A DNA stretch of 64,000 nucleotides, from the NCBI GenBank assembly GCA_025451075.1, contig JANWLA010000041.1:1-64000 (forward strand), read 5' to 3'. The position numbers and the translations under genes were made by a program. Shown in pieces: positions 1 to 64,000 of this stretch. Origin of the DNA: Nitrosotalea sp. (GTDB taxonomy: Archaea; Thermoproteota; Nitrososphaeria; Nitrososphaerales; Nitrosopumilaceae). A model generated the notes under the pieces. That model saw only the letters and a program-made list of their open reading frames with translations. It searched no databases and was not told the DNA's origin. Position 1 is the stretch's first letter, and every line of letters begins with the position of its first letter.

Positions 1-41
1 CACAATCACAGAATAAGAAATAAAAGGATCTCAAATCCATC

Positions 42-1658
42 ATGGATATGCAGACAGAATCTACGAAATACATTTTTGTGACAGGAGGAGTCATGTCTGG
101 CCTTGGAAAAGGTGTTGTTTCATCATCTGTTGCAAAGTTACTTCAGCTTTCTAATCAAAAAGTCTCTTGTGTAAAATTTGATCCATACCTGAACTATGAT
201 GCAGGTACAATGAATCCGATTGCCCATGGCGAAGTCTACGTTACGGAAGACGGTGGAGAATGCGACATGGACATTGGAAACTATGAAAGATTCCTAAACC
301 AGAACATGCTAAAGACTCACAACATCACCACCGCTCAAATTTATTCAAGTGTCATTGAGGCAGAAAGGCGCGGAGAGTATCTTGGAGCATGTGTGCAGAT
401 AATTCCACACGTTACAGATGCCATCAAGGAGAGGATCAGAAAGATAGTCAAAAACGAAAACCTTGACATGTTGGTAATAGAGTGTGGTGGAACCGTTGGC
501 GACATTGAGAGTCTGCCGTTTCTTGAGGCCCTAAGACAGATGAGATTAGAAGAAGGGCCAGAAAATGTAATTTTTATCCACGTTACACTTGCACCGTCAC
601 TTGATGTTGTAGGTGAACAAAAGACAAAGCCTACCCAGCACAGTGTTCAAGAACTGCGAAGAATCGGTATCCAGCCAGACTTGCTAGCCGTAAGATGCAC
701 AAGGCCACTTGAAATAGCAACACGAAAAAAGATTTCATTATTTTCAAACGTCTCAGAGCGCGATGTCTTTTCATGCCATGATGCAGAATCAATACTTCTA
801 GTACCTCAGATGCTGTATGATCAAGGCATCGTTGATGTAATATTCAAAAAGTTTGGCAAAGTTGGAATGGTAAATACTTCAGCAAACTGGGACAAGTGGA
901 ATGCAATCATAAATTCATTTCAAAATGTGAAAGAATCAGTCAGGATTGCAATGATTGGAAAATATGTAAAGCTTGCAGATAGCTATGTGAGTGTAAACCA
1001 TGCCCTAAAGCATGCAGGTGCCAAGATTGGCAAAAATGTAATGATTGACTGGATTGATTCTGAAGAATTAAACGGAGATTTGAGCAAACTTGCAACATAC
1101 AATGGAATAATTGTTCCAGGAGGATTTGGAGACAGGGGTGCAGAAGGAATAATCAGCACTGCAAACTATGCACGAGAGAAAAATATACCATACCTCGGAA
1201 TCTGTTTTGGTTTTCAGCTAGCTGCAGTGGCATTTGGAAGACATGTTTGCGGATTGACAAATGCCAACTCTACAGAGATTGCACCAAATACAGAAAACCC
1301 AGTAATTGATCTACTGCCAGAACAAAAATCAGTTGAAAACCTTGGAGGCTCGTTGCGTTTGGGGGCTCACGAGATTACAGTTGAAGAAAATACAATGGCA
1401 TTCAAGCTTTACAAATCAACCAAGATTCACAAGAGGCACAGACACAGATTTGAGTTCAACCAGAAATATTTGGACATGTTCTCTTCAAAGGGCATGAAGT
1501 TTTCAGGGTATAGCGACAACAAAAAACGCATGGAAGTATTAGAGATTCCAAATCACAAATTCTACCTAGGGGTACAATACCATCCAGAATTTAGTAGCAG
1601 ACCAGGATACCCCGAAGAGTCTTTTGAGGCTTTCATAAAGGCATCAGCCAGTACCTAG
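42..1658 (+). CDS. pyrG: CTP synthase
   Basis: This enzyme makes CTP from UTP using ATP and glutamine, the last step of cytosolic pyrimidine nucleotide synthesis. At 538 residues it has the full family length. The N-terminal synthetase half opens with [13 protein letters not shown], the nucleotide-binding signature of the family. The C-terminal class I amidotransferase half carries the nucleophile elbow GICFGFQ and the catalytic His/Glu motif YHPEF. An alternative start two codons downstream (MQTES) cannot be excluded. It is convergent with the NAD kinase gene, with only 2 nt between the stop codons. Confidence 0.97.
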
Positions 1659-1660
1659 GA

Positions 1661-2653
1661 CTATTTCGGGATTTCGTATATTCTCTGGCGAGTGTCACGA
1701 AGTGAGACTCTTCTTTTTACATATCCTTTTTCAAGCAAGTGACTCAATGCAAGCCTGACAGTCCTATCAGGAAGAAGTGTCTTTTCAGCCAGTTCTTTTT
1801 GCGTAAGAGAGCCTTCATACTCTAAAGTTTTGAGCAACAACTTTGAACTGGGTGGCATATTCAAAAGCTCGTCTGCAAGTTTTACCTTTTTAGCAAGAGC
1901 AGAAACTGTAGTAGAATCCTTTTTCATTCTGATAACATTTGCAGGCTGGGAAAATTTTGTGCAGACCAAAGTCTTGTCAACTTTGAATCTGTCCTTTCCA
2001 TCAATTACAACTTCACATCTCAGGCTAGATGAGATGTCATCTATTTCAATAAATGCGTCTTCTGGAACTATTAACGGACGTCTTGTGATATCAAGTGAAT
2101 TTACTGAGACAATGCAAAAGACTTTGGAGTTTTGATATATGGCAGGACCTCCTGCTGACATGGAATATGCAGACGAACCAATCGGTGTTGATACTATCAG
2201 GCCATCACTGCTGTCATGCCACAACTCTTCCCCATTTACCCGCAATACATGCTCTACCAATGTAGCACTCTTTGATGAAAATATTGCAACGTCATTTAGT
2301 GCAGGATAGATTTGCCTTCCGTCAATTTTTACGCCAACCCGTGGTAGTGCCTCAATTGAGAAATCACCTTTTTTTAATCTGTTAAGATATATCGGAAATT
2401 GTTTTAGGTCAGTCTGGGCTAAAAATCCACTAGACTCGTATTCGTTTATTCCAAGCACTGGAATTGCAGAAGTGGTTACATTGTGAAAGTATTTTCTAAC
2501 GCCCCTATCTCCACCTGTCACTATAACATAGTCAATATCTTTTCCAAGTGGTTTTTTTCCAAGGTTTACAGCCTCTATTCCATGGCTTTCAAGTGAAAGT
2601 TTTATGGATTTTACAGTCTGCTCTTGATCTTGGCTATAGATTGCAACCTTCAC
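1661..2653 (-). CDS. NAD kinase with C-terminal winged-helix domain
   Basis: A polyphosphate/ATP-NAD kinase, which phosphorylates NAD to NADP. The NDVAIF motif and DGLIVSTPIGSSAYSMSAGG (residues about 120-170) are typical of the family. The usual GGDGT nucleotide motif reads GGDRGV near residue 48, a change in a normally invariant loop. Residues about 265-330 form an extra domain resembling an MarR/ArsR-type winged helix (LTQKELAEKTLLPDRTVRLALSHL). It lies downstream of the PfkB kinase on the same strand, 31 nt away, so co-transcription is likely. The kinase assignment is firm. Whether the extra domain binds DNA is inference. Confidence 0.88.
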   Translation of the reverse strand: MKVAIYSQDQEQTVKSIKLSLESHGIEAVNLGKKPLGKDIDYVIVTGGDRGVRKYFHNVTTSAIPVLGINEYESSGFLAQTDLKQFPIYLNRLKKGDFSIEALPRVGVKIDGRQIYPALNDVAIFSSKSATLVEHVLRVNGEELWHDSSDGLIVSTPIGSSAYSMSAGGPAIYQNSKVFCIVSVNSLDITRRPLIVPEDAFIEIDDISSSLRCEVVIDGKDRFKVDKTLVCTKFSQPANVIRMKKDSTTVSALAKKVKLADELLNMPPSSKLLLKTLEYEGSLTQKELAEKTLLPDRTVRLALSHLLEKGYVKRRVSLRDTRQRIYEIPK

Positions 2654-2684
2654 GAGTTAGATTCACCGCTCACACAATAAAAGC

Positions 2685-3560
2685 TTAGACACTTGAGAAC
2701 TGCATCAAATTGTAAAGGTATGCTGCGTTTCTCTCAGTATCACCACCTACTGGGACCTTGTTAAGACCTGTGGCATGCGTTTCAAGAGCAGCTTGTGCTG
2801 CACCAACTGCAAAACAGATTGCCCAGACAGGATCTTTTTCTTTTAGAAATGAGCAAGTAAATGCTGCACAAAAGATATCACCGACTCCAGTCGTATCGCC
2901 TATTTCCATATTTGGAATTTTCAGGTGATACATTCTATCCTTTACAAGCATCGTAATGTTTTGCTTGTTGGTATAGAGCACATGCTTGACACCTTTTTTT
3001 TGCAAGGCAACCATAGCTTCTTTTTCTTTTAATCCAGTGAGGTAAAACGCCTCATCAGGATCTGATTTGATTGCAGTTATACTTGATAAATCAAGAATTG
3101 TTTTCTCAAGAAAAACTTTGTTGTCACTTGCGGTTCTGCGCAGATATCCTTGTGGGTCAAGCAATGTAAAATCAAAGTTTTCCTTTATGCTATCTAGTGT
3201 ATCTTCAGATATTTCATCAAAGACCGGACTTACAATTGCACCATCGGCGTCAGATTTTATGGATTCAATTGGATCACACTTTGCCTTAAGGTAAAGATCA
3301 CGCTCTGTTCCAAATATGTTTAATGCAAATCTAGTGGTTGGTTTTTCAGAGATTGAACCCTGTGAAAGAAAAATTCCTTTTTCTTCAAGTTCTTTTCTAA
3401 ATGTAAAATCTGCACCTACTTTGGTATGAAGATCAATTTCAAACTTCATATTTTTTGCAGTCAATCCGCAATAGCATGCAGGACCTCCAGCCGTTTGTAC
3501 TACGGTGCCATTTTGTGATATCTCATCTATGGTACAATGCGAAAATATTGCGACCTTCAT
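2685..3560 (-). CDS. PfkB-family sugar/nucleoside kinase
   Basis: A ribokinase-fold small-molecule kinase of 291 residues. The N-terminal glycine-rich substrate motif (TAGGPACYCG) and the C-terminal catalytic motif DTTGVGDIFCAAF, the family's anion-hole/Asp-base signature, are both visible. The substrate cannot be told from sequence; archaeal relatives phosphorylate sugars, nucleosides or inositol-like compounds. It sits between a tiny zinc-finger gene upstream and the NAD kinase downstream on the same strand, with short gaps, so the three probably form one transcript. Confidence 0.85.
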   Translation of the reverse strand: MKVAIFSHCTIDEISQNGTVVQTAGGPACYCGLTAKNMKFEIDLHTKVGADFTFRKELEEKGIFLSQGSISEKPTTRFALNIFGTERDLYLKAKCDPIESIKSDADGAIVSPVFDEISEDTLDSIKENFDFTLLDPQGYLRRTASDNKVFLEKTILDLSSITAIKSDPDEAFYLTGLKEKEAMVALQKKGVKHVLYTNKQNITMLVKDRMYHLKIPNMEIGDTTGVGDIFCAAFTCSFLKEKDPVWAICFAVGAAQAALETHATGLNKVPVGGDTERNAAYLYNLMQFSSV

Positions 3561-3586
3561 TTGATTTTATGTCAATACCTTTCCAT

Positions 3587-3691
3587 TTAGTCCTTTTTCT
3601 GGCTCGCCAGGCAGGTTTGACATATTACCTTGCCTTTTTCTATAACAATCTCAACATTTGAGCGAAGGCAAACATGGCAGAGACCACGCAT
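3587..3691 (-). CDS. tiny zinc-finger protein (34 aa)
   Basis: Too short for the ORF track. The frame reads MRGLCHVCLRSNVEIVIEKG and ends CQTCLASQKKD. It has two CxxC pairs (C-H-V-C and C-Q-T-C) spaced about 20 residues apart, a minimal zinc ribbon. It starts 26 nt upstream of the PfkB kinase on the same strand, and an AT-rich stretch resembling a TATA element lies just upstream of the ATG. Function is unknown. Such mini zinc ribbons are common in thaumarchaeal genomes. Confidence 0.65.
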   Translation of the reverse strand: MRGLCHVCLRSNVEIVIEKGKVICQTCLASQKKD

Positions 3692-3885
3692 AATTCATTT
3701 TAAAATAATATTAAATTTAAATTTTAATGAGTGCCAAGCGCGTTAAATCGTAGATATACTACCCCTCACCAAACGATATCTTGTCCATTTGGTACCAGCC
3801 CAAGAATTTACTCCACTAGAACACAAATTTGGCAGAAACTCGGGCGGTCAAATATCGTTATAAAGAGGCTCCATACAGGTAAAAT

Positions 3886-4173
3886 ATGCCACTAAAGCGT
3901 GCTAGTCGTGGAAGACAGAAAGGAGGAAAAGGATCCACAGGACGTATCCAGTGTACAAACTGCGGTGCTACTGTACCACGAGACAAGGCAAAGAAAGTCA
4001 CATCTAGACTAAACCTAGTAGAACACACTTTGGCAAAAGAGCTAAGAGCACAAGGTGCATACATTGCAGCACCAACAGTTCTCAAATGGTACTGTATTTC
4101 ATGTGCAATACACTTTGGAATTCTAAAAATCAGATCAGCCGATTCAAGACGTCAGACCGGCAGACTACGATAG
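3886..4173 (+). CDS. rps26e: 30S ribosomal protein S26e
   Basis: A 95-residue small-subunit ribosomal protein of archaea and eukaryotes. It begins MPLKRASRGRQKGGKGS and carries the family's zinc-binding cysteines in CTNCGATVPRDKAKK and YCISCAIHFGILKIRS. In eukaryotes the protein lies at the mRNA exit channel. Among archaea S26e is restricted to Thaumarchaeota/TACK-type lineages, which supports the taxonomic call. The ~190-nt leader upstream contains a TATA-like element (tcgttataaag) about 25 nt before the start, fitting a near-leaderless transcript. It is convergent with the phosphatidyltransferase gene. Confidence 0.95.
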   Translation: MPLKRASRGRQKGGKGSTGRIQCTNCGATVPRDKAKKVTSRLNLVEHTLAKELRAQGAYIAAPTVLKWYCISCAIHFGILKIRSADSRRQTGRLR

Positions 4174-4746
4174 TTAATCCTTTATTCCGTGAGATGTAGT
4201 TATTATTCTCTGGACAAATGTTATTCCAGCAATTATTGCAACAATGACTACGGCATAATTTAGAAAATCAATCATTCCGATTATTGCAATTACAAGCAAT
4301 CGTTCTGCGCGTTCCCCTATACCTATTCCTTGTAGCTGAACTCCAAGAGACTCTGCCCTTGCCCTAGTGTAACTTACAAGCAGAGAAAGTCCTATTGCCA
4401 ATAGTACTAGATAGCCTTGCGAATATCCTCCAATTAGGATGCCAAGAAATATTGCAACTTCGGCAATTTTATCAAAAACAGAATCAAGAAATGCTCCTTT
4501 CTTAGATGACTTGCCAGTAATACGAGCAACCTGACCGTCAACAATATCAAAAAATCCAGAAACAAGAAGCAAGATTCCTCCAAGTACAAAAGAATATTCT
4601 AGATGAATCGCATATACAATTGCAGATGCAAACGCAAAACCTAGTCCAATTGCAGTCCAGAAATTTGCAGACAGGCCTGTGGCAGCAAAAACTTTACCAA
4701 TGTTTTGCAGGGTAGGTTTTAACCCCTCTCTAAAGTTGTTCAGCAT
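4174..4746 (-). CDS. CDP-alcohol phosphatidyltransferase (archaetidylinositol phosphate synthase-like)
   Basis: An integral membrane enzyme joining a CDP-activated archaeal lipid to a polar alcohol. The diagnostic CDP-OH-P motif DxxDGxxAR...GxxxDxxxD is present as FDIVDGQVAR, then GAFLDSVFDK. About six hydrophobic segments follow the usual topology. I place the start at the internal ATG (MLNNFREGLKP) because the longer ORF begins with a non-membrane, low-similarity stretch lying over the promoter. An inositol-phosphate synthase gene at 29.3 kb would supply the inositol-1-phosphate head group expected for archaetidylinositol phosphate synthase. The exact head group is inference. Confidence 0.85.
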   Translation of the reverse strand: MLNNFREGLKPTLQNIGKVFAATGLSANFWTAIGLGFAFASAIVYAIHLEYSFVLGGILLLVSGFFDIVDGQVARITGKSSKKGAFLDSVFDKIAEVAIFLGILIGGYSQGYLVLLAIGLSLLVSYTRARAESLGVQLQGIGIGERAERLLVIAIIGMIDFLNYAVVIVAIIAGITFVQRIITTSHGIKD

Positions 4747-4866
4747 CTGATACCAGCCACATATCTGACAATAATTTATACCATATATCTGAGTGTGCTT
4801 GGCAAGATTTTTCCACCTTTGTGCCAAATCAAAAAATCTGATATAATAGTGCGTTTTAGAACTCTC

Positions 4867-5079
4867 ATGGGCCTCATATCAAAAGGTGCAAAATGCAGTG
4901 TCACAGGCTGTGACAGTGATGGCGTTCGTTCTCTTACTGCCTCAAAGGTAGATGGTACTGGAGTGGGCATACCACACGGTTTGAAAAAAGCAATCCTTTG
5001 CAAAGAACACTACAAAGAGTGGAAAAAGGCAACAAAGGAAGACAGAGACACAGAAAAAGCAAGATACAGTAGATTCTAA
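4867..5079 (+). CDS. small zinc-binding protein (70 aa)
   Basis: From the ATG at 4867 the frame reads MGLISKGAKCSVTGCDSDGV and includes LCKEHYKEWKKATKED. It has a Cx4C pair and a CxxH pair about 40 residues apart, consistent with one zinc site. The longer ORF upstream overlaps the divergent gene's promoter and is unlikely. The gene is divergent from the phosphatidyltransferase. A second protein of similar layout is at 8501-8677. I do not recognise a characterised family; it looks like one of the lineage-specific small zinc proteins of Thaumarchaeota. Confidence 0.7.
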   Translation: MGLISKGAKCSVTGCDSDGVRSLTASKVDGTGVGIPHGLKKAILCKEHYKEWKKATKEDRDTEKARYSRF

Positions 5080-5159
5080 GATAACTAAATCTTAATGATT
5101 TTATTTTCTGAATTATTTTGAATTAGATATAATTCACAGAAAAATTATTTGCTTTATGC

Positions 5160-6224
5160 CTAGCGCTTTTTGTTAAAGTATGCCTTGGACAAGTCTTCAT
5201 AGTACTGGGGCAATTTCTTGTATAGCCTCTTTGGTTTTCGCGGCTTTTCATTACTTAGTGCATAAAGACACATTATTGGAAATGCAATTGTTGCATCTGT
5301 ATAGACCATAATGACATCTTCATGAGCATCTTTTACTTTTCCCCAGCTCTTTCCTTCTTGCAATGTTGCCCCCGAAAGACCGCCAGTGTCTGGTCGTGCA
5401 TCAGTGATTTGGATTATATAATTTTGCCCACCATGGCCCAATCCAAGTATTTGATCAAGCAACGGACCTGTTTGCTGGGCAGTATTTTTTGGCACACCTC
5501 CACCCAATTCCAGGATTCCAGATTTTTTAGAGTGGTACAAAATAGCGGCTTGCTCTATTATCTCCCTTACAAAGTCAAGACTGTGTATCTTGTTTTCAAG
5601 CCGTAGCGGAGCCAAGTCTAGTGCAAGTGATGAATCCTTCAAAGTTGAGATATACACCGGGACATCATAGTCATATGCAGTTACAACAAAGCTGCGCTCA
5701 GGATTCTTGGAATGTTGTTTAGAATATTTTCCCATTTCATTGCAGAATTCAGCTGTTGTAAATGGTTTATCAAGTAAGTTTTTTGTAAACATTTTCTGTA
5801 CAATTTTATCTTCTGCCTTGAGAGTTTCACCCCCTTTGATGTATACGTCTCTGATTCTTACAATATCTTTTTCATAAAGTATCATGTCATCTACCTCAAA
5901 GTGACCTTGTTTTACAGGCAAGTTCCACGCGAAATGATCCTCATGGTATACATTTGCACCAGTGGAGACAATCCAGTCAACAAAGCCTCGTTCTATTAAC
6001 GACTTGAACAAGCCTCCAAAACCAACAGGAGTCATTGCTCCTGCCACTGTGAGGCATATAGTAGCATCATCTTCAATCATTTTACAATACAACTTTGCGG
6101 CATCTCCGAGTTGCCTTGCATTATAGCCAGTACTTGAAAAAATTTCCACTAGATCATCAATGCCCATATTGGGTTTTATCTTCAGGTGAGGGATGTCCTT
6201 TCCTTTGAAATTATGATGATCCAC
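5160..6224 (-). CDS. deoxyhypusine synthase-family protein (divergent paralogue)
   Basis: A 354-residue NAD-dependent aminobutyl/aminopropyl transferase fold. The catalytic lysine region is present as EGKSWGKVKDA, with LGGGVPKN and TDARPDTGGLSGA around the NAD/spermidine pocket. It differs from the canonical enzyme at 30481-31419: it is longer and has the extended GHGGQNYIIQI segment typical of the DHS-like group, some of which make homospermidine or related polyamines. The arginine decarboxylase gene nearby could provide agmatine. It is therefore either a second deoxyhypusine synthase or a polyamine synthase; sequence alone does not decide. Confidence 0.82.
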   Translation of the reverse strand: MDHHNFKGKDIPHLKIKPNMGIDDLVEIFSSTGYNARQLGDAAKLYCKMIEDDATICLTVAGAMTPVGFGGLFKSLIERGFVDWIVSTGANVYHEDHFAWNLPVKQGHFEVDDMILYEKDIVRIRDVYIKGGETLKAEDKIVQKMFTKNLLDKPFTTAEFCNEMGKYSKQHSKNPERSFVVTAYDYDVPVYISTLKDSSLALDLAPLRLENKIHSLDFVREIIEQAAILYHSKKSGILELGGGVPKNTAQQTGPLLDQILGLGHGGQNYIIQITDARPDTGGLSGATLQEGKSWGKVKDAHEDVIMVYTDATIAFPIMCLYALSNEKPRKPKRLYKKLPQYYEDLSKAYFNKKR

Positions 6225-6312
6225 GAACGACTAACTTTTTTTGGGGTAAATAAATACTTGCAAGGATTTACTTGAATTGCAATCAAAACAATGTTACAAA
6301 AAGTATAGAAAT

Positions 6313-6432
6313 CTATTCTGGGAGTTCTACTTTCCTTGCATCGTGTCGTGAAATTTCTTTATGCATGTCAACATGTGACTTGTCTTTGAAAGTCAGGTTA
6401 CATCTGTAACAATGCCATGCTGTCATGCTCAT
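6313..6432 (-). CDS. single C2H2 zinc-finger protein (39 aa)
   Basis: The frame MSMTAWHCYRCNLTFKDKSH... carries one classical finger, Cx2C-x12-Hx5H. I choose the start at MSMTAW because the finger fills almost the whole protein, as in other thaumarchaeal mini-fingers. The ORF track's longer version adds an unlikely low-complexity N-terminus, though an intermediate start (MNKLCT...) is possible. It lies just downstream of the DHS-like gene's promoter region and is divergent from pepF. Target unknown. Confidence 0.6.
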   Translation of the reverse strand: MSMTAWHCYRCNLTFKDKSHVDMHKEISRHDARKVELPE

Positions 6433-6600
6433 GTCATCTAATACGTATTTTTTGTATTTAAGACGTGTGCACAATTTGTTCATATTATTGATACTAGATA
6501 ATCTTCGGAAAAATCTTCGTGTTACAATAATTAATGTTACAAAACCAAGACGGTCATTTTTCACATAGTATTTTAATAAGAAACCAGAAGTTTGAGTCGG

Positions 6601-8373
6601 ATGCAAGTTTTCAAGGAGCAAAAATGGGATCTAAGCGAACTTGTAGAGGATCCAGAATCACAGCACTTTGAAAGACGCCTAAAATCAATCCAAAATGACG
6701 TCAATAACTTTGAAAAAAACAAAAAGATACTCAAGCCTACCATATCTGAGAAAAAATTCATGTCAATGCTTCATACTTTGGAGTATATCACAGAAGAGTT
6801 TGGCAGGGTTTCAGGCTATGCATCACTAGAGTATTCATCAGACACCCAGTCAGACAAGGCCACATCGCTTGTTTCAAGGATGAGAAAGATGGGGGCTCAG
6901 CTTGAGAACCAGACCTTGTTTTTTGACCAGTGGTGGAAAAAGCAGATTGATGAGAAAAATGCCCAGAGGTTGATGAAGTCATCTGGTGAGCTGCACGAAT
7001 TTTTAAGATACAAGAGACTGCTTGCAAAATATTCCCTAACAGAGCCAGAAGAGAGGATAATCAATACGCTTGATGTCACTGGCCATTCTGCACTTGTCAA
7101 AATATATGATAAAATAACAAATGCGTTCACCTTTGAGGTAAAAATTGACGGTAAGACAAAAAAGTACAACAGAGAGGAACTGTCAGTTTTAATTCGAAGC
7201 CCAAAACCAAGAACAAGAGAGATTGCATACAAGGCGCTATTGTCAGAGTTTGACAAAAACAAGGGAGTCTTGGGTGAGATTTATCAGAACATAGTTTCAA
7301 ACTGGAAGGACGAATGCATCCAGATACGAGGATATGCATCCCCAATATCAGTTCGAAATATTGGAAACGATACAGATGACAAGACAGTAGATGCACTGCT
7401 TGCAGTCTGCAAGAAAAATGCAGATGTGTTTCGCAAGTTCTTTTTGCTAAAGGCACGCATCTTGAAGATGAAAAAATTACGAAGATATGACATTTATGCA
7501 CCAATTCAGAAAAGAGAGGAAAAAAAATACAACTATGACAAGGCAGTAAAACTTGTTTTAGATACGCTAAATGATTTTAGCCCACAACTAAGTGAATATG
7601 CAAAAAGAGTATTTGTCCAAAGACATGTGGACTCGACCATCAGGCCAGGAAAAAGAAGCGGCGCGTTTTGCAGTACAATATCTCCAAAGATAACTCCATA
7701 TGTCTTGGTAAATTTCAAGGGCAGAACAAATGACGTGTTCACTCTTGCCCACGAGTTGGGACATGCAATACACAGCGTAGCAGCTTCTGGAAAATCAATA
7801 TTCATAGCTGAAGCTCCCCTGCCACTTGCAGAGACTGCCTCAACATTTTCGGAAATGTTATTGTTCAACAAAATCTTAGACCAAGTTTCAGATGATGAAC
7901 AACAGTCAATATTGACAGAGCACTTGGACGACATGTATGCCACAGTAGGACGACAGGCATACTTTACGCTCTTTGAGATAGCCGCTCATAAAAAAATTGG
8001 CAATGGTGCCATGGTCCAAGACATAACATCAGAGTACATGAAGACACTCAAGGACCAGTTTGGAAACTCGGTAGATATCACACCAGACTTTGGGACAGAG
8101 TGGACATGCATTCCACACTTTTACCATTCTCCGTTTTACTGCTATTCCTACTCTTTTGGCAATTTACTATCGCTGTCACTATACCAGCGATACAGAAAGG
8201 AGGGACGATCATTTTCCTCCACTTATGTGGACATACTGGCTGCAGGAGGCTCCAAAAAACCAGAAGACCTGCTCAAAGAACATGGAATTGACATTACATC
8301 TGAGAGTTTCTGGCAAGAAGGTTTCGAGTATATCAAAAACCAGACAGATAGACTGAGTAAAGTAGTTAATTAA
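6601..8373 (+). CDS. pepF: M3-family oligoendopeptidase F
   Basis: A cytosolic zinc metallopeptidase that cuts oligopeptides. The HEXXH zinc motif is AHELGHAIHS near residue 384, and the downstream glutamate ligand region (AEAPLPLAETASTFSEML) is conserved for family M3. Length (about 590 residues) is normal. The ORF track starts at a TTG at 6592. I prefer the ATG at 6601 because a TATA-like box (tattttaata, about 6568-6577) would put the transcript start almost on that ATG. A strong inverted repeat follows the stop codon. Confidence 0.92.
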   Translation: MQVFKEQKWDLSELVEDPESQHFERRLKSIQNDVNNFEKNKKILKPTISEKKFMSMLHTLEYITEEFGRVSGYASLEYSSDTQSDKATSLVSRMRKMGAQLENQTLFFDQWWKKQIDEKNAQRLMKSSGELHEFLRYKRLLAKYSLTEPEERIINTLDVTGHSALVKIYDKITNAFTFEVKIDGKTKKYNREELSVLIRSPKPRTREIAYKALLSEFDKNKGVLGEIYQNIVSNWKDECIQIRGYASPISVRNIGNDTDDKTVDALLAVCKKNADVFRKFFLLKARILKMKKLRRYDIYAPIQKREEKKYNYDKAVKLVLDTLNDFSPQLSEYAKRVFVQRHVDSTIRPGKRSGAFCSTISPKITPYVLVNFKGRTNDVFTLAHELGHAIHSVAASGKSIFIAEAPLPLAETASTFSEMLLFNKILDQVSDDEQQSILTEHLDDMYATVGRQAYFTLFEIAAHKKIGNGAMVQDITSEYMKTLKDQFGNSVDITPDFGTEWTCIPHFYHSPFYCYSYSFGNLLSLSLYQRYRKEGRSFSSTYVDILAAGGSKKPEDLLKEHGIDITSESFWQEGFEYIKNQTDRLSKVVN

Positions 8374-8446
8374 AAGCGCCTGGCAGTCAAGCGCCCCCAA
8401 CTGCCAGGCAATGTTCCCCTACGGTTTGAACCGATGTCAAAGACAT
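8374..8446 (-). ncRNA. candidate small structured RNA (minus strand)
   Basis: Read on the minus strand there are three adjacent perfect inverted repeats: ATGTC/GACAT (8434-8446), CGGTT/AACCG (8422-8433) and a 10-bp stem GCCTGGCAGT/ACTGCCAGGC (8378-8409). The last is followed directly by GCTTTT, terminator-like. A TATA-like element (taaattataat) lies about 25 nt upstream of the first repeats on the same strand. No reading frame is apparent. Alternatively the large stem is only the transcription terminator of pepF on the plus strand. Existence of a transcript is inference. Confidence 0.4.
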
Positions 8447-8500
8447 TGTACGTACATTATAATTTAAACCTAGAGTTTAGATCGAGAACTATTTTATTTT

Positions 8501-8677
8501 ATGACGACCATAACTTGCCAAGTGAAATATCCAAGATGCTGCAGTAAAGAACCCGAGTACTTGGTTACTTATGATTGCGGACCAGATCCCCAGCAGACCA
8601 TGCTTGTCTGCAAGAGCCATTTCAAGGAGGAACCATTTCAGAGATTTGCAATAAAGATAGAAAAATTGAGAGAATAA
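8501..8677 (+). CDS. small cysteine/histidine protein (58 aa)
   Basis: Missed by the ORF track. Starting ATG at 8501 it reads MTTITCQVKYPRCCSKEPEY and contains LVCKSHFKEEPFQRF. A Cx6CC group and a Cx2H pair about 23 residues on suggest a single zinc site, the same plan as the 70-residue protein at 4867. A TATA-like attttatttt lies directly before the ATG and a further AT box about 25-35 nt upstream. No known function; conserved layout in two copies in this window argues that it is real. Confidence 0.65.
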   Translation: MTTITCQVKYPRCCSKEPEYLVTYDCGPDPQQTMLVCKSHFKEEPFQRFAIKIEKLRE

Positions 8678-8708
8678 CTTAATAGTTCGATTTCAAAAAA
8701 TGCTGTAA

Positions 8709-9887
8709 ATGAAAAATCTTCTTGCCTTATCTATAATTGTCTCATTGTTGATGGTATCATGTATTGCAGCCTATGCACAACAACCACAACTTGCATCTTA
8801 CCGTGAAACAGCACATATCCTAGTTGATGAAAAAGTGCAGAACCGAACCACGGCATTTATCACATTAGCATCAACAAGCCCTGTTGAAATGCGAGTTCCA
8901 GCAGACCTTAGTCAAAAAGTACAGAATGCGGCCAACGTGACATCAGTTGTAATAACAAATGCACAGAATTGCGTATTAGGAATCCAGGACCAAGGATGTG
9001 TTTTGGTAAACATTGTTTCTCCAGCGCTTATTGAAAGTTACAACATTACAACTATTCAGACAAATGCACGACAAGTGGGAGATACTCTTATCGATAGCAT
9101 AAACAAGGCATTTGCATTAAATGCACAATTTAACAACGTATACGTTAATCCAAAGGGAGACTTGAATGGTGCACTTGGCACATCAGGCATTGTATCTGGA
9201 AACAGGACAATATCTGTAGTGTATACAATGTCAAGACCTGATTCTTCGTATATTTTTGACGGCTTGACTGCAATACTGATACCAAAGCAAATTCGCGATG
9301 ACGGAGGATTCTTCAATGCCGCACAAAAAATGGCCCAAGATACCAACTCTACTGTAACATTTGCAATCACTCCAGGCCAAGGAGCATTGCTTTACCAATT
9401 ACAAGTCTCAAAACAAATTCCAATCAAAACCCAAGTGACTTCAATCAAGCCATTTGAATTATTTGGCATAGACAAGCTTGAAAGATCAAGCTACTTTGAT
9501 GTAGGATTCTTTCCATTGAATTCAATTTTAGATGTCACTGTAATATCAAATCAGAGTCTGGCAATAACTCCGCAGGGCGGAAATGTTGCACCAACTACAG
9601 TCAAGGATGGTCAAAAGTTTCCATCAGACTTGACAAAATCCGGATGGATTATTGACCCAGATTATGGACAGAAAATTTCTGCAATCTACTTATTTGGAAA
9701 AGATACGTCAGTTACAGACAGTCAGGCTTCACTTACTTTGAGTACAAGCGTGCCAACAGTCAGTCAAGACAATACAACAGCTGTATCACCACCACCCGTT
9801 TCAAATACCAATTATTCCATCTATGCATTAATTGGCATAGTTGCAGCCGGCGGCGCCGCAATCTACCTATTTCTTAAAAGAAGATAA
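8709..9887 (+). CDS. membrane-anchored extracellular protein
   Basis: A 392-residue exported protein of unknown function. Residues 1-23 form a signal peptide ending ...AAYAQ. The body is a soluble extracytoplasmic domain with one cysteine pair (NCVLGIQDQGC). A low-complexity Ser/Thr/Pro linker (about 345-365) precedes a single C-terminal membrane helix (IYALIGIVAAGGAAIYLFL) followed by KRR, giving an outside-facing anchored topology. I do not recognise the domain. No enzyme motif is visible. It is convergent with the arginine decarboxylase gene. Confidence 0.8.
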   Translation: MKNLLALSIIVSLLMVSCIAAYAQQPQLASYRETAHILVDEKVQNRTTAFITLASTSPVEMRVPADLSQKVQNAANVTSVVITNAQNCVLGIQDQGCVLVNIVSPALIESYNITTIQTNARQVGDTLIDSINKAFALNAQFNNVYVNPKGDLNGALGTSGIVSGNRTISVVYTMSRPDSSYIFDGLTAILIPKQIRDDGGFFNAAQKMAQDTNSTVTFAITPGQGALLYQLQVSKQIPIKTQVTSIKPFELFGIDKLERSSYFDVGFFPLNSILDVTVISNQSLAITPQGGNVAPTTVKDGQKFPSDLTKSGWIIDPDYGQKISAIYLFGKDTSVTDSQASLTLSTSVPTVSQDNTTAVSPPPVSNTNYSIYALIGIVAAGGAAIYLFLKRR

Positions 9888-9890
9888 AAT

Positions 9891-10442
9891 TTAGAGAATC
9901 AGCACTGCTGCTGTGAATACCGTAGTCCAGTGACCCTTTGCATCACCAACAGCACTTTGTGTTATGTTTCGAGTCTTGTAAATCTGTCCAGATATCTTCC
10001 ACTGTTGTCTTTTTACATCCCAGCTCTTGTTTACATCAAATGATATTCCAAGTGATGATGCAAGCATCTGTGCAGCAATGTCTTCTGCATAGTCACCTGC
10101 CTCTTTTTCAGTCTCTCCAAAGGAGACATATTCTGAGAGATAACCATACTTTGTCTTGTCTTTGGGTTCGGCAATTCCAACAGATGCAGCCATCAATCTA
10201 TGTGGCTCATTGCTCTCTTGCCTAGAGTAAATTGCAAATGTTACACTGCCTGGTCTTATCAATTTCAAGCCTTCAGCTTTTGGAATTACCTTGCAGCCAG
10301 GAGGAAATATACTTGAGATTAAAACTAGATTCGTTCCAGCAATTCCAGCATCTCTGAGCGCATACTCAAAACTTGTCAGCCTGTCAGGATGCACACCCTT
10401 GCCTTTGGTAAGGAAAATTTTCTTTGCTACTAAATCCAGCAC
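9891..10442 (-). CDS. pdaD: pyruvoyl-dependent arginine decarboxylase
   Basis: This enzyme decarboxylates arginine to agmatine, the archaeal entry to polyamines. The proenzyme self-cleaves at a Ser-Ser bond to form the pyruvoyl group; the site is visible in VLISSIFPPGC (about residue 43). The following PGSVTFAIYSRQ and the C-terminal half match the PvlArgDC family, and 183 residues is the usual size. It may feed the deoxyhypusine/polyamine enzymes encoded at 5.2 and 30.5 kb. Confidence 0.93.
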   Translation of the reverse strand: MLDLVAKKIFLTKGKGVHPDRLTSFEYALRDAGIAGTNLVLISSIFPPGCKVIPKAEGLKLIRPGSVTFAIYSRQESNEPHRLMAASVGIAEPKDKTKYGYLSEYVSFGETEKEAGDYAEDIAAQMLASSLGISFDVNKSWDVKRQQWKISGQIYKTRNITQSAVGDAKGHWTTVFTAAVLIL

Positions 10443-10496
10443 AAGTCAAGTCTTAACTAACATCTTTAAAAATATATTGAATTGACAAAAAATGAA

Positions 10497-10955
10497 TTAC
10501 TGCAAGTTTTGCAATGACAAAATTATTTCTTGGCCATGTTTTTCAGGACTAATGTCCCTGAAAATTTTTGAAACCTTGCCATCCTTATTGATGATAAAAG
10601 TTGATCTCTTTGCAAGCCCTGCAATGTTCAATCCGGCATAGGTTTTGCAGATAGTCTTGGTAGTATCACTTAGGTGAAGATATGGTACGCCATACTCTTC
10701 TACGAACTTTTTTTGGTCTGGTACAGTGTCTATAGATATTGCAAAAAGTTCAGCATTTTGCTCCTTTATCTTGGGATATGCCTCAATTGTTGCCTGCGCC
10801 ATCTGAAATATTCTCTTGGACGGACATGCAAACAGGTGATTTTTAGGATAAAAACACAGTACGACATTTTTCTTTCCTTGAAAAGAGCCTAGTTTTACCA
10901 TGCTGCCATCATTTGCTACAAGTTCAAAATCTGGTGCGGTGTCCCCTTCATTCAT
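10497..10955 (-). CDS. peroxiredoxin (BCP/PrxQ-like) with altered active site
   Basis: A thioredoxin-fold peroxidase of 152 residues. The start MNEGDTAPDFEL and FYPK segment are typical of the bacterioferritin-comigratory group. The peroxidatic cysteine is in FYPKNHLFACPSK, but the family's PxxxTxxC has Leu instead of the catalytic Thr/Ser. The active-site arginine region KRSTFIINKDG is kept. There is one further cysteine in KTICKTYAG that could act in resolution. Hydrogen peroxide or organic peroxide reduction is likely but activity may be altered. Confidence 0.85.
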   Translation of the reverse strand: MNEGDTAPDFELVANDGSMVKLGSFQGKKNVVLCFYPKNHLFACPSKRIFQMAQATIEAYPKIKEQNAELFAISIDTVPDQKKFVEEYGVPYLHLSDTTKTICKTYAGLNIAGLAKRSTFIINKDGKVSKIFRDISPEKHGQEIILSLQNLQ

Positions 10956-11029
10956 TATACCATCTAATCAGTCATGCAGGTTAATACCATTTTTGTTTGG
11001 ATTTTTTTATCAGGAAATTAAATCAGGAT

Positions 11030-11560
11030 TTACTTTTTGAAGGTCTTTTGGTATAGTTTTATTCCAGCAGATATTGCCTTTTTGGCACTTGCTGCATTTT
11101 TCCACCCTAGTATCTCAACTTTCTTGCCTTCAAGCTGCTTGTAGGTGGCAAAAAAGTGTGCTATTTCCTTTGGGATGTGTTTTTCAAGATCAGAGAGATC
11201 ATTGATGTCTTCAAATCTGACGTCATCTTTTGCAACACATAAAATCTTGTCATCCATTTCGCCACCGTCTTTCATCTGGAGCATTCCTATTGGACGCGAT
11301 TCAATTAGCACTCCAGGATATGTCGGGTTTGTGACAAGCACCAGAGCATCCATTGGGTCACCGTCTTCTGCAAATGTCTGCGGAATTATACCATATTCTC
11401 CAGGATAGAAAAACGGTGAAAACAAGACTCTGTCAAGTTTTATGACGCCATGCTTTTTGTCATATTCATATTTGTTCTGAGAACCTTTTGGAATTTCAAC
11501 TATAACGTTTATCACAGAAGGCACTTTTGGGCCAGTTTCAATATCACGCCACAAGTCCAT
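11030..11560 (-). CDS. ppa: inorganic pyrophosphatase
   Basis: A family I soluble pyrophosphatase (176 residues), which hydrolyses pyrophosphate and pulls biosynthetic reactions forward. The signature EDGDPMDALV (metal-binding aspartates) and the substrate residues in KYEYDKKHG are present. An AT-rich promoter region lies upstream, shared with the divergent dehydrogenase gene. Single gene. Confidence 0.96.
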   Translation of the reverse strand: MDLWRDIETGPKVPSVINVIVEIPKGSQNKYEYDKKHGVIKLDRVLFSPFFYPGEYGIIPQTFAEDGDPMDALVLVTNPTYPGVLIESRPIGMLQMKDGGEMDDKILCVAKDDVRFEDINDLSDLEKHIPKEIAHFFATYKQLEGKKVEILGWKNAASAKKAISAGIKLYQKTFKK

Positions 11561-11694
11561 GATAAATTGTTCAGAAATACAGCCTTATTTAATTGACATC
11601 ATGGAAAAATAATTTCTTTATATGACATATTTCCCAGATGTCAAACTCGTACAACTTCGGAAAAGATAAAACGGTAATACAGTTAGTTTGAACC

Positions 11695-12738
11695 ATGAAG
11701 GCAGCATACGTTTCAGGACCATCAGATGTCCAGATTAAAAATGTAGAAAGACCCCAAGCAGGCCCAGGCGAGATTCTAGTTACCATGAAAGCCTGCGGGG
11801 TATGCGGCTCTGACTTGGAAAAAATATACGGCAAGTACAGCCAGCCTTCAATGAGGCTGGGTCACGAGCCCTCTGGAATAGTGTCTGCAGTAGGAGACGG
11901 AGTGTATGACCTGAAAAAAGGTGACAGGGTCTTTACACATCACCATGTACCATGTTATACTTGTCATTATTGCACACATGGAAATGAGACCATGTGTCAG
12001 AAATATTCAGAGACAAACTTGTCACCATGTGGTCTTGCTGAAGAGTTTATCGTTCCCCAGTGGAATGTAGCACATGGTGGAATAATAAAACTGCCAGACC
12101 ATGTTAGTTTTGAAGAGGCGTCAATGATCGAACCCCTTGCATGCTGCATCAGGGCATGGAATAAAATAAAATTCAAAAAAGGGGATTCAATTGCAATTTT
12201 AGGTGCAGGACCAACTGGACTGATGCACCTTATGCTAAGCAAGGCATACGGGATACAGGACATATTTTGTTTAGACATTAACGATTTCAGACTGGGCTTT
12301 GCAAAAAAATTCGGCATAACCGAATCGATAAGATCAGATGACCCAGAAGCATATCAGAAAATTCTTGCAAAGACGCAGAACCGCGGAGTAGACATCGTAA
12401 TGGTTTCAACTGGAAGCATCAATGCCATATCACAAGCAATTGACTTTGTGAGAAATGGAGGAACAATAGTTCTTTTTGGTGTGCCAACAAAAGATGTTAC
12501 CATGTCACTTGCAATGAGCAAGGTGTATTCTAAAGAAATTACGATCACACCAAGCTATGCAGCTTCTGAAAAAGACACCAATGAAGCATTTGAGATGATA
12601 CAAAAGGGAATAGCAAATGTCAAAGATTTGATCACTCACAAATTTTCTCTTACAGAATCTGCAAAGGCATTAGATTATGCCCACCAAGGAAATGATTCCA
12701 TGAAAATAATAATTACAAATTCAGAAACGCTTAACTAA
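11695..12738 (+). CDS. zinc-dependent medium-chain dehydrogenase
   Basis: An NAD(P)-dependent alcohol/polyol dehydrogenase of the MDR superfamily (347 residues). Catalytic zinc ligands are visible in CGVCGSD and GHEPSG. Structural zinc cysteines are in PCYTCHYCTHGNETMC, and the Rossmann motif is AILGAGPTGLMHL. The closest named relatives are threonine/sorbitol dehydrogenase-like enzymes; substrate is not predictable. It precedes the LsrF-like aldolase by 22 nt on the same strand, suggesting a joint pathway for a sugar-phosphate-like compound. Confidence 0.88.
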   Translation: MKAAYVSGPSDVQIKNVERPQAGPGEILVTMKACGVCGSDLEKIYGKYSQPSMRLGHEPSGIVSAVGDGVYDLKKGDRVFTHHHVPCYTCHYCTHGNETMCQKYSETNLSPCGLAEEFIVPQWNVAHGGIIKLPDHVSFEEASMIEPLACCIRAWNKIKFKKGDSIAILGAGPTGLMHLMLSKAYGIQDIFCLDINDFRLGFAKKFGITESIRSDDPEAYQKILAKTQNRGVDIVMVSTGSINAISQAIDFVRNGGTIVLFGVPTKDVTMSLAMSKVYSKEITITPSYAASEKDTNEAFEMIQKGIANVKDLITHKFSLTESAKALDYAHQGNDSMKIIITNSETLN

Positions 12739-12760
12739 GGCAAATTTTTTCGATGATGAT

Positions 12761-13594
12761 ATGGACTGGGGACTCAAAAACAGACTAGCAAAAATAATCA
12801 AGCCACAAAACAGGCGAGGTGTAATGCTTGCTGTAGACCACGGTTACTTTCTTGGACCAACAGAAAGACTTGAAGTGCCAAGAAAAACAATTGCACCGCT
12901 ATTACCTTTTGCAGATTCTCTCATGCTAACACGTGGTGTTCTTAGAACATCAGTTGACGCAAACTTCCCAGTACCAGTTGTGCTTCGAGTATCAGGAGGA
13001 GCAAGCATCATTGGAAAAGACCTCTCAAATGAAAAAATTACCACCTCAGTAAAAGAGGCAATCAGGCTCAATGCATCAGCTCTTGCCATGTCAATATTTG
13101 TTGGAGCCACACATGAACACGAGTCACTTGTCAGTTTAGGTAATCTAGTAAACGAAGGCGAAGAATATGGAATTCCAGTACTTGCAGTTACCGCAGTAGG
13201 AAAAGAACTTGAAAAACGTGATGCAAGGTATCTCAGCCTAGCATGCAGAATGGCTGCCGAGTTTGGTGCACATTTAGTAAAAACATACTATTGTGAAAAC
13301 TTTGAAAAAGTTGTAACATCATGCCCAGTCCCAGTAATAATTGCAGGCGGTCCAAAACTTGCAACAGAGCTTGACGTGTTCAATCTAACCCATGACGCAC
13401 TGCATGCAGGTGCAGCAGGAGTTGACATGGGCCGAAACATCTGGCAAAACGACCACCCAGTTGCAATGATAAAGGCAGTAAGGGCCATCGTTCACCAAAA
13501 GGCTACAGTCAAAGAGGCTCATGAAATTTTCAAAAAGCTAAAAAGCGAATCACCTCAAAAGGTACAGCCACAAAAAAGCAAACCAAAAAAGTAA
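12761..13594 (+). CDS. class I aldolase of the DhnA/LsrF family
   Basis: A TIM-barrel Schiff-base aldolase or thiolase. The N-terminal motif MLAVDHGYFLGP and the lysine candidate in HLVKTYYCENF (about residue 175) match the DeoC/FbaB group. IIAGGPKLATE and GVDMGRNIWQ form the phosphate-binding loops. Overall sequence resembles LsrF (3-hydroxy-5-phosphonooxypentane-2,4-dione thiolase) and archaeal fructose-bisphosphate or ADH-synthase enzymes. The exact reaction is uncertain. A Lys/Pro/Gln-rich tail ends the protein. Probably co-transcribed with the dehydrogenase upstream. Confidence 0.82.
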   Translation: MDWGLKNRLAKIIKPQNRRGVMLAVDHGYFLGPTERLEVPRKTIAPLLPFADSLMLTRGVLRTSVDANFPVPVVLRVSGGASIIGKDLSNEKITTSVKEAIRLNASALAMSIFVGATHEHESLVSLGNLVNEGEEYGIPVLAVTAVGKELEKRDARYLSLACRMAAEFGAHLVKTYYCENFEKVVTSCPVPVIIAGGPKLATELDVFNLTHDALHAGAAGVDMGRNIWQNDHPVAMIKAVRAIVHQKATVKEAHEIFKKLKSESPQKVQPQKSKPKK

Positions 13595-13598
13595 ATTC

Positions 13599-14003
13599 TT
13601 AATCTGAAATTTTTGTCAAGTGCAGGTGCACAATCTTCCATTTTGCATGCTTTACCAAGACAAATGTTGCCCTGCTGTTCATCGTCATGTGCTGTCCACG
13701 AAAGCTGTAATTGTCAACAATCATGCCAGACTGGAGTACAGTAAAGGTTGCAACTGCAAATGTTTCAAACAAGTCCACTCGTAAATTTTTGAGTTCATAA
13801 TCATAATCAGATATGCTGACAAACCTTAGCTGTTCAAGAGCTGTAGTTGTTGCAAAGTCCTTGAGATCAAACGGAGGAACATCACTGTATGCAGAAAACC
13901 TCGGATCCTCTAGTTGTATAACACTTAGCGGCGCAACATTTTTTGTTTTTCCAGCATTGAAAAATGTCGTTATAATATCTAGTATCTCTTCTTGGTCGCT
14001 CAA
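13599..14003 (-). CDS. SnoaL/NTF2-like small protein
   Basis: A 134-residue protein with the cone-shaped NTF2-like fold expected from its pattern: an N-terminal helix (EEILDIITTFFNAGKT), then alternating strands ending RATFVLVKHAKWKIVHLHLTKIS. Proteins of this group are ketosteroid-isomerase relatives or small ligand-binding domains. No catalytic residues can be assigned. It is convergent with the aldolase and divergent from the ilv operon. Confidence 0.7.
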   Translation of the reverse strand: MSDQEEILDIITTFFNAGKTKNVAPLSVIQLEDPRFSAYSDVPPFDLKDFATTTALEQLRFVSISDYDYELKNLRVDLFETFAVATFTVLQSGMIVDNYSFRGQHMTMNSRATFVLVKHAKWKIVHLHLTKISD

Positions 14004-14106
14004 AATCGGTATTGCTTGAGGTAAATCTAGTTTAAGTCTTCTGAACTAGCACATCATGCCTAAACGTGCCTAGCCAATCTATAATATATTAAGACTTTTT
14101 GACCAA

Positions 14107-14116
14107 ATACTTATTA
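14107..14116 (+). promoter_or_regulatory. TATA-like box of the ilv leader
   Basis: The sequence atacttatta lies 28-37 nt before the ATG of the putative leader peptide. With the archaeal TATA-to-start distance of about 25 nt, the transcript would begin just upstream of that ATG. A second AT box (tctataatatatta, 14078-14091) is nearby. Confidence 0.4.
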
Positions 14117-14143
14117 ACAATTTTAGAGGGAAAAATAATAAGT

Positions 14144-14206
14144 ATGACAAAAGTAGACGCGACAAGCATTTCAAGTATTTTGTTGCTAGTCGAACTTGTG
14201 CTGTAA
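14144..14206 (+). CDS. putative branched-chain leader peptide (20 aa)
   Basis: The frame reads MTKVDATSISSILLLVELVL and stops with TAA. Ten of 20 codons are Leu (5), Val (3) or Ile (2), in front of an operon making exactly these amino acids. The stop codon lies inside the 5' arm of a perfect hairpin. A TATA-like box about 30 nt upstream would put the transcript start almost at this ATG. The distance to the ilvB start is 29 nt. Leader-peptide control is well known in bacteria; I do not know of an established archaeal case, so the role is inference. Confidence 0.45.
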   Translation: MTKVDATSISSILLLVELVL

Positions 14207-14221
14207 AATACAGCAGTTTTT
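14199..14221 (+). terminator. hairpin plus T-run before ilvB (attenuator candidate)
   Basis: A perfect 7-bp stem TGCTGTA/TACAGCA with an AAA loop is followed by GTTTTT. It overlaps the last codons of the putative leader peptide and ends just before GGAG, a possible ribosome-binding site 10 nt from the ilvB ATG. It could act as an intrinsic terminator or as a translational switch. Confidence 0.45.
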
Positions 14222-14235
14222 GGAGATAGAAAATT

Positions 14236-15924
14236 ATGGAAAAAATATCTGGTGCTAGGTCTTTGATGATCGCTTTGGAAAAAGAGGGCGTGGAAATTGC
14301 CTTTGGGTTACCGGGAGGTGCAAACTTGCCAATATACGACGAGCTCTACAAGAGCAACATCCGCCACGTACTGGTAAGACATGAACAGTCTGCATCACAC
14401 ATGGCAGACGGTTTTGGGCGAGTCAGCAGAAGACCAGGAGTCTGTTTTGCAACATCAGGACCAGGTGCCACAAATATTGTTACAGGAATTGCAACAGCCC
14501 AGGCAGATTCTGCACCAATGGTTGCAATCACAGGACAAGTTCCTTCAAAGATGATTGGGCGTGACGCATTTCAAGAAAGTGATATTATCGGAATTACAAA
14601 TCCTATTGTAAAATATGCATTCCAGCCAATGAGTCCAAATGAAGTTCCAGAGGTTGTAAAAAAGGCATTCTACATTGCATCAACTGGAAGACCAGGACCT
14701 GTACTAATTGATATTCCAAAGGATGTACAACAAAATGAAGCAGAGGTACATTTTCCATCAGAGGTAAAAATCAGGGGATATCACCCATGGGTTGACCCCG
14801 ATGTAATACAGATTGAAAGGGCAACAGATATGCTACTATCAGCAGAGAGGCCAATCATTCTTGCAGGCGGTGGAGTGATAATTTCAAGCGCATTTGCAGA
14901 ATTACAATCAATTGCAGAGTTACTCATGATTCCAGTTGTAACAACTTTTAAGGGAAAAGGATCATTTCCAGAAAATCACCCGCTCTCACTTGGACCAATA
15001 GGAATGCACGGTCATGCAGAGGCAAACAAGATGATGACTGAAGCCGACTGCGTATTGGCATGCGGTTCCAGATTTTCAGACAGGTCAGTTGGAACATTTG
15101 AAGAGTTTGAGAGAAACTTGAAAATCATACACATGGATGTAGACCCAGCAGAGATAGGAAAGAACCAGACAACAAACGTTGCAGTAGTCGGAGATGTAAA
15201 GACATCACTTAGGATAATGGTAAAAATGCTAATCCAAAAAGCAATCAAACGCAATGGAGAAAATGCGTGGGCAAAAAGAGTCAAGGAAACAAAGGACTAC
15301 TATAGAGAAAATCTCAAGATACACCCACATCCATTAGCAGCATCCAAAGTTCTCAAAAAATTAAGAGAGGTCTTACCTGCACAGTCAATTGTAACCACCG
15401 AAGTAGGGCAGCACCAGATGTGGGCATCATTATTTTTTGATGTAATACATCCTGGAACATTCTTTAGCTCAACAGGCCTTGGAACAATGGGTTGGGGATT
15501 CCCAGCTGCAATAGGCGCCAAGGCAGCAAAGCCAGATGTCCCAGTATTAGATATCGCAGGAGAGGGAAGCTTCAACATGACAGAAAACTCGCTTGCAGTC
15601 TCTGTGCTAGAGGATTTACCGGTTATCGTATTTTTGCTAAATAATTTCACACTTGGCATGGTAGCCCAGTGGCAGCGAACATTTTATGACAGGAGGATGA
15701 TTGGAGTTGACCTCAAGAATTGTCCAGACTATGTCAAGGTAGCTGAAGCATATGGCGCACAAGGAATACGGGCTACAACACTTGATGAAATCGGCAAGGC
15801 GGTTCAGACTGCGATAAAGAGCAATGTTGCTACAGTAATTGACATTCCAATTGACCCACAAGAAGACGTATTGCCATTTGTTGCCCCAGGGACATCTCTT
15901 AAGGACATGATACTACCATCCTAG
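14236..15924 (+). CDS. ilvB: acetolactate synthase large subunit
   Basis: This thiamine diphosphate enzyme condenses two pyruvates (or pyruvate and 2-oxobutyrate), the first common step to valine, leucine and isoleucine. The N-terminal glutamate motif lies in LVRHEQSASHMADG. The ThDP-binding motif GDG...NN is present as IAGEGSFNMTENSLAV with FLLNNFTLGMV. FAD and quinone-pocket regions fit the catalytic AHAS rather than a decarboxylase. Length 562 is standard. A GGAG about 10 nt upstream may serve as ribosome-binding site. It heads the operon ilvB-ilvN-leuA-leuB. Confidence 0.96.
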   Translation: MEKISGARSLMIALEKEGVEIAFGLPGGANLPIYDELYKSNIRHVLVRHEQSASHMADGFGRVSRRPGVCFATSGPGATNIVTGIATAQADSAPMVAITGQVPSKMIGRDAFQESDIIGITNPIVKYAFQPMSPNEVPEVVKKAFYIASTGRPGPVLIDIPKDVQQNEAEVHFPSEVKIRGYHPWVDPDVIQIERATDMLLSAERPIILAGGGVIISSAFAELQSIAELLMIPVVTTFKGKGSFPENHPLSLGPIGMHGHAEANKMMTEADCVLACGSRFSDRSVGTFEEFERNLKIIHMDVDPAEIGKNQTTNVAVVGDVKTSLRIMVKMLIQKAIKRNGENAWAKRVKETKDYYRENLKIHPHPLAASKVLKKLREVLPAQSIVTTEVGQHQMWASLFFDVIHPGTFFSSTGLGTMGWGFPAAIGAKAAKPDVPVLDIAGEGSFNMTENSLAVSVLEDLPVIVFLLNNFTLGMVAQWQRTFYDRRMIGVDLKNCPDYVKVAEAYGAQGIRATTLDEIGKAVQTAIKSNVATVIDIPIDPQEDVLPFVAPGTSLKDMILPS

Positions 15925-15933
15925 TGAGATACC

Positions 15934-16428
15934 ATGTGGTCAATAATTTCCGTCCTAGTAGAAAACAAGCCAGGTGTCTTGTTCAAGATTACAAACTTGT
16001 TTAGATCAAGAAACTATAACATCGACAGCATATCGGTAGGGATAACTGAAAACCCAGAAGTATCAAGAATGACAATCACCACCGAGGCAGATGAAAAACA
16101 ACTCAGTCAGATAATCAAGCAGTTAGACAAACTAATTGATACGTTAGAAGTAAAACTATTAGACGAGAAAAAGAGTGTATACAGAGAACTAGTCATGATG
16201 AAACTCAAAGTATCAAAACCAACTGACATTAAGGAAATAACAGACCTTGCAAATGCATTCAAGTGTGATGTTCATGATGTTCGAAAATCATCAATCATAA
16301 TTGAAATCACTGCAACACCAGATAGAGTCAGCGCGTTAGTAGATCTTGTCAAAGGGTATGGAATTTTAGAAATGGCAAGAACCGGAATATGTGCACTAGC
16401 AAGAGGAGGATATGAAAATGAAGGTTAG
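15934..16428 (+). CDS. ilvN: acetolactate synthase regulatory subunit
   Basis: A 164-residue ACT-domain subunit that confers valine feedback inhibition on IlvB. The N-terminal ACT domain (SVLVENKPGVLFKITNLFRSRNYNI) is the family signature, followed by a second ACT-like half ending ALARGG. It starts 9 nt after ilvB and its 3' end overlaps the leuA start by 17 nt, indicating coupled translation. Confidence 0.95.
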   Translation: MWSIISVLVENKPGVLFKITNLFRSRNYNIDSISVGITENPEVSRMTITTEADEKQLSQIIKQLDKLIDTLEVKLLDEKKSVYRELVMMKLKVSKPTDIKEITDLANAFKCDVHDVRKSSIIIEITATPDRVSALVDLVKGYGILEMARTGICALARGGYENEG

Positions 16429-17935
16429 AATTTTTGATACCACGCTAAGAGACGGCGAGCAGACACCAGGTGTAGCCCTTACTCCAGACCAAAAACTTGC
16501 AATAGCGCAAAAACTCGACGAGTTGGGTGTCGATGCAATTGAAGCAGGATTTCCAATCATATCAGAAGGAGAAAAACAGGCAATCAAGTCAATCACATCA
16601 GCAGGTATGAGAGCAGACATTTGTGGATTGGCAAGAACTGAAAGAAAAGATATCGATGCAGCAGTTGCAGTCGGGCTAAATTACATCCACACTTTCATTG
16701 CAACATCTGACATACATTTACAATACAAACTAAAGCTAACAAGAGAGCAAGCATTAGCAAAAGCAGTTGATGCGGTACAATATGCAAAATCACTTGGCTT
16801 GAAGGTAGAGTTTTCAGCAGAGGATGCAACAAGAACAGACAGAGAATTTCTAAAAAAAATATTCAATGCAGTAACAGAAGCAGGTGCTGACAGACTAGAC
16901 ATTCCGGATACGGTAGGCTATTCCACTCCACAATACATTGCAGCAATCACAAGAGATACAATTGACGCAACTCACTTGCCTGTCAGCGTACACTGTCATA
17001 ATGACTTTGGGTTAGCAGTAGCAAATGCAATATCTGCAATACAAGCTGGTGCACAATGTGCACATGTTACAATAAACGGAATTGGTGAGAGGGCAGGCAA
17101 TGCATCATTAGAAGAACTAGTGATGGGGTTGCAGTGCCTCCAATTTGATAAAAAATATGAGACCAACATCAACACCAAACTTCTCTACGAGACCTCTAGA
17201 TTTATCTCAAAGACAGTTGGCGTTCATGTCCAGCCAAACAAGGCAATCGTGGGAGAAAATGCATTTGGTCATGAATCAGGAATCCACACACACGGTGTAC
17301 TAAGCAACCCATTGACCTACGAGCCAATCAGTCCAGAACTTGTAGGCAGAACAAGATGGTTCCAGGTAGGAAAGCATGCAGGAGCACATGGAATATCATC
17401 TATGCTTGAAGAGTATGGTATCCAACCCTCAAAGGAGCAGGCTCATGAAATTTTAGACAAGGTCAAAAAACTCGGTGATTTAGGAAAACATGTAACTGAT
17501 GTTGAGCTACTAAGCATAGCAGGAGAAATCATGCAACAACCAGGGTTGAAGAGAATGGTTCACCTAGTTGGCTTTTCAGTATCAACAGGCATTGGAAACA
17601 TGCCATATGCATTTGTAAAATTAAACATTGAAGGTAAGGACTTTATCGGTACAGATTATGGTGTAGGCCCAGTAGATGCATCAATTAATGCAATACAAAA
17701 AATCACTGGAGAGATATCAAAGGTTAGAATCAAGGACTATAGACTAGAATCCATCTCAGGAGGATCAGAGGCCTTGTGTGAAGTTACAATAAAAGTAGAA
17801 GACCCATATGGCAACCAAGCATCTGCAAAATCAGTAGGAGAAGATATTGTAATTACAAGTGTACAGGCAATGATAGATGGCATAAACAGAATCATGCTCA
17901 AAAAAATTCTCAAGCAAAAAAACCTGGGACAGTAA
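16412..17935 (+). CDS. leuA: 2-isopropylmalate synthase
   Basis: This enzyme condenses acetyl-CoA with 2-oxoisovalerate, the first step unique to leucine. The HMGL-like barrel starts with FDTTLRDGEQTPG, and the HxH metal motif is in VHCHNDFGLA. The substrate-region motif reads IEAGFP, as in LeuA, not EAGSAV as in the related citramalate synthase, so LeuA is preferred. The C-terminal (about 380-507) is the allosteric LeuA dimer domain. The start is either of two closely spaced ATGs (16412 or 16418). It abuts leuB without a gap. Confidence 0.92.
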   Translation: MKMKVRIFDTTLRDGEQTPGVALTPDQKLAIAQKLDELGVDAIEAGFPIISEGEKQAIKSITSAGMRADICGLARTERKDIDAAVAVGLNYIHTFIATSDIHLQYKLKLTREQALAKAVDAVQYAKSLGLKVEFSAEDATRTDREFLKKIFNAVTEAGADRLDIPDTVGYSTPQYIAAITRDTIDATHLPVSVHCHNDFGLAVANAISAIQAGAQCAHVTINGIGERAGNASLEELVMGLQCLQFDKKYETNINTKLLYETSRFISKTVGVHVQPNKAIVGENAFGHESGIHTHGVLSNPLTYEPISPELVGRTRWFQVGKHAGAHGISSMLEEYGIQPSKEQAHEILDKVKKLGDLGKHVTDVELLSIAGEIMQQPGLKRMVHLVGFSVSTGIGNMPYAFVKLNIEGKDFIGTDYGVGPVDASINAIQKITGEISKVRIKDYRLESISGGSEALCEVTIKVEDPYGNQASAKSVGEDIVITSVQAMIDGINRIMLKKILKQKNLGQ

Positions 17936-18952
17936 ATGTACAAGATATCACTCATTACGGGTGACGGCATAGGCCCGGAATTATCAGAATCAGTTATTTC
18001 GGTACTGGATACAGTAAACGACAAGCTTGGAGTAAAGATTGAGGTAACAAAGCTAGAGGCAGGCGATGCAGCGCTCAAAAAAACTGGCAAGGCATTGCCA
18101 GACCAAACACTGGATACAATAAAAAAATCAGATGCATGCCTCAAGGCACCAGTTGGGGAAAGCGCTGCAGACGTAATTGTAGTTCTTAGAAGATTGCTAG
18201 ACCTGTATGCAAACATCAGGCCTGCCAAGTCTTATCCAAACATGCCAGCATTAAAGGAAAATATCGACATGGTCATAGTCAGGGAAAATACAGAGGACTT
18301 GTACACAGGCATGGAGTTTGATGTCGGTGAAACCACAATTGCATTGCGTACCATATCAAAGAGCGCATCTGAGAGGATTGCAAGATATGCATTTGATACT
18401 GCAGTACAGCGAGACAAGAAAAGAAAGGTCACCTGTGTCCACAAGTCAAATGTAATGAAAAAAACAGACGGATTATTTGCAAAGACATGTGAAGATATAG
18501 CAAAAAGTTACCCACAGATTGCATTTGAGCACATGTATGTTGATGCATGTGCCATGAATCTAATAAGACAGCCTGAATCTTTTGATGTCATAGTTACCAC
18601 CAACTTGTTTGGCGACATTTTATCAGATGAGGCATCACAGGTTGTGGGTGGACTAGGGATGGCGCCAGCTGCAAACATTGGGGACAAATTTGCATTGTTT
18701 GAACCAGTCCATGGTGCAGCATTTGACATTGCAGGAAAAGATATTGCAAACCCATCATCGTTTATCTTGTCTGCAAAGATGATGTTTGAGTGGCTTGGCA
18801 TAAAAAATAACGACAAGTCATGTTATAATGTTGCAAGAAAAATCGAGGATGCAGTTTACGGAATTGTCAAGGACGGAATAAAGACAAAAGACATTGGCGG
18901 CAACAAGAGCACAAGAGAATTTACGCAAAACGTAATATCGCGCATCACTTGA
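17936..18952 (+). CDS. leuB: isopropylmalate/isocitrate dehydrogenase family protein
   Basis: A decarboxylating beta-hydroxyacid dehydrogenase (338 residues). Motifs: ITGDGIGPEL at the N-terminus, VIVRENTEDLY, and the metal-binding aspartate motif in TTNLFGDILSDEASQ. It follows leuA directly, so 3-isopropylmalate is the likely substrate; homoisocitrate or isocitrate cannot be excluded by sequence. leuC/leuD, ilvC and ilvD are not in the window. Its 3' end overlaps the convergent zinc-ribbon membrane gene by 8 nt. Confidence 0.88.
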   Translation: MYKISLITGDGIGPELSESVISVLDTVNDKLGVKIEVTKLEAGDAALKKTGKALPDQTLDTIKKSDACLKAPVGESAADVIVVLRRLLDLYANIRPAKSYPNMPALKENIDMVIVRENTEDLYTGMEFDVGETTIALRTISKSASERIARYAFDTAVQRDKKRKVTCVHKSNVMKKTDGLFAKTCEDIAKSYPQIAFEHMYVDACAMNLIRQPESFDVIVTTNLFGDILSDEASQVVGGLGMAPAANIGDKFALFEPVHGAAFDIAGKDIANPSSFILSAKMMFEWLGIKNNDKSCYNVARKIEDAVYGIVKDGIKTKDIGGNKSTREFTQNVISRIT

Positions 18953-19286
18953 GGTCAGACACAGGTGGCTCTCTTGACCAGAAAAACATTGCAAGGCTGA
19001 TTGGAACCATTATCATTATTGCAACTCCAAGTGAGATCCAATAGAATGTTGGATCGATTCCCTTTATCAGCGGAACTGGAAATACAGTATAAGCCCAGAC
19101 AAATGCAATAAAGCCCAACAGTACTTTATTTTTCTTGAAGATTCGCCATCCAAGTTTTCTTTTGGCAATATAGCAACGCTTACACCTTGTACGGTCATCA
19201 GTCATGCACGAAGTGCAACAGTGCTTGTCGCAAAAGTAGCATGTCCTATCCCCAAACTCAGAGCCGCAGAAATCACACTGTCGCAC
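18945..19286 (-). CDS. zinc-ribbon membrane protein
   Basis: A 113-residue protein with a cysteine/histidine-rich N-terminus (CDFCGSEFGDRTCYFCDKHC then CTSC and CKRC), likely binding two zinc ions, like a B-box/AN1-type module. Two membrane helices follow (VLLGFIAFVWAYTVFPV and FYWISLGVAIMIMVPISLAMF). It presumably sits with the zinc domain in the cytosol. Function unknown. Confidence 0.72.
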   Translation of the reverse strand: MRQCDFCGSEFGDRTCYFCDKHCCTSCMTDDRTRCKRCYIAKRKLGWRIFKKNKVLLGFIAFVWAYTVFPVPLIKGIDPTFYWISLGVAIMIMVPISLAMFFWSREPPVSDLK

Positions 19287-19319
19287 AACACATTGTTGAT
19301 TTGGTCAAAATTTATCTTT

Positions 19320-20609
19320 TTATGGAAATAGCCTTTCAGGGTCACGAGGATACAGCACCACCTCTCGCACATTATCAATTTGAGTCAAAACTGCCATTAG
19401 TCTATCAAGGCCCAATCCCCATCCAGAGTGAGGCGGCATTCCCCAGTCAAATGCCTTCAAGTGGTCTTCAAACTGTGCAGGGTCAAGTCCTTGCTCTACA
19501 AGCCTTGCCCTAATCTTTGCAGGGTCATGAAGTCTTCTCCCTCCAGAAGATAGCTCCAGATACCCATACTGCAGGTCAAACGATTTTGAAACCTCGGGGT
19601 CGTCTTCTTTTTCGTAAATATAAAATGGCTTTAGCTTGAGCGGCCAGTCAGTCAAAAAGTAAAATCCGGGATGAATTTCTCCCAACGTTCTCAGATGTGA
19701 ATCAAGCAAGTCATCTCCAAATGCAAGAGGAAGCCCCTTCTTGCCAAGATCTTCAATTGCCTGCTTATATGTCACCCTTTCAAAAGGCACTGATGGTTTT
19801 TTGATTTCAATTCCTAGATTCTTGATGTCTTGCGCACAGTTCTTTTCCACGTGATCAAATACAGATACGATTAGCTGTTCTAAAATTTCCATGACATCAG
19901 TGTAATCCATAAACGCAGATTCAATGTCAACACTTGTAAATTCAGTCAAGTGTCTTACAGTGTGGGATTTTTCAGCCCTGTAAAAAGATGATATCTCAAA
20001 TATTCTTTCAAGACCCAGTGTGAGTTGTTCCTTGTAAAGCTGTGGGCTCTGTGCAAGATATGCTTGCTTGTCAAAATATTTCATGGAGAAAAGATTTGCA
20101 CCACCTTCGCTTGCACTGCCAATAATTTTCGGAGTGTTTACTTCAAGAAATCCCTTGTCAGAAAGCATCTTGCGTATGCACAAGAGAACATTGTGTCGTA
20201 TCTTGAATATTGATGCAGTCCTTTGATTGCGAAGATCAAGTGCCCTTGCGTTTAGCCTATTGTCGATTCCACTCTCAAGTCTGCCAAGCGGATCAATTGG
20301 CAGTGGATGAAGTGCACGGGACAAGATTTCAATTTTTTCTGCCTTGATCTCAAATGCAAAGTCACGCGCTTTAGATTCTTGCACTGCACCAGTAACTAGA
20401 ACTACGCTTTGGCGCGTGAGGTCTTTTACTTGAAGCAAGTTTTCAGGGCCTGCAACCACAATTTGTGATACGCCGGTAACATCACGTAAAGTGATAAACG
20501 AGAGTTTCCCTAGTTCCCTCAAATCTTCCACCCAGCCGCCGACTATTACTTTTTGTCCCTTCATGTCAGGACCTAGTGCGCCAATGTTGTGCGTTTTTTT
20601 AATATCCAT
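19320..20609 (-). CDS. aspS: aspartyl-tRNA synthetase (archaeal type)
   Basis: A class IIb synthetase of 429 residues, charging tRNA(Asp) and possibly tRNA(Asn). An N-terminal OB-fold (about 15-105) precedes the catalytic core. Motif 2 is FYRAEKSHTVRHLTEFT and motif 3 is GWGLGLDRLMAVL. The length and absence of the bacterial insertion domain identify the archaeal/eukaryotic form. In archaea without AsnRS this form is usually non-discriminating; that is not decidable here. The gene immediately upstream on the same strand is the zinc/KH-like protein, 11 nt away. Confidence 0.94.
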   Translation of the reverse strand: MDIKKTHNIGALGPDMKGQKVIVGGWVEDLRELGKLSFITLRDVTGVSQIVVAGPENLLQVKDLTRQSVVLVTGAVQESKARDFAFEIKAEKIEILSRALHPLPIDPLGRLESGIDNRLNARALDLRNQRTASIFKIRHNVLLCIRKMLSDKGFLEVNTPKIIGSASEGGANLFSMKYFDKQAYLAQSPQLYKEQLTLGLERIFEISSFYRAEKSHTVRHLTEFTSVDIESAFMDYTDVMEILEQLIVSVFDHVEKNCAQDIKNLGIEIKKPSVPFERVTYKQAIEDLGKKGLPLAFGDDLLDSHLRTLGEIHPGFYFLTDWPLKLKPFYIYEKEDDPEVSKSFDLQYGYLELSSGGRRLHDPAKIRARLVEQGLDPAQFEDHLKAFDWGMPPHSGWGLGLDRLMAVLTQIDNVREVVLYPRDPERLFP

Positions 20610-20620
20610 TAGATTTTTCC

Positions 20621-21172
20621 TTACTTTCTTTCAAATTCCACTACTAGTTCTATCTTTCGAAGATCGTGAGCTATTGCAACTACCTTATCCACATCTATTG
20701 GAAATCGCGGTGTCTTTTTGCCAGATACGATAACCTTGGTTTTTTGAAGACCCCCAAGAGCCCAGACTTGATTTATTCCAAGTATCTTGATTGGGAAAAA
20801 TACGTCTTCAATGAATTTTTTGTCATCAGAGCCATGGTGCACAAGCCAAATCTTTCCATCAAACTCGCCTTGGAGTATGCGGTATAGTTCCCTGCTTTGG
20901 CGAACCGTCATGATATCAGGGCTGTTAAGGTACAGGACATAGTTCCCGTTAGACCCTCTGCAGGAGTTTAGCGTGAATTTTTCTATTTGCGGTATTTTCT
21001 GGGAAAGTTTGACCAGCTTTATTGATGCGTCCACATCTGCCTTGGTAAGTGTCCCTTGATCGAGCTTTGACTCACACTGTGGGCACAGTATGCCGTTCAT
21101 TGCATCAAAGTTACAAATCGGTGTCCTCAAGGAAATCGATTTTTTGCTTGCAAAAACTAGAAGATAAACCAT
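20621..21172 (-). CDS. zinc-finger protein, possibly NusA/KH-like
   Basis: A 183-residue protein, apparently cytosolic. The N-terminus carries a CxxC zinc pair with an upstream cysteine (TPICNFDAMNGILCPQC). The C-terminal half (VWALGGLQKTKVIVSG to LRKIELVVEF) has the alpha/beta pattern of a KH-like RNA-binding domain. I recall a conserved archaeal family annotated as NusA-like transcription factor with this N-terminus, but the assignment is from memory. It lies upstream of aspS in the same direction. Confidence 0.6.
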   Translation of the reverse strand: MVYLLVFASKKSISLRTPICNFDAMNGILCPQCESKLDQGTLTKADVDASIKLVKLSQKIPQIEKFTLNSCRGSNGNYVLYLNSPDIMTVRQSRELYRILQGEFDGKIWLVHHGSDDKKFIEDVFFPIKILGINQVWALGGLQKTKVIVSGKKTPRFPIDVDKVVAIAHDLRKIELVVEFERK

Positions 21173-21238
21173 GCGAAAATAGGTTCTGTATAATCTTCGG
21201 TGTATTTTCTTTGCGTATAAAAGCAGTTGATCGTTTTT

Positions 21239-21451
21239 CTATTTCCTAGTATTCCATACATTATATTTTCGCAGGCAAAACAGAATGTTGATCAGTATTA
21301 CCACCCCAAAGATAACAAAGAGAAGTGGGATGGCTATCGATGATTGATTAGACATTACTCCATCTTTGTGTATTACAATGTAGGAAATTATTGAATATAA
21401 TACCGTGATAATAACAACTCGTACAGTGAGTTCAGTAGCAATAGTTGTCAT
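21239..21451 (-). CDS. small two-helix membrane protein (70 aa)
   Basis: The frame has two clear hydrophobic stretches (VVIITVLYSIISYIVI and IAIPLLFVIFGVVILINILFC) separated by a short polar loop with HKDGVMSNQ, and a basic tail. No motif suggests a function. It is flanked by non-overlapping genes and has an AT-rich upstream region, so it is probably real. Confidence 0.5.
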   Translation of the reverse strand: MTTIATELTVRVVIITVLYSIISYIVIHKDGVMSNQSSIAIPLLFVIFGVVILINILFCLRKYNVWNTRK

Positions 21452-21550
21452 AAGAGAATGGCATAGTCAAAGATTAATGAAGGTGCTGATAATTGCCACC
21501 AAAAACAGATAGTTGAAAACTCAAATGTACTACTAATTCATACGGTATCC

Positions 21551-22486
21551 ATGGTCACGTTATCTGTAGAGGATTTATCCGTAAAATACCAAAGCCAGGG
21601 AAAGATAGTGCATGCTGTAGACCATGTCTCGTTTTCGTTTGACAAAACCGAGTCCCTTGGAATAGCAGGTGAGAGCGGCTGCGGCAAGAGTACACTTGGC
21701 CTTGCAGTCATGAAAACCCTGCAGGAAAACGCCAGTGTCTCAGGCAAGATTATTTTTGATGGTACACAAATACTTGCAGTATCAGATTCTGAATTTACAA
21801 AAGAGATCAGGTGGAAGCAGATATCAATGATATTCCAGGGAGCAATGAATTCCCTTGATCCCGTATTTACAATAAAAAAACAATTCGAAGAGATCCTAAA
21901 AAAACACAATTTCCAGGAAGACCACATCAAGACAATAGAGCATGCAATATCCACAGTCGGGCTGCCGCATTCAGTCTTGGACAAGTACCCACACGAGATA
22001 AGCGGCGGAATGAAGCAGCGTGTGATCATTGCCATGTCTCTTATTTTAAAGCCAATGATGGTCATTGCAGACGAGCCTACCACAGCACTTGATGTGCTGG
22101 TCCAAGCACAGATCATGATTTTATTGAAAAAACTCAAAAAAGAAGGCCTGTCGATTGTATTAATCTCGCATGACTTGGGCATAATTTCTGAGATTGCAGA
22201 AAAAGTTGGAATCATGTATGCTGGACAGATAGTAGAGTTTGGTGACATGAAAGAGATTTACAAAAATCCAAAGCATCCATACACAATAGCACTGCTTGAT
22301 TCCATACCAAAGATACAGGAATCAAAAAGTATTACGCCCCTGAAAGGAAATCCCCCAAGCCTTGTAAACCCGCCAGGCGGATGCAGGTTTTATGACAGAT
22401 GCCCCAAGGCCATGGAAAAGTGCAAAAAGGATCCTCCCAAAATAAAAACGGCAACAGGTTTTGTCATGTGCTGGCTACACGAATAA
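21551..22486 (+). CDS. oligopeptide-type ABC transporter ATPase (OppD-like)
   Basis: An ATP-binding subunit of a peptide/nickel-type importer (311 residues). Walker A GESGCGKSTLG, signature ISGGMKQR, Walker B MVIADEPTTALD and the switch His in LISHDLG are present. The C-terminal Opp-type cysteine region (GGCRFYDRCPKAMEKC) is characteristic of the OppD/DppD subfamily. Its partner ATPase (OppF-like) is not adjacent but 2.3 kb downstream, and no permease or binding protein is in the window. Confidence 0.9.
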   Translation: MVTLSVEDLSVKYQSQGKIVHAVDHVSFSFDKTESLGIAGESGCGKSTLGLAVMKTLQENASVSGKIIFDGTQILAVSDSEFTKEIRWKQISMIFQGAMNSLDPVFTIKKQFEEILKKHNFQEDHIKTIEHAISTVGLPHSVLDKYPHEISGGMKQRVIIAMSLILKPMMVIADEPTTALDVLVQAQIMILLKKLKKEGLSIVLISHDLGIISEIAEKVGIMYAGQIVEFGDMKEIYKNPKHPYTIALLDSIPKIQESKSITPLKGNPPSLVNPPGGCRFYDRCPKAMEKCKKDPPKIKTATGFVMCWLHE

Positions 22487-22520
22487 AACTAGTTAAAAAT
22501 CTAAAATTTACTATAGAATT

Positions 22521-23450
22521 TTACTTGAGGCCTGTGCCGTTATAGTAAGAGTTGTAGACCTGCAATGCATTTGCCATAGAAACTTGTTGTGCTTGTGCAA
22601 GCATTGTGTTTCTGTCTGCACCGTTTTCATCAGTTGTTACATCGGTTAATCCGTAATAGTTTGATTGCAACAATGCAAGGTGTCTTTCGTGAATCTGGTC
22701 AAATATGATTACTGCCTTTTCTAAAGCATATGCTTGTTGTGGACTCAGGTTGCGGCCACCATTGTCCTGTTCGTTTGTGACAGAGTTTGGCTTGTATGTG
22801 AATTGTGTTGGGTCAACATACTGGCTCAAGTCAACGTATACTTGATCAGTTTTTGCAAGTTGGCTTACCAAGGCTGCTGCCTGGGCTTCGCCAGCATCCA
22901 TATTTTGTGTAATCTGTGTTTGTCTATCATAAGTTGCAACAGAATCAGTTGTTGGACCTGCTTGGAAGTTTGCATAGTTTTGTTGAATCTTGACTAGTTG
23001 GTTGATTACATCTTGGGCTTGTGTAAGTGATGATGACTTTGCGGCATCAATCATTGCAGTTCTGTCTCTGCCCTGAGTATCAGTTGTAGTATCATTTAGT
23101 CCTGCATAATCAGTTGATTGGATATCTGCTAATTGTCTAACGTGAATATTGTCAAATTGTGCGATTGCATTTTGTAATGAAACTTGTGCTTGTGCATCAA
23201 TGTTTCTTCCTCTGCTTGTCTCATCAGTAGTAACGCTGGTAAGTCCAGACCAGTTGCTCTTTGATTGATCCATGTTTGCAAACTGGTAGTAGCTCATGTA
23301 TGTTGCCATGGCTTTTTGTTCTGCCGCCTGTTGTCTAGCAGCTATATCTGACCAAGGGTCATCTGCAAAGACTGCGTGATTCAAGTAAATTGATCCTGCA
23401 CTGAATAATAGTCCTGTAATCATTACAATTGCAAGTAACTGGAATTTCAC
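22521..23450 (-). CDS. secreted repeat protein of unknown function
   Basis: A 309-residue exported protein. A signal peptide (about residues 1-29, ending ...HAVFAD) is followed by at least three recognisable repeats with the core GLTSVTTDE, GLNDTTTDT and GLTDVTTDEN, each followed by GR/RD-R(N/T) and a helical A/Q-rich stretch. A fourth, more degenerate copy (PNSVTNEQDNGGRN) lies between. No membrane anchor at the C-terminus. It is inserted, on the opposite strand, between the two Opp-type ATPase genes. I do not recognise the repeat family. Confidence 0.8.
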   Translation of the reverse strand: MKFQLLAIVMITGLLFSAGSIYLNHAVFADDPWSDIAARQQAAEQKAMATYMSYYQFANMDQSKSNWSGLTSVTTDETSRGRNIDAQAQVSLQNAIAQFDNIHVRQLADIQSTDYAGLNDTTTDTQGRDRTAMIDAAKSSSLTQAQDVINQLVKIQQNYANFQAGPTTDSVATYDRQTQITQNMDAGEAQAAALVSQLAKTDQVYVDLSQYVDPTQFTYKPNSVTNEQDNGGRNLSPQQAYALEKAVIIFDQIHERHLALLQSNYYGLTDVTTDENGADRNTMLAQAQQVSMANALQVYNSYYNGTGLK

Positions 23451-23708
23451 GAATTTCTCTCATATCTTATGCCTTTTAAAACTTTGCGATGATCAGATTT
23501 TTGCCTGCTGATCGCTGTGTGAAATAACGCTGCACATAGTAATGGTACACAAATTAGAACTTGGCCGATTAAAAGATGCTACCACTTGGAATCTTGTCAA
23601 ATAAAAATTGGATAAACTTTCAAGCAATTTCATAAATCAATTATAAAATATTATGTTAAATTGAAATTTAATCAAAGCCTATATTCTCTAAAATCAATTT
23701 GGGGTGTA

Positions 23709-24698
23709 ATGACAAAAAACATTGCAGTCACAATCATTCTTGTAGTATCAATGATTACAATTGCAGGAGTGCAACCAATTTGGGCACAGGGCACAAACAA
23801 ACTGGATGTTCTCAATCTCCAAGTCAGCCCAGGTGTGATCAAAGTTGGAGATACGTTTTCAATTAATGCAACACTTGTCAACAATTCTACTGATACCATA
23901 ACAGTTCACAATAGCTGTGGAGGAGCGTTTTCAGTAGTTTTTGACAACCATGCCACAGTCAACTTGAAAAAAATATGCAACTGGATGGCAATCCAAATAA
24001 TATTACAACCAGGACAGAACACCACTGTAACAAGTCAATACTCCAATCTTGAATACAATGCAACCTTAGCTGGCGCGGCAAATGCAAATGTAACATTCTC
24101 ATATGATACACGGGACCAATCAACCCCTCAAGTGTTAAACAATACAGTTTCAAAATCACTTGTGTTTACAATATATGATAAAACTAATCAGACAAATGTT
24201 GGACAGACAGTCATGCCACCACTTGAACAATTCAGATCAGGGATTGCTGCAGACAGTGTCCAGTGCAAACAGGGTCTGCAATTAATTTTCAAAGCATCTG
24301 ATGATTCTCCAGCATGTGTAACTTCTTCTGCTGCAACTAGACTTGCTTTGTGGGGATGGGCAAAATCAGCAGGTCAGCAACCCCCAGTGCAAGGCGTACC
24401 AGGGATTGGAGCCATCACCCTAGAGAACAATGGCAAATCAATTAGTTTCAATAAAGGCGACAGATTTCTCTTAAAACTTGGCAACAGTTTTCTGTGGAAT
24501 GTCCAGAGTGACAACCAGACAGTTGTAAGCAGGGTGGTTGACATCATGGCAACCAAAGATTCCCAAGGAGTTTACATAATCCACAATGCAGGCAATGCAA
24601 CATTGACTGGCATAGGAGATCCATTGTGCCGCACATCATCACCGCAATGTGAGATAGCTTCAATTCTATTCAAGGTAAACATCACAGCATCACCATAA
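23709..24698 (+). CDS. secreted protein with Ig-like domain and two-cysteine module
   Basis: I place the start at ATG 23709, giving MTKNIAVTIILVVSM, a proper signal peptide ending IWAQG. The ORF track's TTG start at 23661 would lie before the expected transcript start from the TATA element ttataaaat (about 23641). Residues about 25-160 form an Ig-like domain (NLQVSPGVIKVGDTF, FDNHATVNL) clearly related to the N-terminus of the 469-residue protein at 45947-47356. A PPLEQFRSG...C-x16-C module follows, then a beta-rich C-terminal domain with a cysteine pair. Extracellular, function unknown. Confidence 0.78.
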   Translation: MTKNIAVTIILVVSMITIAGVQPIWAQGTNKLDVLNLQVSPGVIKVGDTFSINATLVNNSTDTITVHNSCGGAFSVVFDNHATVNLKKICNWMAIQIILQPGQNTTVTSQYSNLEYNATLAGAANANVTFSYDTRDQSTPQVLNNTVSKSLVFTIYDKTNQTNVGQTVMPPLEQFRSGIAADSVQCKQGLQLIFKASDDSPACVTSSAATRLALWGWAKSAGQQPPVQGVPGIGAITLENNGKSISFNKGDRFLLKLGNSFLWNVQSDNQTVVSRVVDIMATKDSQGVYIIHNAGNATLTGIGDPLCRTSSPQCEIASILFKVNITASP

Positions 24699-24754
24699 AC
24701 CCACAGGCGGAAACGGTAAAACGCTTGATATATTTGAAAACATACAAGAAAAGA

Positions 24755-25720
24755 ATGGAAGAGATTCTTTCAGTCAAGAATTTAAAAAAATATTTTGTAA
24801 AAAAGGGATTCACCGGTGCAGACAAGGAAGTTACAAGGGTTGCAGATGACATCTCATTTTCAATTAAAAACGCCGAGACCTTGGTACTGGCAGGAGAATC
24901 AGGTTCTGGCAAGACCACAATTGCACGATTGATACTGCGAGCACTAGAGCCAGATTCTGGAACCATAAGTTTTGACGGCCAAGAGATAACAAATCAAAAA
25001 GACCACCTAGAAAAGATTAGGCTTGGATGCCAGATGGTTCACCAGGATCCTTACGCATCAATTAATCCAAGGATGACCGTACTTGATATCATAAGAGAGC
25101 CGCTTGAAATTCACCACATTGCAAACAAGGAAGAAAGAAACCGCTTGGCATTACAAGCACTCGGACAAGTAAAGCTAGAGCCAGTGCAAGATATTGCGCA
25201 AAAATATCCCCACATGCTATCAGGCGGTCAAAGGCAGCGAGTCGCAATAGCCCGTGCAATTGTAACAAATCCAAAACTTGTCATAGCAGACGAGCCAGTC
25301 TCCATGCTTGATGTATCAGTAAGAATTGGCATACTGGAGCTGATAAAAGAATTACAGCAAAAACACGGAATCTCTTTTTTATACATAACACATGACCTGT
25401 CCACTTCACGATACATTGGTCACAGGATTGCAATTTTGTATCTTGGAAAAATTATAGAAACAGGACCGATTGACGAAGTGCTATCCAGTCCACATCACCC
25501 ATACACCCAGGCACTCTTGGATTCAATCTCAGAGCCAGACCCAGACAATCTACACCGAGACAAAAAGATACGCATCAATGAGCCTTCACATGTGGACATA
25601 TACCAAGGCTGCAGGTTCAGGGCAAGATGTCCCTATGCAATTGACACATGCAAGCAAGAACCAGAACTTGAAAAAGTTTCAGAGAACAGACACGTGGCGT
25701 GCTTTGTCAAGATAAACTAG
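24755..25720 (+). CDS. oligopeptide-type ABC transporter ATPase (OppF-like)
   Basis: The second ATPase of an Opp/Dpp-type importer. From ATG 24755 it reads MEEILSVKNLKKYF; the upstream TTG of the ORF track adds an atypical tail. Walker A GESGSGKTTIA, signature LSGGQRQR and Walker B VIADEPVSMLD are complete, as is the C-terminal Opp motif CRFRARCPYAIDTC. It is convergent with smc, with stop codons about 4 nt apart or overlapping. Confidence 0.9.
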   Translation: MEEILSVKNLKKYFVKKGFTGADKEVTRVADDISFSIKNAETLVLAGESGSGKTTIARLILRALEPDSGTISFDGQEITNQKDHLEKIRLGCQMVHQDPYASINPRMTVLDIIREPLEIHHIANKEERNRLALQALGQVKLEPVQDIAQKYPHMLSGGQRQRVAIARAIVTNPKLVIADEPVSMLDVSVRIGILELIKELQQKHGISFLYITHDLSTSRYIGHRIAILYLGKIIETGPIDEVLSSPHHPYTQALLDSISEPDPDNLHRDKKIRINEPSHVDIYQGCRFRARCPYAIDTCKQEPELEKVSENRHVACFVKIN

Positions 25721-28700
25721 TTTGCAACTTCTGGCACACTAGAAATTCTGTGTGATACAACATGTGAAACACCATTTCTTGGAAAGACTCCGTAGATGAG
25801 GGTGGCCTTTTTGACTACAGAGTCTTTTAGTGACACCATGATCATCTGGCTTCCTTTTGCCCTGTCTTCAAGTATTGTAGAAAGCCTTTCAGTGTTTAAT
25901 GCATCAAGGTGTGCATCCACCTCGTCAAGCAAGTAGAACGGAGACGGTTTTAGTTTTTGGAGTGCTAGCAAAAATGTGATTGCCGCAAGTGTCTTTTCAC
26001 CACCACTGATTGAAGTTGATTCTCTTTTTGGCTTGTTTGGAAATTGCACAAGATATGATATTCCAGATGCAAATATGTCATCCTCGTTTTGAATCTCAAG
26101 CCATGCGTTTCCTCCAGTCATCTTGCTAAATATTTCACGAATGTCCTTGTCTACTTTGTCGTATGATTCCAAGAAGGTCTGGCGCTTGCCCTTGTCAATT
26201 TCCTCGATGAATTTTACAATAGAGTTTCTTTCTTCTTCAAGCTCGTTCTTTCTTGACGACATGGAGCGATACCCATTTGAGATTTCAAGATACGCATCAG
26301 GTGCCCTGGTGTTCAGTGAGCCGGCTAGACTTCGCTTTTCAGATTCAAGTGCAAGTAAAATCTGGTCAACATCAAATGATTCCAAAAGTGTATGATGATA
26401 TCCATACGACTGTAATGTTTTACGGATACGCTCTTCATTTTCTACCAAATCCCTGACATCTCGTTCGATTGAATCAGACTGTCTTTCCATTCCGTTTACT
26501 TCTTTGCTCAGCACCCTTTCAGATTCGTACAGGCCCTTTAGTTTAGAGTCATATTCTTTTAGTGTTGATACCGATGTTCCAGATGTAGAGATTAGTTGCT
26601 GTTCCTTTTCTCTCAAGGTTACAAGGGTCACATCAACTGATTCCTTTTCTTTTCCAAGTGCCCTTGACTGGACCTCAATGTCATATTTTTCATGATTTAG
26701 CGAAGACTGTTCCTGGGACAAGAGCCTCACATTTGCCTTCAAAGAGTTTTCCTCGTTGCCAAGATTAGTTAGATTTCCAGTCAGTTCACGGAACTGTGTG
26801 GATATTGTACTATGAGAGCCAAGAAGTGTGGAACGCTTTTCATTTAAAACAGAGAGTTGACTTGCAACCCTTGCCTGCCCCTCATCAGCATAATTTTCCC
26901 TAGTAAGAGAGATGCGCTCATCAAGTGATGATTCATAGGATTGCAGTTTTGATATGTTGACCATTATACCTTCTTCCCGTCTTCGCAATTGCGAGATTCT
27001 CGAAGTGAGTTGATCTTCAGACAGACCCAAGTTCTTTAATTTTGCCTTGATGTCTGCAAGACCAAGGCCTACATTTGCAAAGCCAGTCTCAGATGAATTG
27101 TACCTATTTTCAAGGCTGTCAGTTATTCTTTCAAGTTTTTTTAGTTGGCCCTTTTTGTTCTGGATGAATCTTCTCAAGAGTTCAAGTGATTGAACCAGCC
27201 CATCAACTGATGTGCTCAGCAAAATAATTTTTGTCAGGTGGGAAACCTTGGAATTTACATCAACAATTACGGCATTTGCGTCAGCTTCGAAGAATTGCCC
27301 GTCTATTGTAACTGCCTTGTAGCCTTTCTTGGATAGCTCGTATGCCTTGTCCTTTGAATCAACCAGTACAATATTTCCAAAGATGAAATTTTTGAGCGAT
27401 GTGAACTTGTCGTCGCACTTGACAAAGTCAGACAAGACTCCAAGAATACCAGGTTCCTTGTTGACTGTAATTTTAGAATCAGATATTGCATCAAGCGGAA
27501 TTATCCTAATCTTTGGCAATTTTTTTTCTTGTGCAAATTCTGCAAGCCCAAGCAATGTTGCAAAGTCATTTACAACCAGTCCCTTGAGCCAGTCAGAGCC
27601 TGCTGCAAGCAATGGTCTTTCATATTGCCTGTCCCATGTCAAAAGTTCAAACACCAAGCCTTGGATTCCAAGCCTCTTAGAATCTTCTTTGAGTTTTGCA
27701 ATGGAATAATCTTCGTGCATTACTTCCTTTACGACTTTGATCTTTGCCTCATATTGTGCAGCAGCCTTGCTTGCCTTTTCAAAGATGATTGTAGTCTCTT
27801 CAATGTCTTTTTCTATCTTGACGCGCTTTTCACGCAGGTTGCTAAGCCTTGATTTCAAGTCATTGATTGCAGCCTCATGGTCTGTCCTTACATGTCTGAG
27901 TTTTACTTCAAGACCCAAGAGGTTTTCTTTTTCTCCAAGTATTGATTTTACCCTCAGCGAGTTTTGGTCAATCTTACTTTGAATGTCTGCTCTTTCTTGT
28001 TCAAATCGTGATAGGGAAAGTTTTGTTTCATTTAATTGGTCTGTGAGTTTTTGCACGGTTTCATCGACTCGTAGCTTGTTTGTGGCAATCTGAGATTGTT
28101 GCTTTAGCACTTGGTTGATTTCAGAGTCTACAGATGCAAGCTCGGCATTTGTAGTTTTTCTAGTTTCATTTATGATACCAATTGAATTTTTCAATTCTGT
28201 AATTTGATTTTCTAGTAACGCACGTCTTTCATTTAGTGTAATAAGTTCTGTCTGGATCTCTGGAAGTCTTGAATCTATTTGCAACAATCTTCTTGCATTT
28301 GTTGCAAGCTTGCTGTTTGCAGATTCAAACTGGTGCATTGCAGATGCAAGCTCAGAGTCAATTGTTGCCTTGGCCTGGTTGTATACATTTACCTCGTCCA
28401 TGAATTTTTGTTTCTCCTCTTCGAGTTTTTTTATTTCATCACGTAATTGTCCGCGTTGCTCGTCAAGTTTCTTTGTTTCAGACTGGATGGCATTTAGGTT
28501 TCGCTCCTTGGATATTTTTGCAGATTCAATATCACGTAATTTATTTGAGGACTGGATTGCGTATAGTCTCTTTATTTCCTTGTCCAAGATATCAAAACGG
28601 AGTTGGTTGTTTCTTTCAAGTTCTAGTTCATCAATGCGTTTTTTTATTTCATCCATTCTGGCAAGTGCAATCTCAAGTCTCCTGTCTGCCTCGTCTAGCT

Positions 28701-29244
28701 GTTTTAGAGATTCAACCTTTTTTTCGTCAAAGTATGCAAGTCCGATGATATCCTCAATTATTTTTCGCCTCTCCTCTGCGTTAAATTCAGAGATTCTAGT
28801 GATTGTACCCTGCTGAACGATGTTGAGCTTGTGAATGCCGCAGTTTGCCACCTCAAGTATGTCCAAAACGTGGTTTCTGAGCACCTTTTTCTGGTTTAAA
28901 TAGTAAATATTTTCGCCGTTCTCATCCATTTCCCTTGTAATTGTTATCGTGTTAGAGTCGACTGGAATCCTCCTATCAGAGTTGTCAAAGTGGCAGCTGA
29001 CACGAGCAATCTTTGCCCCGTGCTTTGCATTGTCCACATCGTGCAATAACGAGCGAAGCTTGTCCACCCTCATTACCTTGGGAGAGTTTTCTCCAAGTGA
29101 AAACGAGATGGCATCAAGTATGTTGCTTTTTCCAGACCCGTTAGCGCCAGATATTGCAACTAGTCCCTGCTCAAAGTTTACAATGGTATTTTTGTACCCA
29201 AATGACTTGAACCCAAAGATCTCAAGCTTGCGTATGTGAACCAA
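25717..29244 (-). CDS. smc: chromosome segregation SMC protein
   Basis: A condensin-type ATPase of 1,175 residues that organises chromosomal DNA. The N-terminal head has Walker A GANGSGKSNILDAISFSLG. Two long heptad coiled coils flank a hinge at about residues 510-680. The C-terminal head has the ABC signature SISGGEKTLAA and Walker B FYLLDEVDAHLD. Length and order are standard for archaeal SMC. No kleisin (scpA) follows on the same strand, because the next gene is convergent oppF. Confidence 0.97.
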   Translation of the reverse strand: MVHIRKLEIFGFKSFGYKNTIVNFEQGLVAISGANGSGKSNILDAISFSLGENSPKVMRVDKLRSLLHDVDNAKHGAKIARVSCHFDNSDRRIPVDSNTITITREMDENGENIYYLNQKKVLRNHVLDILEVANCGIHKLNIVQQGTITRISEFNAEERRKIIEDIIGLAYFDEKKVESLKQLDEADRRLEIALARMDEIKKRIDELELERNNQLRFDILDKEIKRLYAIQSSNKLRDIESAKISKERNLNAIQSETKKLDEQRGQLRDEIKKLEEEKQKFMDEVNVYNQAKATIDSELASAMHQFESANSKLATNARRLLQIDSRLPEIQTELITLNERRALLENQITELKNSIGIINETRKTTNAELASVDSEINQVLKQQSQIATNKLRVDETVQKLTDQLNETKLSLSRFEQERADIQSKIDQNSLRVKSILGEKENLLGLEVKLRHVRTDHEAAINDLKSRLSNLREKRVKIEKDIEETTIIFEKASKAAAQYEAKIKVVKEVMHEDYSIAKLKEDSKRLGIQGLVFELLTWDRQYERPLLAAGSDWLKGLVVNDFATLLGLAEFAQEKKLPKIRIIPLDAISDSKITVNKEPGILGVLSDFVKCDDKFTSLKNFIFGNIVLVDSKDKAYELSKKGYKAVTIDGQFFEADANAVIVDVNSKVSHLTKIILLSTSVDGLVQSLELLRRFIQNKKGQLKKLERITDSLENRYNSSETGFANVGLGLADIKAKLKNLGLSEDQLTSRISQLRRREEGIMVNISKLQSYESSLDERISLTRENYADEGQARVASQLSVLNEKRSTLLGSHSTISTQFRELTGNLTNLGNEENSLKANVRLLSQEQSSLNHEKYDIEVQSRALGKEKESVDVTLVTLREKEQQLISTSGTSVSTLKEYDSKLKGLYESERVLSKEVNGMERQSDSIERDVRDLVENEERIRKTLQSYGYHHTLLESFDVDQILLALESEKRSLAGSLNTRAPDAYLEISNGYRSMSSRKNELEEERNSIVKFIEEIDKGKRQTFLESYDKVDKDIREIFSKMTGGNAWLEIQNEDDIFASGISYLVQFPNKPKRESTSISGGEKTLAAITFLLALQKLKPSPFYLLDEVDAHLDALNTERLSTILEDRAKGSQMIMVSLKDSVVKKATLIYGVFPRNGVSHVVSHRISSVPEVAN

Positions 29245-29326
29245 TGTATCCGATAATGCCTGAGCCGAGATAACCGATTATTGACAAGTTTCCTTGAGCT
29301 GCTGAATAAAAATTATAATGCGAGAT

Positions 29327-30394
29327 CTAACTGTCGCGCTTGCCTTCGACAAACTCGCCAAATGCCTTCTTTGCCTCAGTGTATGGCATCTGGATTGGAG
29401 GATGCTTGAAGCAGTAAGATGAGATGCTAGTCATTGGTCCGTACAATTTTCTGTCAAGTGCAATCTTTAGTCCCCTTATTGCATCGATCATTATTCCCGC
29501 ACTGTTGTATGCATCAATTACTTTTAGTTTTAGATCCAGCTTGACTGGGATCTTGCCAAAGTATTTTCCTTCCAAGTTGATATAGCAAATTTTTTCATTA
29601 TCAATGAAATCAACATAATCACTAGGGCCTATTCTCATTGGGATATCATAGTCTGCCATTGCCTTGACTGCACTTGTCTTGCTGATTCGCTTGTCTTCTA
29701 GTCTCTCCTCATCGAGCATGTTGAAAAAGTCCATGTCACCACCAATGTTTAGCTGGTACGTGCCATCAATCTGGACGCCTCTATCCACAAAGAGTTTCAC
29801 AAGTGTCTTGTGAACAACTGTTGCCCCAAGCTGGCTCATTACGTCATCTCCTGCAAGCGGAATTTTTTTCTCAGCAAACATCTGCTGCCATTTTGGCTCT
29901 GATGCAATAAAGACTGGAATTGCATTGAGAAATCCCACACCTGCCTCAAGTGCCTGGGTTGCATAGTGCTTTACAGCATTTGTGCTTCCCACTGGAAGAT
30001 AGTTTACAAGCATCTCGGCTCCGCTGTCTTGGAGAACCTTTTTGACGTTTACATCAGGTTCTTGAGAAACTGTAACAATTCGACTTAGGTGTCTTCCTAT
30101 GCCGTCAAGAGTAGGACCTTTTTGAACGGTTACTCCCATGGGTGGCACTTCGGCCACTGTAATTGTATTATTTGGTCTTGCATAGATTGCTTCGGATACA
30201 TCTTTTCCCACCTTTGTATCTGCAACATCAAATGCGGCCACGACCTCGATATCTCCTGGCTCGTATCCGCCTATGTTGTAGGCTGTAAGACCTATTGTAT
30301 CATGAGTATTCTGAGTATAGTATTTTCCACCTTGAATAATTGCTGAAGCGCAATTACCAATACCTGCAATTGCAATCTTTATTTTCTTACCCAA
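29327..30394 (-). CDS. ino1: myo-inositol-1-phosphate synthase
   Basis: An NAD-dependent enzyme converting glucose 6-phosphate to 1L-myo-inositol 1-phosphate. The N-terminal Rossmann motif AIAGIGNCASAII, the LVNYLPVGSTNA segment, and the active-site stretch PLAGDDVMSQLGATVVHK match the archaeal/actinobacterial short form (355 residues). The product is the head-group donor for archaetidylinositol phosphate, linking it to the phosphatidyltransferase at 4174-4746. It is divergent from the deoxyhypusine synthase gene. Confidence 0.95.
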   Translation of the reverse strand: MGKKIKIAIAGIGNCASAIIQGGKYYTQNTHDTIGLTAYNIGGYEPGDIEVVAAFDVADTKVGKDVSEAIYARPNNTITVAEVPPMGVTVQKGPTLDGIGRHLSRIVTVSQEPDVNVKKVLQDSGAEMLVNYLPVGSTNAVKHYATQALEAGVGFLNAIPVFIASEPKWQQMFAEKKIPLAGDDVMSQLGATVVHKTLVKLFVDRGVQIDGTYQLNIGGDMDFFNMLDEERLEDKRISKTSAVKAMADYDIPMRIGPSDYVDFIDNEKICYINLEGKYFGKIPVKLDLKLKVIDAYNSAGIMIDAIRGLKIALDRKLYGPMTSISSYCFKHPPIQMPYTEAKKAFGEFVEGKRDS

Positions 30395-30480
30395 CTTCGA
30401 TAGCTACCAAATAATCCATTATATTAATTACTTGTGATTTAGAACAGAGGATTTTATAGCCCAGAATTAATTTATGTTTA

Positions 30481-31419
30481 ATGATAAAACCCGGCAAGCC
30501 CGTCAAGGATATTCACATCAAAAAGGGAGACACTATTGATTCCATATTTGATCAAATGTCAAAGTCAGGTGGGTTTGAGTCAAAGAATTTGGTTGACGGA
30601 TTAAACATTCTAACTGCCATGATTGAAGACAAGAATTGCTTAAAGTTCATGTCATTTGTAGGAGCTGTTGTCTCAACAGGTCTCAGGGGTGTAATCACAG
30701 ACATGGTAAAAAACAAAATGTGCGATGTTGTAATTACCACATGTGGTGCGTTAGATCACGACATTGCAAGACACTATTCTAATTATTTGGAAGGATCGTT
30801 TACTATGGATGACAGCGAGCTTGTGGAAAAAGAGATTCACAGGCTTGGAAATGTTTTGGTTCCAATGAAAAGTTATGGTCCACTGATTGAAGAAAAGATG
30901 CAGAGTTTTCTACAAAAGGCGTACAAGGATGGCAAAAAAGAAATGTCAACTCAGGATGTAACAAAGATGATTGGAGAAAATTTGGGAGAAGATTCTTTTC
31001 TTTATTGGGCAAACAAGAACAACATACCGGTTATAGTTCCAGGAATAATGGACGGGGCAGTAGGAAGTCAGATCTGGATGTTTTCACAAAATCACAAAGA
31101 TTTTAAATTAAATATTGTAGCAGATGGCGATTTATTGTCAGGATTAATCTTCAAGGCAAAAAAATCAGGTGCCCTGATGATAGGAGGCGGAATATCAAAA
31201 CACCATACCTTGTGGTGGAACCAGTACAGGGATGGCCTTGATTATGCAGTGTACATTACAACTGCCCAAGAGTTTGATGGTAGTTTGAGTGGTGCCCTTG
31301 TCAGAGAAGCAATATCATGGGGAAAAGTTACAAAAAATGCCAAGCAGACTACAATCCATGCAGAGGCCACAACAATTCTGCCGTTTCTCTACTCTGCCCT
31401 TCTTGTCAATCTCAAATAG
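30481..31419 (+). CDS. dys: deoxyhypusine synthase
   Basis: This enzyme transfers an aminobutyl group from spermidine to a lysine of aIF5A. Length (312) and motifs fit the canonical archaeal enzyme: FVGAVVSTGLRG, DVVITTCGALDHDIAR, and the catalytic lysine in EAISWGKV near the C-terminus. A TATA-like ttttatag about 25 nt before the ATG suggests a leaderless transcript. A divergent paralogue is encoded at 5160-6224. aIF5A itself is not in the window. Confidence 0.93.
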   Translation: MIKPGKPVKDIHIKKGDTIDSIFDQMSKSGGFESKNLVDGLNILTAMIEDKNCLKFMSFVGAVVSTGLRGVITDMVKNKMCDVVITTCGALDHDIARHYSNYLEGSFTMDDSELVEKEIHRLGNVLVPMKSYGPLIEEKMQSFLQKAYKDGKKEMSTQDVTKMIGENLGEDSFLYWANKNNIPVIVPGIMDGAVGSQIWMFSQNHKDFKLNIVADGDLLSGLIFKAKKSGALMIGGGISKHHTLWWNQYRDGLDYAVYITTAQEFDGSLSGALVREAISWGKVTKNAKQTTIHAEATTILPFLYSALLVNLK

Positions 31420-32113
31420 CATAGATTGTCTTGTGGTAGACTCGCTGAAAACCCAGTTTTGAATAAAACTCCAAGAGGTTATCTTTCTTGTATGTTTCCA
31501 GGATCAAAAACTCCAAGTTTCTAGAATGGACTTGATATAACGCAAAATCAATCAAAGAAGATGCCGTGCCATGATTTCGCTTTCCAGGTACAGTGCCCAG
31601 GCAATAGAGCCCCAAGATAGAGTCTGTCTCATACAAAGCCATGCAGGAACTGTTTGATTCATCCACAAAATAATCAACATGTGACAATGATTTTTCAAGT
31701 ATGGACGATACTGTTTTTGACCATCCTTGGCAATCATACGAATCACAGAAGACTTGAGTCCACACATCAATAGTATCACGCGTGATTTTAACTGCGCTTG
31801 TTTTCTCTTGTGGTATCGTACTTTTTTTTAGGACATGCTGCGTATCATGGTATGAAAATCCCTTTTTTTGAAGCATGTTTTCAAGTTCAGGATTGTTCAA
31901 TGAATAGACACATGGGACAGAGTGGTTTTTCTTTAAACTCTCTACTGATTTGTCAATCACGGTATAATCAACACATGTAACATTTGTCAGCTTGTTAAAA
32001 AAAATGTCATCAGAGAGTTTTTGGTTCAAAAAAAGCATGCCGCAATCTGTTTTGGTCACATCGCTCCAGATTCCAGTAAAGCCAAGATCGTTTGATTCTA
32101 TTTTTGGTATCAT
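31412..32113 (-). CDS. GNAT-family N-acetyltransferase
   Basis: About 233 residues from ATG 32113, which overlaps the cysS stop codon in an ATGA arrangement; that decides the start over the ORF track's longer frame. The C-terminal half has the acetyl-CoA-binding pattern of GNAT enzymes (YCLGTVPGKRNHGTASSLIDFALYQ) and ends FYSKLGFQRVYH. The N-terminal half is a degenerate or second GNAT-like domain. Translational coupling to CysRS may hint at an amino-acid or tRNA-related substrate, but that is inference. Confidence 0.8.
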   Translation of the reverse strand: MIPKIESNDLGFTGIWSDVTKTDCGMLFLNQKLSDDIFFNKLTNVTCVDYTVIDKSVESLKKNHSVPCVYSLNNPELENMLQKKGFSYHDTQHVLKKSTIPQEKTSAVKITRDTIDVWTQVFCDSYDCQGWSKTVSSILEKSLSHVDYFVDESNSSCMALYETDSILGLYCLGTVPGKRNHGTASSLIDFALYQVHSRNLEFLILETYKKDNLLEFYSKLGFQRVYHKTIYAI

Positions 32114-33270
32114 GGTGTGATTCCAAGTATTGTACAAATTCGGCCAAAATCAATTTTATTTATTTTCTTGCCATCTTTTACCCCAAGACATATCTCTTCT
32201 AGTTTTGCAAGAGCGGCAGGAGAATCAAGGTCATTACCCAGCGATTTTACAAAATCGTTAATTAAATCTGAAATGTATTTGTCCGTACCATCAGAGACCC
32301 TTGCTCCAGCAAATCGAATCAAGTCAAGCAATGGTTTTTTTTCTACCAAGTCTTTTTCAGAAAAATCCATGTCATCGCGATAGTGTCTTGAAAAAATATA
32401 CAGCCGGATAATATCAGGGCCATGTTTTTTTACCAGATCATGCACCCATACAACATTTCCCAAAGATTTGGACATTTTTTCTCCACCAGACAAGACAAGG
32501 CCCACATGCACCCAAGATTTAACCGGTGCATCAGAATCTGACAAGAGTTGGTATTGTGCAAGATGCGCCTCATGGTGCGGGTATAGAAGTTCTCTTGCGC
32601 CTCCATGAATATCATAATTTTTGCCAAAATTCTCAAAGGCAACAGCAGTGTCCTGCATGTGCCACCACGGCACACCTTTGCCAAACTCACTGTCCCATGA
32701 AAAGGCAAAATCTTCAGTACAGTTCCACAGCATGACATCTTCAGGGTTTTTCTTGCCAGGACCAATATCCAGCCTATGCATGTTTAGCTGAGTTTTTGTC
32801 TGCTTTGATATCTTGCCATAGTTTTTTACTTTGGAAACATCAAGGTACACATTTCCATGTGCCATATAGGCAACTTTTTTTTCCATTAATTTTTTTACCT
32901 CATTTTCTATGCTGGATACATAGTCTGACACATACGCAAGCCTGTTGACACTGTATACTCCAAGGGATTGTAGATCATCGGCAAATGCAAACGCATAGAA
33001 TTTGGCAACATCTTTGTATGTAGTAGAATTTTCTTTGGCTTTGTTGAATACATTCTGGTTGATATCAGTCATGTTCACAAGAACATCAGTTTGCAGTCCT
33101 TGATCATTTAGATATCTGGACAAAAGGTCATACGTCAAAAATATTCTGGCATGGCCAAGGTGAGCATAATCATATACGGTAGGACCACAGATGAATATTT
33201 TTACAAGGTTCTTTTCAAATGGAATAAAATCCTCTACAGATGAAGAAAAAGAATTAAAAAGTTTGAGCAT
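32110..33270 (-). CDS. cysS: cysteinyl-tRNA synthetase (short, divergent)
   Basis: A class I synthetase fold: GPTVYDYAHLGHAR (HIGH-type motif), KMSKSLGN and the FPHHE-like LYPHHEAHLAQ. At 386 residues it is about 70 shorter than typical CysRS, with the C-terminal anticodon-binding region reduced. In the segment WWHMQDTAVAF the position of a zinc-ligand cysteine (WHIEC in E. coli, from memory) is Asp, so metal binding may be altered. It is probably the cell's CysRS, but could be a cysteine-ligase-like paralogue. It overlaps the downstream GNAT gene by 4 nt. Confidence 0.85.
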   Translation of the reverse strand: MLKLFNSFSSSVEDFIPFEKNLVKIFICGPTVYDYAHLGHARIFLTYDLLSRYLNDQGLQTDVLVNMTDINQNVFNKAKENSTTYKDVAKFYAFAFADDLQSLGVYSVNRLAYVSDYVSSIENEVKKLMEKKVAYMAHGNVYLDVSKVKNYGKISKQTKTQLNMHRLDIGPGKKNPEDVMLWNCTEDFAFSWDSEFGKGVPWWHMQDTAVAFENFGKNYDIHGGARELLYPHHEAHLAQYQLLSDSDAPVKSWVHVGLVLSGGEKMSKSLGNVVWVHDLVKKHGPDIIRLYIFSRHYRDDMDFSEKDLVEKKPLLDLIRFAGARVSDGTDKYISDLINDFVKSLGNDLDSPAALAKLEEICLGVKDGKKINKIDFGRICTILGITP

Positions 33271-33279
33271 TTTTTCGAC

Positions 33280-33525
33280 TTAACGTCCGCCCTGAGAAAG
33301 GATTGGAGTTAATGTCACAGTAGAACGAACTTTTGGCAGTCGTCTTATCTTGTGCGTAATTACAGATTCAAGTGCAGAACCTGAATCAGCTTGCAACTTT
33401 ACAAAGATGTCATAGATGCCATAGGTACCTCTTACCTCTTTGACTTCAGAAATTTTTTCAAGCTCCTTGATTATCTCTACTTCTGAACCTAGATCGCAGT
33501 TAACAAGTATGTAGAGTGTTTCCAT
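33280..33525 (-). CDS. Lrp/AsnC ligand-binding (RAM) domain protein
   Basis: From METLYILVNCDLGSEVEIIKEL, 81 residues make up a stand-alone RAM domain (GTYGIYDIFVKLQADS, VTLTPIL) without a helix-turn-helix. Such proteins bind amino acids or associate with Lrp regulators. I chose the internal ATG because the ORF track's longer N-terminus is not domain-like. It sits just upstream of cysS on the same strand, 9 nt away. Confidence 0.78.
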   Translation of the reverse strand: METLYILVNCDLGSEVEIIKELEKISEVKEVRGTYGIYDIFVKLQADSGSALESVITHKIRRLPKVRSTVTLTPILSQGGR

Positions 33526-33591
33526 AAGAAAAGACTGTTTTTGCCACATAAAACGATATCCATAATTAAAACAATGTATTGAGTCCAAATC

Positions 33592-34308
33592 ATGGGCAGC
33601 GAAGTGTTCATCAGAGAAGTCAGGCCAATTGATGTAAAAGATGGTTACCTCATAGATGGCTTTCCATACACAGGTTTAGCAAATGCAATTGCAACCGAGT
33701 CACTTGTCAATACCACTTCCCAGTTTGAATTGTCAGGCGTTCTTGATTCAGAATTATTTCCGCCACTCAGCATTGTAAGAGATGAGGTACCAAATTTTCC
33801 AGCACGTATCCTAGTCAATAAAGATCTCAAAGTTGCAGTATTTTCATCATATCTTACCCCTCACGAATCAATCCACCGCGATGTTGCACGAGTCATGCTA
33901 AAGTGGGCAAGTGATCACAAGTGCTCTTTTATCATAAGCAGTTCTGCAATCAAAAGTGATGACGAATCCCCTTTTGTAATAGGAGTTGGAAGTACAGAGG
34001 CAGCAAAGAAGAAACTGCATGAATCTGACATACCAGTACTAAAAAACGGAACAATTCCAGGCATTCCAGGAATTTTATTAAACGAAGGCATGATTGCAAA
34101 TATCAATGTCATTGTATTATTGTGCAAGGCAAGAGACTCGGGACCTGATTTCCGGGCAGGTGCGGAGATTTGCATGGCAATGTCAAAACTTGTTCCAGGT
34201 GTTTCATGTAATCTTAATTCATTACTTGATGAAGCCAAAGGTGTAGAGCAAAATCTAAAGCAAGCAGAGCAAGACGCAGGTCCACTCAGAGATGCAATTT
34301 ACGGATGA
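33592..34308 (+). CDS. PAC2-family proteasome assembly chaperone
   Basis: A 238-residue protein with the PAC2 fold seen in PbaB-like proteins and in eukaryotic PAC1/PAC2. Typical segments are DGFPYTGLANAIATESLV, the VGSTEAAKKKL region, and NGTIPGIPGILLNEG with the conserved glycine-rich loop. It likely aids proteasome assembly. The downstream 82-residue ORF overlaps its stop (ATGA). Confidence 0.85.
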   Translation: MGSEVFIREVRPIDVKDGYLIDGFPYTGLANAIATESLVNTTSQFELSGVLDSELFPPLSIVRDEVPNFPARILVNKDLKVAVFSSYLTPHESIHRDVARVMLKWASDHKCSFIISSSAIKSDDESPFVIGVGSTEAAKKKLHESDIPVLKNGTIPGIPGILLNEGMIANINVIVLLCKARDSGPDFRAGAEICMAMSKLVPGVSCNLNSLLDEAKGVEQNLKQAEQDAGPLRDAIYG

Positions 34309-34553
34309 CATACCAAGAAAAAACTATACCAAAAGAGAGTCTTGAAAAGTTTTTAGCTACACTTGATTCAGACGAGGGAGTCAGGATAGATAATGAGTTC
34401 GGACACATATTCATCAACAAGACCTCAAAAAGATACTGCATCGACATATCAATAGACAATAAAGATGAGTTTATTTACAAAAATAATGTAGAACAAGTAA
34501 TAGATTTTTTAAAGAATCATTTGAAGCCAGAGTCGAAAATTTTTACATACTAG
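34305..34553 (+). CDS. hypothetical protein coupled to PAC2 gene
   Basis: An 82-residue acidic protein (MTYQEKTIPKESLEKFLATL) with a mixed alpha/beta pattern and no recognisable motif. The ATG overlaps the stop of the proteasome chaperone gene by 4 nt, which argues for translational coupling and for a real gene. Unknown function. Confidence 0.6.
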   Translation: MTYQEKTIPKESLEKFLATLDSDEGVRIDNEFGHIFINKTSKRYCIDISIDNKDEFIYKNNVEQVIDFLKNHLKPESKIFTY

Positions 34554-34558
34554 AAACA

Positions 34559-34798
34559 TCAACCGCAGTCTAATTCTTCTACATTTGATTTGCATGCATC
34601 GTTGAACTGGGATATTTTAGAATTTAATGCATCACAGACTTGCGGGTCCTTTGTGGTGTCATATTTTTTTATATCTTCTGCAATACCAAGCTGGCGTATG
34701 GAACAGACATTAGATGATTTCAAGTCATAAGAAATAACTGATACAATAAAGCCAACTGCAATAATTGCCAAAATCCACTTTAATTGTCTATTGAGCAT
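34559..34798 (-). CDS. small exported or membrane-anchored cysteine protein
   Basis: From MLNRQLKWILAII, one N-terminal hydrophobic helix (WILAIIAVGFIVSVISY) precedes an external domain with four cysteines (SSNVCSIRQLG, QVCDALNS, DACKSN, ELDCG), likely two disulfides. The start codon overlaps the 3' end of the alba gene by 11 nt, so I use the internal ATG rather than the ORF-track start. Function unknown. Confidence 0.6.
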   Translation of the reverse strand: MLNRQLKWILAIIAVGFIVSVISYDLKSSNVCSIRQLGIAEDIKKYDTTKDPQVCDALNSKISQFNDACKSNVEELDCG

Positions 34799-35078
34799 TC
34801 TGGCTTTTTGAAACGTCAACTTCTATTGTTGAGACGTTTCTTTCTTTACCATCATTTGATTCAAGTCTTTCAGAGAAGATCCTCACACCGCTTACTTTGT
34901 ATCCCATTGCACTCATCCTTTTGACTATCATCTGTGATACATCCACAGCAGTAACCATGCTTCTGCCCCTTGCTTTTATGGTCACAGTGGGCTCGTTTGC
35001 AAGAAGTGTTAGAGTGGCATTAAGATATGTCAGAATGGGTTTTTTGCCAATAAATACAATATTAGGCGGTCTTGACAC
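34788..35078 (-). CDS. albA: DNA/RNA-binding protein Alba
   Basis: A 96-residue chromatin protein. The signature N-terminus NIVFIGKKPILTYLNATLTLL contains the lysine pair involved in nucleic-acid binding, and the IKARGRSMVTAVDVSQM segment matches the Alba fold. It forms dimers that coat DNA and RNA. A small anchored protein gene overlaps its 3' end. Confidence 0.94.
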   Translation of the reverse strand: MSRPPNIVFIGKKPILTYLNATLTLLANEPTVTIKARGRSMVTAVDVSQMIVKRMSAMGYKVSGVRIFSERLESNDGKERNVSTIEVDVSKSQNAQ

Positions 35079-35172
35079 AAGTCCACTCTTGTTGTGTTTT
35101 ATTTAATAGTTAGCACAAACAAAAACACAATTTGCTACTTTTCCATCAAGTACAGACTCGTTTTGTTTGGCA

Positions 35173-35415
35173 CTAGCCAAGATTCTTTTTTTCTACATAC
35201 TGTTGCAAGATTTTTTCAATATCTTCTGATTTGGATTGTTTTACCTCTTCAACCACGTCTTTTTCTGCAATTTCATAACAATTGAGCAGTTCATTTGAGT
35301 CCTTGTAGAACAACAAAATTTTTTCTTGATATACACAATAGTACAGTTTATCGACTTCCATTTTCTCCGATTTTATCTTAACACCCTCGGGTTCTACTAT
35401 AATTGGATAATCCAT
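35173..35415 (-). CDS. hypothetical protein (80 aa)
   Basis: An acidic/basic mixed protein (MDYPIIVEPEGVKIKSEKME) with a short beta-rich N-terminus and a helical C-terminus (EDIEKILQQYVEKKN). No motif or signal is visible. Its start overlaps the ORF-track start of DNA polymerase IV by 2 nt, but the real polymerase start lies about 100 nt farther, leaving a normal divergent promoter gap. Confidence 0.55.
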   Translation of the reverse strand: MDYPIIVEPEGVKIKSEKMEVDKLYYCVYQEKILLFYKDSNELLNCYEIAEKDVVEEVKQSKSEDIEKILQQYVEKKNLG

Positions 35416-35515
35416 GTGTCTAGTTTATCCAATAAGCATATTTAGATTATATCAAAGATTGGAGGCCAAGCGCACCAACAATAACGTAATAAGGATTTCA
35501 AATCATAAATTTACC

Positions 35516-36610
35516 ATGACTAGCAGAATCATATTTCATATTGACTTTGATTATTTTTATGCCCAGTGTGAAGAGATACGCAGGCCAGACCTCAAGACAA
35601 GACCTGTTGCAGTATGTGTGTACTCTGACCGTGGAGGAGACAGTGGGGCCATTGCAACTGCAAACTATCTGGCTAGAAAATATGGTGTCAAGTCAGGGAT
35701 GCCAATTAAATTTGCAAAAAAAAAGTTAGAAGACATACCAGAAGCAGTTTTTTTGCCCACAGATTTTGAGTATTATACAGAGACATCAGAGAGTGCCATG
35801 GGTATAATCAGAAACCATGCAGACATTTTTGAGTATGTTGGAAGAGATGAGGCATATCTTGATGTGACAAATAGAACTGGACAAGATTTTAAAAAAGCTG
35901 CCCATCTAGCACAGCAGCTCAAGAACTCGCTGCGTACCACAATCAAGCTCTCAAGTACCATAGGAATATCTTCAAACAAACTAGTCTCCAAGATTGCATC
36001 AGATTACAAAAAACCAGACGGCCTTACCATCGTTGAACCGCAACAAATAGAATCATTTTTGGACCCATTATCGATACGATCAATTCCAGGAATAGGCAAA
36101 AAATCAGAGGAAAAGTTTTCTGAGATGAACCTTGATACAATATCACAACTTCGTGGAGTGGACGTCTTTACATTAAATGGATTATTTGGAAGAAAGGTTG
36201 GATCATACATTTACAATGCAGCGCGCGGAATAGACGAAGATCCAGTATCACCAAGACATGACCCCATTCAGTATAGCAGAATTGTAACACTAAAACAAGA
36301 TTCCAAAGATTTTGATTTTCTTGTAAAGGATTTGGAAAAACTTTGCGATGACTTGCATGAAGCTGTAGTCAAAGATAACATACTTTTCAAATCAGTAGGG
36401 ATACAGTTTGTCCAGTCAGACCTATCAAACAGGACAAAATCAAGAACGCTTAGGAACCCAACATCAAGCTTGGACGAGTTGAAAAAGACCGTAATTCAGC
36501 TGCTCAAAGACTCGCTTGAGGACCAAAAGATTCCCATAAGGCGACTTGGTGTTAGAGTTTCAGACTTTTCACAAATTAGCGGACAGGTAGACATTACAAG
36601 GTTTTTTTAA
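35516..36610 (+). CDS. dinB: DNA polymerase IV (Y family)
   Basis: A translesion polymerase of 364 residues from MTSRIIFHIDFDYFYAQCEE. The palm aspartate is in HIDFDYFY and the second catalytic pair in GRDEAYLD, where the more usual SIDEA is GRDEA. Helix-hairpin-helix (IPGIGKKSEEKF) and little-finger regions follow. I reject the ORF-track start at 35414 because the extra 34 residues are not conserved-looking and cover the promoter. The protein ends GQVDITRFF, a likely PCNA-interacting peptide (last FF). Its stop overlaps the metallopeptidase gene by 4 nt, convergently. Confidence 0.94.
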   Translation: MTSRIIFHIDFDYFYAQCEEIRRPDLKTRPVAVCVYSDRGGDSGAIATANYLARKYGVKSGMPIKFAKKKLEDIPEAVFLPTDFEYYTETSESAMGIIRNHADIFEYVGRDEAYLDVTNRTGQDFKKAAHLAQQLKNSLRTTIKLSSTIGISSNKLVSKIASDYKKPDGLTIVEPQQIESFLDPLSIRSIPGIGKKSEEKFSEMNLDTISQLRGVDVFTLNGLFGRKVGSYIYNAARGIDEDPVSPRHDPIQYSRIVTLKQDSKDFDFLVKDLEKLCDDLHEAVVKDNILFKSVGIQFVQSDLSNRTKSRTLRNPTSSLDELKKTVIQLLKDSLEDQKIPIRRLGVRVSDFSQISGQVDITRFF

Positions 36611-37092
36611 ATTAAAACCCCAACTCTTGATGCCAGCCTTTTATGTTCATCGTGAGTTATCCATTCCACATGTAGATACTCAAATATCTCATTGTCATCC
36701 ATGCCAAGATTTCTTGCTTCCTCGACTGCAATGGCATAGGCTTCAATCTCAGTTGGTCTATCAACATAAGAGTAGGACTTGTCGTAAAGATCTAGTCCCT
36801 GTCTTTGCTGTTTTACATGCACCAACTCATGGATGATATCCAAATAGAGGATTTTTTTTTCAGAATTTTGAAGGTGGTTTTTGCCTATCACTATAGATGC
36901 GTCGTCATTTTGTACGTGCATATAGTGAGTGTTCTCGTTTACAATTACCGATATATTTTCAAATACGTCGTCAAGGGCTTCGCTTGTTTCAAATATTTTT
37001 AAAAGAATTGCAGTATTTTTTAGATTTACAAAAATCTCTTCAATGTTGTATGTACCGTTCTCTACATCATTATTTACTTTTATCTGGTTCAT
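36607..37092 (-). CDS. putative zinc metallopeptidase (HEXXH)
   Basis: A 161-residue protein with the zinc-binding motif IIHELVHVKQQ near residue 90 and a possible third ligand in RPTEIEAYAIAVEEA, the pattern of small gluzincin-like or ImmA/IrrE-type peptidases. No signal peptide, so cytosolic. It overlaps the 3' end of the archaeosortase gene by 23 nt on the same strand. Confidence 0.65.
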   Translation of the reverse strand: MNQIKVNNDVENGTYNIEEIFVNLKNTAILLKIFETSEALDDVFENISVIVNENTHYMHVQNDDASIVIGKNHLQNSEKKILYLDIIHELVHVKQQRQGLDLYDKSYSYVDRPTEIEAYAIAVEEARNLGMDDNEIFEYLHVEWITHDEHKRLASRVGVLI

Positions 37093-38014
37093 CTTTTGCT
37101 GCCCCTAGTTTTTTGATTCGTTTTGTTTCAATGTATGTTACTATAAGTAGGAATACGAAAAGCCATGGCAAGAACATGATCTCGCCTGCAATTCCGTGAA
37201 ATGACTCAAACTCGTTTACGTTAGTAGATACCTTGAGGACAAAAATTGATAGTGATAAAATTCGAATTACGTTTACAGTTATTGTTCCTACCACCCCCAT
37301 GGCAAAGTAGACAACCTTTCTGTTTCTTGGAATGTTCATCTTTAACAAAAATGCCATCATCACAAGTGAGTAGATGATCATACTGTGCACACCGGCAGAG
37401 GGCCAAAATACTTGAAGTGCAAACGGACCATGGTCCCCACTTAGGAACATGACGTTTCCATGAGATGTGGCCAACCCCAAGTGAAATAGGTTAATCAAAA
37501 AGACATCAATTTTTACAAGATAGGGTACAACATACTGTAATGGACCCAGGGAATCATATGGGAAAAAGGCGTCAAGGGACAAAATGATTGCAGTACCTGC
37601 AGCATATATCGGGCCTGCAGGAGATATTCGAATCCATCTCTTGCCAAAGAGAATAGTCATGCTTACCATGAAAAATGCAGCAATTACGATAAAGTCCCAC
37701 ATCCAGGTCCAAGAGTCCTTTAGCAGAACATGGAAACTAGGGGCAACTGAGATCAAGTAACTTTTCAAGCCAAATTCTAAACCAACAAGGTAACCAATTA
37801 CCACCAGAGCAAGCGGTATTATTGCAAGCAGGCGTTTCTTTGGAATCTCTAATTTTAAGCCAATCAATTCTGCGGCGATAAAGGCCATCGCAAAAAGAAA
37901 TCCTCCTCTGCCCTGATTCCACCCTAGACTAAATGTCCCAGGAAATACAGCTAGTGCAAATAGTATAGGCGCTGCAAGTATTACCAGTGCAAAGATGACG
38001 CTTTTGTTTTGCAA
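37070..38014 (-). CDS. archaeosortase/exosortase-family transpeptidase
   Basis: A polytopic membrane protein (314 residues, about eight helices). The exosortase-type triad can be placed at WPSAGVHSM (about residue 206), NVIRILSL (Arg about 251) and FHGIAGE (His about 272). The catalytic Cys position is Ser; I recall this substitution being typical of the thaumarchaeal branch. Such enzymes process proteins with a PEF-type C-terminal signal. Two likely substrates are encoded at 49543-51021 and 57536-58366 (both VPEFPFAVPVMLIG). The downstream peptidase gene overlaps it. Confidence 0.85.
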   Translation of the reverse strand: MQNKSVIFALVILAAPILFALAVFPGTFSLGWNQGRGGFLFAMAFIAAELIGLKLEIPKKRLLAIIPLALVVIGYLVGLEFGLKSYLISVAPSFHVLLKDSWTWMWDFIVIAAFFMVSMTILFGKRWIRISPAGPIYAAGTAIILSLDAFFPYDSLGPLQYVVPYLVKIDVFLINLFHLGLATSHGNVMFLSGDHGPFALQVFWPSAGVHSMIIYSLVMMAFLLKMNIPRNRKVVYFAMGVVGTITVNVIRILSLSIFVLKVSTNVNEFESFHGIAGEIMFLPWLFVFLLIVTYIETKRIKKLGAAKDEPDKSK

Positions 38015-38054
38015 TAAATTATGTCCAAAGCGTGTTAAATAAAAACTCTAGTAA

Positions 38055-39215
38055 CTAGAAAAAGTCTGATATTGATTTTTGCTTTTTTGCCAAATATAGC
38101 TTGCTGTGAGCGAGCCACTCTTTTTTACCAATGCTCAATCCCCTGCATGCAAAATCCAACCCTTCTTGAAAATTTGAGACTGTCAATGGCTTTTGTTTTA
38201 GAGCCATGCGAACTCCCTCGCGAACTTGCCAGACTCCAACTGGCACTGCATACTCTGGCCTGATCTCTCTGAGTACCATGACAGCTGCCTGGATTTTGTT
38301 TTCAGCAAGATATTCCGACACTGCAAGTCTTGAAGCAAAATGTGCACCAGCAGTTTGTGGATAGTGTGTCATACCTTTGGCATCTTCAAAGTCAGATCCA
38401 AATCCCACATTTCCTTGTTCATCATACCAAGCCTCTTGCATTTCAAACATCCATCTGCTTGGAAACATGACAACAGAGAAAAAGTTACCCAAGTGATCAT
38501 ATGAAAAGACCAGGGATGTATCCAGCATTCCATATTCCATTATTTTTTCAACAAGAGATTTTGAAACAATGTCATCTGTTGCAGTAATGCTCCATCGGGT
38601 TGGGACAAGTTTTCGGTTTTTGCCAAACATTCCTATGCTGAAACATTTCTGAATTCTTGAGATTTCTATGCCCCTGTTGTAAAGTTCTACCACAGCATCC
38701 TGGGCCAAAAAGTCCCTGTCATAAAATGCCCGTTGGATGTTTTTATCAGATGTCGAGTTTGAAAATTTGGCAGACTTTATCTCCCCAATAGGTCCAAAAA
38801 TAGGACTGTCCCCGTCAATTGAGACTGTAGGTGACGCATTTTTTACAAGTTCCATCTCAGCATCGGTTGATTTTTCTGACATGGACATTTCCTGGAGGTT
38901 TTCAATGTATTTTTGCCCAACATCGTCTATCTTTACAGGCTTTATCCCACGAACCAAACTTAGCCTATAGTTTACTATATCCTCAAGACTCTTTCCAGTC
39001 CATTTTTCTGGAGAATCTAATATCATCATATCACCGTGAACGGGAGGCAGCATTGGCCCTACCAAGACTTTGGGGTAACCATATGCTCCAACAAAAACAG
39101 AAGGTGGAGTGGAACCATCAACATGATTAGATGAAAAGAGATTACCATAACGTGAAAGGTATTCTTTCCAGTTTGATTCTATTGACTTTCGTATATCAGT
39201 GGCAGTTCGCTTCAC
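38055..39215 (-). CDS. nreA: NreA-family DNA repair protein
   Basis: A 386-residue protein of the archaeal NreA group, which protects against DNA damage. Core segments such as VFVGAYGYPKVLVGPM, NIQRAFYDRDFLAQDAVVELYNRG and FYSYDHLGN-like VFSYDHLGNFF match. The C-terminus is QKSISDFF, a clear PIP box for the sliding clamp PCNA. The N-terminus has no CxxC zinc motif, which some relatives carry. Confidence 0.85.
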   Translation of the reverse strand: MKRTATDIRKSIESNWKEYLSRYGNLFSSNHVDGSTPPSVFVGAYGYPKVLVGPMLPPVHGDMMILDSPEKWTGKSLEDIVNYRLSLVRGIKPVKIDDVGQKYIENLQEMSMSEKSTDAEMELVKNASPTVSIDGDSPIFGPIGEIKSAKFSNSTSDKNIQRAFYDRDFLAQDAVVELYNRGIEISRIQKCFSIGMFGKNRKLVPTRWSITATDDIVSKSLVEKIMEYGMLDTSLVFSYDHLGNFFSVVMFPSRWMFEMQEAWYDEQGNVGFGSDFEDAKGMTHYPQTAGAHFASRLAVSEYLAENKIQAAVMVLREIRPEYAVPVGVWQVREGVRMALKQKPLTVSNFQEGLDFACRGLSIGKKEWLAHSKLYLAKKQKSISDFF

Positions 39216-39303
39216 GCAATTTCTAATTGACTCGTGCTAATAATATTATTCAGATCATTTTGTTTCAAGTTATATTCAACTAATCGCCCAAGATCATATA
39301 ATC

Positions 39304-39687
39304 ATGGATTCTGAGACTTTTGGAATTGAAAAGGGGTATGGTGAGCAGGCCGTACAGTGGATGAATGAAGAAGCAAGGAAGATGGACAGAAAATTTGAGG
39401 CAAGGTTATACAATTATGAAATTCAGACAAAGAACTTTGGCTCGTTTGAAATGTTTTCATTAATAGGAGATCCAAAAGCTGCACGAGAAATAACCATGAA
39501 GGCAAGCAGGCGGTTTAAGATCAAAGTCATAGAGGGAGGATACAAGACAAGAAAATTTTTGGCCAAGATTGTAAAAAATGAATATGGAGTTGTAAAAAAA
39601 GGCGACAGAATAATCGGTCAGATTGAATTCGAGTCTTCAAGATTTGGACATGGAGACTGGAAGATAACAAAGGAAGAGAGAAGATAA
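39304..39687 (+). CDS. hypothetical protein (127 aa)
   Basis: A basic, soluble protein (MDSETFGIEKGYGEQAVQW...). The middle has a helix-rich segment with AAREITMKASRRFKIK and a C-terminal beta part (KKGDRIIGQIEFESSRFG). No membrane helix, no cysteine motif and no family I can name. It is convergent with the DUF99 gene with a 2-nt gap. Confidence 0.6.
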   Translation: MDSETFGIEKGYGEQAVQWMNEEARKMDRKFEARLYNYEIQTKNFGSFEMFSLIGDPKAAREITMKASRRFKIKVIEGGYKTRKFLAKIVKNEYGVVKKGDRIIGQIEFESSRFGHGDWKITKEERR

Positions 39688-39689
39688 CA

Positions 39690-40250
39690 TTATAGTGATT
39701 TTGCCAAGAGTTGTGTCACTCGAAGAGGTTCTGGGACAGAGCCCTGAAGAGTAAAACGGTCTAGTAATTTTTGTGCCTCTTTTGAGGTACAACCATCAGT
39801 TCTAAGATAAAGATCATAACCTGTGTGTAATCGAATCGTTTCCCTCTTGCCAAGTTTACGATATCTTTCAATCTTATTCTCATACGAACCAGGAAAATGA
39901 CGTTTTATTGCAGATTCTATTCCTCTGGATTTCTCATAAGTTACGCCAATTACCGGCAATCCGGTTTTCTTTCCAATCATAGTAACATCTACGATGTTAT
40001 ACATTGCAATTACAAGTCCAGAAATCAAGATAAAACTAATGTCATCTCGTTGAAGTTTAGAGTACATCGTAAGAATTGAATCAGTTGCATCATCTCCGCC
40101 AATGGTACAATGACCAAAAACAAACCCATCAATTACAAAATCCCTGCGCATCACTATGCCTGCAAGCCTTGATTTTTTATCACCTTGCTTGAAGCTCTCG
40201 GCAATCACCAGTCCCCTTAGGCCTTTCTTTTCAAGATGGATGTGACTCAT
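39690..40250 (-). CDS. DUF99 family (endonuclease V-like) protein
   Basis: An archaeal family related to endonuclease V by fold. From MSHIHLEKKGLRGLVIAESF the protein is 186 residues; the stretch LAGIVMRRDFVIDGFVFG and the SGLVIAMYNIVD motif are typical. I use the internal ATG, supported by family-like N-terminus. Nuclease activity is not established for this family. The start overlaps the 3' end of a possible 45-residue membrane protein. Confidence 0.8.
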   Translation of the reverse strand: MSHIHLEKKGLRGLVIAESFKQGDKKSRLAGIVMRRDFVIDGFVFGHCTIGGDDATDSILTMYSKLQRDDISFILISGLVIAMYNIVDVTMIGKKTGLPVIGVTYEKSRGIESAIKRHFPGSYENKIERYRKLGKRETIRLHTGYDLYLRTDGCTSKEAQKLLDRFTLQGSVPEPLRVTQLLAKSL

Positions 40251-40368
40251 TTTTCTTGCTTCTTGCAAACCGCCTGTAGACCAAACCTACAACTACCATG
40301 CAGACTGCAGTAAGAACAGACCATGATGTAAGAGCAGTAGTATCAACAAGAGTCAAATCTTGCAACAT
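40231..40368 (-). CDS. possible 45-aa single-helix membrane protein
   Basis: A frame absent from the ORF track: MLQDLTLVDTTALTSWSVLT, then a hydrophobic helix (VCMVVVGLVYRRF) and the tail ARSKKNESHPS. It starts with ATG and overlaps the DUF99 start by 20 nt, a coupled arrangement. Only the hydrophobic segment and the positive-inside tail support it; function unknown. Confidence 0.4.
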   Translation of the reverse strand: MLQDLTLVDTTALTSWSVLTAVCMVVVGLVYRRFARSKKNESHPS

Positions 40369-40427
40369 ATTATCCAGCAGACCTATTTTAGTGAATTTAA
40401 AACCAGGATATCATCAAAGCGATGAAA

Positions 40428-41348
40428 TTATTTTATAATTTTTCCGCTGCCCACAATGCGTATAGATGCAGACTCGGGTTTTAAAATAACGCACGTATCC
40501 CCTTTTTCATATACCGTAGATTTACCAAGTGAGAGTTTCATCGGATTAAGCGAGATTATTTTTACAGGTCGTATTTGCAATCCAATGCTTACAAGAAACA
40601 TTTGGTTTTCGGCCACTTTGTCTTTGAAAAATTTACTTTGGGTATAACCAATCTCAATTTCTTGTGAGACTAACATTGTATCAGGCATGCAAAGCACATC
40701 ACCTCGTTGGACATCATCAGGCCCTGCACCTTTTACTGCCAGGCCCACTCGTGCAGGAGAGACTGCATCTTCAACAGAATCATCATGCATTTGAATTGAT
40801 TTTATTACGACATCAGATCCTTTTGGGAATAGTTTCAAATTTTCATACACCTTGATTTTTCCTTGCGTTATTTTTCCAAGAATTACTGTTCCAACGCCTT
40901 TTACATCAAAACAATGATCAATTACAATTACTGGCTTGCCTTCTTTTGAGATAGGCTCAAGCAGGTCAATTTCTTTTTTTAGGTTTTCAGATTCTACCAA
41001 CTTGTATTGTTCTACTACAGTTCCTTTTATCATAGAAAGCAAAGTGTTCTTGTCAACATCAAAGGAATGTGATAGAATACCTTGTTTTTTTCCAAGTACG
41101 TCAAGTGCAATTATCTGCTCGCCCGTAAATTTATCAAGTTTTGCCACATGAAATATGACATACTCTCCCATGCTTATGGCCTGAAATAAGGACTGGATTT
41201 TATCTGGAAATGAAGTAGGCAGTGTCCAAGTTCGTAAAATCCCAGATTCTTTTCTGTCATAAATTGTAATATCTGTAGTTGTGCCCTTTTTTCCAAAATC
41301 CTTTGCAAGTGATTCATCACCAAGAAGTGTAAAGTTGATAGACTTCAT
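40428..41348 (-). CDS. EF-Tu/SelB-like protein without GTPase motifs
   Basis: A 306-residue protein resembling a translational GTPase that has lost its G motifs: the N-terminus (INFTLLGDESLAKDFGKKGT) has no Walker A lysine loop. Residues about 135-230 look like EF-Tu domain 2 (FDVKGVGTVILGKITQGKIKV, GLAVKGAGPDDVQRGDVLC) and the end like domain 3. Similar pseudo-elongation factors occur in other archaea. It cannot hydrolyse GTP in the usual way; its role is unknown. Confidence 0.75.
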   Translation of the reverse strand: MKSINFTLLGDESLAKDFGKKGTTTDITIYDRKESGILRTWTLPTSFPDKIQSLFQAISMGEYVIFHVAKLDKFTGEQIIALDVLGKKQGILSHSFDVDKNTLLSMIKGTVVEQYKLVESENLKKEIDLLEPISKEGKPVIVIDHCFDVKGVGTVILGKITQGKIKVYENLKLFPKGSDVVIKSIQMHDDSVEDAVSPARVGLAVKGAGPDDVQRGDVLCMPDTMLVSQEIEIGYTQSKFFKDKVAENQMFLVSIGLQIRPVKIISLNPMKLSLGKSTVYEKGDTCVILKPESASIRIVGSGKIIK

Positions 41349-41552
41349 TTTACTTGTAAAACCTATTATCTAGTAAAATATCTTGTGAAATTCAAGCATA
41401 GTTGAAGAAAATTTTTTTTGTGATTATATCATTTGATTATTCCAGATCAGCACACAATCACCGTATTTTATCATGAAAATGTATTCAGGGGTAAAAAATT
41501 AAAAAAGAACAGTGTGTTTTTCACGAATGCTTGCAGCCGTATATGACGTGAC

Positions 41553-42035
41553 TTACCATCCGCGCTGAATCAGTATTTGTGCAACTGCTGGATCTACACA
41601 GGCTGGTGAGCCGTCTTCTGCTTTTAGAAGCAGTGTAAAGCCTTGTTTGCATTGTACATCTTTTGGAAGAACTCCAGATTTTACTTGTTCCAACGGAGGC
41701 AACATTTTAGGTGTTGATACGGTAGAATTTGTGGGCATGGTTTTGTTCATACCATGATGTAACATTGCGTATTGATCCATAGCTGTTTGGTTTGTGCCCG
41801 GTGGCATCATTCCTGTTTTATTCATACCTGAATTCATGCTGGTGTTATTCATACCAGTTTGATTCATACCTGGTGACATCATTGCAGTTTTATTCATGCT
41901 AGTTTGGTTTGTACCTGAATTACCAGTCATATTTTGAGATGTAGAATTTGTTGTTGCATATGACAGACCTACTGGTAAAATCATGGCGCTTGCCAAAAAC
42001 ATTGCAATAATTACCATTGCGTTAATTTTCAACAA
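41553..42035 (-). CDS. secreted Met/Asn-rich protein with two-cysteine module
   Basis: A 160-residue exported protein. A signal peptide (MLKINAMVIIAMFLASAMILPV, cleavage about 27) is followed by an imperfect tandem repeat of GMNQT/GMNKT/SMN units rich in Met, Asn and Thr (about residues 40-100), including one HHGM. The C-terminal 50 residues are the PPLEQVKSGV...C-x16-C...RGW module found in four other proteins here. Methionine-rich extracytoplasmic repeats often bind copper, and ammonia oxidisers depend on copper, so metal handling is a plausible inference. Confidence 0.78.
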   Translation of the reverse strand: MLKINAMVIIAMFLASAMILPVGLSYATTNSTSQNMTGNSGTNQTSMNKTAMMSPGMNQTGMNNTSMNSGMNKTGMMPPGTNQTAMDQYAMLHHGMNKTMPTNSTVSTPKMLPPLEQVKSGVLPKDVQCKQGFTLLLKAEDGSPACVDPAVAQILIQRGW

Positions 42036-42152
42036 GTGTACTTTTTTTATTAACTATTTAAGGTAAAAGAAGAAATTCCTGTCATCTCGAATGTGAAAAT
42101 TTTTACACCAATTGGAAAACAGATGTGTTTGTTAAATAATGCCAGGTCGTGG

Positions 42153-43031
42153 TTATTGATGCAACACAACTGCAAGAATTAAATCTACTTTGTAGTTTAA
42201 CTCTAGTCTTGGATTCACATCTAGCTTCCATGAAATAAAACTTGGTTTGCCAGTGCCATCAATTATCTTGAATCCGGCTTGCTTTAATTTTGATCTTAAG
42301 GATTTTGCATCAAGACTGACTTTGACAGAGCTTTTTCCTCTTTCATAATCATAAGGGTCAGATATTATTACAAACTTTTGTGCTTGCAATTTGATAGTTT
42401 TTAAAAGTTTTATTGGCTCGATTAATTCCAACACGTTAAGGGCCATAACAGCATCAAACTTCATAGTGCCAAAGGGCATGGACAAAGAATCAGCTAGAAA
42501 GAAATCCACATTACTGATTTTACGTTTCTTTGCCTCCAGCAAGGCAAAAAAGGACTTATCAATACCAAAGATTTTTCCATGATACTTTGCTGCAATCGCA
42601 GACATTGTGCCTATCGAACAGCCATGTTCTATGACAAAATTGCAATGCTGGAGTTTTTTGACTATATTGCTTGTGTTTATTTGAAATGCTGAAGGTTTGC
42701 TTTTCTTGTATGTTACAGCCCAATTTTTTTCAAGATCGGTCGTGTCATCCCCAACCTTTTGTATTTGTTGCAGAGATTTTCTTATCAAGTATTTTATTTT
42801 TTTATTTTTTACGTTCAGCAAGAGGTACCCACCCAATTTGGCCCTAATAGAAAAAAACATGGAAAGATCTTCAACAAGAAATGGAACAGAGTTAATTATT
42901 GGATAAATGCCATTACATCTAGTACAAGAGAGCAGTCCTTCAATGATTTCTTTTTGTATTTCAAAGGCTTCCAATTCCAAGGTATACCCACATTTTACGC
43001 ACCTCAAATACGGTAGACTAGATTTGTGCAA
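42153..43031 (-). CDS. SAM-dependent methyltransferase with N-terminal zinc ribbon
   Basis: A 292-residue class I methyltransferase. Residues 10-55 form a zinc ribbon (LRCVKCGYT...LLSCTRCNG), like the Trm112-type domain often fused to such enzymes. The SAM site is HGCSIGTMSAIAAKYHGKIFGID and the acidic/aromatic motif IV region MKFDAVMALNVLELI. Substrate unknown. Confidence 0.8.
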   Translation of the reverse strand: MHKSSLPYLRCVKCGYTLELEAFEIQKEIIEGLLSCTRCNGIYPIINSVPFLVEDLSMFFSIRAKLGGYLLLNVKNKKIKYLIRKSLQQIQKVGDDTTDLEKNWAVTYKKSKPSAFQINTSNIVKKLQHCNFVIEHGCSIGTMSAIAAKYHGKIFGIDKSFFALLEAKKRKISNVDFFLADSLSMPFGTMKFDAVMALNVLELIEPIKLLKTIKLQAQKFVIISDPYDYERGKSSVKVSLDAKSLRSKLKQAGFKIIDGTGKPSFISWKLDVNPRLELNYKVDLILAVVLHQ

Positions 43032-43074
43032 TGAAATTCAACAACCAGCAAGAGATTAAATCTATAACTATTTT

Positions 43075-43890
43075 CTACTCTGAAATTTTATTCTCTTGGA
43101 ATGGTCCAGAGTTATACCAACAATACCTAAAGTAATCTAGGCACCATTCATGGAACAGTTGGTCTTTACTGTAAAACATTTCCCGCATGTCAGCGTCGCC
43201 ATCAAGGGTGGGAAACAAGATGCATGCTTCTTTTTCGTTCAGGACAACAACTACTTTGACGCCTTCCTTCATTTTTCTTTCAACCAATCCCTTGTCAAGC
43301 AATTCCTTTATCCCCAACTTGTTGAGCAGTTCTTTTCTTCCCTTGGGTACGATTACTGAATCAGAAAATATGTAGTTGAGCAAAATACCTCGCTTTACTC
43401 TTGCAAGTAATGGTTCAATCAAATCCAAGGGAACCTCTGTAAACAATTCGTAAATGTATTCATCAGCGTTTTTGTAAACATGTTTCCATTGTTCTAGTAC
43501 ATTGACAAATCCCTTGATCTGTTGCCCTGCTGCCAATGCACCAATTCGTTGGATGAATTTCATTGGAATGTCACCAAAATCATGAGTTTCAAAATATTTT
43601 CTGTTCTTTGATAAAAATAACAACGATGGAACCTGCGTGCACATTGTTTTTCCATATGTGGTTAGATCATAGTATCCGTCTTTGTCCTTCATTATCAGGC
43701 CAGCATTTGAGAGACGCTCAAAGTTCCGGTGCACTTCTTGTACGGTTGCATGTAACTCTTTTGCCATGTTAGAAATTTTTGATTTTTGTTCTAATAGTTT
43801 GAAGATTATCTTTAGTCTTTGTTCACTTGCAAGCTCTAGAAAATCATTTGCGGCATTTTCATAAATTGTTCCCACGACAGATTTATTCAA
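43075..43890 (-). CDS. winged-helix transcriptional regulator
   Basis: A 271-residue regulator. An ArsR-like winged helix lies at about residues 12-75 (QRLKIIFKLLEQKSKISNMAKEL, VHRNFERLSNAGLI). The large C-terminal domain (about 90-260) resembles the sensor part of archaeal FilR1/DUF1724-type regulators and has an acidic, cysteine-poor surface. Its target is unknown. It is the last ordinary gene before the cassette island. Confidence 0.82.
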   Translation of the reverse strand: MNKSVVGTIYENAANDFLELASEQRLKIIFKLLEQKSKISNMAKELHATVQEVHRNFERLSNAGLIMKDKDGYYDLTTYGKTMCTQVPSLLFLSKNRKYFETHDFGDIPMKFIQRIGALAAGQQIKGFVNVLEQWKHVYKNADEYIYELFTEVPLDLIEPLLARVKRGILLNYIFSDSVIVPKGRKELLNKLGIKELLDKGLVERKMKEGVKVVVVLNEKEACILFPTLDGDADMREMFYSKDQLFHEWCLDYFRYCWYNSGPFQENKISE

Positions 43891-43997
43891 AGTGTAAATG
43901 TAAATCTTACTGACCCAAATTCCAATAAAATTATCGTTATCAGAAAATTCAGAGCCATATTGTTAGACTAAAATATCATCGCGTAACTTGGATAGAT

Positions 43998-44366
43998 ATG
44001 ATAACAGTGGATTGTAGAGCGATGCCTTCCCTAAAGTCACCCCTTGCAGTCTATACATCAGACCAGGTAGGAGCAATACCTGCATTGAAGATACACGAGT
44101 TTATGCTTGCCCCCCTAAGTGATGAGGGAGTGGATGCAGCCAGGGTCATAAAAGCAATCAAGGACTTTTTAAATTCAGTATCAATTGAGACGCACTTTGC
44201 AGTAATACAAAACAAAAATGTAATCTCAATAGTTGCACTAGATGATTTCAAGTTAGAAATTCCGCCAGCAAATCCAACGGATCAATTTTTTTCATGCGTA
44301 CATTGCGGCCATGTAACCCAATTTGAGACAGTGCACAACAATCACATGAAAATCCATTACCTTTGA
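43998..44366 (+). CDS. C2H2 zinc-finger protein
   Basis: A 122-residue protein with a single C-terminal finger: SCVHCGHVTQFETVHNNHMKIH, then YL and stop. The N-terminal ~85 residues are an uncharacterised alpha/beta domain. The last codons (cac atg aaa atc cat tac ctt tga) are the parent-like copy of a sequence repeated four more times between the secreted-protein cassettes downstream. DNA- or RNA-binding is likely but not shown. Stop is followed after 11 nt by a vestigial MKTL start on the other strand. Confidence 0.72.
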   Translation: MITVDCRAMPSLKSPLAVYTSDQVGAIPALKIHEFMLAPLSDEGVDAARVIKAIKDFLNSVSIETHFAVIQNKNVISIVALDDFKLEIPPANPTDQFFSCVHCGHVTQFETVHNNHMKIHYL

Positions 44367-44380
44367 GGTAGAGTTTTCAT
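44334..44380. repeat. cassette boundary A (zinc-finger tail plus dead MKTL start)
   Basis: Plus strand: the last codons of the zinc-finger gene ending HMKIHYL. Minus strand: ATGAAAACTCTACCTCAAAG, encoding MKTLPQR then a stop (44357-44380). The start codon of this remnant overlaps the TGA stop of the 522-residue gene. The same junction recurs at copies C and D. Confidence 0.75.
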
Positions 44381-45945
44381 TTTCTCTTCCTAGTAAATAA
44401 CAACATTCCAATAGAAACGCCAATAGATATAGGCACACCAACAGCTGCCAAAATGACGGCATTGTACAGGTCATTGGCATGACTGTTTTCTGCGTAGACT
44501 TGAACTGCTGGAACTTTTGATGGTGGTCCAAGATGTAAGAGGTCTCCATGGTTTAGATTAACCATATTGCCAAACGTATTTCCATAATCATTGCTTGCAA
44601 CTAAAAACAAATCATCGCCTGGCAAAGAAGTATTCATTGCAATGTAAACATTTTTGCCTAACGATATCATTTGTGTTTGGAAATAATCTTGTTTTTCATC
44701 TGTTAGCTTGATGGCATCATCAAAGATAGTACCGTTATCCATGCTTTTTCTAATAAAGACCTCCTCTTTGTCTCCAAATTTATTTCCCCATGAGACAAAC
44801 ACACTATTCCCAGATGCTGCAATATTTGACCAGTAACTTGTTCCCACGGGACCACTCATATCAAGAGGTTCACTGAATGTATTTCCACCATCATGGCTTT
44901 GTGTAAGAAATATGCCAGATGTTGGACTAGGCCCAAAGCCAATACCCTTGTTCACAATGTTTCCGTTATCATATTTCCATATCACATAGAGATCCTTTCC
45001 TGATGCCACCATGTGTGGAGAGCTTGATTCGCCCAATTTTTGCCCAATTATTTGCGGATTATTAAAACTATTTCCACCATCATTACTTTTTGCAAGGAAC
45101 ACGTCTACTTCATCCCCAGCAAGCTGACCCCATACTGCATATACATTATTCTCAGATGAATACACATCCAAGTCTACAGGGTTTACAACAGTTGCAATGT
45201 GAAGTGGAATTTCAAATGTTGCACCATTATCAATGCTCTTCCAAAGCAAAATATCATAACTACAAACATTAGGATTGTCTGAACAGCCAATTTCATCTTC
45301 CCCTGTTATGTAGATTACATTCCCAACTTTTTGCATCGAAGTATCAAATGTCATCAAATGTCCAGATGCAGGCAACAATTTCACCTTGTTTCCAAATGTA
45401 GTGCCATTGTCATAGCTTGTCACAAGATAATCAGCGGTATCATATGGAGGAGCATCACCTGTTTCTGTAATCAAAGCATACACATTGGTTCCATCAGACA
45501 TAAGATGATTTACTACAGAATTTGCAGACATGTTGGCATCCAATACAATAGTGGCAGCAAATGTTTTTCCATCATCTGCACTTTTTGTAAACAACACACT
45601 AGACGGAGGATAACCAACACCGCCAGAAAGCCACGCCATGTATATGTTATTTCCAGAGGCCGCCATTAGTGGTGAATTTCCAGTTTCACCATCAAGCATG
45701 ATTGGACTAGTAAAACTATGACCTGCATCAGTACTCCTTGTAAAAAATACATGAGATGTTCCTCCATTATTGCCATTTTCTTGGTATGTGACATAGACAT
45801 TGTTCCCTACAGAGACCATGTTAGAGAATTGATAATGTATAACTTGTACAGGCCCTCCAAGAGATATCTGGCCAAAGGCTGGGCTTGCAGATTGAATTGC
45901 AATCATGCCAAATACAATCAAAATTGCAAGGTGTAAAGTTTTCAT
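44377..45945 (-). CDS. membrane-anchored Asp-box propeller protein
   Basis: A 522-residue surface protein beginning MKTLHLAILIVFG, a signal peptide ending ...AFGQ. The body has about eight Asp-box (BNR/sialidase-like) turns of the form SxDxGxxF, e.g. RSTDAGHSF, KSADDGKTF, KSNDGGNSF and ASNDYGNTF, forming a beta-propeller. A C-terminal helix (AVILAAVGVPISIGVSIGMLLF) followed by TRKRK anchors it. Sialidase catalytic residues are not apparent. It is the last intact gene of the run 47568-44377; a dead MKTL start overlaps its stop. Confidence 0.85.
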   Translation of the reverse strand: MKTLHLAILIVFGMIAIQSASPAFGQISLGGPVQVIHYQFSNMVSVGNNVYVTYQENGNNGGTSHVFFTRSTDAGHSFTSPIMLDGETGNSPLMAASGNNIYMAWLSGGVGYPPSSVLFTKSADDGKTFAATIVLDANMSANSVVNHLMSDGTNVYALITETGDAPPYDTADYLVTSYDNGTTFGNKVKLLPASGHLMTFDTSMQKVGNVIYITGEDEIGCSDNPNVCSYDILLWKSIDNGATFEIPLHIATVVNPVDLDVYSSENNVYAVWGQLAGDEVDVFLAKSNDGGNSFNNPQIIGQKLGESSSPHMVASGKDLYVIWKYDNGNIVNKGIGFGPSPTSGIFLTQSHDGGNTFSEPLDMSGPVGTSYWSNIAASGNSVFVSWGNKFGDKEEVFIRKSMDNGTIFDDAIKLTDEKQDYFQTQMISLGKNVYIAMNTSLPGDDLFLVASNDYGNTFGNMVNLNHGDLLHLGPPSKVPAVQVYAENSHANDLYNAVILAAVGVPISIGVSIGMLLFTRKRK

Positions 45946-45946
45946 T

Positions 45947-47356
45947 TTACTTACCTCCAGTGGAATTGATAAAATTACCAGATGGTAATACTATGACTTG
46001 ACCTCTCAACCATGGTCCAGGTTCTCCATGATATCCATAAGTTCCAGGGTTATCAAATGTGTAAACCCATGTTTGATTTGTGGTCAGAGAATTTGATCTG
46101 AATTGTCCCTTGTCTCCCACTATAGCATACATTGAATCATCCGCGTTTGTCCACTGGACAGTATTATTTACGCCAATCTGCACTGTCACTGTTTGAGGCG
46201 TAACATGTCTTCCAAATGTACTCAAGGCAGGTGGAATTAGAATCTGCGTCATGTTGTTTTCTCTAGGTATGCAATAATTATTGTCGTCCTTGTCTATTTC
46301 ATAACAAAGCATTCCATGAGACTCTCGAATATTTTTACAGTTTTGATCACAGATTATTTGGTGTGGCGGGTTAAATGTGACACTGCCCATGTTGCCACAG
46401 TCATTATCCATAGGATAGCTTGCATTGTAAATTACAAGTTTTCTTGTGTCTATTGCGACAGACGCATACCATCCCTTATCACAGGCAACCTTAGGATTTC
46501 CAGAATTGGGCGGAAGGTACAGTCCAAGTTGTGAAAAATGTATGTCATACTTGTCATTTCCAATATAATTTCCCCCAGTAAACTTCCATCCAGTTTTGGA
46601 CCATTGCCTTAATGGTGCAAGATTCATGACATCATAGAAGAACTTGTCTTGCTGTACCTGAGTTGAATATCCTGCGTCAAGAAGAGAAGACATGGGATTT
46701 ACAGCCCAACCCCTGATGACTAGGTTAGCCAAGTCATCTGGCAAGATACATGCAGGCATGCTGTCTTCTTTTTTGATTGTCAATACCAGATTGTCACATT
46801 TCACATCATTTGGTGCAATTCCTAGCCTGACCTGTTGCAGAGGCGGTGGGTGTACCATATCGATTGTAGATGTATCATCATAAATTGTAAACATGAATGA
46901 TTTTGAGATGGTCTTTTCTCCACCTGATGGACCAGAACTTGTTTGATTGTATAGCAGATATGAGAATGTCACAGTTGCATTTGTAATTCCTGCAGATGTT
47001 GCAGTGTAAACAAGATTAGAGCTTGGCTCTATAGTACGAATTTGTTGTCCCGGGTTTAATGTCTGCACAATATCTCTTGGGATACAGGACCCTTTTGTGT
47101 CAGATGTTGCATGATTATCAAAGAATATTGAAAAAAAATCTCGGCATGCATGTTCCTGTACATATATCGCATGAGTAGAGTTGTTGACCAGAGTTGCACT
47201 AACTGTAAATGTATTCCCAACTTTGATGATTGGAGGATCTACTTGTAGGTTGATTACAGTTACACCAGCAACAGTTGAATCGGCAAAGACATTGTGATCA
47301 ACTATACCAAGAGATGCACATGAGATCATAATTATTAAAAGAGGAATTGTTTTCAT
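45947..47356 (-). CDS. secreted protein with Ig-like, two-cysteine and cupredoxin-like domains
   Basis: A 469-residue exported protein (MKTIPLLIIMISCASLG signal). Residues about 28-160 form the Ig-like domain shared with 23709-24698 (VINLQVDPPIIKVGNTF, FDNHATSD). The PPPLQQVRLG...C-x15-C module (about 165-215) follows, then a unique domain. The C-terminal cupredoxin-like domain has NNTVQWTNADD and YHGEPGPWLRG, where the copper-ligand Cys, His and Met positions are Gly, Gly and Leu, so it should not bind type 1 copper. Start overlaps the 71-residue gene upstream by 4 nt. Confidence 0.8.
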   Translation of the reverse strand: MKTIPLLIIMISCASLGIVDHNVFADSTVAGVTVINLQVDPPIIKVGNTFTVSATLVNNSTHAIYVQEHACRDFFSIFFDNHATSDTKGSCIPRDIVQTLNPGQQIRTIEPSSNLVYTATSAGITNATVTFSYLLYNQTSSGPSGGEKTISKSFMFTIYDDTSTIDMVHPPPLQQVRLGIAPNDVKCDNLVLTIKKEDSMPACILPDDLANLVIRGWAVNPMSSLLDAGYSTQVQQDKFFYDVMNLAPLRQWSKTGWKFTGGNYIGNDKYDIHFSQLGLYLPPNSGNPKVACDKGWYASVAIDTRKLVIYNASYPMDNDCGNMGSVTFNPPHQIICDQNCKNIRESHGMLCYEIDKDDNNYCIPRENNMTQILIPPALSTFGRHVTPQTVTVQIGVNNTVQWTNADDSMYAIVGDKGQFRSNSLTTNQTWVYTFDNPGTYGYHGEPGPWLRGQVIVLPSGNFINSTGGK

Positions 47357-47568
47357 TTTTTTCTTGCTCCTGCATAAATTGCAATTCCCACAACTACAGA
47401 TATGATTACCACAACCGCAGGAATAGTAAATTGCTCTTGTAATGTATTATCCGTATAAGTATATGTAGTTGCATTTTCAGGAGTTGAACTAAATTCTTGA
47501 TCAGTTGCAAATGCTTGCAGTGTTACAATGGACAATCCCATAATTATTGTAAGATGTAGAGTTTTCAT
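47353..47568 (-). CDS. small membrane-anchored secreted protein (71 aa)
   Basis: From the ATG at 47568: MKTLHLTIIMGLSIVTLQAFA is a signal peptide, a short Ser/Thr-rich stretch follows, and a C-terminal helix (IPAVVVIISVVVGIAIYAG) ends in ARKK. The ORF track's longer start (MHIQYRYK) is actually the conserved promoter/leader. A TATA element lies 27 nt before the ATG. It is the first gene of a three-gene run, overlapping the next by 4 nt. Confidence 0.75.
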   Translation of the reverse strand: MKTLHLTIIMGLSIVTLQAFATDQEFSSTPENATTYTYTDNTLQEQFTIPAVVVIISVVVGIAIYAGARKK

Positions 47569-47649
47569 TTTGTACCTGTACTGGATATGCATGCTTTAAA
47601 AAACTGGTGTAGGATTCTTCTGTTTTTTATGAATATCTAGAGTTTTCAT
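47569..47649. repeat. cassette boundary F (promoter plus dead MKTL start)
   Basis: On the minus strand it runs from a vestigial ATGAAAACTCTAGA (47649) to the conserved promoter ACACCAGTTTTTTAAAG and the start-proximal block CCAGTACAGGTACAAA before the 71-residue gene. The zinc-finger tail seen in other copies has been deleted here. Confidence 0.65.
47595..47603 (-). promoter_or_regulatory. conserved cassette TATA box 1
   Basis: Minus-strand TTTTTTAAA whose proximal end is exactly 27 nt from the ATG at 47568, preceded by CACC. Confidence 0.65.
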
Positions 47650-47662
47650 TTTCCATTCAACT

Positions 47663-49546
47663 CTATTTTTCTGTAGACAGGGGAGGTAAAATTTTAACCG
47701 GAACATAAAATGGAATTAATTGCATTGCTCTAGCTGTATAATATTTTTGAGCATCAGGAATCATGTGATAGACTGATGTGTAAAGACCGATTTGTATCAC
47801 TCCATAATTGCCTGTACCTACACTAGACCACGGGATGTCTGAATCTTCTATATAGGTTCCAGCAATCTGTACTTTTTCTTGAGTTGTGGAATTGTCAACA
47901 TGGGCATTTGCAGATGGATCTGGATAAGAAGGCCCATTTCCAGTGCTTAGAGAATGTAACGCATTTTTATCAAAAACAAGTTTTATTATTTTCGGGCTGC
48001 TTTCAATTTTGTTCGCAAAGACACCCCCAAGCAAGAGATAGCTGTTCCCGTCAGTTGCATTTACCACTGCATCATAGCTGATATGAGGTGGAAGTGAGTC
48101 AAGTGACATTCCAGGAAAGACTTTGAAATCATCATGTATGTTTTGGATTTTTTGTCTTGCTAATTCTTTTTTCATTTCATCTTTTATCAGAAAACTTCCA
48201 AGTTGGTCATAGAAAGCGTCTTTGTATTTTTCATAATAGGCTTTTAGTTGTTCTGGCGTTTTGTTTTTCCATTCATCTACAGTTTGTGACAGGTAGGTGG
48301 CATCATCTGTAACCTTCGACTCGGTGTAATTAGTCGAAGACGATACTTGATTATCAGTACTAACCAATAATTTCATTTTTCCATCATAAAATGTCAGACC
48401 TGCCTGCGGGTTTGTATGATTGCTAAACATGGTTTGTTTTGGATATATTGGACACGGCTGAGAATCCGCAAACATGTGTAACAATTCATGAATACCATCA
48501 GAAAACTTGGCATCAGCCCAATAGTAAGAACCGCCTCCAGACATTATTTCACCCACGGTATCATTGCTTCCGCAACCACCACTAGGCAACCCCCCTCGAA
48601 ACCCTGGAGGAAACAAGGTAAAAACCACATCATGAAATGAAACTTGCACGGGATTAGAATAAGCAGTATCAGTGTAGTTTGGTGTTACAAAATAATAGGT
48701 CTGATTTCCAAATGTAATTATTCCGGCATTATCTTCCAATCCCATGATTCTGTTAGGCAGCGGTTTGATGGAATCTATTGGTTGCATTGCCCATCCCCAT
48801 TTACGTTCAACAAGCTTTTGTGCTGTTTGTGGTCTTGCACAAGCAGGAGAACCATCTTTTGTTTTGATTACAAGCTGAAGACCTTGTCCGCATTTTACAT
48901 TATCTGCTGCAATACCAGACTTGAATTGCTGCAACGGAGATGCATTTTTGATTTTAGATACAGTAGTGGAATTGGCATATTTTGAAATGTTTCCCTTGTC
49001 GTCTATTGACCACCAGGAATCAAATGTTGGAGGATGGGTTTGATCAACTATACCATTAGTATAAACAAGAGCCAGAACTTCGATATGAAAATGATAAGTG
49101 CCTGGCGTAAATGCAGACATTTCTATGGGAAGTATGTCATTATTTGACATCATTCCTCCCAGGACTGGTTCTGCAGTACCATTTATGACCCATTTTCCGG
49201 TGTCGCTACCAGGAGAGAATTTCAGTGTCATGGAACCAGTGTGAGTAAAAAATAATTCATGTATCAAAATAGTATCATCTTTTGTGGCATTGACAAAAAA
49301 ACTGACATTTTTTACCAGTGTCTTATTTTTTTCGTCAAAGAATTCAAGATAAAGATCTTTTGTGGAATTGGGAGATACTTGATCAAATTTGTCATACAGG
49401 ACTAGAGACATGTTTGAAAGGTCAGGACTGTGAGCATCAAATCCAGTCAAGGAACCAGAGTCAGATAAGGCAAAAGGAAGTTGAATCAGAATGGACATTG
49501 TAACCCCAATCAAGGCTGAAATTATGAGAATTTGTAGAGTTGTCAT
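47663..49546 (-). CDS. large secreted multidomain protein with two-cysteine module
   Basis: A 627-residue exported protein starting MTTLQILIISALIG (signal to about 28). An N-terminal beta-sandwich (to about 190) precedes the module SPLQQFKSGI...C-x16-C...WGWA. Then follows a domain with four cysteines (GGCGSNDT, SQPCPIYP) and the sequence DGIHELLHMFADS, which fits HEXXH but lacks an obvious third ligand. The end has no anchor. The start overlaps the stop of the PEF-CTERM gene upstream (ATGA), so they form one transcript from the promoter at 51.05 kb. Confidence 0.78.
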   Translation of the reverse strand: MTTLQILIISALIGVTMSILIQLPFALSDSGSLTGFDAHSPDLSNMSLVLYDKFDQVSPNSTKDLYLEFFDEKNKTLVKNVSFFVNATKDDTILIHELFFTHTGSMTLKFSPGSDTGKWVINGTAEPVLGGMMSNNDILPIEMSAFTPGTYHFHIEVLALVYTNGIVDQTHPPTFDSWWSIDDKGNISKYANSTTVSKIKNASPLQQFKSGIAADNVKCGQGLQLVIKTKDGSPACARPQTAQKLVERKWGWAMQPIDSIKPLPNRIMGLEDNAGIITFGNQTYYFVTPNYTDTAYSNPVQVSFHDVVFTLFPPGFRGGLPSGGCGSNDTVGEIMSGGGSYYWADAKFSDGIHELLHMFADSQPCPIYPKQTMFSNHTNPQAGLTFYDGKMKLLVSTDNQVSSSTNYTESKVTDDATYLSQTVDEWKNKTPEQLKAYYEKYKDAFYDQLGSFLIKDEMKKELARQKIQNIHDDFKVFPGMSLDSLPPHISYDAVVNATDGNSYLLLGGVFANKIESSPKIIKLVFDKNALHSLSTGNGPSYPDPSANAHVDNSTTQEKVQIAGTYIEDSDIPWSSVGTGNYGVIQIGLYTSVYHMIPDAQKYYTARAMQLIPFYVPVKILPPLSTEK

Positions 49547-51021
49547 TTTCTAAATTTCACCCCATAGAATACAATAACAGATACCATTCCGATCAACATG
49601 ACTGGAACTGCAAATGGAAATTCTGGAACTGATATAGTATTTTGTTCAGCAAAAGTCCACTTTTCCCCATTAAACTGCCATGTTTTATTATCATTGTAAA
49701 CATCTGTCAGTAAAGGCGCTGATGTAGCATAATGCTTTCCGTCATAATTATATGAAATTAGTATAGTTCGATTTGTTGGATCTAGTGTCATAGGCATATT
49801 GATAGGGAAAAATGAAAATGTACATTTTTCATGTGATCCAATTTCAGGTATAGAGTAGTATGGTCCTGCTTCGGTAATTCCGGAACTAACAGTAGAAGGT
49901 ATTTTGACATCAAAATATTGTAATTGTATTGCTTTGTCTTGCGTGTTGTACATGTCAAACCATTGTGGAGCATGAACATTACCTGAACTCTGAGAGCCTA
50001 AACAATCCTTGTTTGTACCACTAGTGTATTGATGAATTGGCTCACAAGTTCCACTGCCAAGAAAATATGCACATTGAATTTTTTTTCCAGGAATCAAACC
50101 AGTCAAACAGCTATGTTGTGCATCCAAGCCATATTCTGAACTACAGGTCTGGTTGTCGGGAAAAAATGCAAGTGAGCTATCAAGCTCAACCTGAGTTATT
50201 ATCACTGGAGGATTTTTGTTTTCAAGATCCATGCTAGTTCCTATAATTTTCACGTACCAGTTTCCGTCAGTTGAGTATGGATGAAATGGTAGATCAATCA
50301 AGAGTGTTCTTGTATCAGAAGAAGTCTGTGTCTCATTGAAATTCACACTTTGCATGTATTGTGTTTCTGGAGTATTATCAGCCAATACAGTAAAGCTAGT
50401 ATCACCTTGATCTGATTTGGAATCAATTAGGCCTCGGGGTAACTTGATTTTAAGTGTGGAATGACCTGTCACATTTACGACATGTATTGTTATTGATTTT
50501 TCCATAAGACTGGTATCAATTTTATTTATTACTCCGTCAACTAGAGCGTATACCAAAGAGTAATGCGTTCCGTTTATTTTCAAGTCGTATGGAGTGGCTT
50601 GATACATGAATGCCGAACCGTATGACATTGTATTCAGATCTGGACTGAGATAAAAATTGTAATACCCACTAGTGGCATTTTCTCCCTCTATCTTAAATGA
50701 GTAGACAAATGAACCATTTGAACTAGTATTGAACTGATCAGAGCGATACAGAATCATTTTTGGATTATATATTTTGATTGACAGATGAGTCCCATACTTT
50801 GATAAGATGTATTGGTCTACATTGCCAGAAATTGTGATTTTATCCCCATCAGTATATGCCGTGCTATCGGATTTTATGGTCATGTGAATTGGTGGTGGAC
50901 CTGCGCATAACTGCGTTCCATTTGGTCCGATGGCACAGGGCGCATAAACATTTGGAGGATAGACTGTGACAATTATCACAATTCCAACTATTGTGATTAT
51001 TGAGAGATGCAGAGTTTTCAT
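49543..51021 (-). CDS. secreted protein with PEF-type C-terminal sorting signal
   Basis: A 492-residue surface protein. MKTLHLSIITIVGIVIIV is the signal peptide; residues about 45-130 form an Ig/MG2-like domain (IKSDSTAYTDGDKITISG). The C-terminal half (about 270-490) has several cysteine pairs and is paralogous to the 276-residue protein at 57536-58366 (both have CEPxHQYTSGTNK and QWFDxYNTQ). It ends VPEFPFAVPVMLIG, a helix and FRK, a tripartite archaeosortase substrate signal. First gene of a two-gene unit with the 627-residue protein. Confidence 0.85.
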   Translation of the reverse strand: MKTLHLSIITIVGIVIIVTVYPPNVYAPCAIGPNGTQLCAGPPPIHMTIKSDSTAYTDGDKITISGNVDQYILSKYGTHLSIKIYNPKMILYRSDQFNTSSNGSFVYSFKIEGENATSGYYNFYLSPDLNTMSYGSAFMYQATPYDLKINGTHYSLVYALVDGVINKIDTSLMEKSITIHVVNVTGHSTLKIKLPRGLIDSKSDQGDTSFTVLADNTPETQYMQSVNFNETQTSSDTRTLLIDLPFHPYSTDGNWYVKIIGTSMDLENKNPPVIITQVELDSSLAFFPDNQTCSSEYGLDAQHSCLTGLIPGKKIQCAYFLGSGTCEPIHQYTSGTNKDCLGSQSSGNVHAPQWFDMYNTQDKAIQLQYFDVKIPSTVSSGITEAGPYYSIPEIGSHEKCTFSFFPINMPMTLDPTNRTILISYNYDGKHYATSAPLLTDVYNDNKTWQFNGEKWTFAEQNTISVPEFPFAVPVMLIGMVSVIVFYGVKFRK

Positions 51022-51167
51022 ATTTTACATGTACTGTACGCGTATAGTTTAAAAAATTGGTGTAGGTTTCTTCTGGTTTAAAAAATAAAAATGCATCAAA
51101 AAACCTCAAAATTGTAGATTATACATCAAAACTAGTGTACTACCACATGAAAATCCATTATCTTTGA
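51022..51167. repeat. cassette boundary B (promoter plus zinc-finger tail)
   Basis: Minus strand: promoter ACACCAATTTTTTAAAC and leader CAGTACATGTAAAAT before the 492-residue gene. Plus strand 51066-51167: a 34-codon open frame ending YYHMKIHYL and stop, with an in-frame stop just before it and no start codon. Matches copies D and E over its full length; lies directly upstream of the 1,301-residue gene. Confidence 0.75.
51048..51056 (-). promoter_or_regulatory. conserved cassette TATA box 2
   Basis: Minus-strand TTTTTTAAA, 27 nt from the ATG at 51021, preceded by ACACCAA as in the other cassette promoters. Confidence 0.7.
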
Positions 51168-51250
51168 GAACCTTCTAAACTGTATTGATCTTACATAATA
51201 TTTCTAGCATACCAAGATATGTAATGCAACTTGAGTATAATTGATAATTC

Positions 51251-54200
51251 GTGGTAGACAAGCCCACAATCAATTCTAGAAAATATTTTCTTACGCTTGT
51301 CTTTGCTTCAATATTTTTAGTATCGTTTGGAATGATTTCACACAATGCATTTGCAGATACTGTGACAACTACAATACCAGTAAGCGGTGCTTTTGGCGTA
51401 GTAACTAATCCTAATACGAACTTGACTTATGTTGCTACTGGTCAAGGCTATCAGATTCAGGTCATCAATGATACCACCAATGCAGTAATTGCTACTATAC
51501 AAACACATGATCCCGCTCCAACTCAAAATAACAGTGGTAGTTGTAAGACACTTTACTTGGCTGTGAACCCAATCACAAACCTGGTCTATGCCGATAACGG
51601 AGGCTGTGAACTCTACTATCAAAACGTGCAAAGTCCATACGACGCCAGTGTTTCCGTAATAAATGGTACTAACAAAGTCGTTGCCACCATACCACTTGGT
51701 AATAATTGGGGATCCTTCCCAATTACAGTAAATCCAGTAACAAACAAGATTTACACTTCTGACTTTGAAGATGATGTAGATGTAATTGATGGCACATCTA
51801 ATACGGTAACAACACTGACCCTTAAAGCAACAGAGTATGATGGCATTGCCTCTAACCCCAACTCCAACATGGTTTACGTACTTGGACAGTATGGTGCAAC
51901 TTCAGTAATTAACGTGATTAACGGCTCAACTAACTCCATTGTAAACACTTTCGCTTTCGGCGGATATTCTCAAATGGGCATTAGTGTCAATCCTACCACA
52001 AACAAGGTCTATGTTTCAAATGCTTATCCATGTAACAATACTGGCAACCAATTCGTTGGGGGCAATGCATGTAACGCCAACTCTGGTCCATTTGTTGGTG
52101 TGATTGATGGCACTACAGATCAAGTGTTATCTACAATACCTGACACCGACCACGGCTATGTCGGTATAAACCCAATTACAGACAAGATCTACATAGGTAA
52201 TAATGGAGGCAATACTGTCTCTGTCATAGATGGACAAACCGACACTGTGACCAGCCAAGTCCAAGTTGGAAATGGTCCATTTGGAATCGGAATAAATACT
52301 AATACAAACAAAATCTATGTGGGTAACAGTGGTAGCTCTACAATCTCAGTAATAGATAGTAACTCATCCAGTACATCAACAGTTCCATCTGCACCGCAAA
52401 ACCTAGTAGCGACGGGAGATAATTCCAAAATTGCTCTGTCTTGGTCTGCACCATCATCTAATGGCGGTTCTCCAATCACAAACTACAAGATATACAAATC
52501 GACTAGTTCTGGAACTGAAACACTATCTGCAACAACAGGAAATGTAACTTCATACAATGACACTTCAGTAACTAATGGTCAGACATATTTCTATAAAGTA
52601 ACGGCTGTCAACTCAGTAGGTGAATCATCACAATCTAATGAGGCAAGTGCAACACCAACAGGAGCAGGGGTGACAGTACAGTCTGTCGACCAAAACAATA
52701 ATCCGATCTACGGTATCTTCACACTACTCTGTTCTCAAGGAACATCAACAACTGCCAACGGTAGCAATACCTGTGAGACAGGCCAATCACGATTAGCCAG
52801 TGGAAATACTACTGTGACCTTTGGTTCTATGCCACAGGGGCAAACTTTTGGAGTGGATGTTTACAACAATGCTACCTGCTCATTTAATCACTGGTCAGAT
52901 AACACTGCTAACACATACAAATTCCGTCTCTTTACTGCTTCAAACCCGCCATCAATTCTTACTGCAGTGTACAGCTGCGGTAACACCACTACTGTACCGC
53001 AGTCACCAATAGGGGTTATTGCCAATGCTGTTTCATCATCACAGATTGATCTGTCCTGGACTGCACCATCCAATAATGGTGGTTCTCCAATTACAGGATA
53101 CAAGATTGAAAGATCAAATAACACTGGTACCACTTGGTCCAATGTACAATCCAACACAGGTTCCACAGATACAACATACAATGACACTGGACTTTCGTCC
53201 AGCACAACCTACACATACAGAGTATCTGCAATAAATTCCGCTGGAACAAGCCTACCATCTAATATTGCATCTGCAACAACACAAACAGCTGCACCGCCAG
53301 CAGGTATTACATTAAACAACATCCAGTCAACATCAGGTACCGTATCTTCATCACCATATCAAATCACACTTGCAAACTTTAACTCAGGTACCGGTAGCAA
53401 TCAACTACTTGTTGTGGGAATAAGTGCAAACAATAACAATGTAGCTTCAGTTACATTTGGTGGAGTCTCGTTAACAAAAAAAGTATCTTCCTTCTCTAAC
53501 AATGACGCCGAGTTTTGGTATCTCAAAAATCCTGCAAGTACTGGAAACATTGTTGTCACCATGGCAGGTTCAACATCTGCTGTAGTTGGAGCTTATTCAT
53601 TTTCTGGAGTAAACCAAACAAGTCCATTGCCTACCAGTACAACAAATCATAATTCAGCGGCTGGCAGTCCTACTGTAACAATAACTACGACAAATCCCAA
53701 CAGCTGGGTTCTTGACCTGCCGTCAATTTATGGTGGCGTAACACTTGGTTCACCAACCTGCACACAACAATGGGATACACACATGCCAAGCAAAATAACT
53801 GGTGCATCAAGCTCTGTCATGCAAACAACAGCAGGCTCGCTCACATGCAAGTGGACTGCAAGCAGTGGTGAGATGTGGGACGATGTTGCAGTTGAAATAA
53901 AAGCATCTAGTACAGGTTCAGGCAGTACCCCTACAGTTCCATCATCACCTACAGGACTGACAGCTAGTGCCGCATCTTCATCGCAGATCAACCTGTCCTG
54001 GACTGCACCTGCAAACAGCGGTGGTGCTACTATAACAGGATACAAGATTGAACGTTCCACTGACTCGGGTTCTACCTGGTCGTCTCTAGTTGCAAACACT
54101 GGCAGCACATCTACAAAATATTCTGATACTGGATTGAGTCCAAGTGCATCTTACACATACAGGGTATCTGCAATCAATTCTGCAGGATCTAGCGCTCCAT

Positions 54201-55156
54201 CAAACATATCATCTGCCACTACGCCTAGCAATACAACTGTACCATCACCGCCTACAGGACTTGGTACAACCGCAGTATCATCATCGCAAATCAACCTGTC
54301 CTGGACTGCACCATCAAGCAACGGTGGCTCTGCAATAACAGGATATAATGTGCAACGCTCAGTCAACAACGGCAATACATGGTCTACTGTCGTATCCAAT
54401 ACCGGCTCTACTGCTACTGTATTCAATGACACCGGATTATCCCCAAGTACAACCTACGCATATCGAGTGTCTGCAATAAACTCGGTCGGAACAGGCTCTC
54501 CATCAAATGTTTCCTCTGCAACAACTAGTGCGGCTACAACAAGCGGCGGCATCACACTTGTCAATGTCCAGTCAACATCAAGTTCAACATCTCCCTCAAA
54601 TCCTATAATGCTTGCAGACTTTAATGTTGGAACTGGAAACAACAGGCTGCTTGTTGTTGGTGTAAGTGCAGACAATAGCGATGCAGCTTCTGTAACATTT
54701 GGCGGCGTACCGTTAACAAAAAAAGTATCCACTTTTTCCAACAATGATGCCGAGTTTTGGTATCTGAAAAACCCAACTGGCACTGGAGCAATCGTAGTTA
54801 CAATGTCAGGCTCCACATCAGCAGTCGTTGGCGCATATTCATTTTCTGGAGTAAACCAGTCAAGCCCATTGCCTACTAGTATAGTAAACCACAATTCTGC
54901 TGCCAGCAGTCCTACTGTATCCATTACCACAAAATTTGCAAATGATTGGGTCTTGGACCTACCTTCAATTTATGGTGGTGTAACACTTGGCTCTCCAACT
55001 TGCACATCGCAATGGAATGCAAACATGCCAGGTGCAATCACTGGCGCATCAAGCTCTGCAATGGTCCAGTCTCCAGGTTCTGTCACATGCAAGTGGACTG
55101 CAAGCAGTGCTGATCTATGGGATGATGCTGCAGTTGAGATTGCAGCGTCAAAGTGA
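51251..55156 (+). CDS. giant secreted propeller/fibronectin-III protein
   Basis: A 1,301-residue exported protein starting with GTG (MVDKPTINSRK), signal peptide ending HNAFA about residue 36. Residues about 40-375 form a YVTN-type beta-propeller (repeats such as NPxTNKxYV and VIDGTT). Then come FnIII 1 (378-470), an Ig-like cysteine domain (473-575), FnIII 2 (581-676), a beta domain (685-886), FnIII 3 (895-990), FnIII 4 (996-1093) and a second copy of the beta domain (1099-1301), very similar in protein and DNA. No anchor. Likely adhesive surface or matrix protein. It is the only large plus-strand gene of the island, flanked by repeat copies B and C. Confidence 0.9.
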   Translation: MVDKPTINSRKYFLTLVFASIFLVSFGMISHNAFADTVTTTIPVSGAFGVVTNPNTNLTYVATGQGYQIQVINDTTNAVIATIQTHDPAPTQNNSGSCKTLYLAVNPITNLVYADNGGCELYYQNVQSPYDASVSVINGTNKVVATIPLGNNWGSFPITVNPVTNKIYTSDFEDDVDVIDGTSNTVTTLTLKATEYDGIASNPNSNMVYVLGQYGATSVINVINGSTNSIVNTFAFGGYSQMGISVNPTTNKVYVSNAYPCNNTGNQFVGGNACNANSGPFVGVIDGTTDQVLSTIPDTDHGYVGINPITDKIYIGNNGGNTVSVIDGQTDTVTSQVQVGNGPFGIGINTNTNKIYVGNSGSSTISVIDSNSSSTSTVPSAPQNLVATGDNSKIALSWSAPSSNGGSPITNYKIYKSTSSGTETLSATTGNVTSYNDTSVTNGQTYFYKVTAVNSVGESSQSNEASATPTGAGVTVQSVDQNNNPIYGIFTLLCSQGTSTTANGSNTCETGQSRLASGNTTVTFGSMPQGQTFGVDVYNNATCSFNHWSDNTANTYKFRLFTASNPPSILTAVYSCGNTTTVPQSPIGVIANAVSSSQIDLSWTAPSNNGGSPITGYKIERSNNTGTTWSNVQSNTGSTDTTYNDTGLSSSTTYTYRVSAINSAGTSLPSNIASATTQTAAPPAGITLNNIQSTSGTVSSSPYQITLANFNSGTGSNQLLVVGISANNNNVASVTFGGVSLTKKVSSFSNNDAEFWYLKNPASTGNIVVTMAGSTSAVVGAYSFSGVNQTSPLPTSTTNHNSAAGSPTVTITTTNPNSWVLDLPSIYGGVTLGSPTCTQQWDTHMPSKITGASSSVMQTTAGSLTCKWTASSGEMWDDVAVEIKASSTGSGSTPTVPSSPTGLTASAASSSQINLSWTAPANSGGATITGYKIERSTDSGSTWSSLVANTGSTSTKYSDTGLSPSASYTYRVSAINSAGSSAPSNISSATTPSNTTVPSPPTGLGTTAVSSSQINLSWTAPSSNGGSAITGYNVQRSVNNGNTWSTVVSNTGSTATVFNDTGLSPSTTYAYRVSAINSVGTGSPSNVSSATTSAATTSGGITLVNVQSTSSSTSPSNPIMLADFNVGTGNNRLLVVGVSADNSDAASVTFGGVPLTKKVSTFSNNDAEFWYLKNPTGTGAIVVTMSGSTSAVVGAYSFSGVNQSSPLPTSIVNHNSAASSPTVSITTKFANDWVLDLPSIYGGVTLGSPTCTSQWNANMPGAITGASSSAMVQSPGSVTCKWTASSADLWDDAAVEIAASK

Positions 55157-55178
55157 TTTTTGACAAATTTTTATTTGA

Positions 55179-55252
55179 AAAATTGCTGATTATTCATCAA
55201 AACTAGTGTACTACCACATGAAGATACATTACCTTTAAGATAGAGTTTTCAT
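55179..55252. repeat. cassette boundary C (zinc-finger tail plus dead MKTL start)
   Basis: Plus strand encodes ADYSSKLVYYHMKIHYL and stop (ends 55238). Minus strand has ATGAAAACTCTATCTTAA, MKTLS then stop (55235-55252), 7 nt behind the stop of the 549-residue gene. The promoter part is absent. Confidence 0.7.
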
Positions 55253-55259
55253 GTTATCA

Positions 55260-56909
55260 CTAAGGATATGGAACGTATTTGACTCCAATTCCACTCAAAC
55301 CAACAATGTGATAATTATAGAGTTGTGCGGGACAATAATACGTACCACCAAGCCATGGAAAATCACCTTGAACAAAGGTAGATGTACTATCATATCCTAC
55401 TGCAAAGGGCATTCCCACACAGAATATGGTCAATCCGTAAAATCCCACACGGTTTGTTGTTTTTACAGTATACACAATAGTACTGTTTCCTGTTTGAATT
55501 TTGTCAGGTGTCGCATATGATGTGATATCCTTGGTATCATCATCTATGTGATGTGCTTCAAAAATTCTGAGCCCTGTTGGCTGCGGAGGATTTGAATTAG
55601 AATATTGAACACATATTTTCCCAGTAGAGTTCACTGGCATGTACAATACTACAATACCACTATTTGATTGCGGATAGGGACTATCACATGGCATGAAGGA
55701 TGCAGGTAAAGTAGTGTTGTCCTCTCTAGACGTATGACTGTCAGTATTGAGATGTGGTAAAACAATAACTGTTCCTTTCATCCATGGATGAGGTTCTGTA
55801 TGATAGGTAAATGTTCCAGGTTCTGTAAATGTAAGCACGTATGACTGCCCCGGTTTTATCACACCATCACTATCAAATGGTTTACCGTCTTGCATTGTTG
55901 GAATGTCAGATACAATGGTGTTTCCAACATCTGCTTGATTTATCCACTGTACAGTGTTATTTATCCCAATTATTACCGTAGCAGTGTCAGGGCTGTACGT
56001 ATTGTGGGATGCTTGATTTTCGGAACCCGGTGTGATTATTATTGTGGTATAATTTTCATTGCTTACACTTGTTCCATAAAGAAATCCTCTTGAAGCAAGT
56101 TTTGAAATTGTTTCGGCCTTGAGGCACATAGGATCTTGGTTATGTGATTTCACTACTAGATAGAGACCTTCTTTGCAAGTAATATCGCTCATGCCAACTC
56201 CTGACTTGAATTGCTCCAGTGGTGAGAGTGCAATAGGTGCCTTGTCTATTGAGACAGTCGAGGTACTGCCCAAAGCAGAATTTATCGTAATTTGTATTTG
56301 CGAATGTTCTACGCCTCTTGTTGCACCAATTTGCCATATTCCTGAAACGGCATTTGTTGGAATTGTAAAATTAAGCGATGAAAAATGCCCAGTCTTATCT
56401 GAAACTGTTTGTGTTGATTCTACAGAAATGCCATTAGGATCAATTAACGATAATTGGATCAGAGTATTCGAATTCTCAGTACCCAGTATTATGACAGGGT
56501 CCCCGGGACGGTATGAATTTTTGTCAGTATTAAGAGACATGTATCCACCTGTTGGCATAAGACCTACTGCAAAATCTAGTTTGATCTCATCTGTCCCGTC
56601 CCCAACTATGACAGAGCAAATTCCCGGATTGTAAGATGATATGTCAAACGAATATGTGGCAGACCCGTTTTCAAGCGTGATATTTTTATCTAGTTTTTGC
56701 AATCCATGCGAATCTAGTACAAGTAAATTGAGGGTTGCATTTGGTTTTGCAAATATAGACAAGAGTGGTTTTTCTGAATTTTGATAATTGTTTTTGTCAA
56801 GAATTGCATGAAATTGAGGACCAGGTATGGAGGTTATTCCAGATGCAAAAGTAACTGGTAGTAGTGATAATACCGTAATTATAATTATTGAAAGATGTAG
56901 AGTTTTCAT
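55260..56909 (-). CDS. secreted protein with Ig-like, two-cysteine and cupredoxin-like domains
   Basis: A 549-residue exported protein (MKTLHLSIIIITVLSLLPV signal). Two Ig-like domains (about 30-115 and 120-210, the second starting GYMSLNTDKNSYRPGD) precede the module LSPLEQFKSGV...C-x16-C. A cupredoxin-like domain (about 300-385) has NNTVQWINQAD and YHTEPHPWMKG: the ligand Cys is Thr and the first ligand His is not evident, so copper binding is doubtful. The C-terminal domain (GFYGL..., PFAVGYD) is related to that of 59183-60229. Own cassette promoter. Confidence 0.82.
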   Translation of the reverse strand: MKTLHLSIIIITVLSLLPVTFASGITSIPGPQFHAILDKNNYQNSEKPLLSIFAKPNATLNLLVLDSHGLQKLDKNITLENGSATYSFDISSYNPGICSVIVGDGTDEIKLDFAVGLMPTGGYMSLNTDKNSYRPGDPVIILGTENSNTLIQLSLIDPNGISVESTQTVSDKTGHFSSLNFTIPTNAVSGIWQIGATRGVEHSQIQITINSALGSTSTVSIDKAPIALSPLEQFKSGVGMSDITCKEGLYLVVKSHNQDPMCLKAETISKLASRGFLYGTSVSNENYTTIIITPGSENQASHNTYSPDTATVIIGINNTVQWINQADVGNTIVSDIPTMQDGKPFDSDGVIKPGQSYVLTFTEPGTFTYHTEPHPWMKGTVIVLPHLNTDSHTSREDNTTLPASFMPCDSPYPQSNSGIVVLYMPVNSTGKICVQYSNSNPPQPTGLRIFEAHHIDDDTKDITSYATPDKIQTGNSTIVYTVKTTNRVGFYGLTIFCVGMPFAVGYDSTSTFVQGDFPWLGGTYYCPAQLYNYHIVGLSGIGVKYVPYP

Positions 56910-56963
56910 ACTTTACACGTACTGGACAATTATGGTTTAAAAAAGTGGTGTAGAATTTTGATT
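56910..56963. repeat. cassette promoter copy G
   Basis: Minus strand: CTACACCACTTTTTTAAACC and leader CCAGTACGTGTAAAGT before the ATG at 56909. Only the promoter half of the repeat remains; beyond it lies the DUF2283 gene. Confidence 0.6.
56936..56944 (-). promoter_or_regulatory. conserved cassette TATA box 3
   Basis: Minus-strand TTTTTTAAA, 27 nt from the ATG at 56909, preceded by ACACCAC. Confidence 0.65.
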
Positions 56964-57177
56964 ATTGTATTAATTCTATTATGTCTGTAGATTTTGCTAT
57001 GGCATCATCAACTTCCGGTGTATTTGCAGGTATCAGAACTTCCATTCCAACAATTTTGCCTTTTTCGTTTACATCGATAAACCTGTCTTTTCCCATAGAT
57101 ATTGTCTTTGTAACTTTTCCCTTGCGTAACTGAACATACATTGCCCCAGAATCTTTATCAAATTTTATTGAAACCAA
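56962..57177 (-). CDS. DUF2283 protein (putative antitoxin)
   Basis: A 71-residue protein starting with TTG (MVSIKFDKDSGAMYVQLR). The pattern of paired strands with YVQLRKGKV, then DRFIDVNEKGKIVGMEVL is the DUF2283 fold. DUF2283 genes are frequently paired with DUF4258 genes, a putative toxin-antitoxin arrangement. Here the start overlaps the end of the (frameshifted) DUF4258 reading frame. Confidence 0.8.
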   Translation of the reverse strand: MVSIKFDKDSGAMYVQLRKGKVTKTISMGKDRFIDVNEKGKIVGMEVLIPANTPEVDDAIAKSTDIIELIQ

Positions 57178-57464
57178 TTATCTTCAATCCTCCTTTGTCT
57201 GTCCACATTACAGTAATGACCTTTACAGAAGTATTAATCTTATTATGTATGGCCACCAGATAAGGCCTGGTCTTTATATGGTGGATTTTCTGACTTGCCA
57301 TAGCTCTTGTAATTTTGTCGCTCATCGTCATATATTGTCCTAACGGGGTTGTTGATCACTTTGGAGATTTCCCGAGTTGTCACGTATCTTTCAAATGCTC
57401 TGTCTTTACAATGCCTTGTGAATATTATACGAATTTTCCTTGCAGACAACTTACTGTTTAACAT
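57158..57464 (-). pseudogene. DUF4258 protein (putative toxin), frameshifted
   Basis: The 73-residue ORF starting MLNSKLSARKIRIIFTRHCKDRAFERY matches the N-terminal half of DUF4258 but ends in an unrelated tail (DQALSGGHT). In the next frame the family's C-terminal half is intact: YLVAIHNKINTSVKVITVMW, then TDKGGLKIIGFNKI and stop at 57158, overlapping the DUF2283 start. The total of 307 nt is one base more than a multiple of three, so a single-base shift near AATCCACCATATAAAGACC explains it. Either a disabled toxin or a sequencing error. Confidence 0.75.
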
Positions 57465-57535
57465 TATTTCAAAGTTTTAAAGAAAGCGATAGGTCTAGTC
57501 TGCAAAGTTCCAAGACAATACTGTCTACAGATTAT

Positions 57536-58366
57536 CTAGTTTACATTGATCTTGAGCCTGTAAAATGCAATTACAGAAATTATTCCAATCAACATGACTG
57601 GAACTGCAAAAGGAAATTCTGGAACTGTCACAGTGTTTTGTTCAGCAAAAACCCACTTGTTACCATCAAATTGCCAGGTTCCCGAATCGTTGTTGGTATC
57701 AGTCAACGAGGGTGTGGCAGTCGTATACGGCTTTCCGTCATAATAGTATGAAACTTCTATGGTCATGTTAACCGGTTTAACTTCAAGGGCTCCCTGAGAA
57801 TAGCTGTTAGAGAGTGCAAGTGTGCACTTTTCATGCGGCCCAATGCCAAAACCCCCGCCCTTGCTTTGTTGCACGTCATTGCCCGAGATAAGTTTGAAAC
57901 CAAAATATTGTATCTGTACAGTTTTGTTTTGTGTATTATACAAATCAAACCATTGTGAGCCAGACGAGATGGGTTGCACCGAATCGCCAAAGCAGCTCTT
58001 GTTTGTGCCGCTGGTATACTGGTGAAGCGGCTCACATGAATTGCCAGAAATATACGAACATTCAACTTTGCGATCCGAGACCAAGTTTGTGAGACAGCTG
58101 TGCTGCGGATAAACTGCGGGCTGCGACGTGCATGTTAGGTTGTCTGGCAGGAACTTGAACTGGCTTGCAAGCTCCACCTGACTTAATATTACAGGCGGGC
58201 AACATGGAGGCCATTCCGGAGGGCTCAAGTTTTTTACAGTTGTTGTATGTGTTACAGTAACACTCTTGTTTTCTGCTACAAATGAATCTGGTTCTGCTAT
58301 TGAGCTTGCACTGTTAAACGTTAATACTCCAAGTACGACAACTACTAGCAAAAGTAGAGTTTTCAT
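57536..58366 (-). CDS. secreted protein with PEF-type C-terminal sorting signal
   Basis: A 276-residue surface protein with signal MKTLLLLVVVVLGVLTF. The body has a CC pair (PPCCPPV) and cysteine motifs shared with the C-terminal half of the 492-residue protein (TCTSQPAVYPQHSCLTNLV, CSYISGNSCEPLHQYTSGTN). It ends NTVTVPEFPFAVPVMLIG, a hydrophobic helix and FYRLKINVN, the archaeosortase substrate pattern. Behind cassette promoter 4. Looks like a shortened paralogue lacking the Ig-like part. Confidence 0.85.
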   Translation of the reverse strand: MKTLLLLVVVVLGVLTFNSASSIAEPDSFVAENKSVTVTHTTTVKNLSPPEWPPCCPPVILSQVELASQFKFLPDNLTCTSQPAVYPQHSCLTNLVSDRKVECSYISGNSCEPLHQYTSGTNKSCFGDSVQPISSGSQWFDLYNTQNKTVQIQYFGFKLISGNDVQQSKGGGFGIGPHEKCTLALSNSYSQGALEVKPVNMTIEVSYYYDGKPYTTATPSLTDTNNDSGTWQFDGNKWVFAEQNTVTVPEFPFAVPVMLIGIISVIAFYRLKINVN

Positions 58367-58527
58367 TTTGTATTTGTACTGGATACGTATGCTTTAAAAA
58401 AATTGGTGTAGGTTTCATCTAGTTTAAAAAATAAAAATACATCAAAAAACCTCAAAATCGCTGATTATACATCAAAACTAGTGTACTACCACATGAAAAT
58501 CCATTACCTTTGAGATAGAGTTTTCAT
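58367..58527. repeat. cassette boundary D (complete element)
   Basis: The most complete copy. Minus strand: dead start ATGAAAACTCTATCTCAAAG (MKTLSQR, 58504-58527) and, farther on, promoter ACACCAATTTTTTTAAAGC with leader CCAGTACAAATACAAA. Plus strand 58412-58513: the 34-codon frame ending YYHMKIHYL and TGA. Confidence 0.8.
58393..58402 (-). promoter_or_regulatory. conserved cassette TATA box 4
   Basis: Minus-strand TTTTTTTAAA, 27 nt from the ATG at 58366, preceded by ACACCAA. Confidence 0.7.
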
Positions 58528-58543
58528 TTTCTAATCTCTGATT

Positions 58544-58789
58544 CTATTTTATCAGTCCATTCTGATAATCTAAAGTAAAATCATCCCTTGTTATTCCACA
58601 ATCATCCAGAATTTGTTTGGTTAAACCAGTTCCTAATTCATCATTTTTGGCTGGTACAGAAGTAAATCTATTTGAATCGTCATTACGTAATGAAACATGA
58701 CTTCCCTTTTGACGGGATATCCTGAATCCTTTCTTGTTGACAAGATATTTTATCATTACATTACCAGAAACTCGAGGGAGTTTACTCAC
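58544..58789 (-). CDS. hicA: HicA-family mRNA interferase toxin
   Basis: An 81-residue double-stranded-RNA-binding-fold toxin. MSKLPRVSGNVMIKYLVNKKGF with the catalytic histidine in RQKGSHVSLRN matches HicA, and the C-terminal GLTKQILDDCGITRDDF is typical. It overlaps the upstream antitoxin gene by 8 nt. A dead MKTL start lies 16 nt behind its stop, so the pair is embedded in the cassette array. Confidence 0.85.
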   Translation of the reverse strand: MSKLPRVSGNVMIKYLVNKKGFRISRQKGSHVSLRNDDSNRFTSVPAKNDELGTGLTKQILDDCGITRDDFTLDYQNGLIK

Positions 58790-59009
58790 TATATTTGCGA
58801 ATAAATTTAAGACTATAACTTTTGTCTTTGCCTAGATCCTCTACCATCAACTCGATTGCTTCTTTGATGCTATCTTTTGCTTTGGCTTCTGTCCTTCCCT
58901 CTGCATTAGCATGAAGTTCGTTGCATCTTGCAAATATCATGCCATATTCATCTTTATCTAAAATTATCTGATACGTCTTTTTAGATACTGTGGAGGTTGA
59001 ATGTTGCAT
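58782..59009 (-). CDS. hicB: HicB-like antitoxin
   Basis: A 75-residue partial RNase H-fold protein (TYQIILDKDEYGMIFARCNELHA...GRTEAKAKDSIKEAIEL). It matches HicB's N-terminal domain but has no C-terminal DNA-binding segment, so autoregulation may be weak or performed by a partner. Adjacent and overlapping hicA supports the pairing. Confidence 0.8.
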   Translation of the reverse strand: MQHSTSTVSKKTYQIILDKDEYGMIFARCNELHANAEGRTEAKAKDSIKEAIELMVEDLGKDKSYSLKFIRKYSE

Positions 59010-59139
59010 ATACGAAATATAATGTTAGTACGATCTATAAAAAGAATAAGACATCAAAATACGATAAACTACACATTGTATAGATAAAAAATTAGGTGGT
59101 GATTTTCATACCCTCCATGTTTTTTCACTTCGTCTGGTC

Positions 59140-59179
59140 TCATACTTTAAAAATATGATGAAAGAGGCAAAGTTTTCAT
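59140..59179. repeat. cassette remnant I (dead MKTL start)
   Basis: Minus strand ATGAAAACTTTGCCTC (MKTLPLSSYF then stop), 3 nt behind the stop of the 348-residue gene. A TTTTTAAAG follows but the rest of the promoter block is diverged. Confidence 0.55.
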
Positions 59180-59182
59180 TTT

Positions 59183-60229
59183 TTACTTCCCCTGTTCTAA
59201 AACGGCAAGATGTAATGCCACCTCCTTGTAGTCCATACCTGAAACTTCAACTTTTGTAAGCATGTATACACTGGATACGCAAGGAGGATTCAATGGATCA
59301 ATGTATGAAAAATCTGAAGCATTTACCTGATCTTTTGAATATCCAACAGCCAGCGGATAGCGTTCACAAAAAAGTCTCGGTATTGATTGATCGTAAAAAC
59401 CAGTGGCATTTGGTAGTGGACTTATGACGTATGTAGCTGTAAAGTTTGTACCTAGTGGATAATTTGCAAGATCAACAGTGTCCGGTGCTGTCATGATCTT
59501 AAAGGAGTTTGTATAGTCTGTTCCTTGAGTTATGCTAAAGGAACCACCGTTTTTTTCATAGTGCAGATTGTGTATGAAAAGCATCGGTCCAAGTAAAAAT
59601 ATGTGTTGGCAATTTGGCCCATTACAATCATTGTAATTAGATGATATGATAAAAGTGAGCCTGGTACATGCAGTAGAGTTTGATTTCATCAAGAGAACTG
59701 GAACTGTATTAAGGTAAGTTTTGTTTTCAGGAACAGTATAGAATTTGCCACAATCATTTACTGACAAGTCGTTTGTTTTATCAAATCCAGTTACAAGAAA
59801 ATGAGTTTGAATTGACTTGTCCTTGTCAAATAAGATATCAAGAGTATAAGGTCCTTGTCTTTCAAATGTAGCCGAAAAATTATCAGATTTGCTTGGAAGA
59901 TAAAGCGTGTATGAGGAAGTGTCATTGATTGGACATGACATTAGGGAGCTTGAATAATTAATAATTGGCTTGTCAGGCTGGTTATCTCCGTATAACATTA
60001 TTGCTGGTGTAACACATCGATGATTTGTAAAACCATGAATCAATATAGAGAATTTGGCGGTGTCACCAACCCGATACGAGTTACTAAGTCCAGGAGTATC
60101 AATCAATGTGCCTGAATTCCAGTCATGTGATGGTGGTAAAGCAGGAGAAATGTTTCCAAAAATCATCAGAGCTGCAATTCCTAAACCAATTCCAATTGCA
60201 GATATTATTGCAAGTAGTAGAGTTTTCAC
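59183..60229 (-). CDS. secreted protein of unknown function
   Basis: I place the start at the GTG at 60229, giving VKTLLLAIISAIGIGLGIAALMI, the cassette signal peptide, in register with the conserved promoter; the ORF track's MPVQYMY lead is leader DNA. The 348-residue body has an N-terminal beta domain (RVGDTAKFSILIHGF) and a middle domain with C-x-C pairs (NDCNGPNC). A C-terminal domain (GFYDQS, PLAVGYSKDQ, PPCVSSVY) resembles that of 55260-56909. No anchor or sorting signal. Confidence 0.75.
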   Translation of the reverse strand: MKTLLLAIISAIGIGLGIAALMIFGNISPALPPSHDWNSGTLIDTPGLSNSYRVGDTAKFSILIHGFTNHRCVTPAIMLYGDNQPDKPIINYSSSLMSCPINDTSSYTLYLPSKSDNFSATFERQGPYTLDILFDKDKSIQTHFLVTGFDKTNDLSVNDCGKFYTVPENKTYLNTVPVLLMKSNSTACTRLTFIISSNYNDCNGPNCQHIFLLGPMLFIHNLHYEKNGGSFSITQGTDYTNSFKIMTAPDTVDLANYPLGTNFTATYVISPLPNATGFYDQSIPRLFCERYPLAVGYSKDQVNASDFSYIDPLNPPCVSSVYMLTKVEVSGMDYKEVALHLAVLEQGK

Positions 60230-60375
60230 CTTGTACATGTACTGTACAGGCATTGTTTAAAAAATTGGTGTAGGTTTCTTCTAGTTTGAAAATAGAAAAC
60301 GCCAAAAACCTCAAAAAAATCACAGATTATTCATCAAAATCAGTGTACTACCACATGAAGATACATTATTTGTAA
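60230..60375. repeat. cassette boundary E (promoter plus zinc-finger tail)
   Basis: Minus strand: ACACCAATTTTTTAAAC and leader CAGTACATGTACAAG before the GTG at 60229. Plus strand 60274-60375: the 34-codon frame ending YYHMKIHYL, here with atg aag ata cat tat ttg taa, all changes synonymous relative to copy D. Confidence 0.75.
60256..60264 (-). promoter_or_regulatory. conserved cassette TATA box 5
   Basis: Minus-strand TTTTTTAAA, 27 nt from the GTG at 60229, preceded by ACACCAA. The constant spacing supports the GTG as start. Confidence 0.7.
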
Positions 60376-60397
60376 AATAAATAAAAAAAGATTATAC

Positions 60398-60682
60398 CTA
60401 TTGTGATACTACTTCATAAAATGTCGGCTTGGGTGGTCCATCCATGTAAGAGTGTCCCTTTGACTGGATCTGGAAATGCTGCTGAGTTTTATGCATGGTC
60501 TCAAATTGTTCCTTGGTTTCAAACTCTACCAAGATAACATGCTTGCCGGTACGCGATTCAAGCAACCTCCTTCTTACAAAGCCATCAAATTTTGAAAGTT
60601 CAACATTGGATTTGCCTATCCAGTCCTTAAATTCTGCTTCAGATCCTTTCTTTATCTGAATTTCTGCAGCAACTACAAACAT
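60398..60682 (-). CDS. antibiotic-biosynthesis-monooxygenase (ABM) domain protein
   Basis: From MFVVAAEIQIKKGSEAEF, 94 residues form one ferredoxin-like ABM domain (HVILVEFETKEQFETMHKTQ). Such small dimeric proteins include heme-degrading and quinol monooxygenases; no heme-binding signature can be assigned. The internal ATG is chosen because the ORF-track extension is hydrophobic and overlaps the promoter. Confidence 0.75.
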   Translation of the reverse strand: MFVVAAEIQIKKGSEAEFKDWIGKSNVELSKFDGFVRRRLLESRTGKHVILVEFETKEQFETMHKTQQHFQIQSKGHSYMDGPPKPTFYEVVSQ

Positions 60683-60810
60683 GGAATACGACAATATTAG
60701 TTTGAATAATAATATTTCTAAGATTTTCACACATGGTAAACTTGAGAGATGCATTTCCAATTAGATACAGGCTCAATAGTCCTAAATAACGGAATAATTC
60801 GACCAAGTGT

Positions 60811-61071
60811 ATGAATGAGAAACTCTTGGCATATGGATCAATTATCGCTGCAATTGTCATAATGTCAACAATAGTGTTTCCGTTTTGGAATTTGATTCCC
60901 AGCATGGTGACAGAAAAAGTCAGAGTAGTATACGTACAAGGAGGCAAGTGTACAGTGGAAACAAGCGATGGTTTTGACATACCAAACATACCATGTCCCA
61001 ACGCAAAGGTAGGAGACAACATCACGGCATCATATGATGTCAAAGTAAAAGACAGAGAACACAAAATTTAG
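60811..61071 (+). CDS. small anchored extracytoplasmic protein
   Basis: An 86-residue protein with an N-terminal helix (LLAYGSIIAAIVIMSTIVFPFW) and a short external domain with two cysteines (GGKCTVET, NIPCPNAKVGD). Divergent from the ABM gene and convergent with Pth2. Function unknown. Confidence 0.65.
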   Translation: MNEKLLAYGSIIAAIVIMSTIVFPFWNLIPSMVTEKVRVVYVQGGKCTVETSDGFDIPNIPCPNAKVGDNITASYDVKVKDREHKI

Positions 61072-61075
61072 CAAG

Positions 61076-61432
61076 CTAGAGAAGTTTTAGATCCTTTGTA
61101 ACTTTATCAATCATTTCTTCAGGGGCAGGACCTATTGAGATGCACGTAACAGTTCCAGGCTCTATTTGTGTATGACCTGCATCTGTAACCTCGGACCATG
61201 GAAGACCATGAGATATTGCATCTCTTTTGACTTTATCCAACTCTGACATGCTTGATACTTTGACAACAACTTTTTCTTGGCCATATCTTTCCCACTGGTC
61301 AAACCATTCTCGTTTTGATTTTCTCACGTGTTCTGCGCCAAGTACACATGCATGACCCACCTGGGCTGCAATCTTTCCAGCACCCATGCCCAGATCTTTT
61401 CGTACAACAATTACCTGCTTGATTACGCCCAT
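61076..61432 (-). CDS. pth2: peptidyl-tRNA hydrolase (archaeal/eukaryotic type)
   Basis: This enzyme releases tRNA from peptidyl-tRNAs that drop off ribosomes. MGVIKQVIVVRKDLGMGAGKIAAQVGHAC and DAGHTQIEPGTVTCISIGP are the Pth2 signatures. About 118 residues from the ATG I prefer (61432), four codons inside the ORF-track start. Confidence 0.95.
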   Translation of the reverse strand: MGVIKQVIVVRKDLGMGAGKIAAQVGHACVLGAEHVRKSKREWFDQWERYGQEKVVVKVSSMSELDKVKRDAISHGLPWSEVTDAGHTQIEPGTVTCISIGPAPEEMIDKVTKDLKLL

Positions 61433-61540
61433 ACTAATTTGCAATTACATCAGGACATGTTAAACTTTTGAACACGACAAATGTATCCCATATTTGCAGA
61501 TTATAGTATCAATAAATAACGGCAGTGTTGTAATTAATAC

Positions 61541-61681
61541 ATGCCCGGTATGAAATGCGTATCATGCGGAATTGGATTCTTTTCTGCCACTGGTTCAGAT
61601 AAATGCTCCAAGTGTTCAGGTAAAGGCCAACATGAAGCCGCAGAAAGTCACGACTCTTGTGGCTGCGGTCACAGCCATTAG
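61541..61681 (+). CDS. small cysteine/histidine-rich zinc protein (46 aa)
   Basis: Not in the ORF track. MPGMKCVSCGIGFFSATGSD is followed by KCSKCSGKGQHE and ends SCGCGHSH. Two CxxC pairs make a zinc ribbon, and the C-terminal CGCGHSH could bind a further metal. A TATA-like aataaataa about 25-30 nt before the ATG supports it. Function unknown. Confidence 0.65.
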   Translation: MPGMKCVSCGIGFFSATGSDKCSKCSGKGQHEAAESHDSCGCGHSH

Positions 61682-61795
61682 AAAATTCTAGTGGTCATGT
61701 GATAAATCTCCCTTTTTTGATACAATTTAGGCAAATCAAATTTTCTAAAATCCGTAGTGAATTAATAGTGCAGACAAGACAAAAAATATGACAGC

Positions 61796-62932
61796 ATGGA
61801 TTACGATGTAGTAATAGCAGGTGGAAGTGTTGCAGGTCTCTTGTGTGCACGCGAGATTGCAAGCAAGAACCATAGTGTATTGGTATTAGAAGAAGACTCT
61901 GAGCTTGGCACCCCAGAGCATTGTGGAGGTGTAGTCAGCATACCTGCCATGGACGACCTTGGCATCATACCAATGAGGGCCACACTTGACAACAAGATAC
62001 GCTCTGCAAAGATAGTTGCACCATCTGGAAAAAATTTCACACTAGATGCAAGACCGCAACAAGTCATAGTCTTGGACAGACGAGAGTTTGACAAGCAGAT
62101 TGCACACCAAGCCCAAATCAAGGGAGCTGAAATCAGGGTAAAATCATCACTAAGAGAGATAACAAAAGAAGGAGTAAGAACATCAGACGGAGAGATAAAA
62201 TGTAAAATTGTTGTAGATGCAAGGGGTGTGACACCACTTGTTCAAAAAGATAGGACTGGAACTCTCCAGTCTGCACAATATGAAATCTTTGCAGATTGGA
62301 TAGACAAGGAAAAAATCGAAGTATATCTAGACCAGGAAAAATATCCAGGATTTTTTGCATGGGTCATACCTACCAGAAGAGATGAAGCCAAAGTAGGAGT
62401 CGCCGGAAGAGGAATCAACCCCGCACTAGCAATAGAGGAATTTCTCAAAACAAAAGGAAAACATTCCACCATTAGGAAAATATTTGCACCAATCTGGATC
62501 AAAGGTCCAATCAAAGAATTTGTAACAGGAAATGTTGTAACCATAGGAGATGCGGCAGGACAAGCAAAACCTACGACGGCAGGCGGGATTTATTCATCAG
62601 GAATTGGAGGAATACTTGCGGGAAATACAATTTCCAAGTTCTTAGAATCAGGGGATAGATCAATGCTTTTAGAATACCAAAAAAAATGGAATGAAAAATT
62701 TGGCAAAGAGTTTGAAAATATGCTTCTTGCCCGCTCTCTTCTTGAGAGACTAGACAACAAATCAATTGACGGAATCTTTGAATCAATAACGCCAAAGATG
62801 CTAGATGAGATCTCAAAAGAAGGAAGTTTTGATTTTCACACAACATCAGTTGCAAAGCTATTAGGTGTGAGAGGATCTGTCAAGGCAATCCAGGCAATTC
62901 TTGGAAATGAATTGAGAAGATTGTTGAACTGA
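61796..62932 (+). CDS. geranylgeranyl reductase family protein
   Basis: An FAD-dependent reductase that saturates isoprenoid chains of archaeal membrane lipids. MDYDVVIAGGSVAGLLCAREIA is the dinucleotide fold; the GDAAGQAKPTTAGGIYSSG motif near residue 260 binds FAD and substrate. 378 residues is usual. Known relatives reduce digeranylgeranylglycerophospholipids; others act in chlorophyll or quinone pathways. Confidence 0.9.
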   Translation: MDYDVVIAGGSVAGLLCAREIASKNHSVLVLEEDSELGTPEHCGGVVSIPAMDDLGIIPMRATLDNKIRSAKIVAPSGKNFTLDARPQQVIVLDRREFDKQIAHQAQIKGAEIRVKSSLREITKEGVRTSDGEIKCKIVVDARGVTPLVQKDRTGTLQSAQYEIFADWIDKEKIEVYLDQEKYPGFFAWVIPTRRDEAKVGVAGRGINPALAIEEFLKTKGKHSTIRKIFAPIWIKGPIKEFVTGNVVTIGDAAGQAKPTTAGGIYSSGIGGILAGNTISKFLESGDRSMLLEYQKKWNEKFGKEFENMLLARSLLERLDNKSIDGIFESITPKMLDEISKEGSFDFHTTSVAKLLGVRGSVKAIQAILGNELRRLLN

Positions 62933-62982
62933 GCAACATTTGATAAGCAAGGTATAAATTCGGTAGAAATCGACTTTTTAGC

Positions 62983-63162
62983 ATGTCATCAACTATAACA
63001 TTGCCTGTGTGCAGTTCTTGTCACAGACCAATAATGCCTAACGATAAATGTGTAAAATTTAACTGTCCTAGTTGTGGCTCTGTATTGCTTTGGAGATGTG
63101 AGAGTTGCAGAGAAGCTGCAAGAGTATACAAATGCAATTCATGCAAATTTGAAGGACCTTAA
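62983..63162 (+). CDS. zinc ribbon protein (HVO_2753-like, 59 aa)
   Basis: Missed by the ORF track. MSSTITLPVCSSCHRPIMPN is followed by NCPSCGSVLLWRCESCR and CNSCKFEGP: four CxxC knuckles forming two zinc sites. It matches the small archaeal family I know as HVO_2753-like, often next to the EF-1beta gene, which is the case here (3-nt gap). Confidence 0.82.
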   Translation: MSSTITLPVCSSCHRPIMPNDKCVKFNCPSCGSVLLWRCESCREAARVYKCNSCKFEGP

Positions 63163-63165
63163 AAA

Positions 63166-63447
63166 TTGGCCCGACTTTCGCTTAGAGCAAAAATCCTTCC
63201 AACCGGAACTGAGATAGATCTAGATGACATTGCAAAAAAGATCACGTCTTCCCTAACAGGAGATATTGTGCTTTCAAAATATGTAAAAGAACCACTTGCT
63301 TTTGGTCTCTACTTTCTTAATGCAGAGTTTTCTCTAGACGACAAGGAAGGCCAAATGGATTCTCTTGAAAATACCGTGCGTTCAATTGAAGGAGTAGGAG
63401 AATTCGAAGTGTTAGGTTTGAGCCGAACATCTGTCGATATGAAGTAG
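63166..63447 (+). CDS. ef1b: elongation factor 1-beta
   Basis: The nucleotide exchange factor for aEF-1A. 93 residues from a TTG start: MARLSLRAKILPTGTEIDLDDI, with YVKEPLAFGLYFLNAEFSLDD and the C-terminal GVGEFEVLGLSRTSV typical of the aEF-1beta fold. Three nt after the zinc ribbon gene, so probably co-transcribed and translationally linked. Confidence 0.93.
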   Translation: MARLSLRAKILPTGTEIDLDDIAKKITSSLTGDIVLSKYVKEPLAFGLYFLNAEFSLDDKEGQMDSLENTVRSIEGVGEFEVLGLSRTSVDMK

Positions 63448-63455
63448 GTGTCTCC

Positions 63456-64000
63456 TTGGTAAAAAAAGACGAACTGCTTCAAATGCGGGTCGGCGAAGCA
63501 AAACAAAGAGATGTTGGAAAAAGACGTGCCAGGATAGAACCTGAAGCAATGGAGTTTTTAAAAGTTGAAGCAGGTGACATGATTGAAATTGCTGGAAAAC
63601 GATCTAGTTGTGCAATAGTTTGGCCTGCAGATGATGACAACAAGGCACCAGATGTCATACGAATAGACGGTCAAACAAGAAAGAATGCAGGAGTTGGAAT
63701 AAACGACTTGGTCAATGTAAAAAAAATAATAGCCAAGCCAGCAAAGAGTGTTACACTGATGCCGGTAAACGGCAACGTTACAGTTGACAAGGAATTTACA
63801 GATTTTGTAAAAAACAGATTGAGAGGCTTGCCCCTTTCTGAGGGCGATGAGATATCAGTCATGATTCTTGGAAACTCGATGGACTTTAAGATTCACAAGA
63901 TTGCACCAAAGGCTGTTGTAAAAATAGAGCGAAGCACTGCTGTCACAATACTTACTGAGACATCAGTTGACAAAAAAATCAGGGTCACGTTTGAAGAAAT
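63456..64000 (+). CDS. Cdc48/VAT-type AAA ATPase, N-terminal part (cut by window end)
   Basis: The visible 181 codons are the double-psi barrel and four-stranded N-domain of a Cdc48/p97/VAT unfoldase: VGEAKQRDVGKRRARIEPEAM, DVIRIDGQTRKNAGVGINDL and LRGLPLSEGDEISVM. The ATPase domains would follow beyond the window. I use the TTG at 63456; an in-frame ATG at 63483 is an alternative. It probably acts with the proteasome in protein quality control. Confidence 0.9.
   Translation, partial: MVKKDELLQMRVGEAKQRDVGKRRARIEPEAMEFLKVEAGDMIEIAGKRSSCAIVWPADDDNKAPDVIRIDGQTRKNAGVGINDLVNVKKIIAKPAKSVTLMPVNGNVTVDKEFTDFVKNRLRGLPLSEGDEISVMILGNSMDFKIHKIAPKAVVKIERSTAVTILTETSVDKKIRVTFEE

Follow-up and report, generated by a model that had tools for sequence, protein, structure and literature searches.

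In yeast, the snoRNA snR190 pairs with domain V rRNA in early ribosome assembly and has been proposed to help structure the peptidyl-transferase centre (PTC; PMC8536666), and a chaperone role has also been proposed for the archaeal box C/D sRNAs, which have many antisense elements near the PTC (PMC4644070, PMC7994747). For Haloferax, two reports describe val-tRF, a tRNA-derived fragment that binds the small subunit (30S) (PMC11009984), and a ribosome-associated ncRNA (PMC6104027). The window analysed here, a stretch of 64,000 nucleotides from Nitrosotalea sp. (contig JANWLA010000041.1), almost certainly carries on its minus strand a real and independent RNA gene, whose transcription we infer from the features collected in Table 1; this gene is strongly supported by its promoter, by strand-specific pairing, by compensatory changes and by conservation across two families. 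Like snR190, the predicted RNA is small and complementary to large-subunit domain V rRNA; however, snR190 is a box C/D RNA with a box A site at helix 73 and a second antisense element, whereas the RNA described here has no box C/D and its site is helix 89 and the PTC loop. With the archaeal C/D sRNAs it shares a short length and antisense elements to rRNA, but these bear C and D boxes, usually have two guides and show fast-evolving guide sequences, whereas our RNA has a 3' hairpin with a U-tail and a 5' segment (termed the reader below) that is conserved across two families. A hairpin and rRNA antisense segments are also found in H/ACA RNAs, but the ACA is missing here and the antisense blocks are not split by the hairpin. 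The likeness to the Haloferax ncRNAs is that of small archaeal RNAs acting on the ribosome (an action predicted in our case), the difference from val-tRF (PMC11009984) being that our RNA has its own gene and a 23S antisense. No prior description of this RNA was found in the open-access papers searched.

Table 1. Coordinates of the RNA gene, its predicted parts and its neighbours in the window.
Feature	Position	Strand	Basis or remark
pepF (peptidase M3), convergent neighbour, outside the RNA gene	6592..8373	+	PF01432, E 1.8e-50; ORF
Small RNA gene, ~67 nt (predicted)	8372..8438	-	covariance model match, promoter spacing, conservation in f1 and f3
Predicted 5' end	G8438	-	promoter spacing and where conservation begins
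Predicted 3' end, inside the U-tract	8375-8372	-	
TATA box TTTAAAT	8462..8468	-	24-30 nt upstream of the predicted start
Antisense block 1, GACATCG	8432..8438	-	complementary to 23S C2501-C2507 (PTC loop, E. coli numbering)
Antisense block 2, TCAAACCG	8422..8429	-	complementary to 23S C2488-G2495 (helix 89, 3' strand)
Antisense block 3, GGGG	8416..8419	-	complementary to 23S C2483-C2486
AACA, conserved, unpaired with the 23S site	8412..8415	-	GGGGAACA exact in 46 of 50 homologues
Terminator-like hairpin, 15 bp, loop GGCG	8377..8410	-	10 perfect pairs, extended by G-U and closing pairs
U-tract TTTT, 3' of the hairpin	8372..8375	-	TTT in 29 of 29 genus sequences
Cys-rich protein, 58 aa, divergent neighbour, outside the RNA gene	8501..8677	+	ORF

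At the window locus, the match of the covariance model spans 8371-8442 on the minus strand (99.6 bits). The sequence-only reading had pointed to a TATA-like box on that strand, and the box is confirmed and conserved among homologues: in 153 of 162 aligned homologous contexts, the distance from the first base of TTTAAAT to ACATCG is 30 or 31 nt. The information profile over these 162 contexts is high at the TATA motif, near zero in the spacer and up again two bases before ACATCG, which is the pattern of an archaeal TATA box, spacer and start site and therefore places the predicted 5' end at G8438. BRE-like CAAA letters are frequent in the family and absent from the window itself, and a TATA motif of this kind stands upstream of only 2 of 34 N. 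maritimus tRNAs, a count that is uninformative as to class. At the other end of the gene, the hairpin is preceded by GTTTAAATTATAAT and followed by GC and then TTTT on the minus strand, as had been noted earlier for the GCTTTT end, and this U-tract is conserved on the minus strand. A peptide-coding ORF was rejected: the linkers vary by 1-2 nt between genera, so that the frame shifts and is lost, in agreement with the initial statement that no ORF explains the element.

Three consecutive perfect inverted repeats had originally been reported at this locus and read as stems. All three are present at the coordinates given there, but only the large one (arms GCCTGGCAGT/ACTGCCAGGC at 8378-8387/8400-8409) is conserved as a stem. 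As minus-strand RNA it folds into 15 bp including G-U pairs at -25.8 kcal/mol (z = -5.5; energy matched by 0 of 200 shuffles), and it has the most pairs and the most G-C pairs among the terminator-like sites in 20 kb. The check for compensatory changes in the 10-bp stem that accompanied the earlier proposal was run on the genus alignment and revealed three pairs altered on both sides, with 99.7% of the cells paired and a covariation score equalled by 0 of 500 shuffles. Read as minus strand, 299 of 300 hairpin cells are paired, versus 232 of 300 as plus strand. The inner stem is rich in G-U pairs on the minus strand, and because these turn into C/A mismatches on the plus strand, the RNA is assigned to the minus strand; a plus-strand RNA (a structure in the pepF 3' UTR) was rejected on the same mismatches. 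For the second repeat (8422-8433), full pairing is possible in just 16 of 50 homologues, and the third (8434-8446) has its partner arm, which sits in the variable promoter spacer, in 2 of 50; the small 5-bp stems are thus not kept among these homologues. Going by this alignment, the two repeats are not stems but arise from conserved sequence or by chance, and in place of three consecutive stems we find one conserved hairpin located 3' of a nearly invariant, mostly single-stranded 5' segment.

The gene pepF is present in 33 of the 37 genomes of the window's genus, and the same element occurs at, or a few bases from, the pepF stop codon in all 29 fetched loci with a 3' flank. Within these loci, which were chosen by exact match to the 28-nt minus-strand segment TGACATCGGTTCAAACCGTAGGGGAACA, that segment is identical in 29 of 29, and a looser search (<=6 mismatches) gave the same 29 and no variants; the identity of the pepF protein falls to 69% across the genus while the 28-nt segment stays constant. 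A covariance search in related genomes, as had been suggested, yielded matches far beyond the genus: with model R1 the RNA was found in 205 of 250 genomes of family f1 (21 of 22 genera; 121 of the 131 good genomes) and also in f3, a second family of the same order, nearly always as one copy per genome. Judging by the names of their members, f1 would correspond to the Nitrosopumilaceae and f3 to the Nitrososphaeraceae; holders include Nitrosopumilus, Nitrosarchaeum, Nitrosopelagicus, Nitrosotalea, Cenarchaeum, Nitrososphaera and Nitrosocosmicus. A further model (R2), built on 50 diverse sequences and applied to a sample of the phylum, gave matches confined to f1 and f3 plus one weak match in genome G715 (E 2.9e-4, 397 genomes; the E-values of both models are rough by design) that is taken as chance. 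On this rough scale, nothing better than E = 0.3 was obtained for the genomes tested from f2, f4 and f5 of the same order, and no copy was detected outside the order in the phylum sample searched with R2.

AmoA occurs in f2, in f5 and in g22, a genus with small genomes, all without a detected copy, and the RNA therefore does not simply follow ammonia oxidation; a tight link to it was rejected on account of these AmoA carriers. Genomes G247-G249 of g22 (~0.8 Mb, the smallest AmoA-bearing family genomes) have no detectable sRNA and keep the identical 23S site, which possibly reflects a natural loss. A mobile or viral element was rejected in view of the single genomic copy and of the finding of none in viral contigs. 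Pattern matches outside the archaea (Boseongicola, L135; Omnitrophota, L146; Streptacidiphilus, L183) were dismissed: they do not have the TTTAAAT promoter motif, and their number is about the chance expectation, which we estimate at ~3.

In the f1 loci inspected, the RNA is convergent on the 3' end of pepF, and the minus strand shows a terminator-like stem followed by a U-tract; both observations would fit the two possibilities raised by the sequence-only reading, a regulator acting in antisense on the 3' end of pepF or nothing more than a bidirectional terminator, here between convergent genes. We now consider either of them very improbable. The RNA gene and pepF share ~2 nt at the pepF stop codon, in locus L104 (G121) an ORF of ~164 codons (MNKFITIGDEKVSITEIENAKTI...) sits between the sRNA and pepF and breaks the tail-to-tail layout, and the copies in f3 are not beside pepF at all but are flanked on one side by a secreted-type protein and an Alba-like one (judged by eye) and by others opposite, which means that the function of the RNA is independent of pepF. 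A terminator would leave the conserved 5' part and the promoter unexplained, and on the plus strand no T-run follows the stem. Of the antisense regulator, then, the minus-strand RNA stands and the pepF target falls, and the likely target, 23S rRNA, had not been foreseen. As for the neighbours themselves, the sRNA lies near the Alba-like gene (MSHGKYETGNRKSNEIFIGKKPLMTYVTATLVQLANEP..., identified by eye) in the f3 loci L088-L095. The 58-aa Cys-rich protein (8501-8677; no Pfam match) is divergent from the sRNA in several genomes, other sequence being found there in, e.g., L004 and L010. A small C2H2-like protein (MSMTAWHCYRCNLTFKDKSHVDMHKE..., 6313-6621 on the minus strand; no Pfam match) is divergent from pepF and recurs at this position in many of the genomes of the window's genus.

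Among the 50 homologues aligned with the covariance model, conservation is concentrated in the blocks ACATCG (49), CAAACCG (50) and GGGGAACA (46), separated by linkers that vary in length. In N. maritimus SCM1 (G124), the copy of the RNA gene lies on the minus strand at about 1,076,795-1,076,866. Compared with the rRNA operon of this genome, the RNA has one outstanding site, 23S CGACCCCGCGGUUUGGUACCUCGAUGUC, at -32.5 kcal/mol, in which three blocks are complementary to C2501-C2507, C2488-G2495 and C2483-C2486 in collinear order (the E. coli numbering was verified on the annotated E. coli 23S). We take the C2483-C2507 region to be the 3' strand of helix 89 plus the PTC loop. When dinucleotide shuffles were run over the 6-kb rRNA operon, 0 of 400 reached -32.5 kcal/mol (mean -23.5, sd 1.9, best -30.5). 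In the genome-wide ranking of targets, made in one genome, that of N. maritimus (117,516 windows over the two strands), the 23S site ranks first once the strand complementary to the RNA itself is set aside, the runner-up reaching -27.5 kcal/mol, and the three-block pattern occurs in the sRNA gene and the 23S only. The duplex is retained in 50 of 50 homologues (-28.8 to -34.3 kcal/mol). G2495 faces T (U) or C and no other base, each of which pairs; the RNAs of f3 gain an A-U pair opposite U2496 and have U opposite C2507; L070 has G opposite U2506, with pairing kept; and the pairing of block 3 comprises just 3-4 bp, three pairs in a few genomes, L069 having GGGT. Wherever the 23S site was located in f1, f2, f3 and f5 genomes, its sequence is identical, and this constancy accounts for how little the reader varies. 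When the RNA was co-folded with 105 nt of the 23S, there was still a net gain of ~-14.7 kcal/mol after unfolding of both partners, and in a scan of 60 windows over the 23S the two best (-18.1 and -17.1 kcal/mol) were those containing the site. This complementarity suggests that the helix 89/PTC region of 23S rRNA is probably the true partner to which the RNA would bind.

Hfq-type bacterial sRNAs consist of a 5' single-stranded reader, a terminator-like hairpin and a U-tail. The RNA has this same layout, and other genomic sites reach -25 to -27 kcal/mol, as might be expected of an ordinary trans-acting sRNA whose conserved 5' segment pairs with mRNAs and whose match to 23S is coincidental or secondary. 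We regard this as unlikely, because 23S surpasses the best of these other sites by 5 kcal/mol, the 23S is the only other site of the genome with all blocks, and near-invariance of a whole reader over two families is unusual for mRNA seeds; the RNA also departs from the Hfq type in that its best target is rRNA, not mRNA, and its promoter is an archaeal TATA promoter.

Rfam 15 gave no match above the gathering threshold at the RNA in the window or in the loci L078, L066, L076 and L091, and a known Rfam family was therefore rejected. An unusual modification guide might be envisaged, whose two-sided pairing leaves 23S A2497-U2500 bulged for a methyltransferase or pseudouridine synthase: ~4 rRNA nt between blocks 1 and 2 are unpaired in the duplexes, and predicted C/D-guided methylations cluster near the PTC in archaea (PMC4644070). 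However, an exact box C (RUGAUGA) is present in 0 of 50 homologues, box D (CUGA) in 13 of 50 and both together in 0 of 50, an ACA inside the last 12 nt (ANA box test) was found in 1 of 50, and the two guide blocks are not separated by the hairpin that an H/ACA RNA would require, all rRNA-complementary blocks lying 5' of the hairpin and not flanking it; such a guide is thus quite unlikely. A box C/D or H/ACA guide of the established kind was rejected, the class features being absent among the 50 homologues.

In the mature 50S, helix 89 is paired and buried, and because it is already formed and buried in the finished large subunit, pairing would most likely take place during assembly. In the mechanism that we propose, the RNA's own TATA-type archaeal promoter would drive a minus-strand transcript of ~67 nt, in which a single-stranded 5' reader of ~27 nt is followed by a hairpin and U-tail at the 3' end that would terminate and protect the RNA. 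The reader would pair with 23S in three collinear blocks (GACAUCG with C2501-C2507, UCAAACCG with C2488-G2495, GGGG with C2483-C2486) and may shield the helix 89/PTC strand in pre-50S particles and keep it open there until the RNA is displaced late, acting as a chaperone of large-subunit assembly in the manner of yeast snR190, though built on neither the box C/D nor the H/ACA plan. Conserved rRNA complementarity, one trait expected of snoRNA-type rRNA-folding chaperones, is present here. A ribosome-silencing or hibernation RNA would instead anneal in starvation to the PTC/helix 89 of free or remodelled large subunits and block peptidyl transfer, and block 1 does span the PTC bases C2501-C2507; but annealing to the paired and buried helix of the mature 50S would require its unfolding, and the near-consensus TATA box suggests constant, strong synthesis. 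Silencing thus seems rather unlikely to us, although archaea are known to have ncRNAs that act on the ribosome and regulate or inhibit translation (PMC11009984, PMC6104027). If helix 89/PTC is the true partner, a role as assembly chaperone appears rather probable, and it is assembly rather than inhibition that we infer. For the reading as a whole, an independent RNA gene whose product pairs with 23S and chaperones the formation of the PTC and helix 89, with transcription, binding and role all predicted from sequence, we see about an even chance. Since f2 and f5, which are also families of ammonia-oxidising archaea (AOA), share the 23S site without a detected copy, AOA as a whole do not need the RNA to assemble their ribosomes.

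AOA are among the most abundant cells of oceans and soils, and few of their non-coding RNAs have been described. On balance, we expect that nearly all Nitrosopumilaceae and members of f3 carry an undescribed stand-alone PTC-antisense RNA, which would represent a third kind of rRNA-pairing RNA beside C/D and H/ACA and might chaperone or switch the active site. That a single-copy RNA is kept over two families, with a conserved part matching the catalytic centre, points to a step of ribosome assembly or control not described before, and it makes testable whether archaea, too, have RNA chaperones of the PTC, which in yeast are snoRNAs, beyond the C/D and H/ACA classes. Directly 3' of block 3, the AACA at 8412-8415 on the minus strand is nearly invariant without a partner in the 23S site, and it may serve a further role, e.g., contact with a protein, or pair elsewhere.
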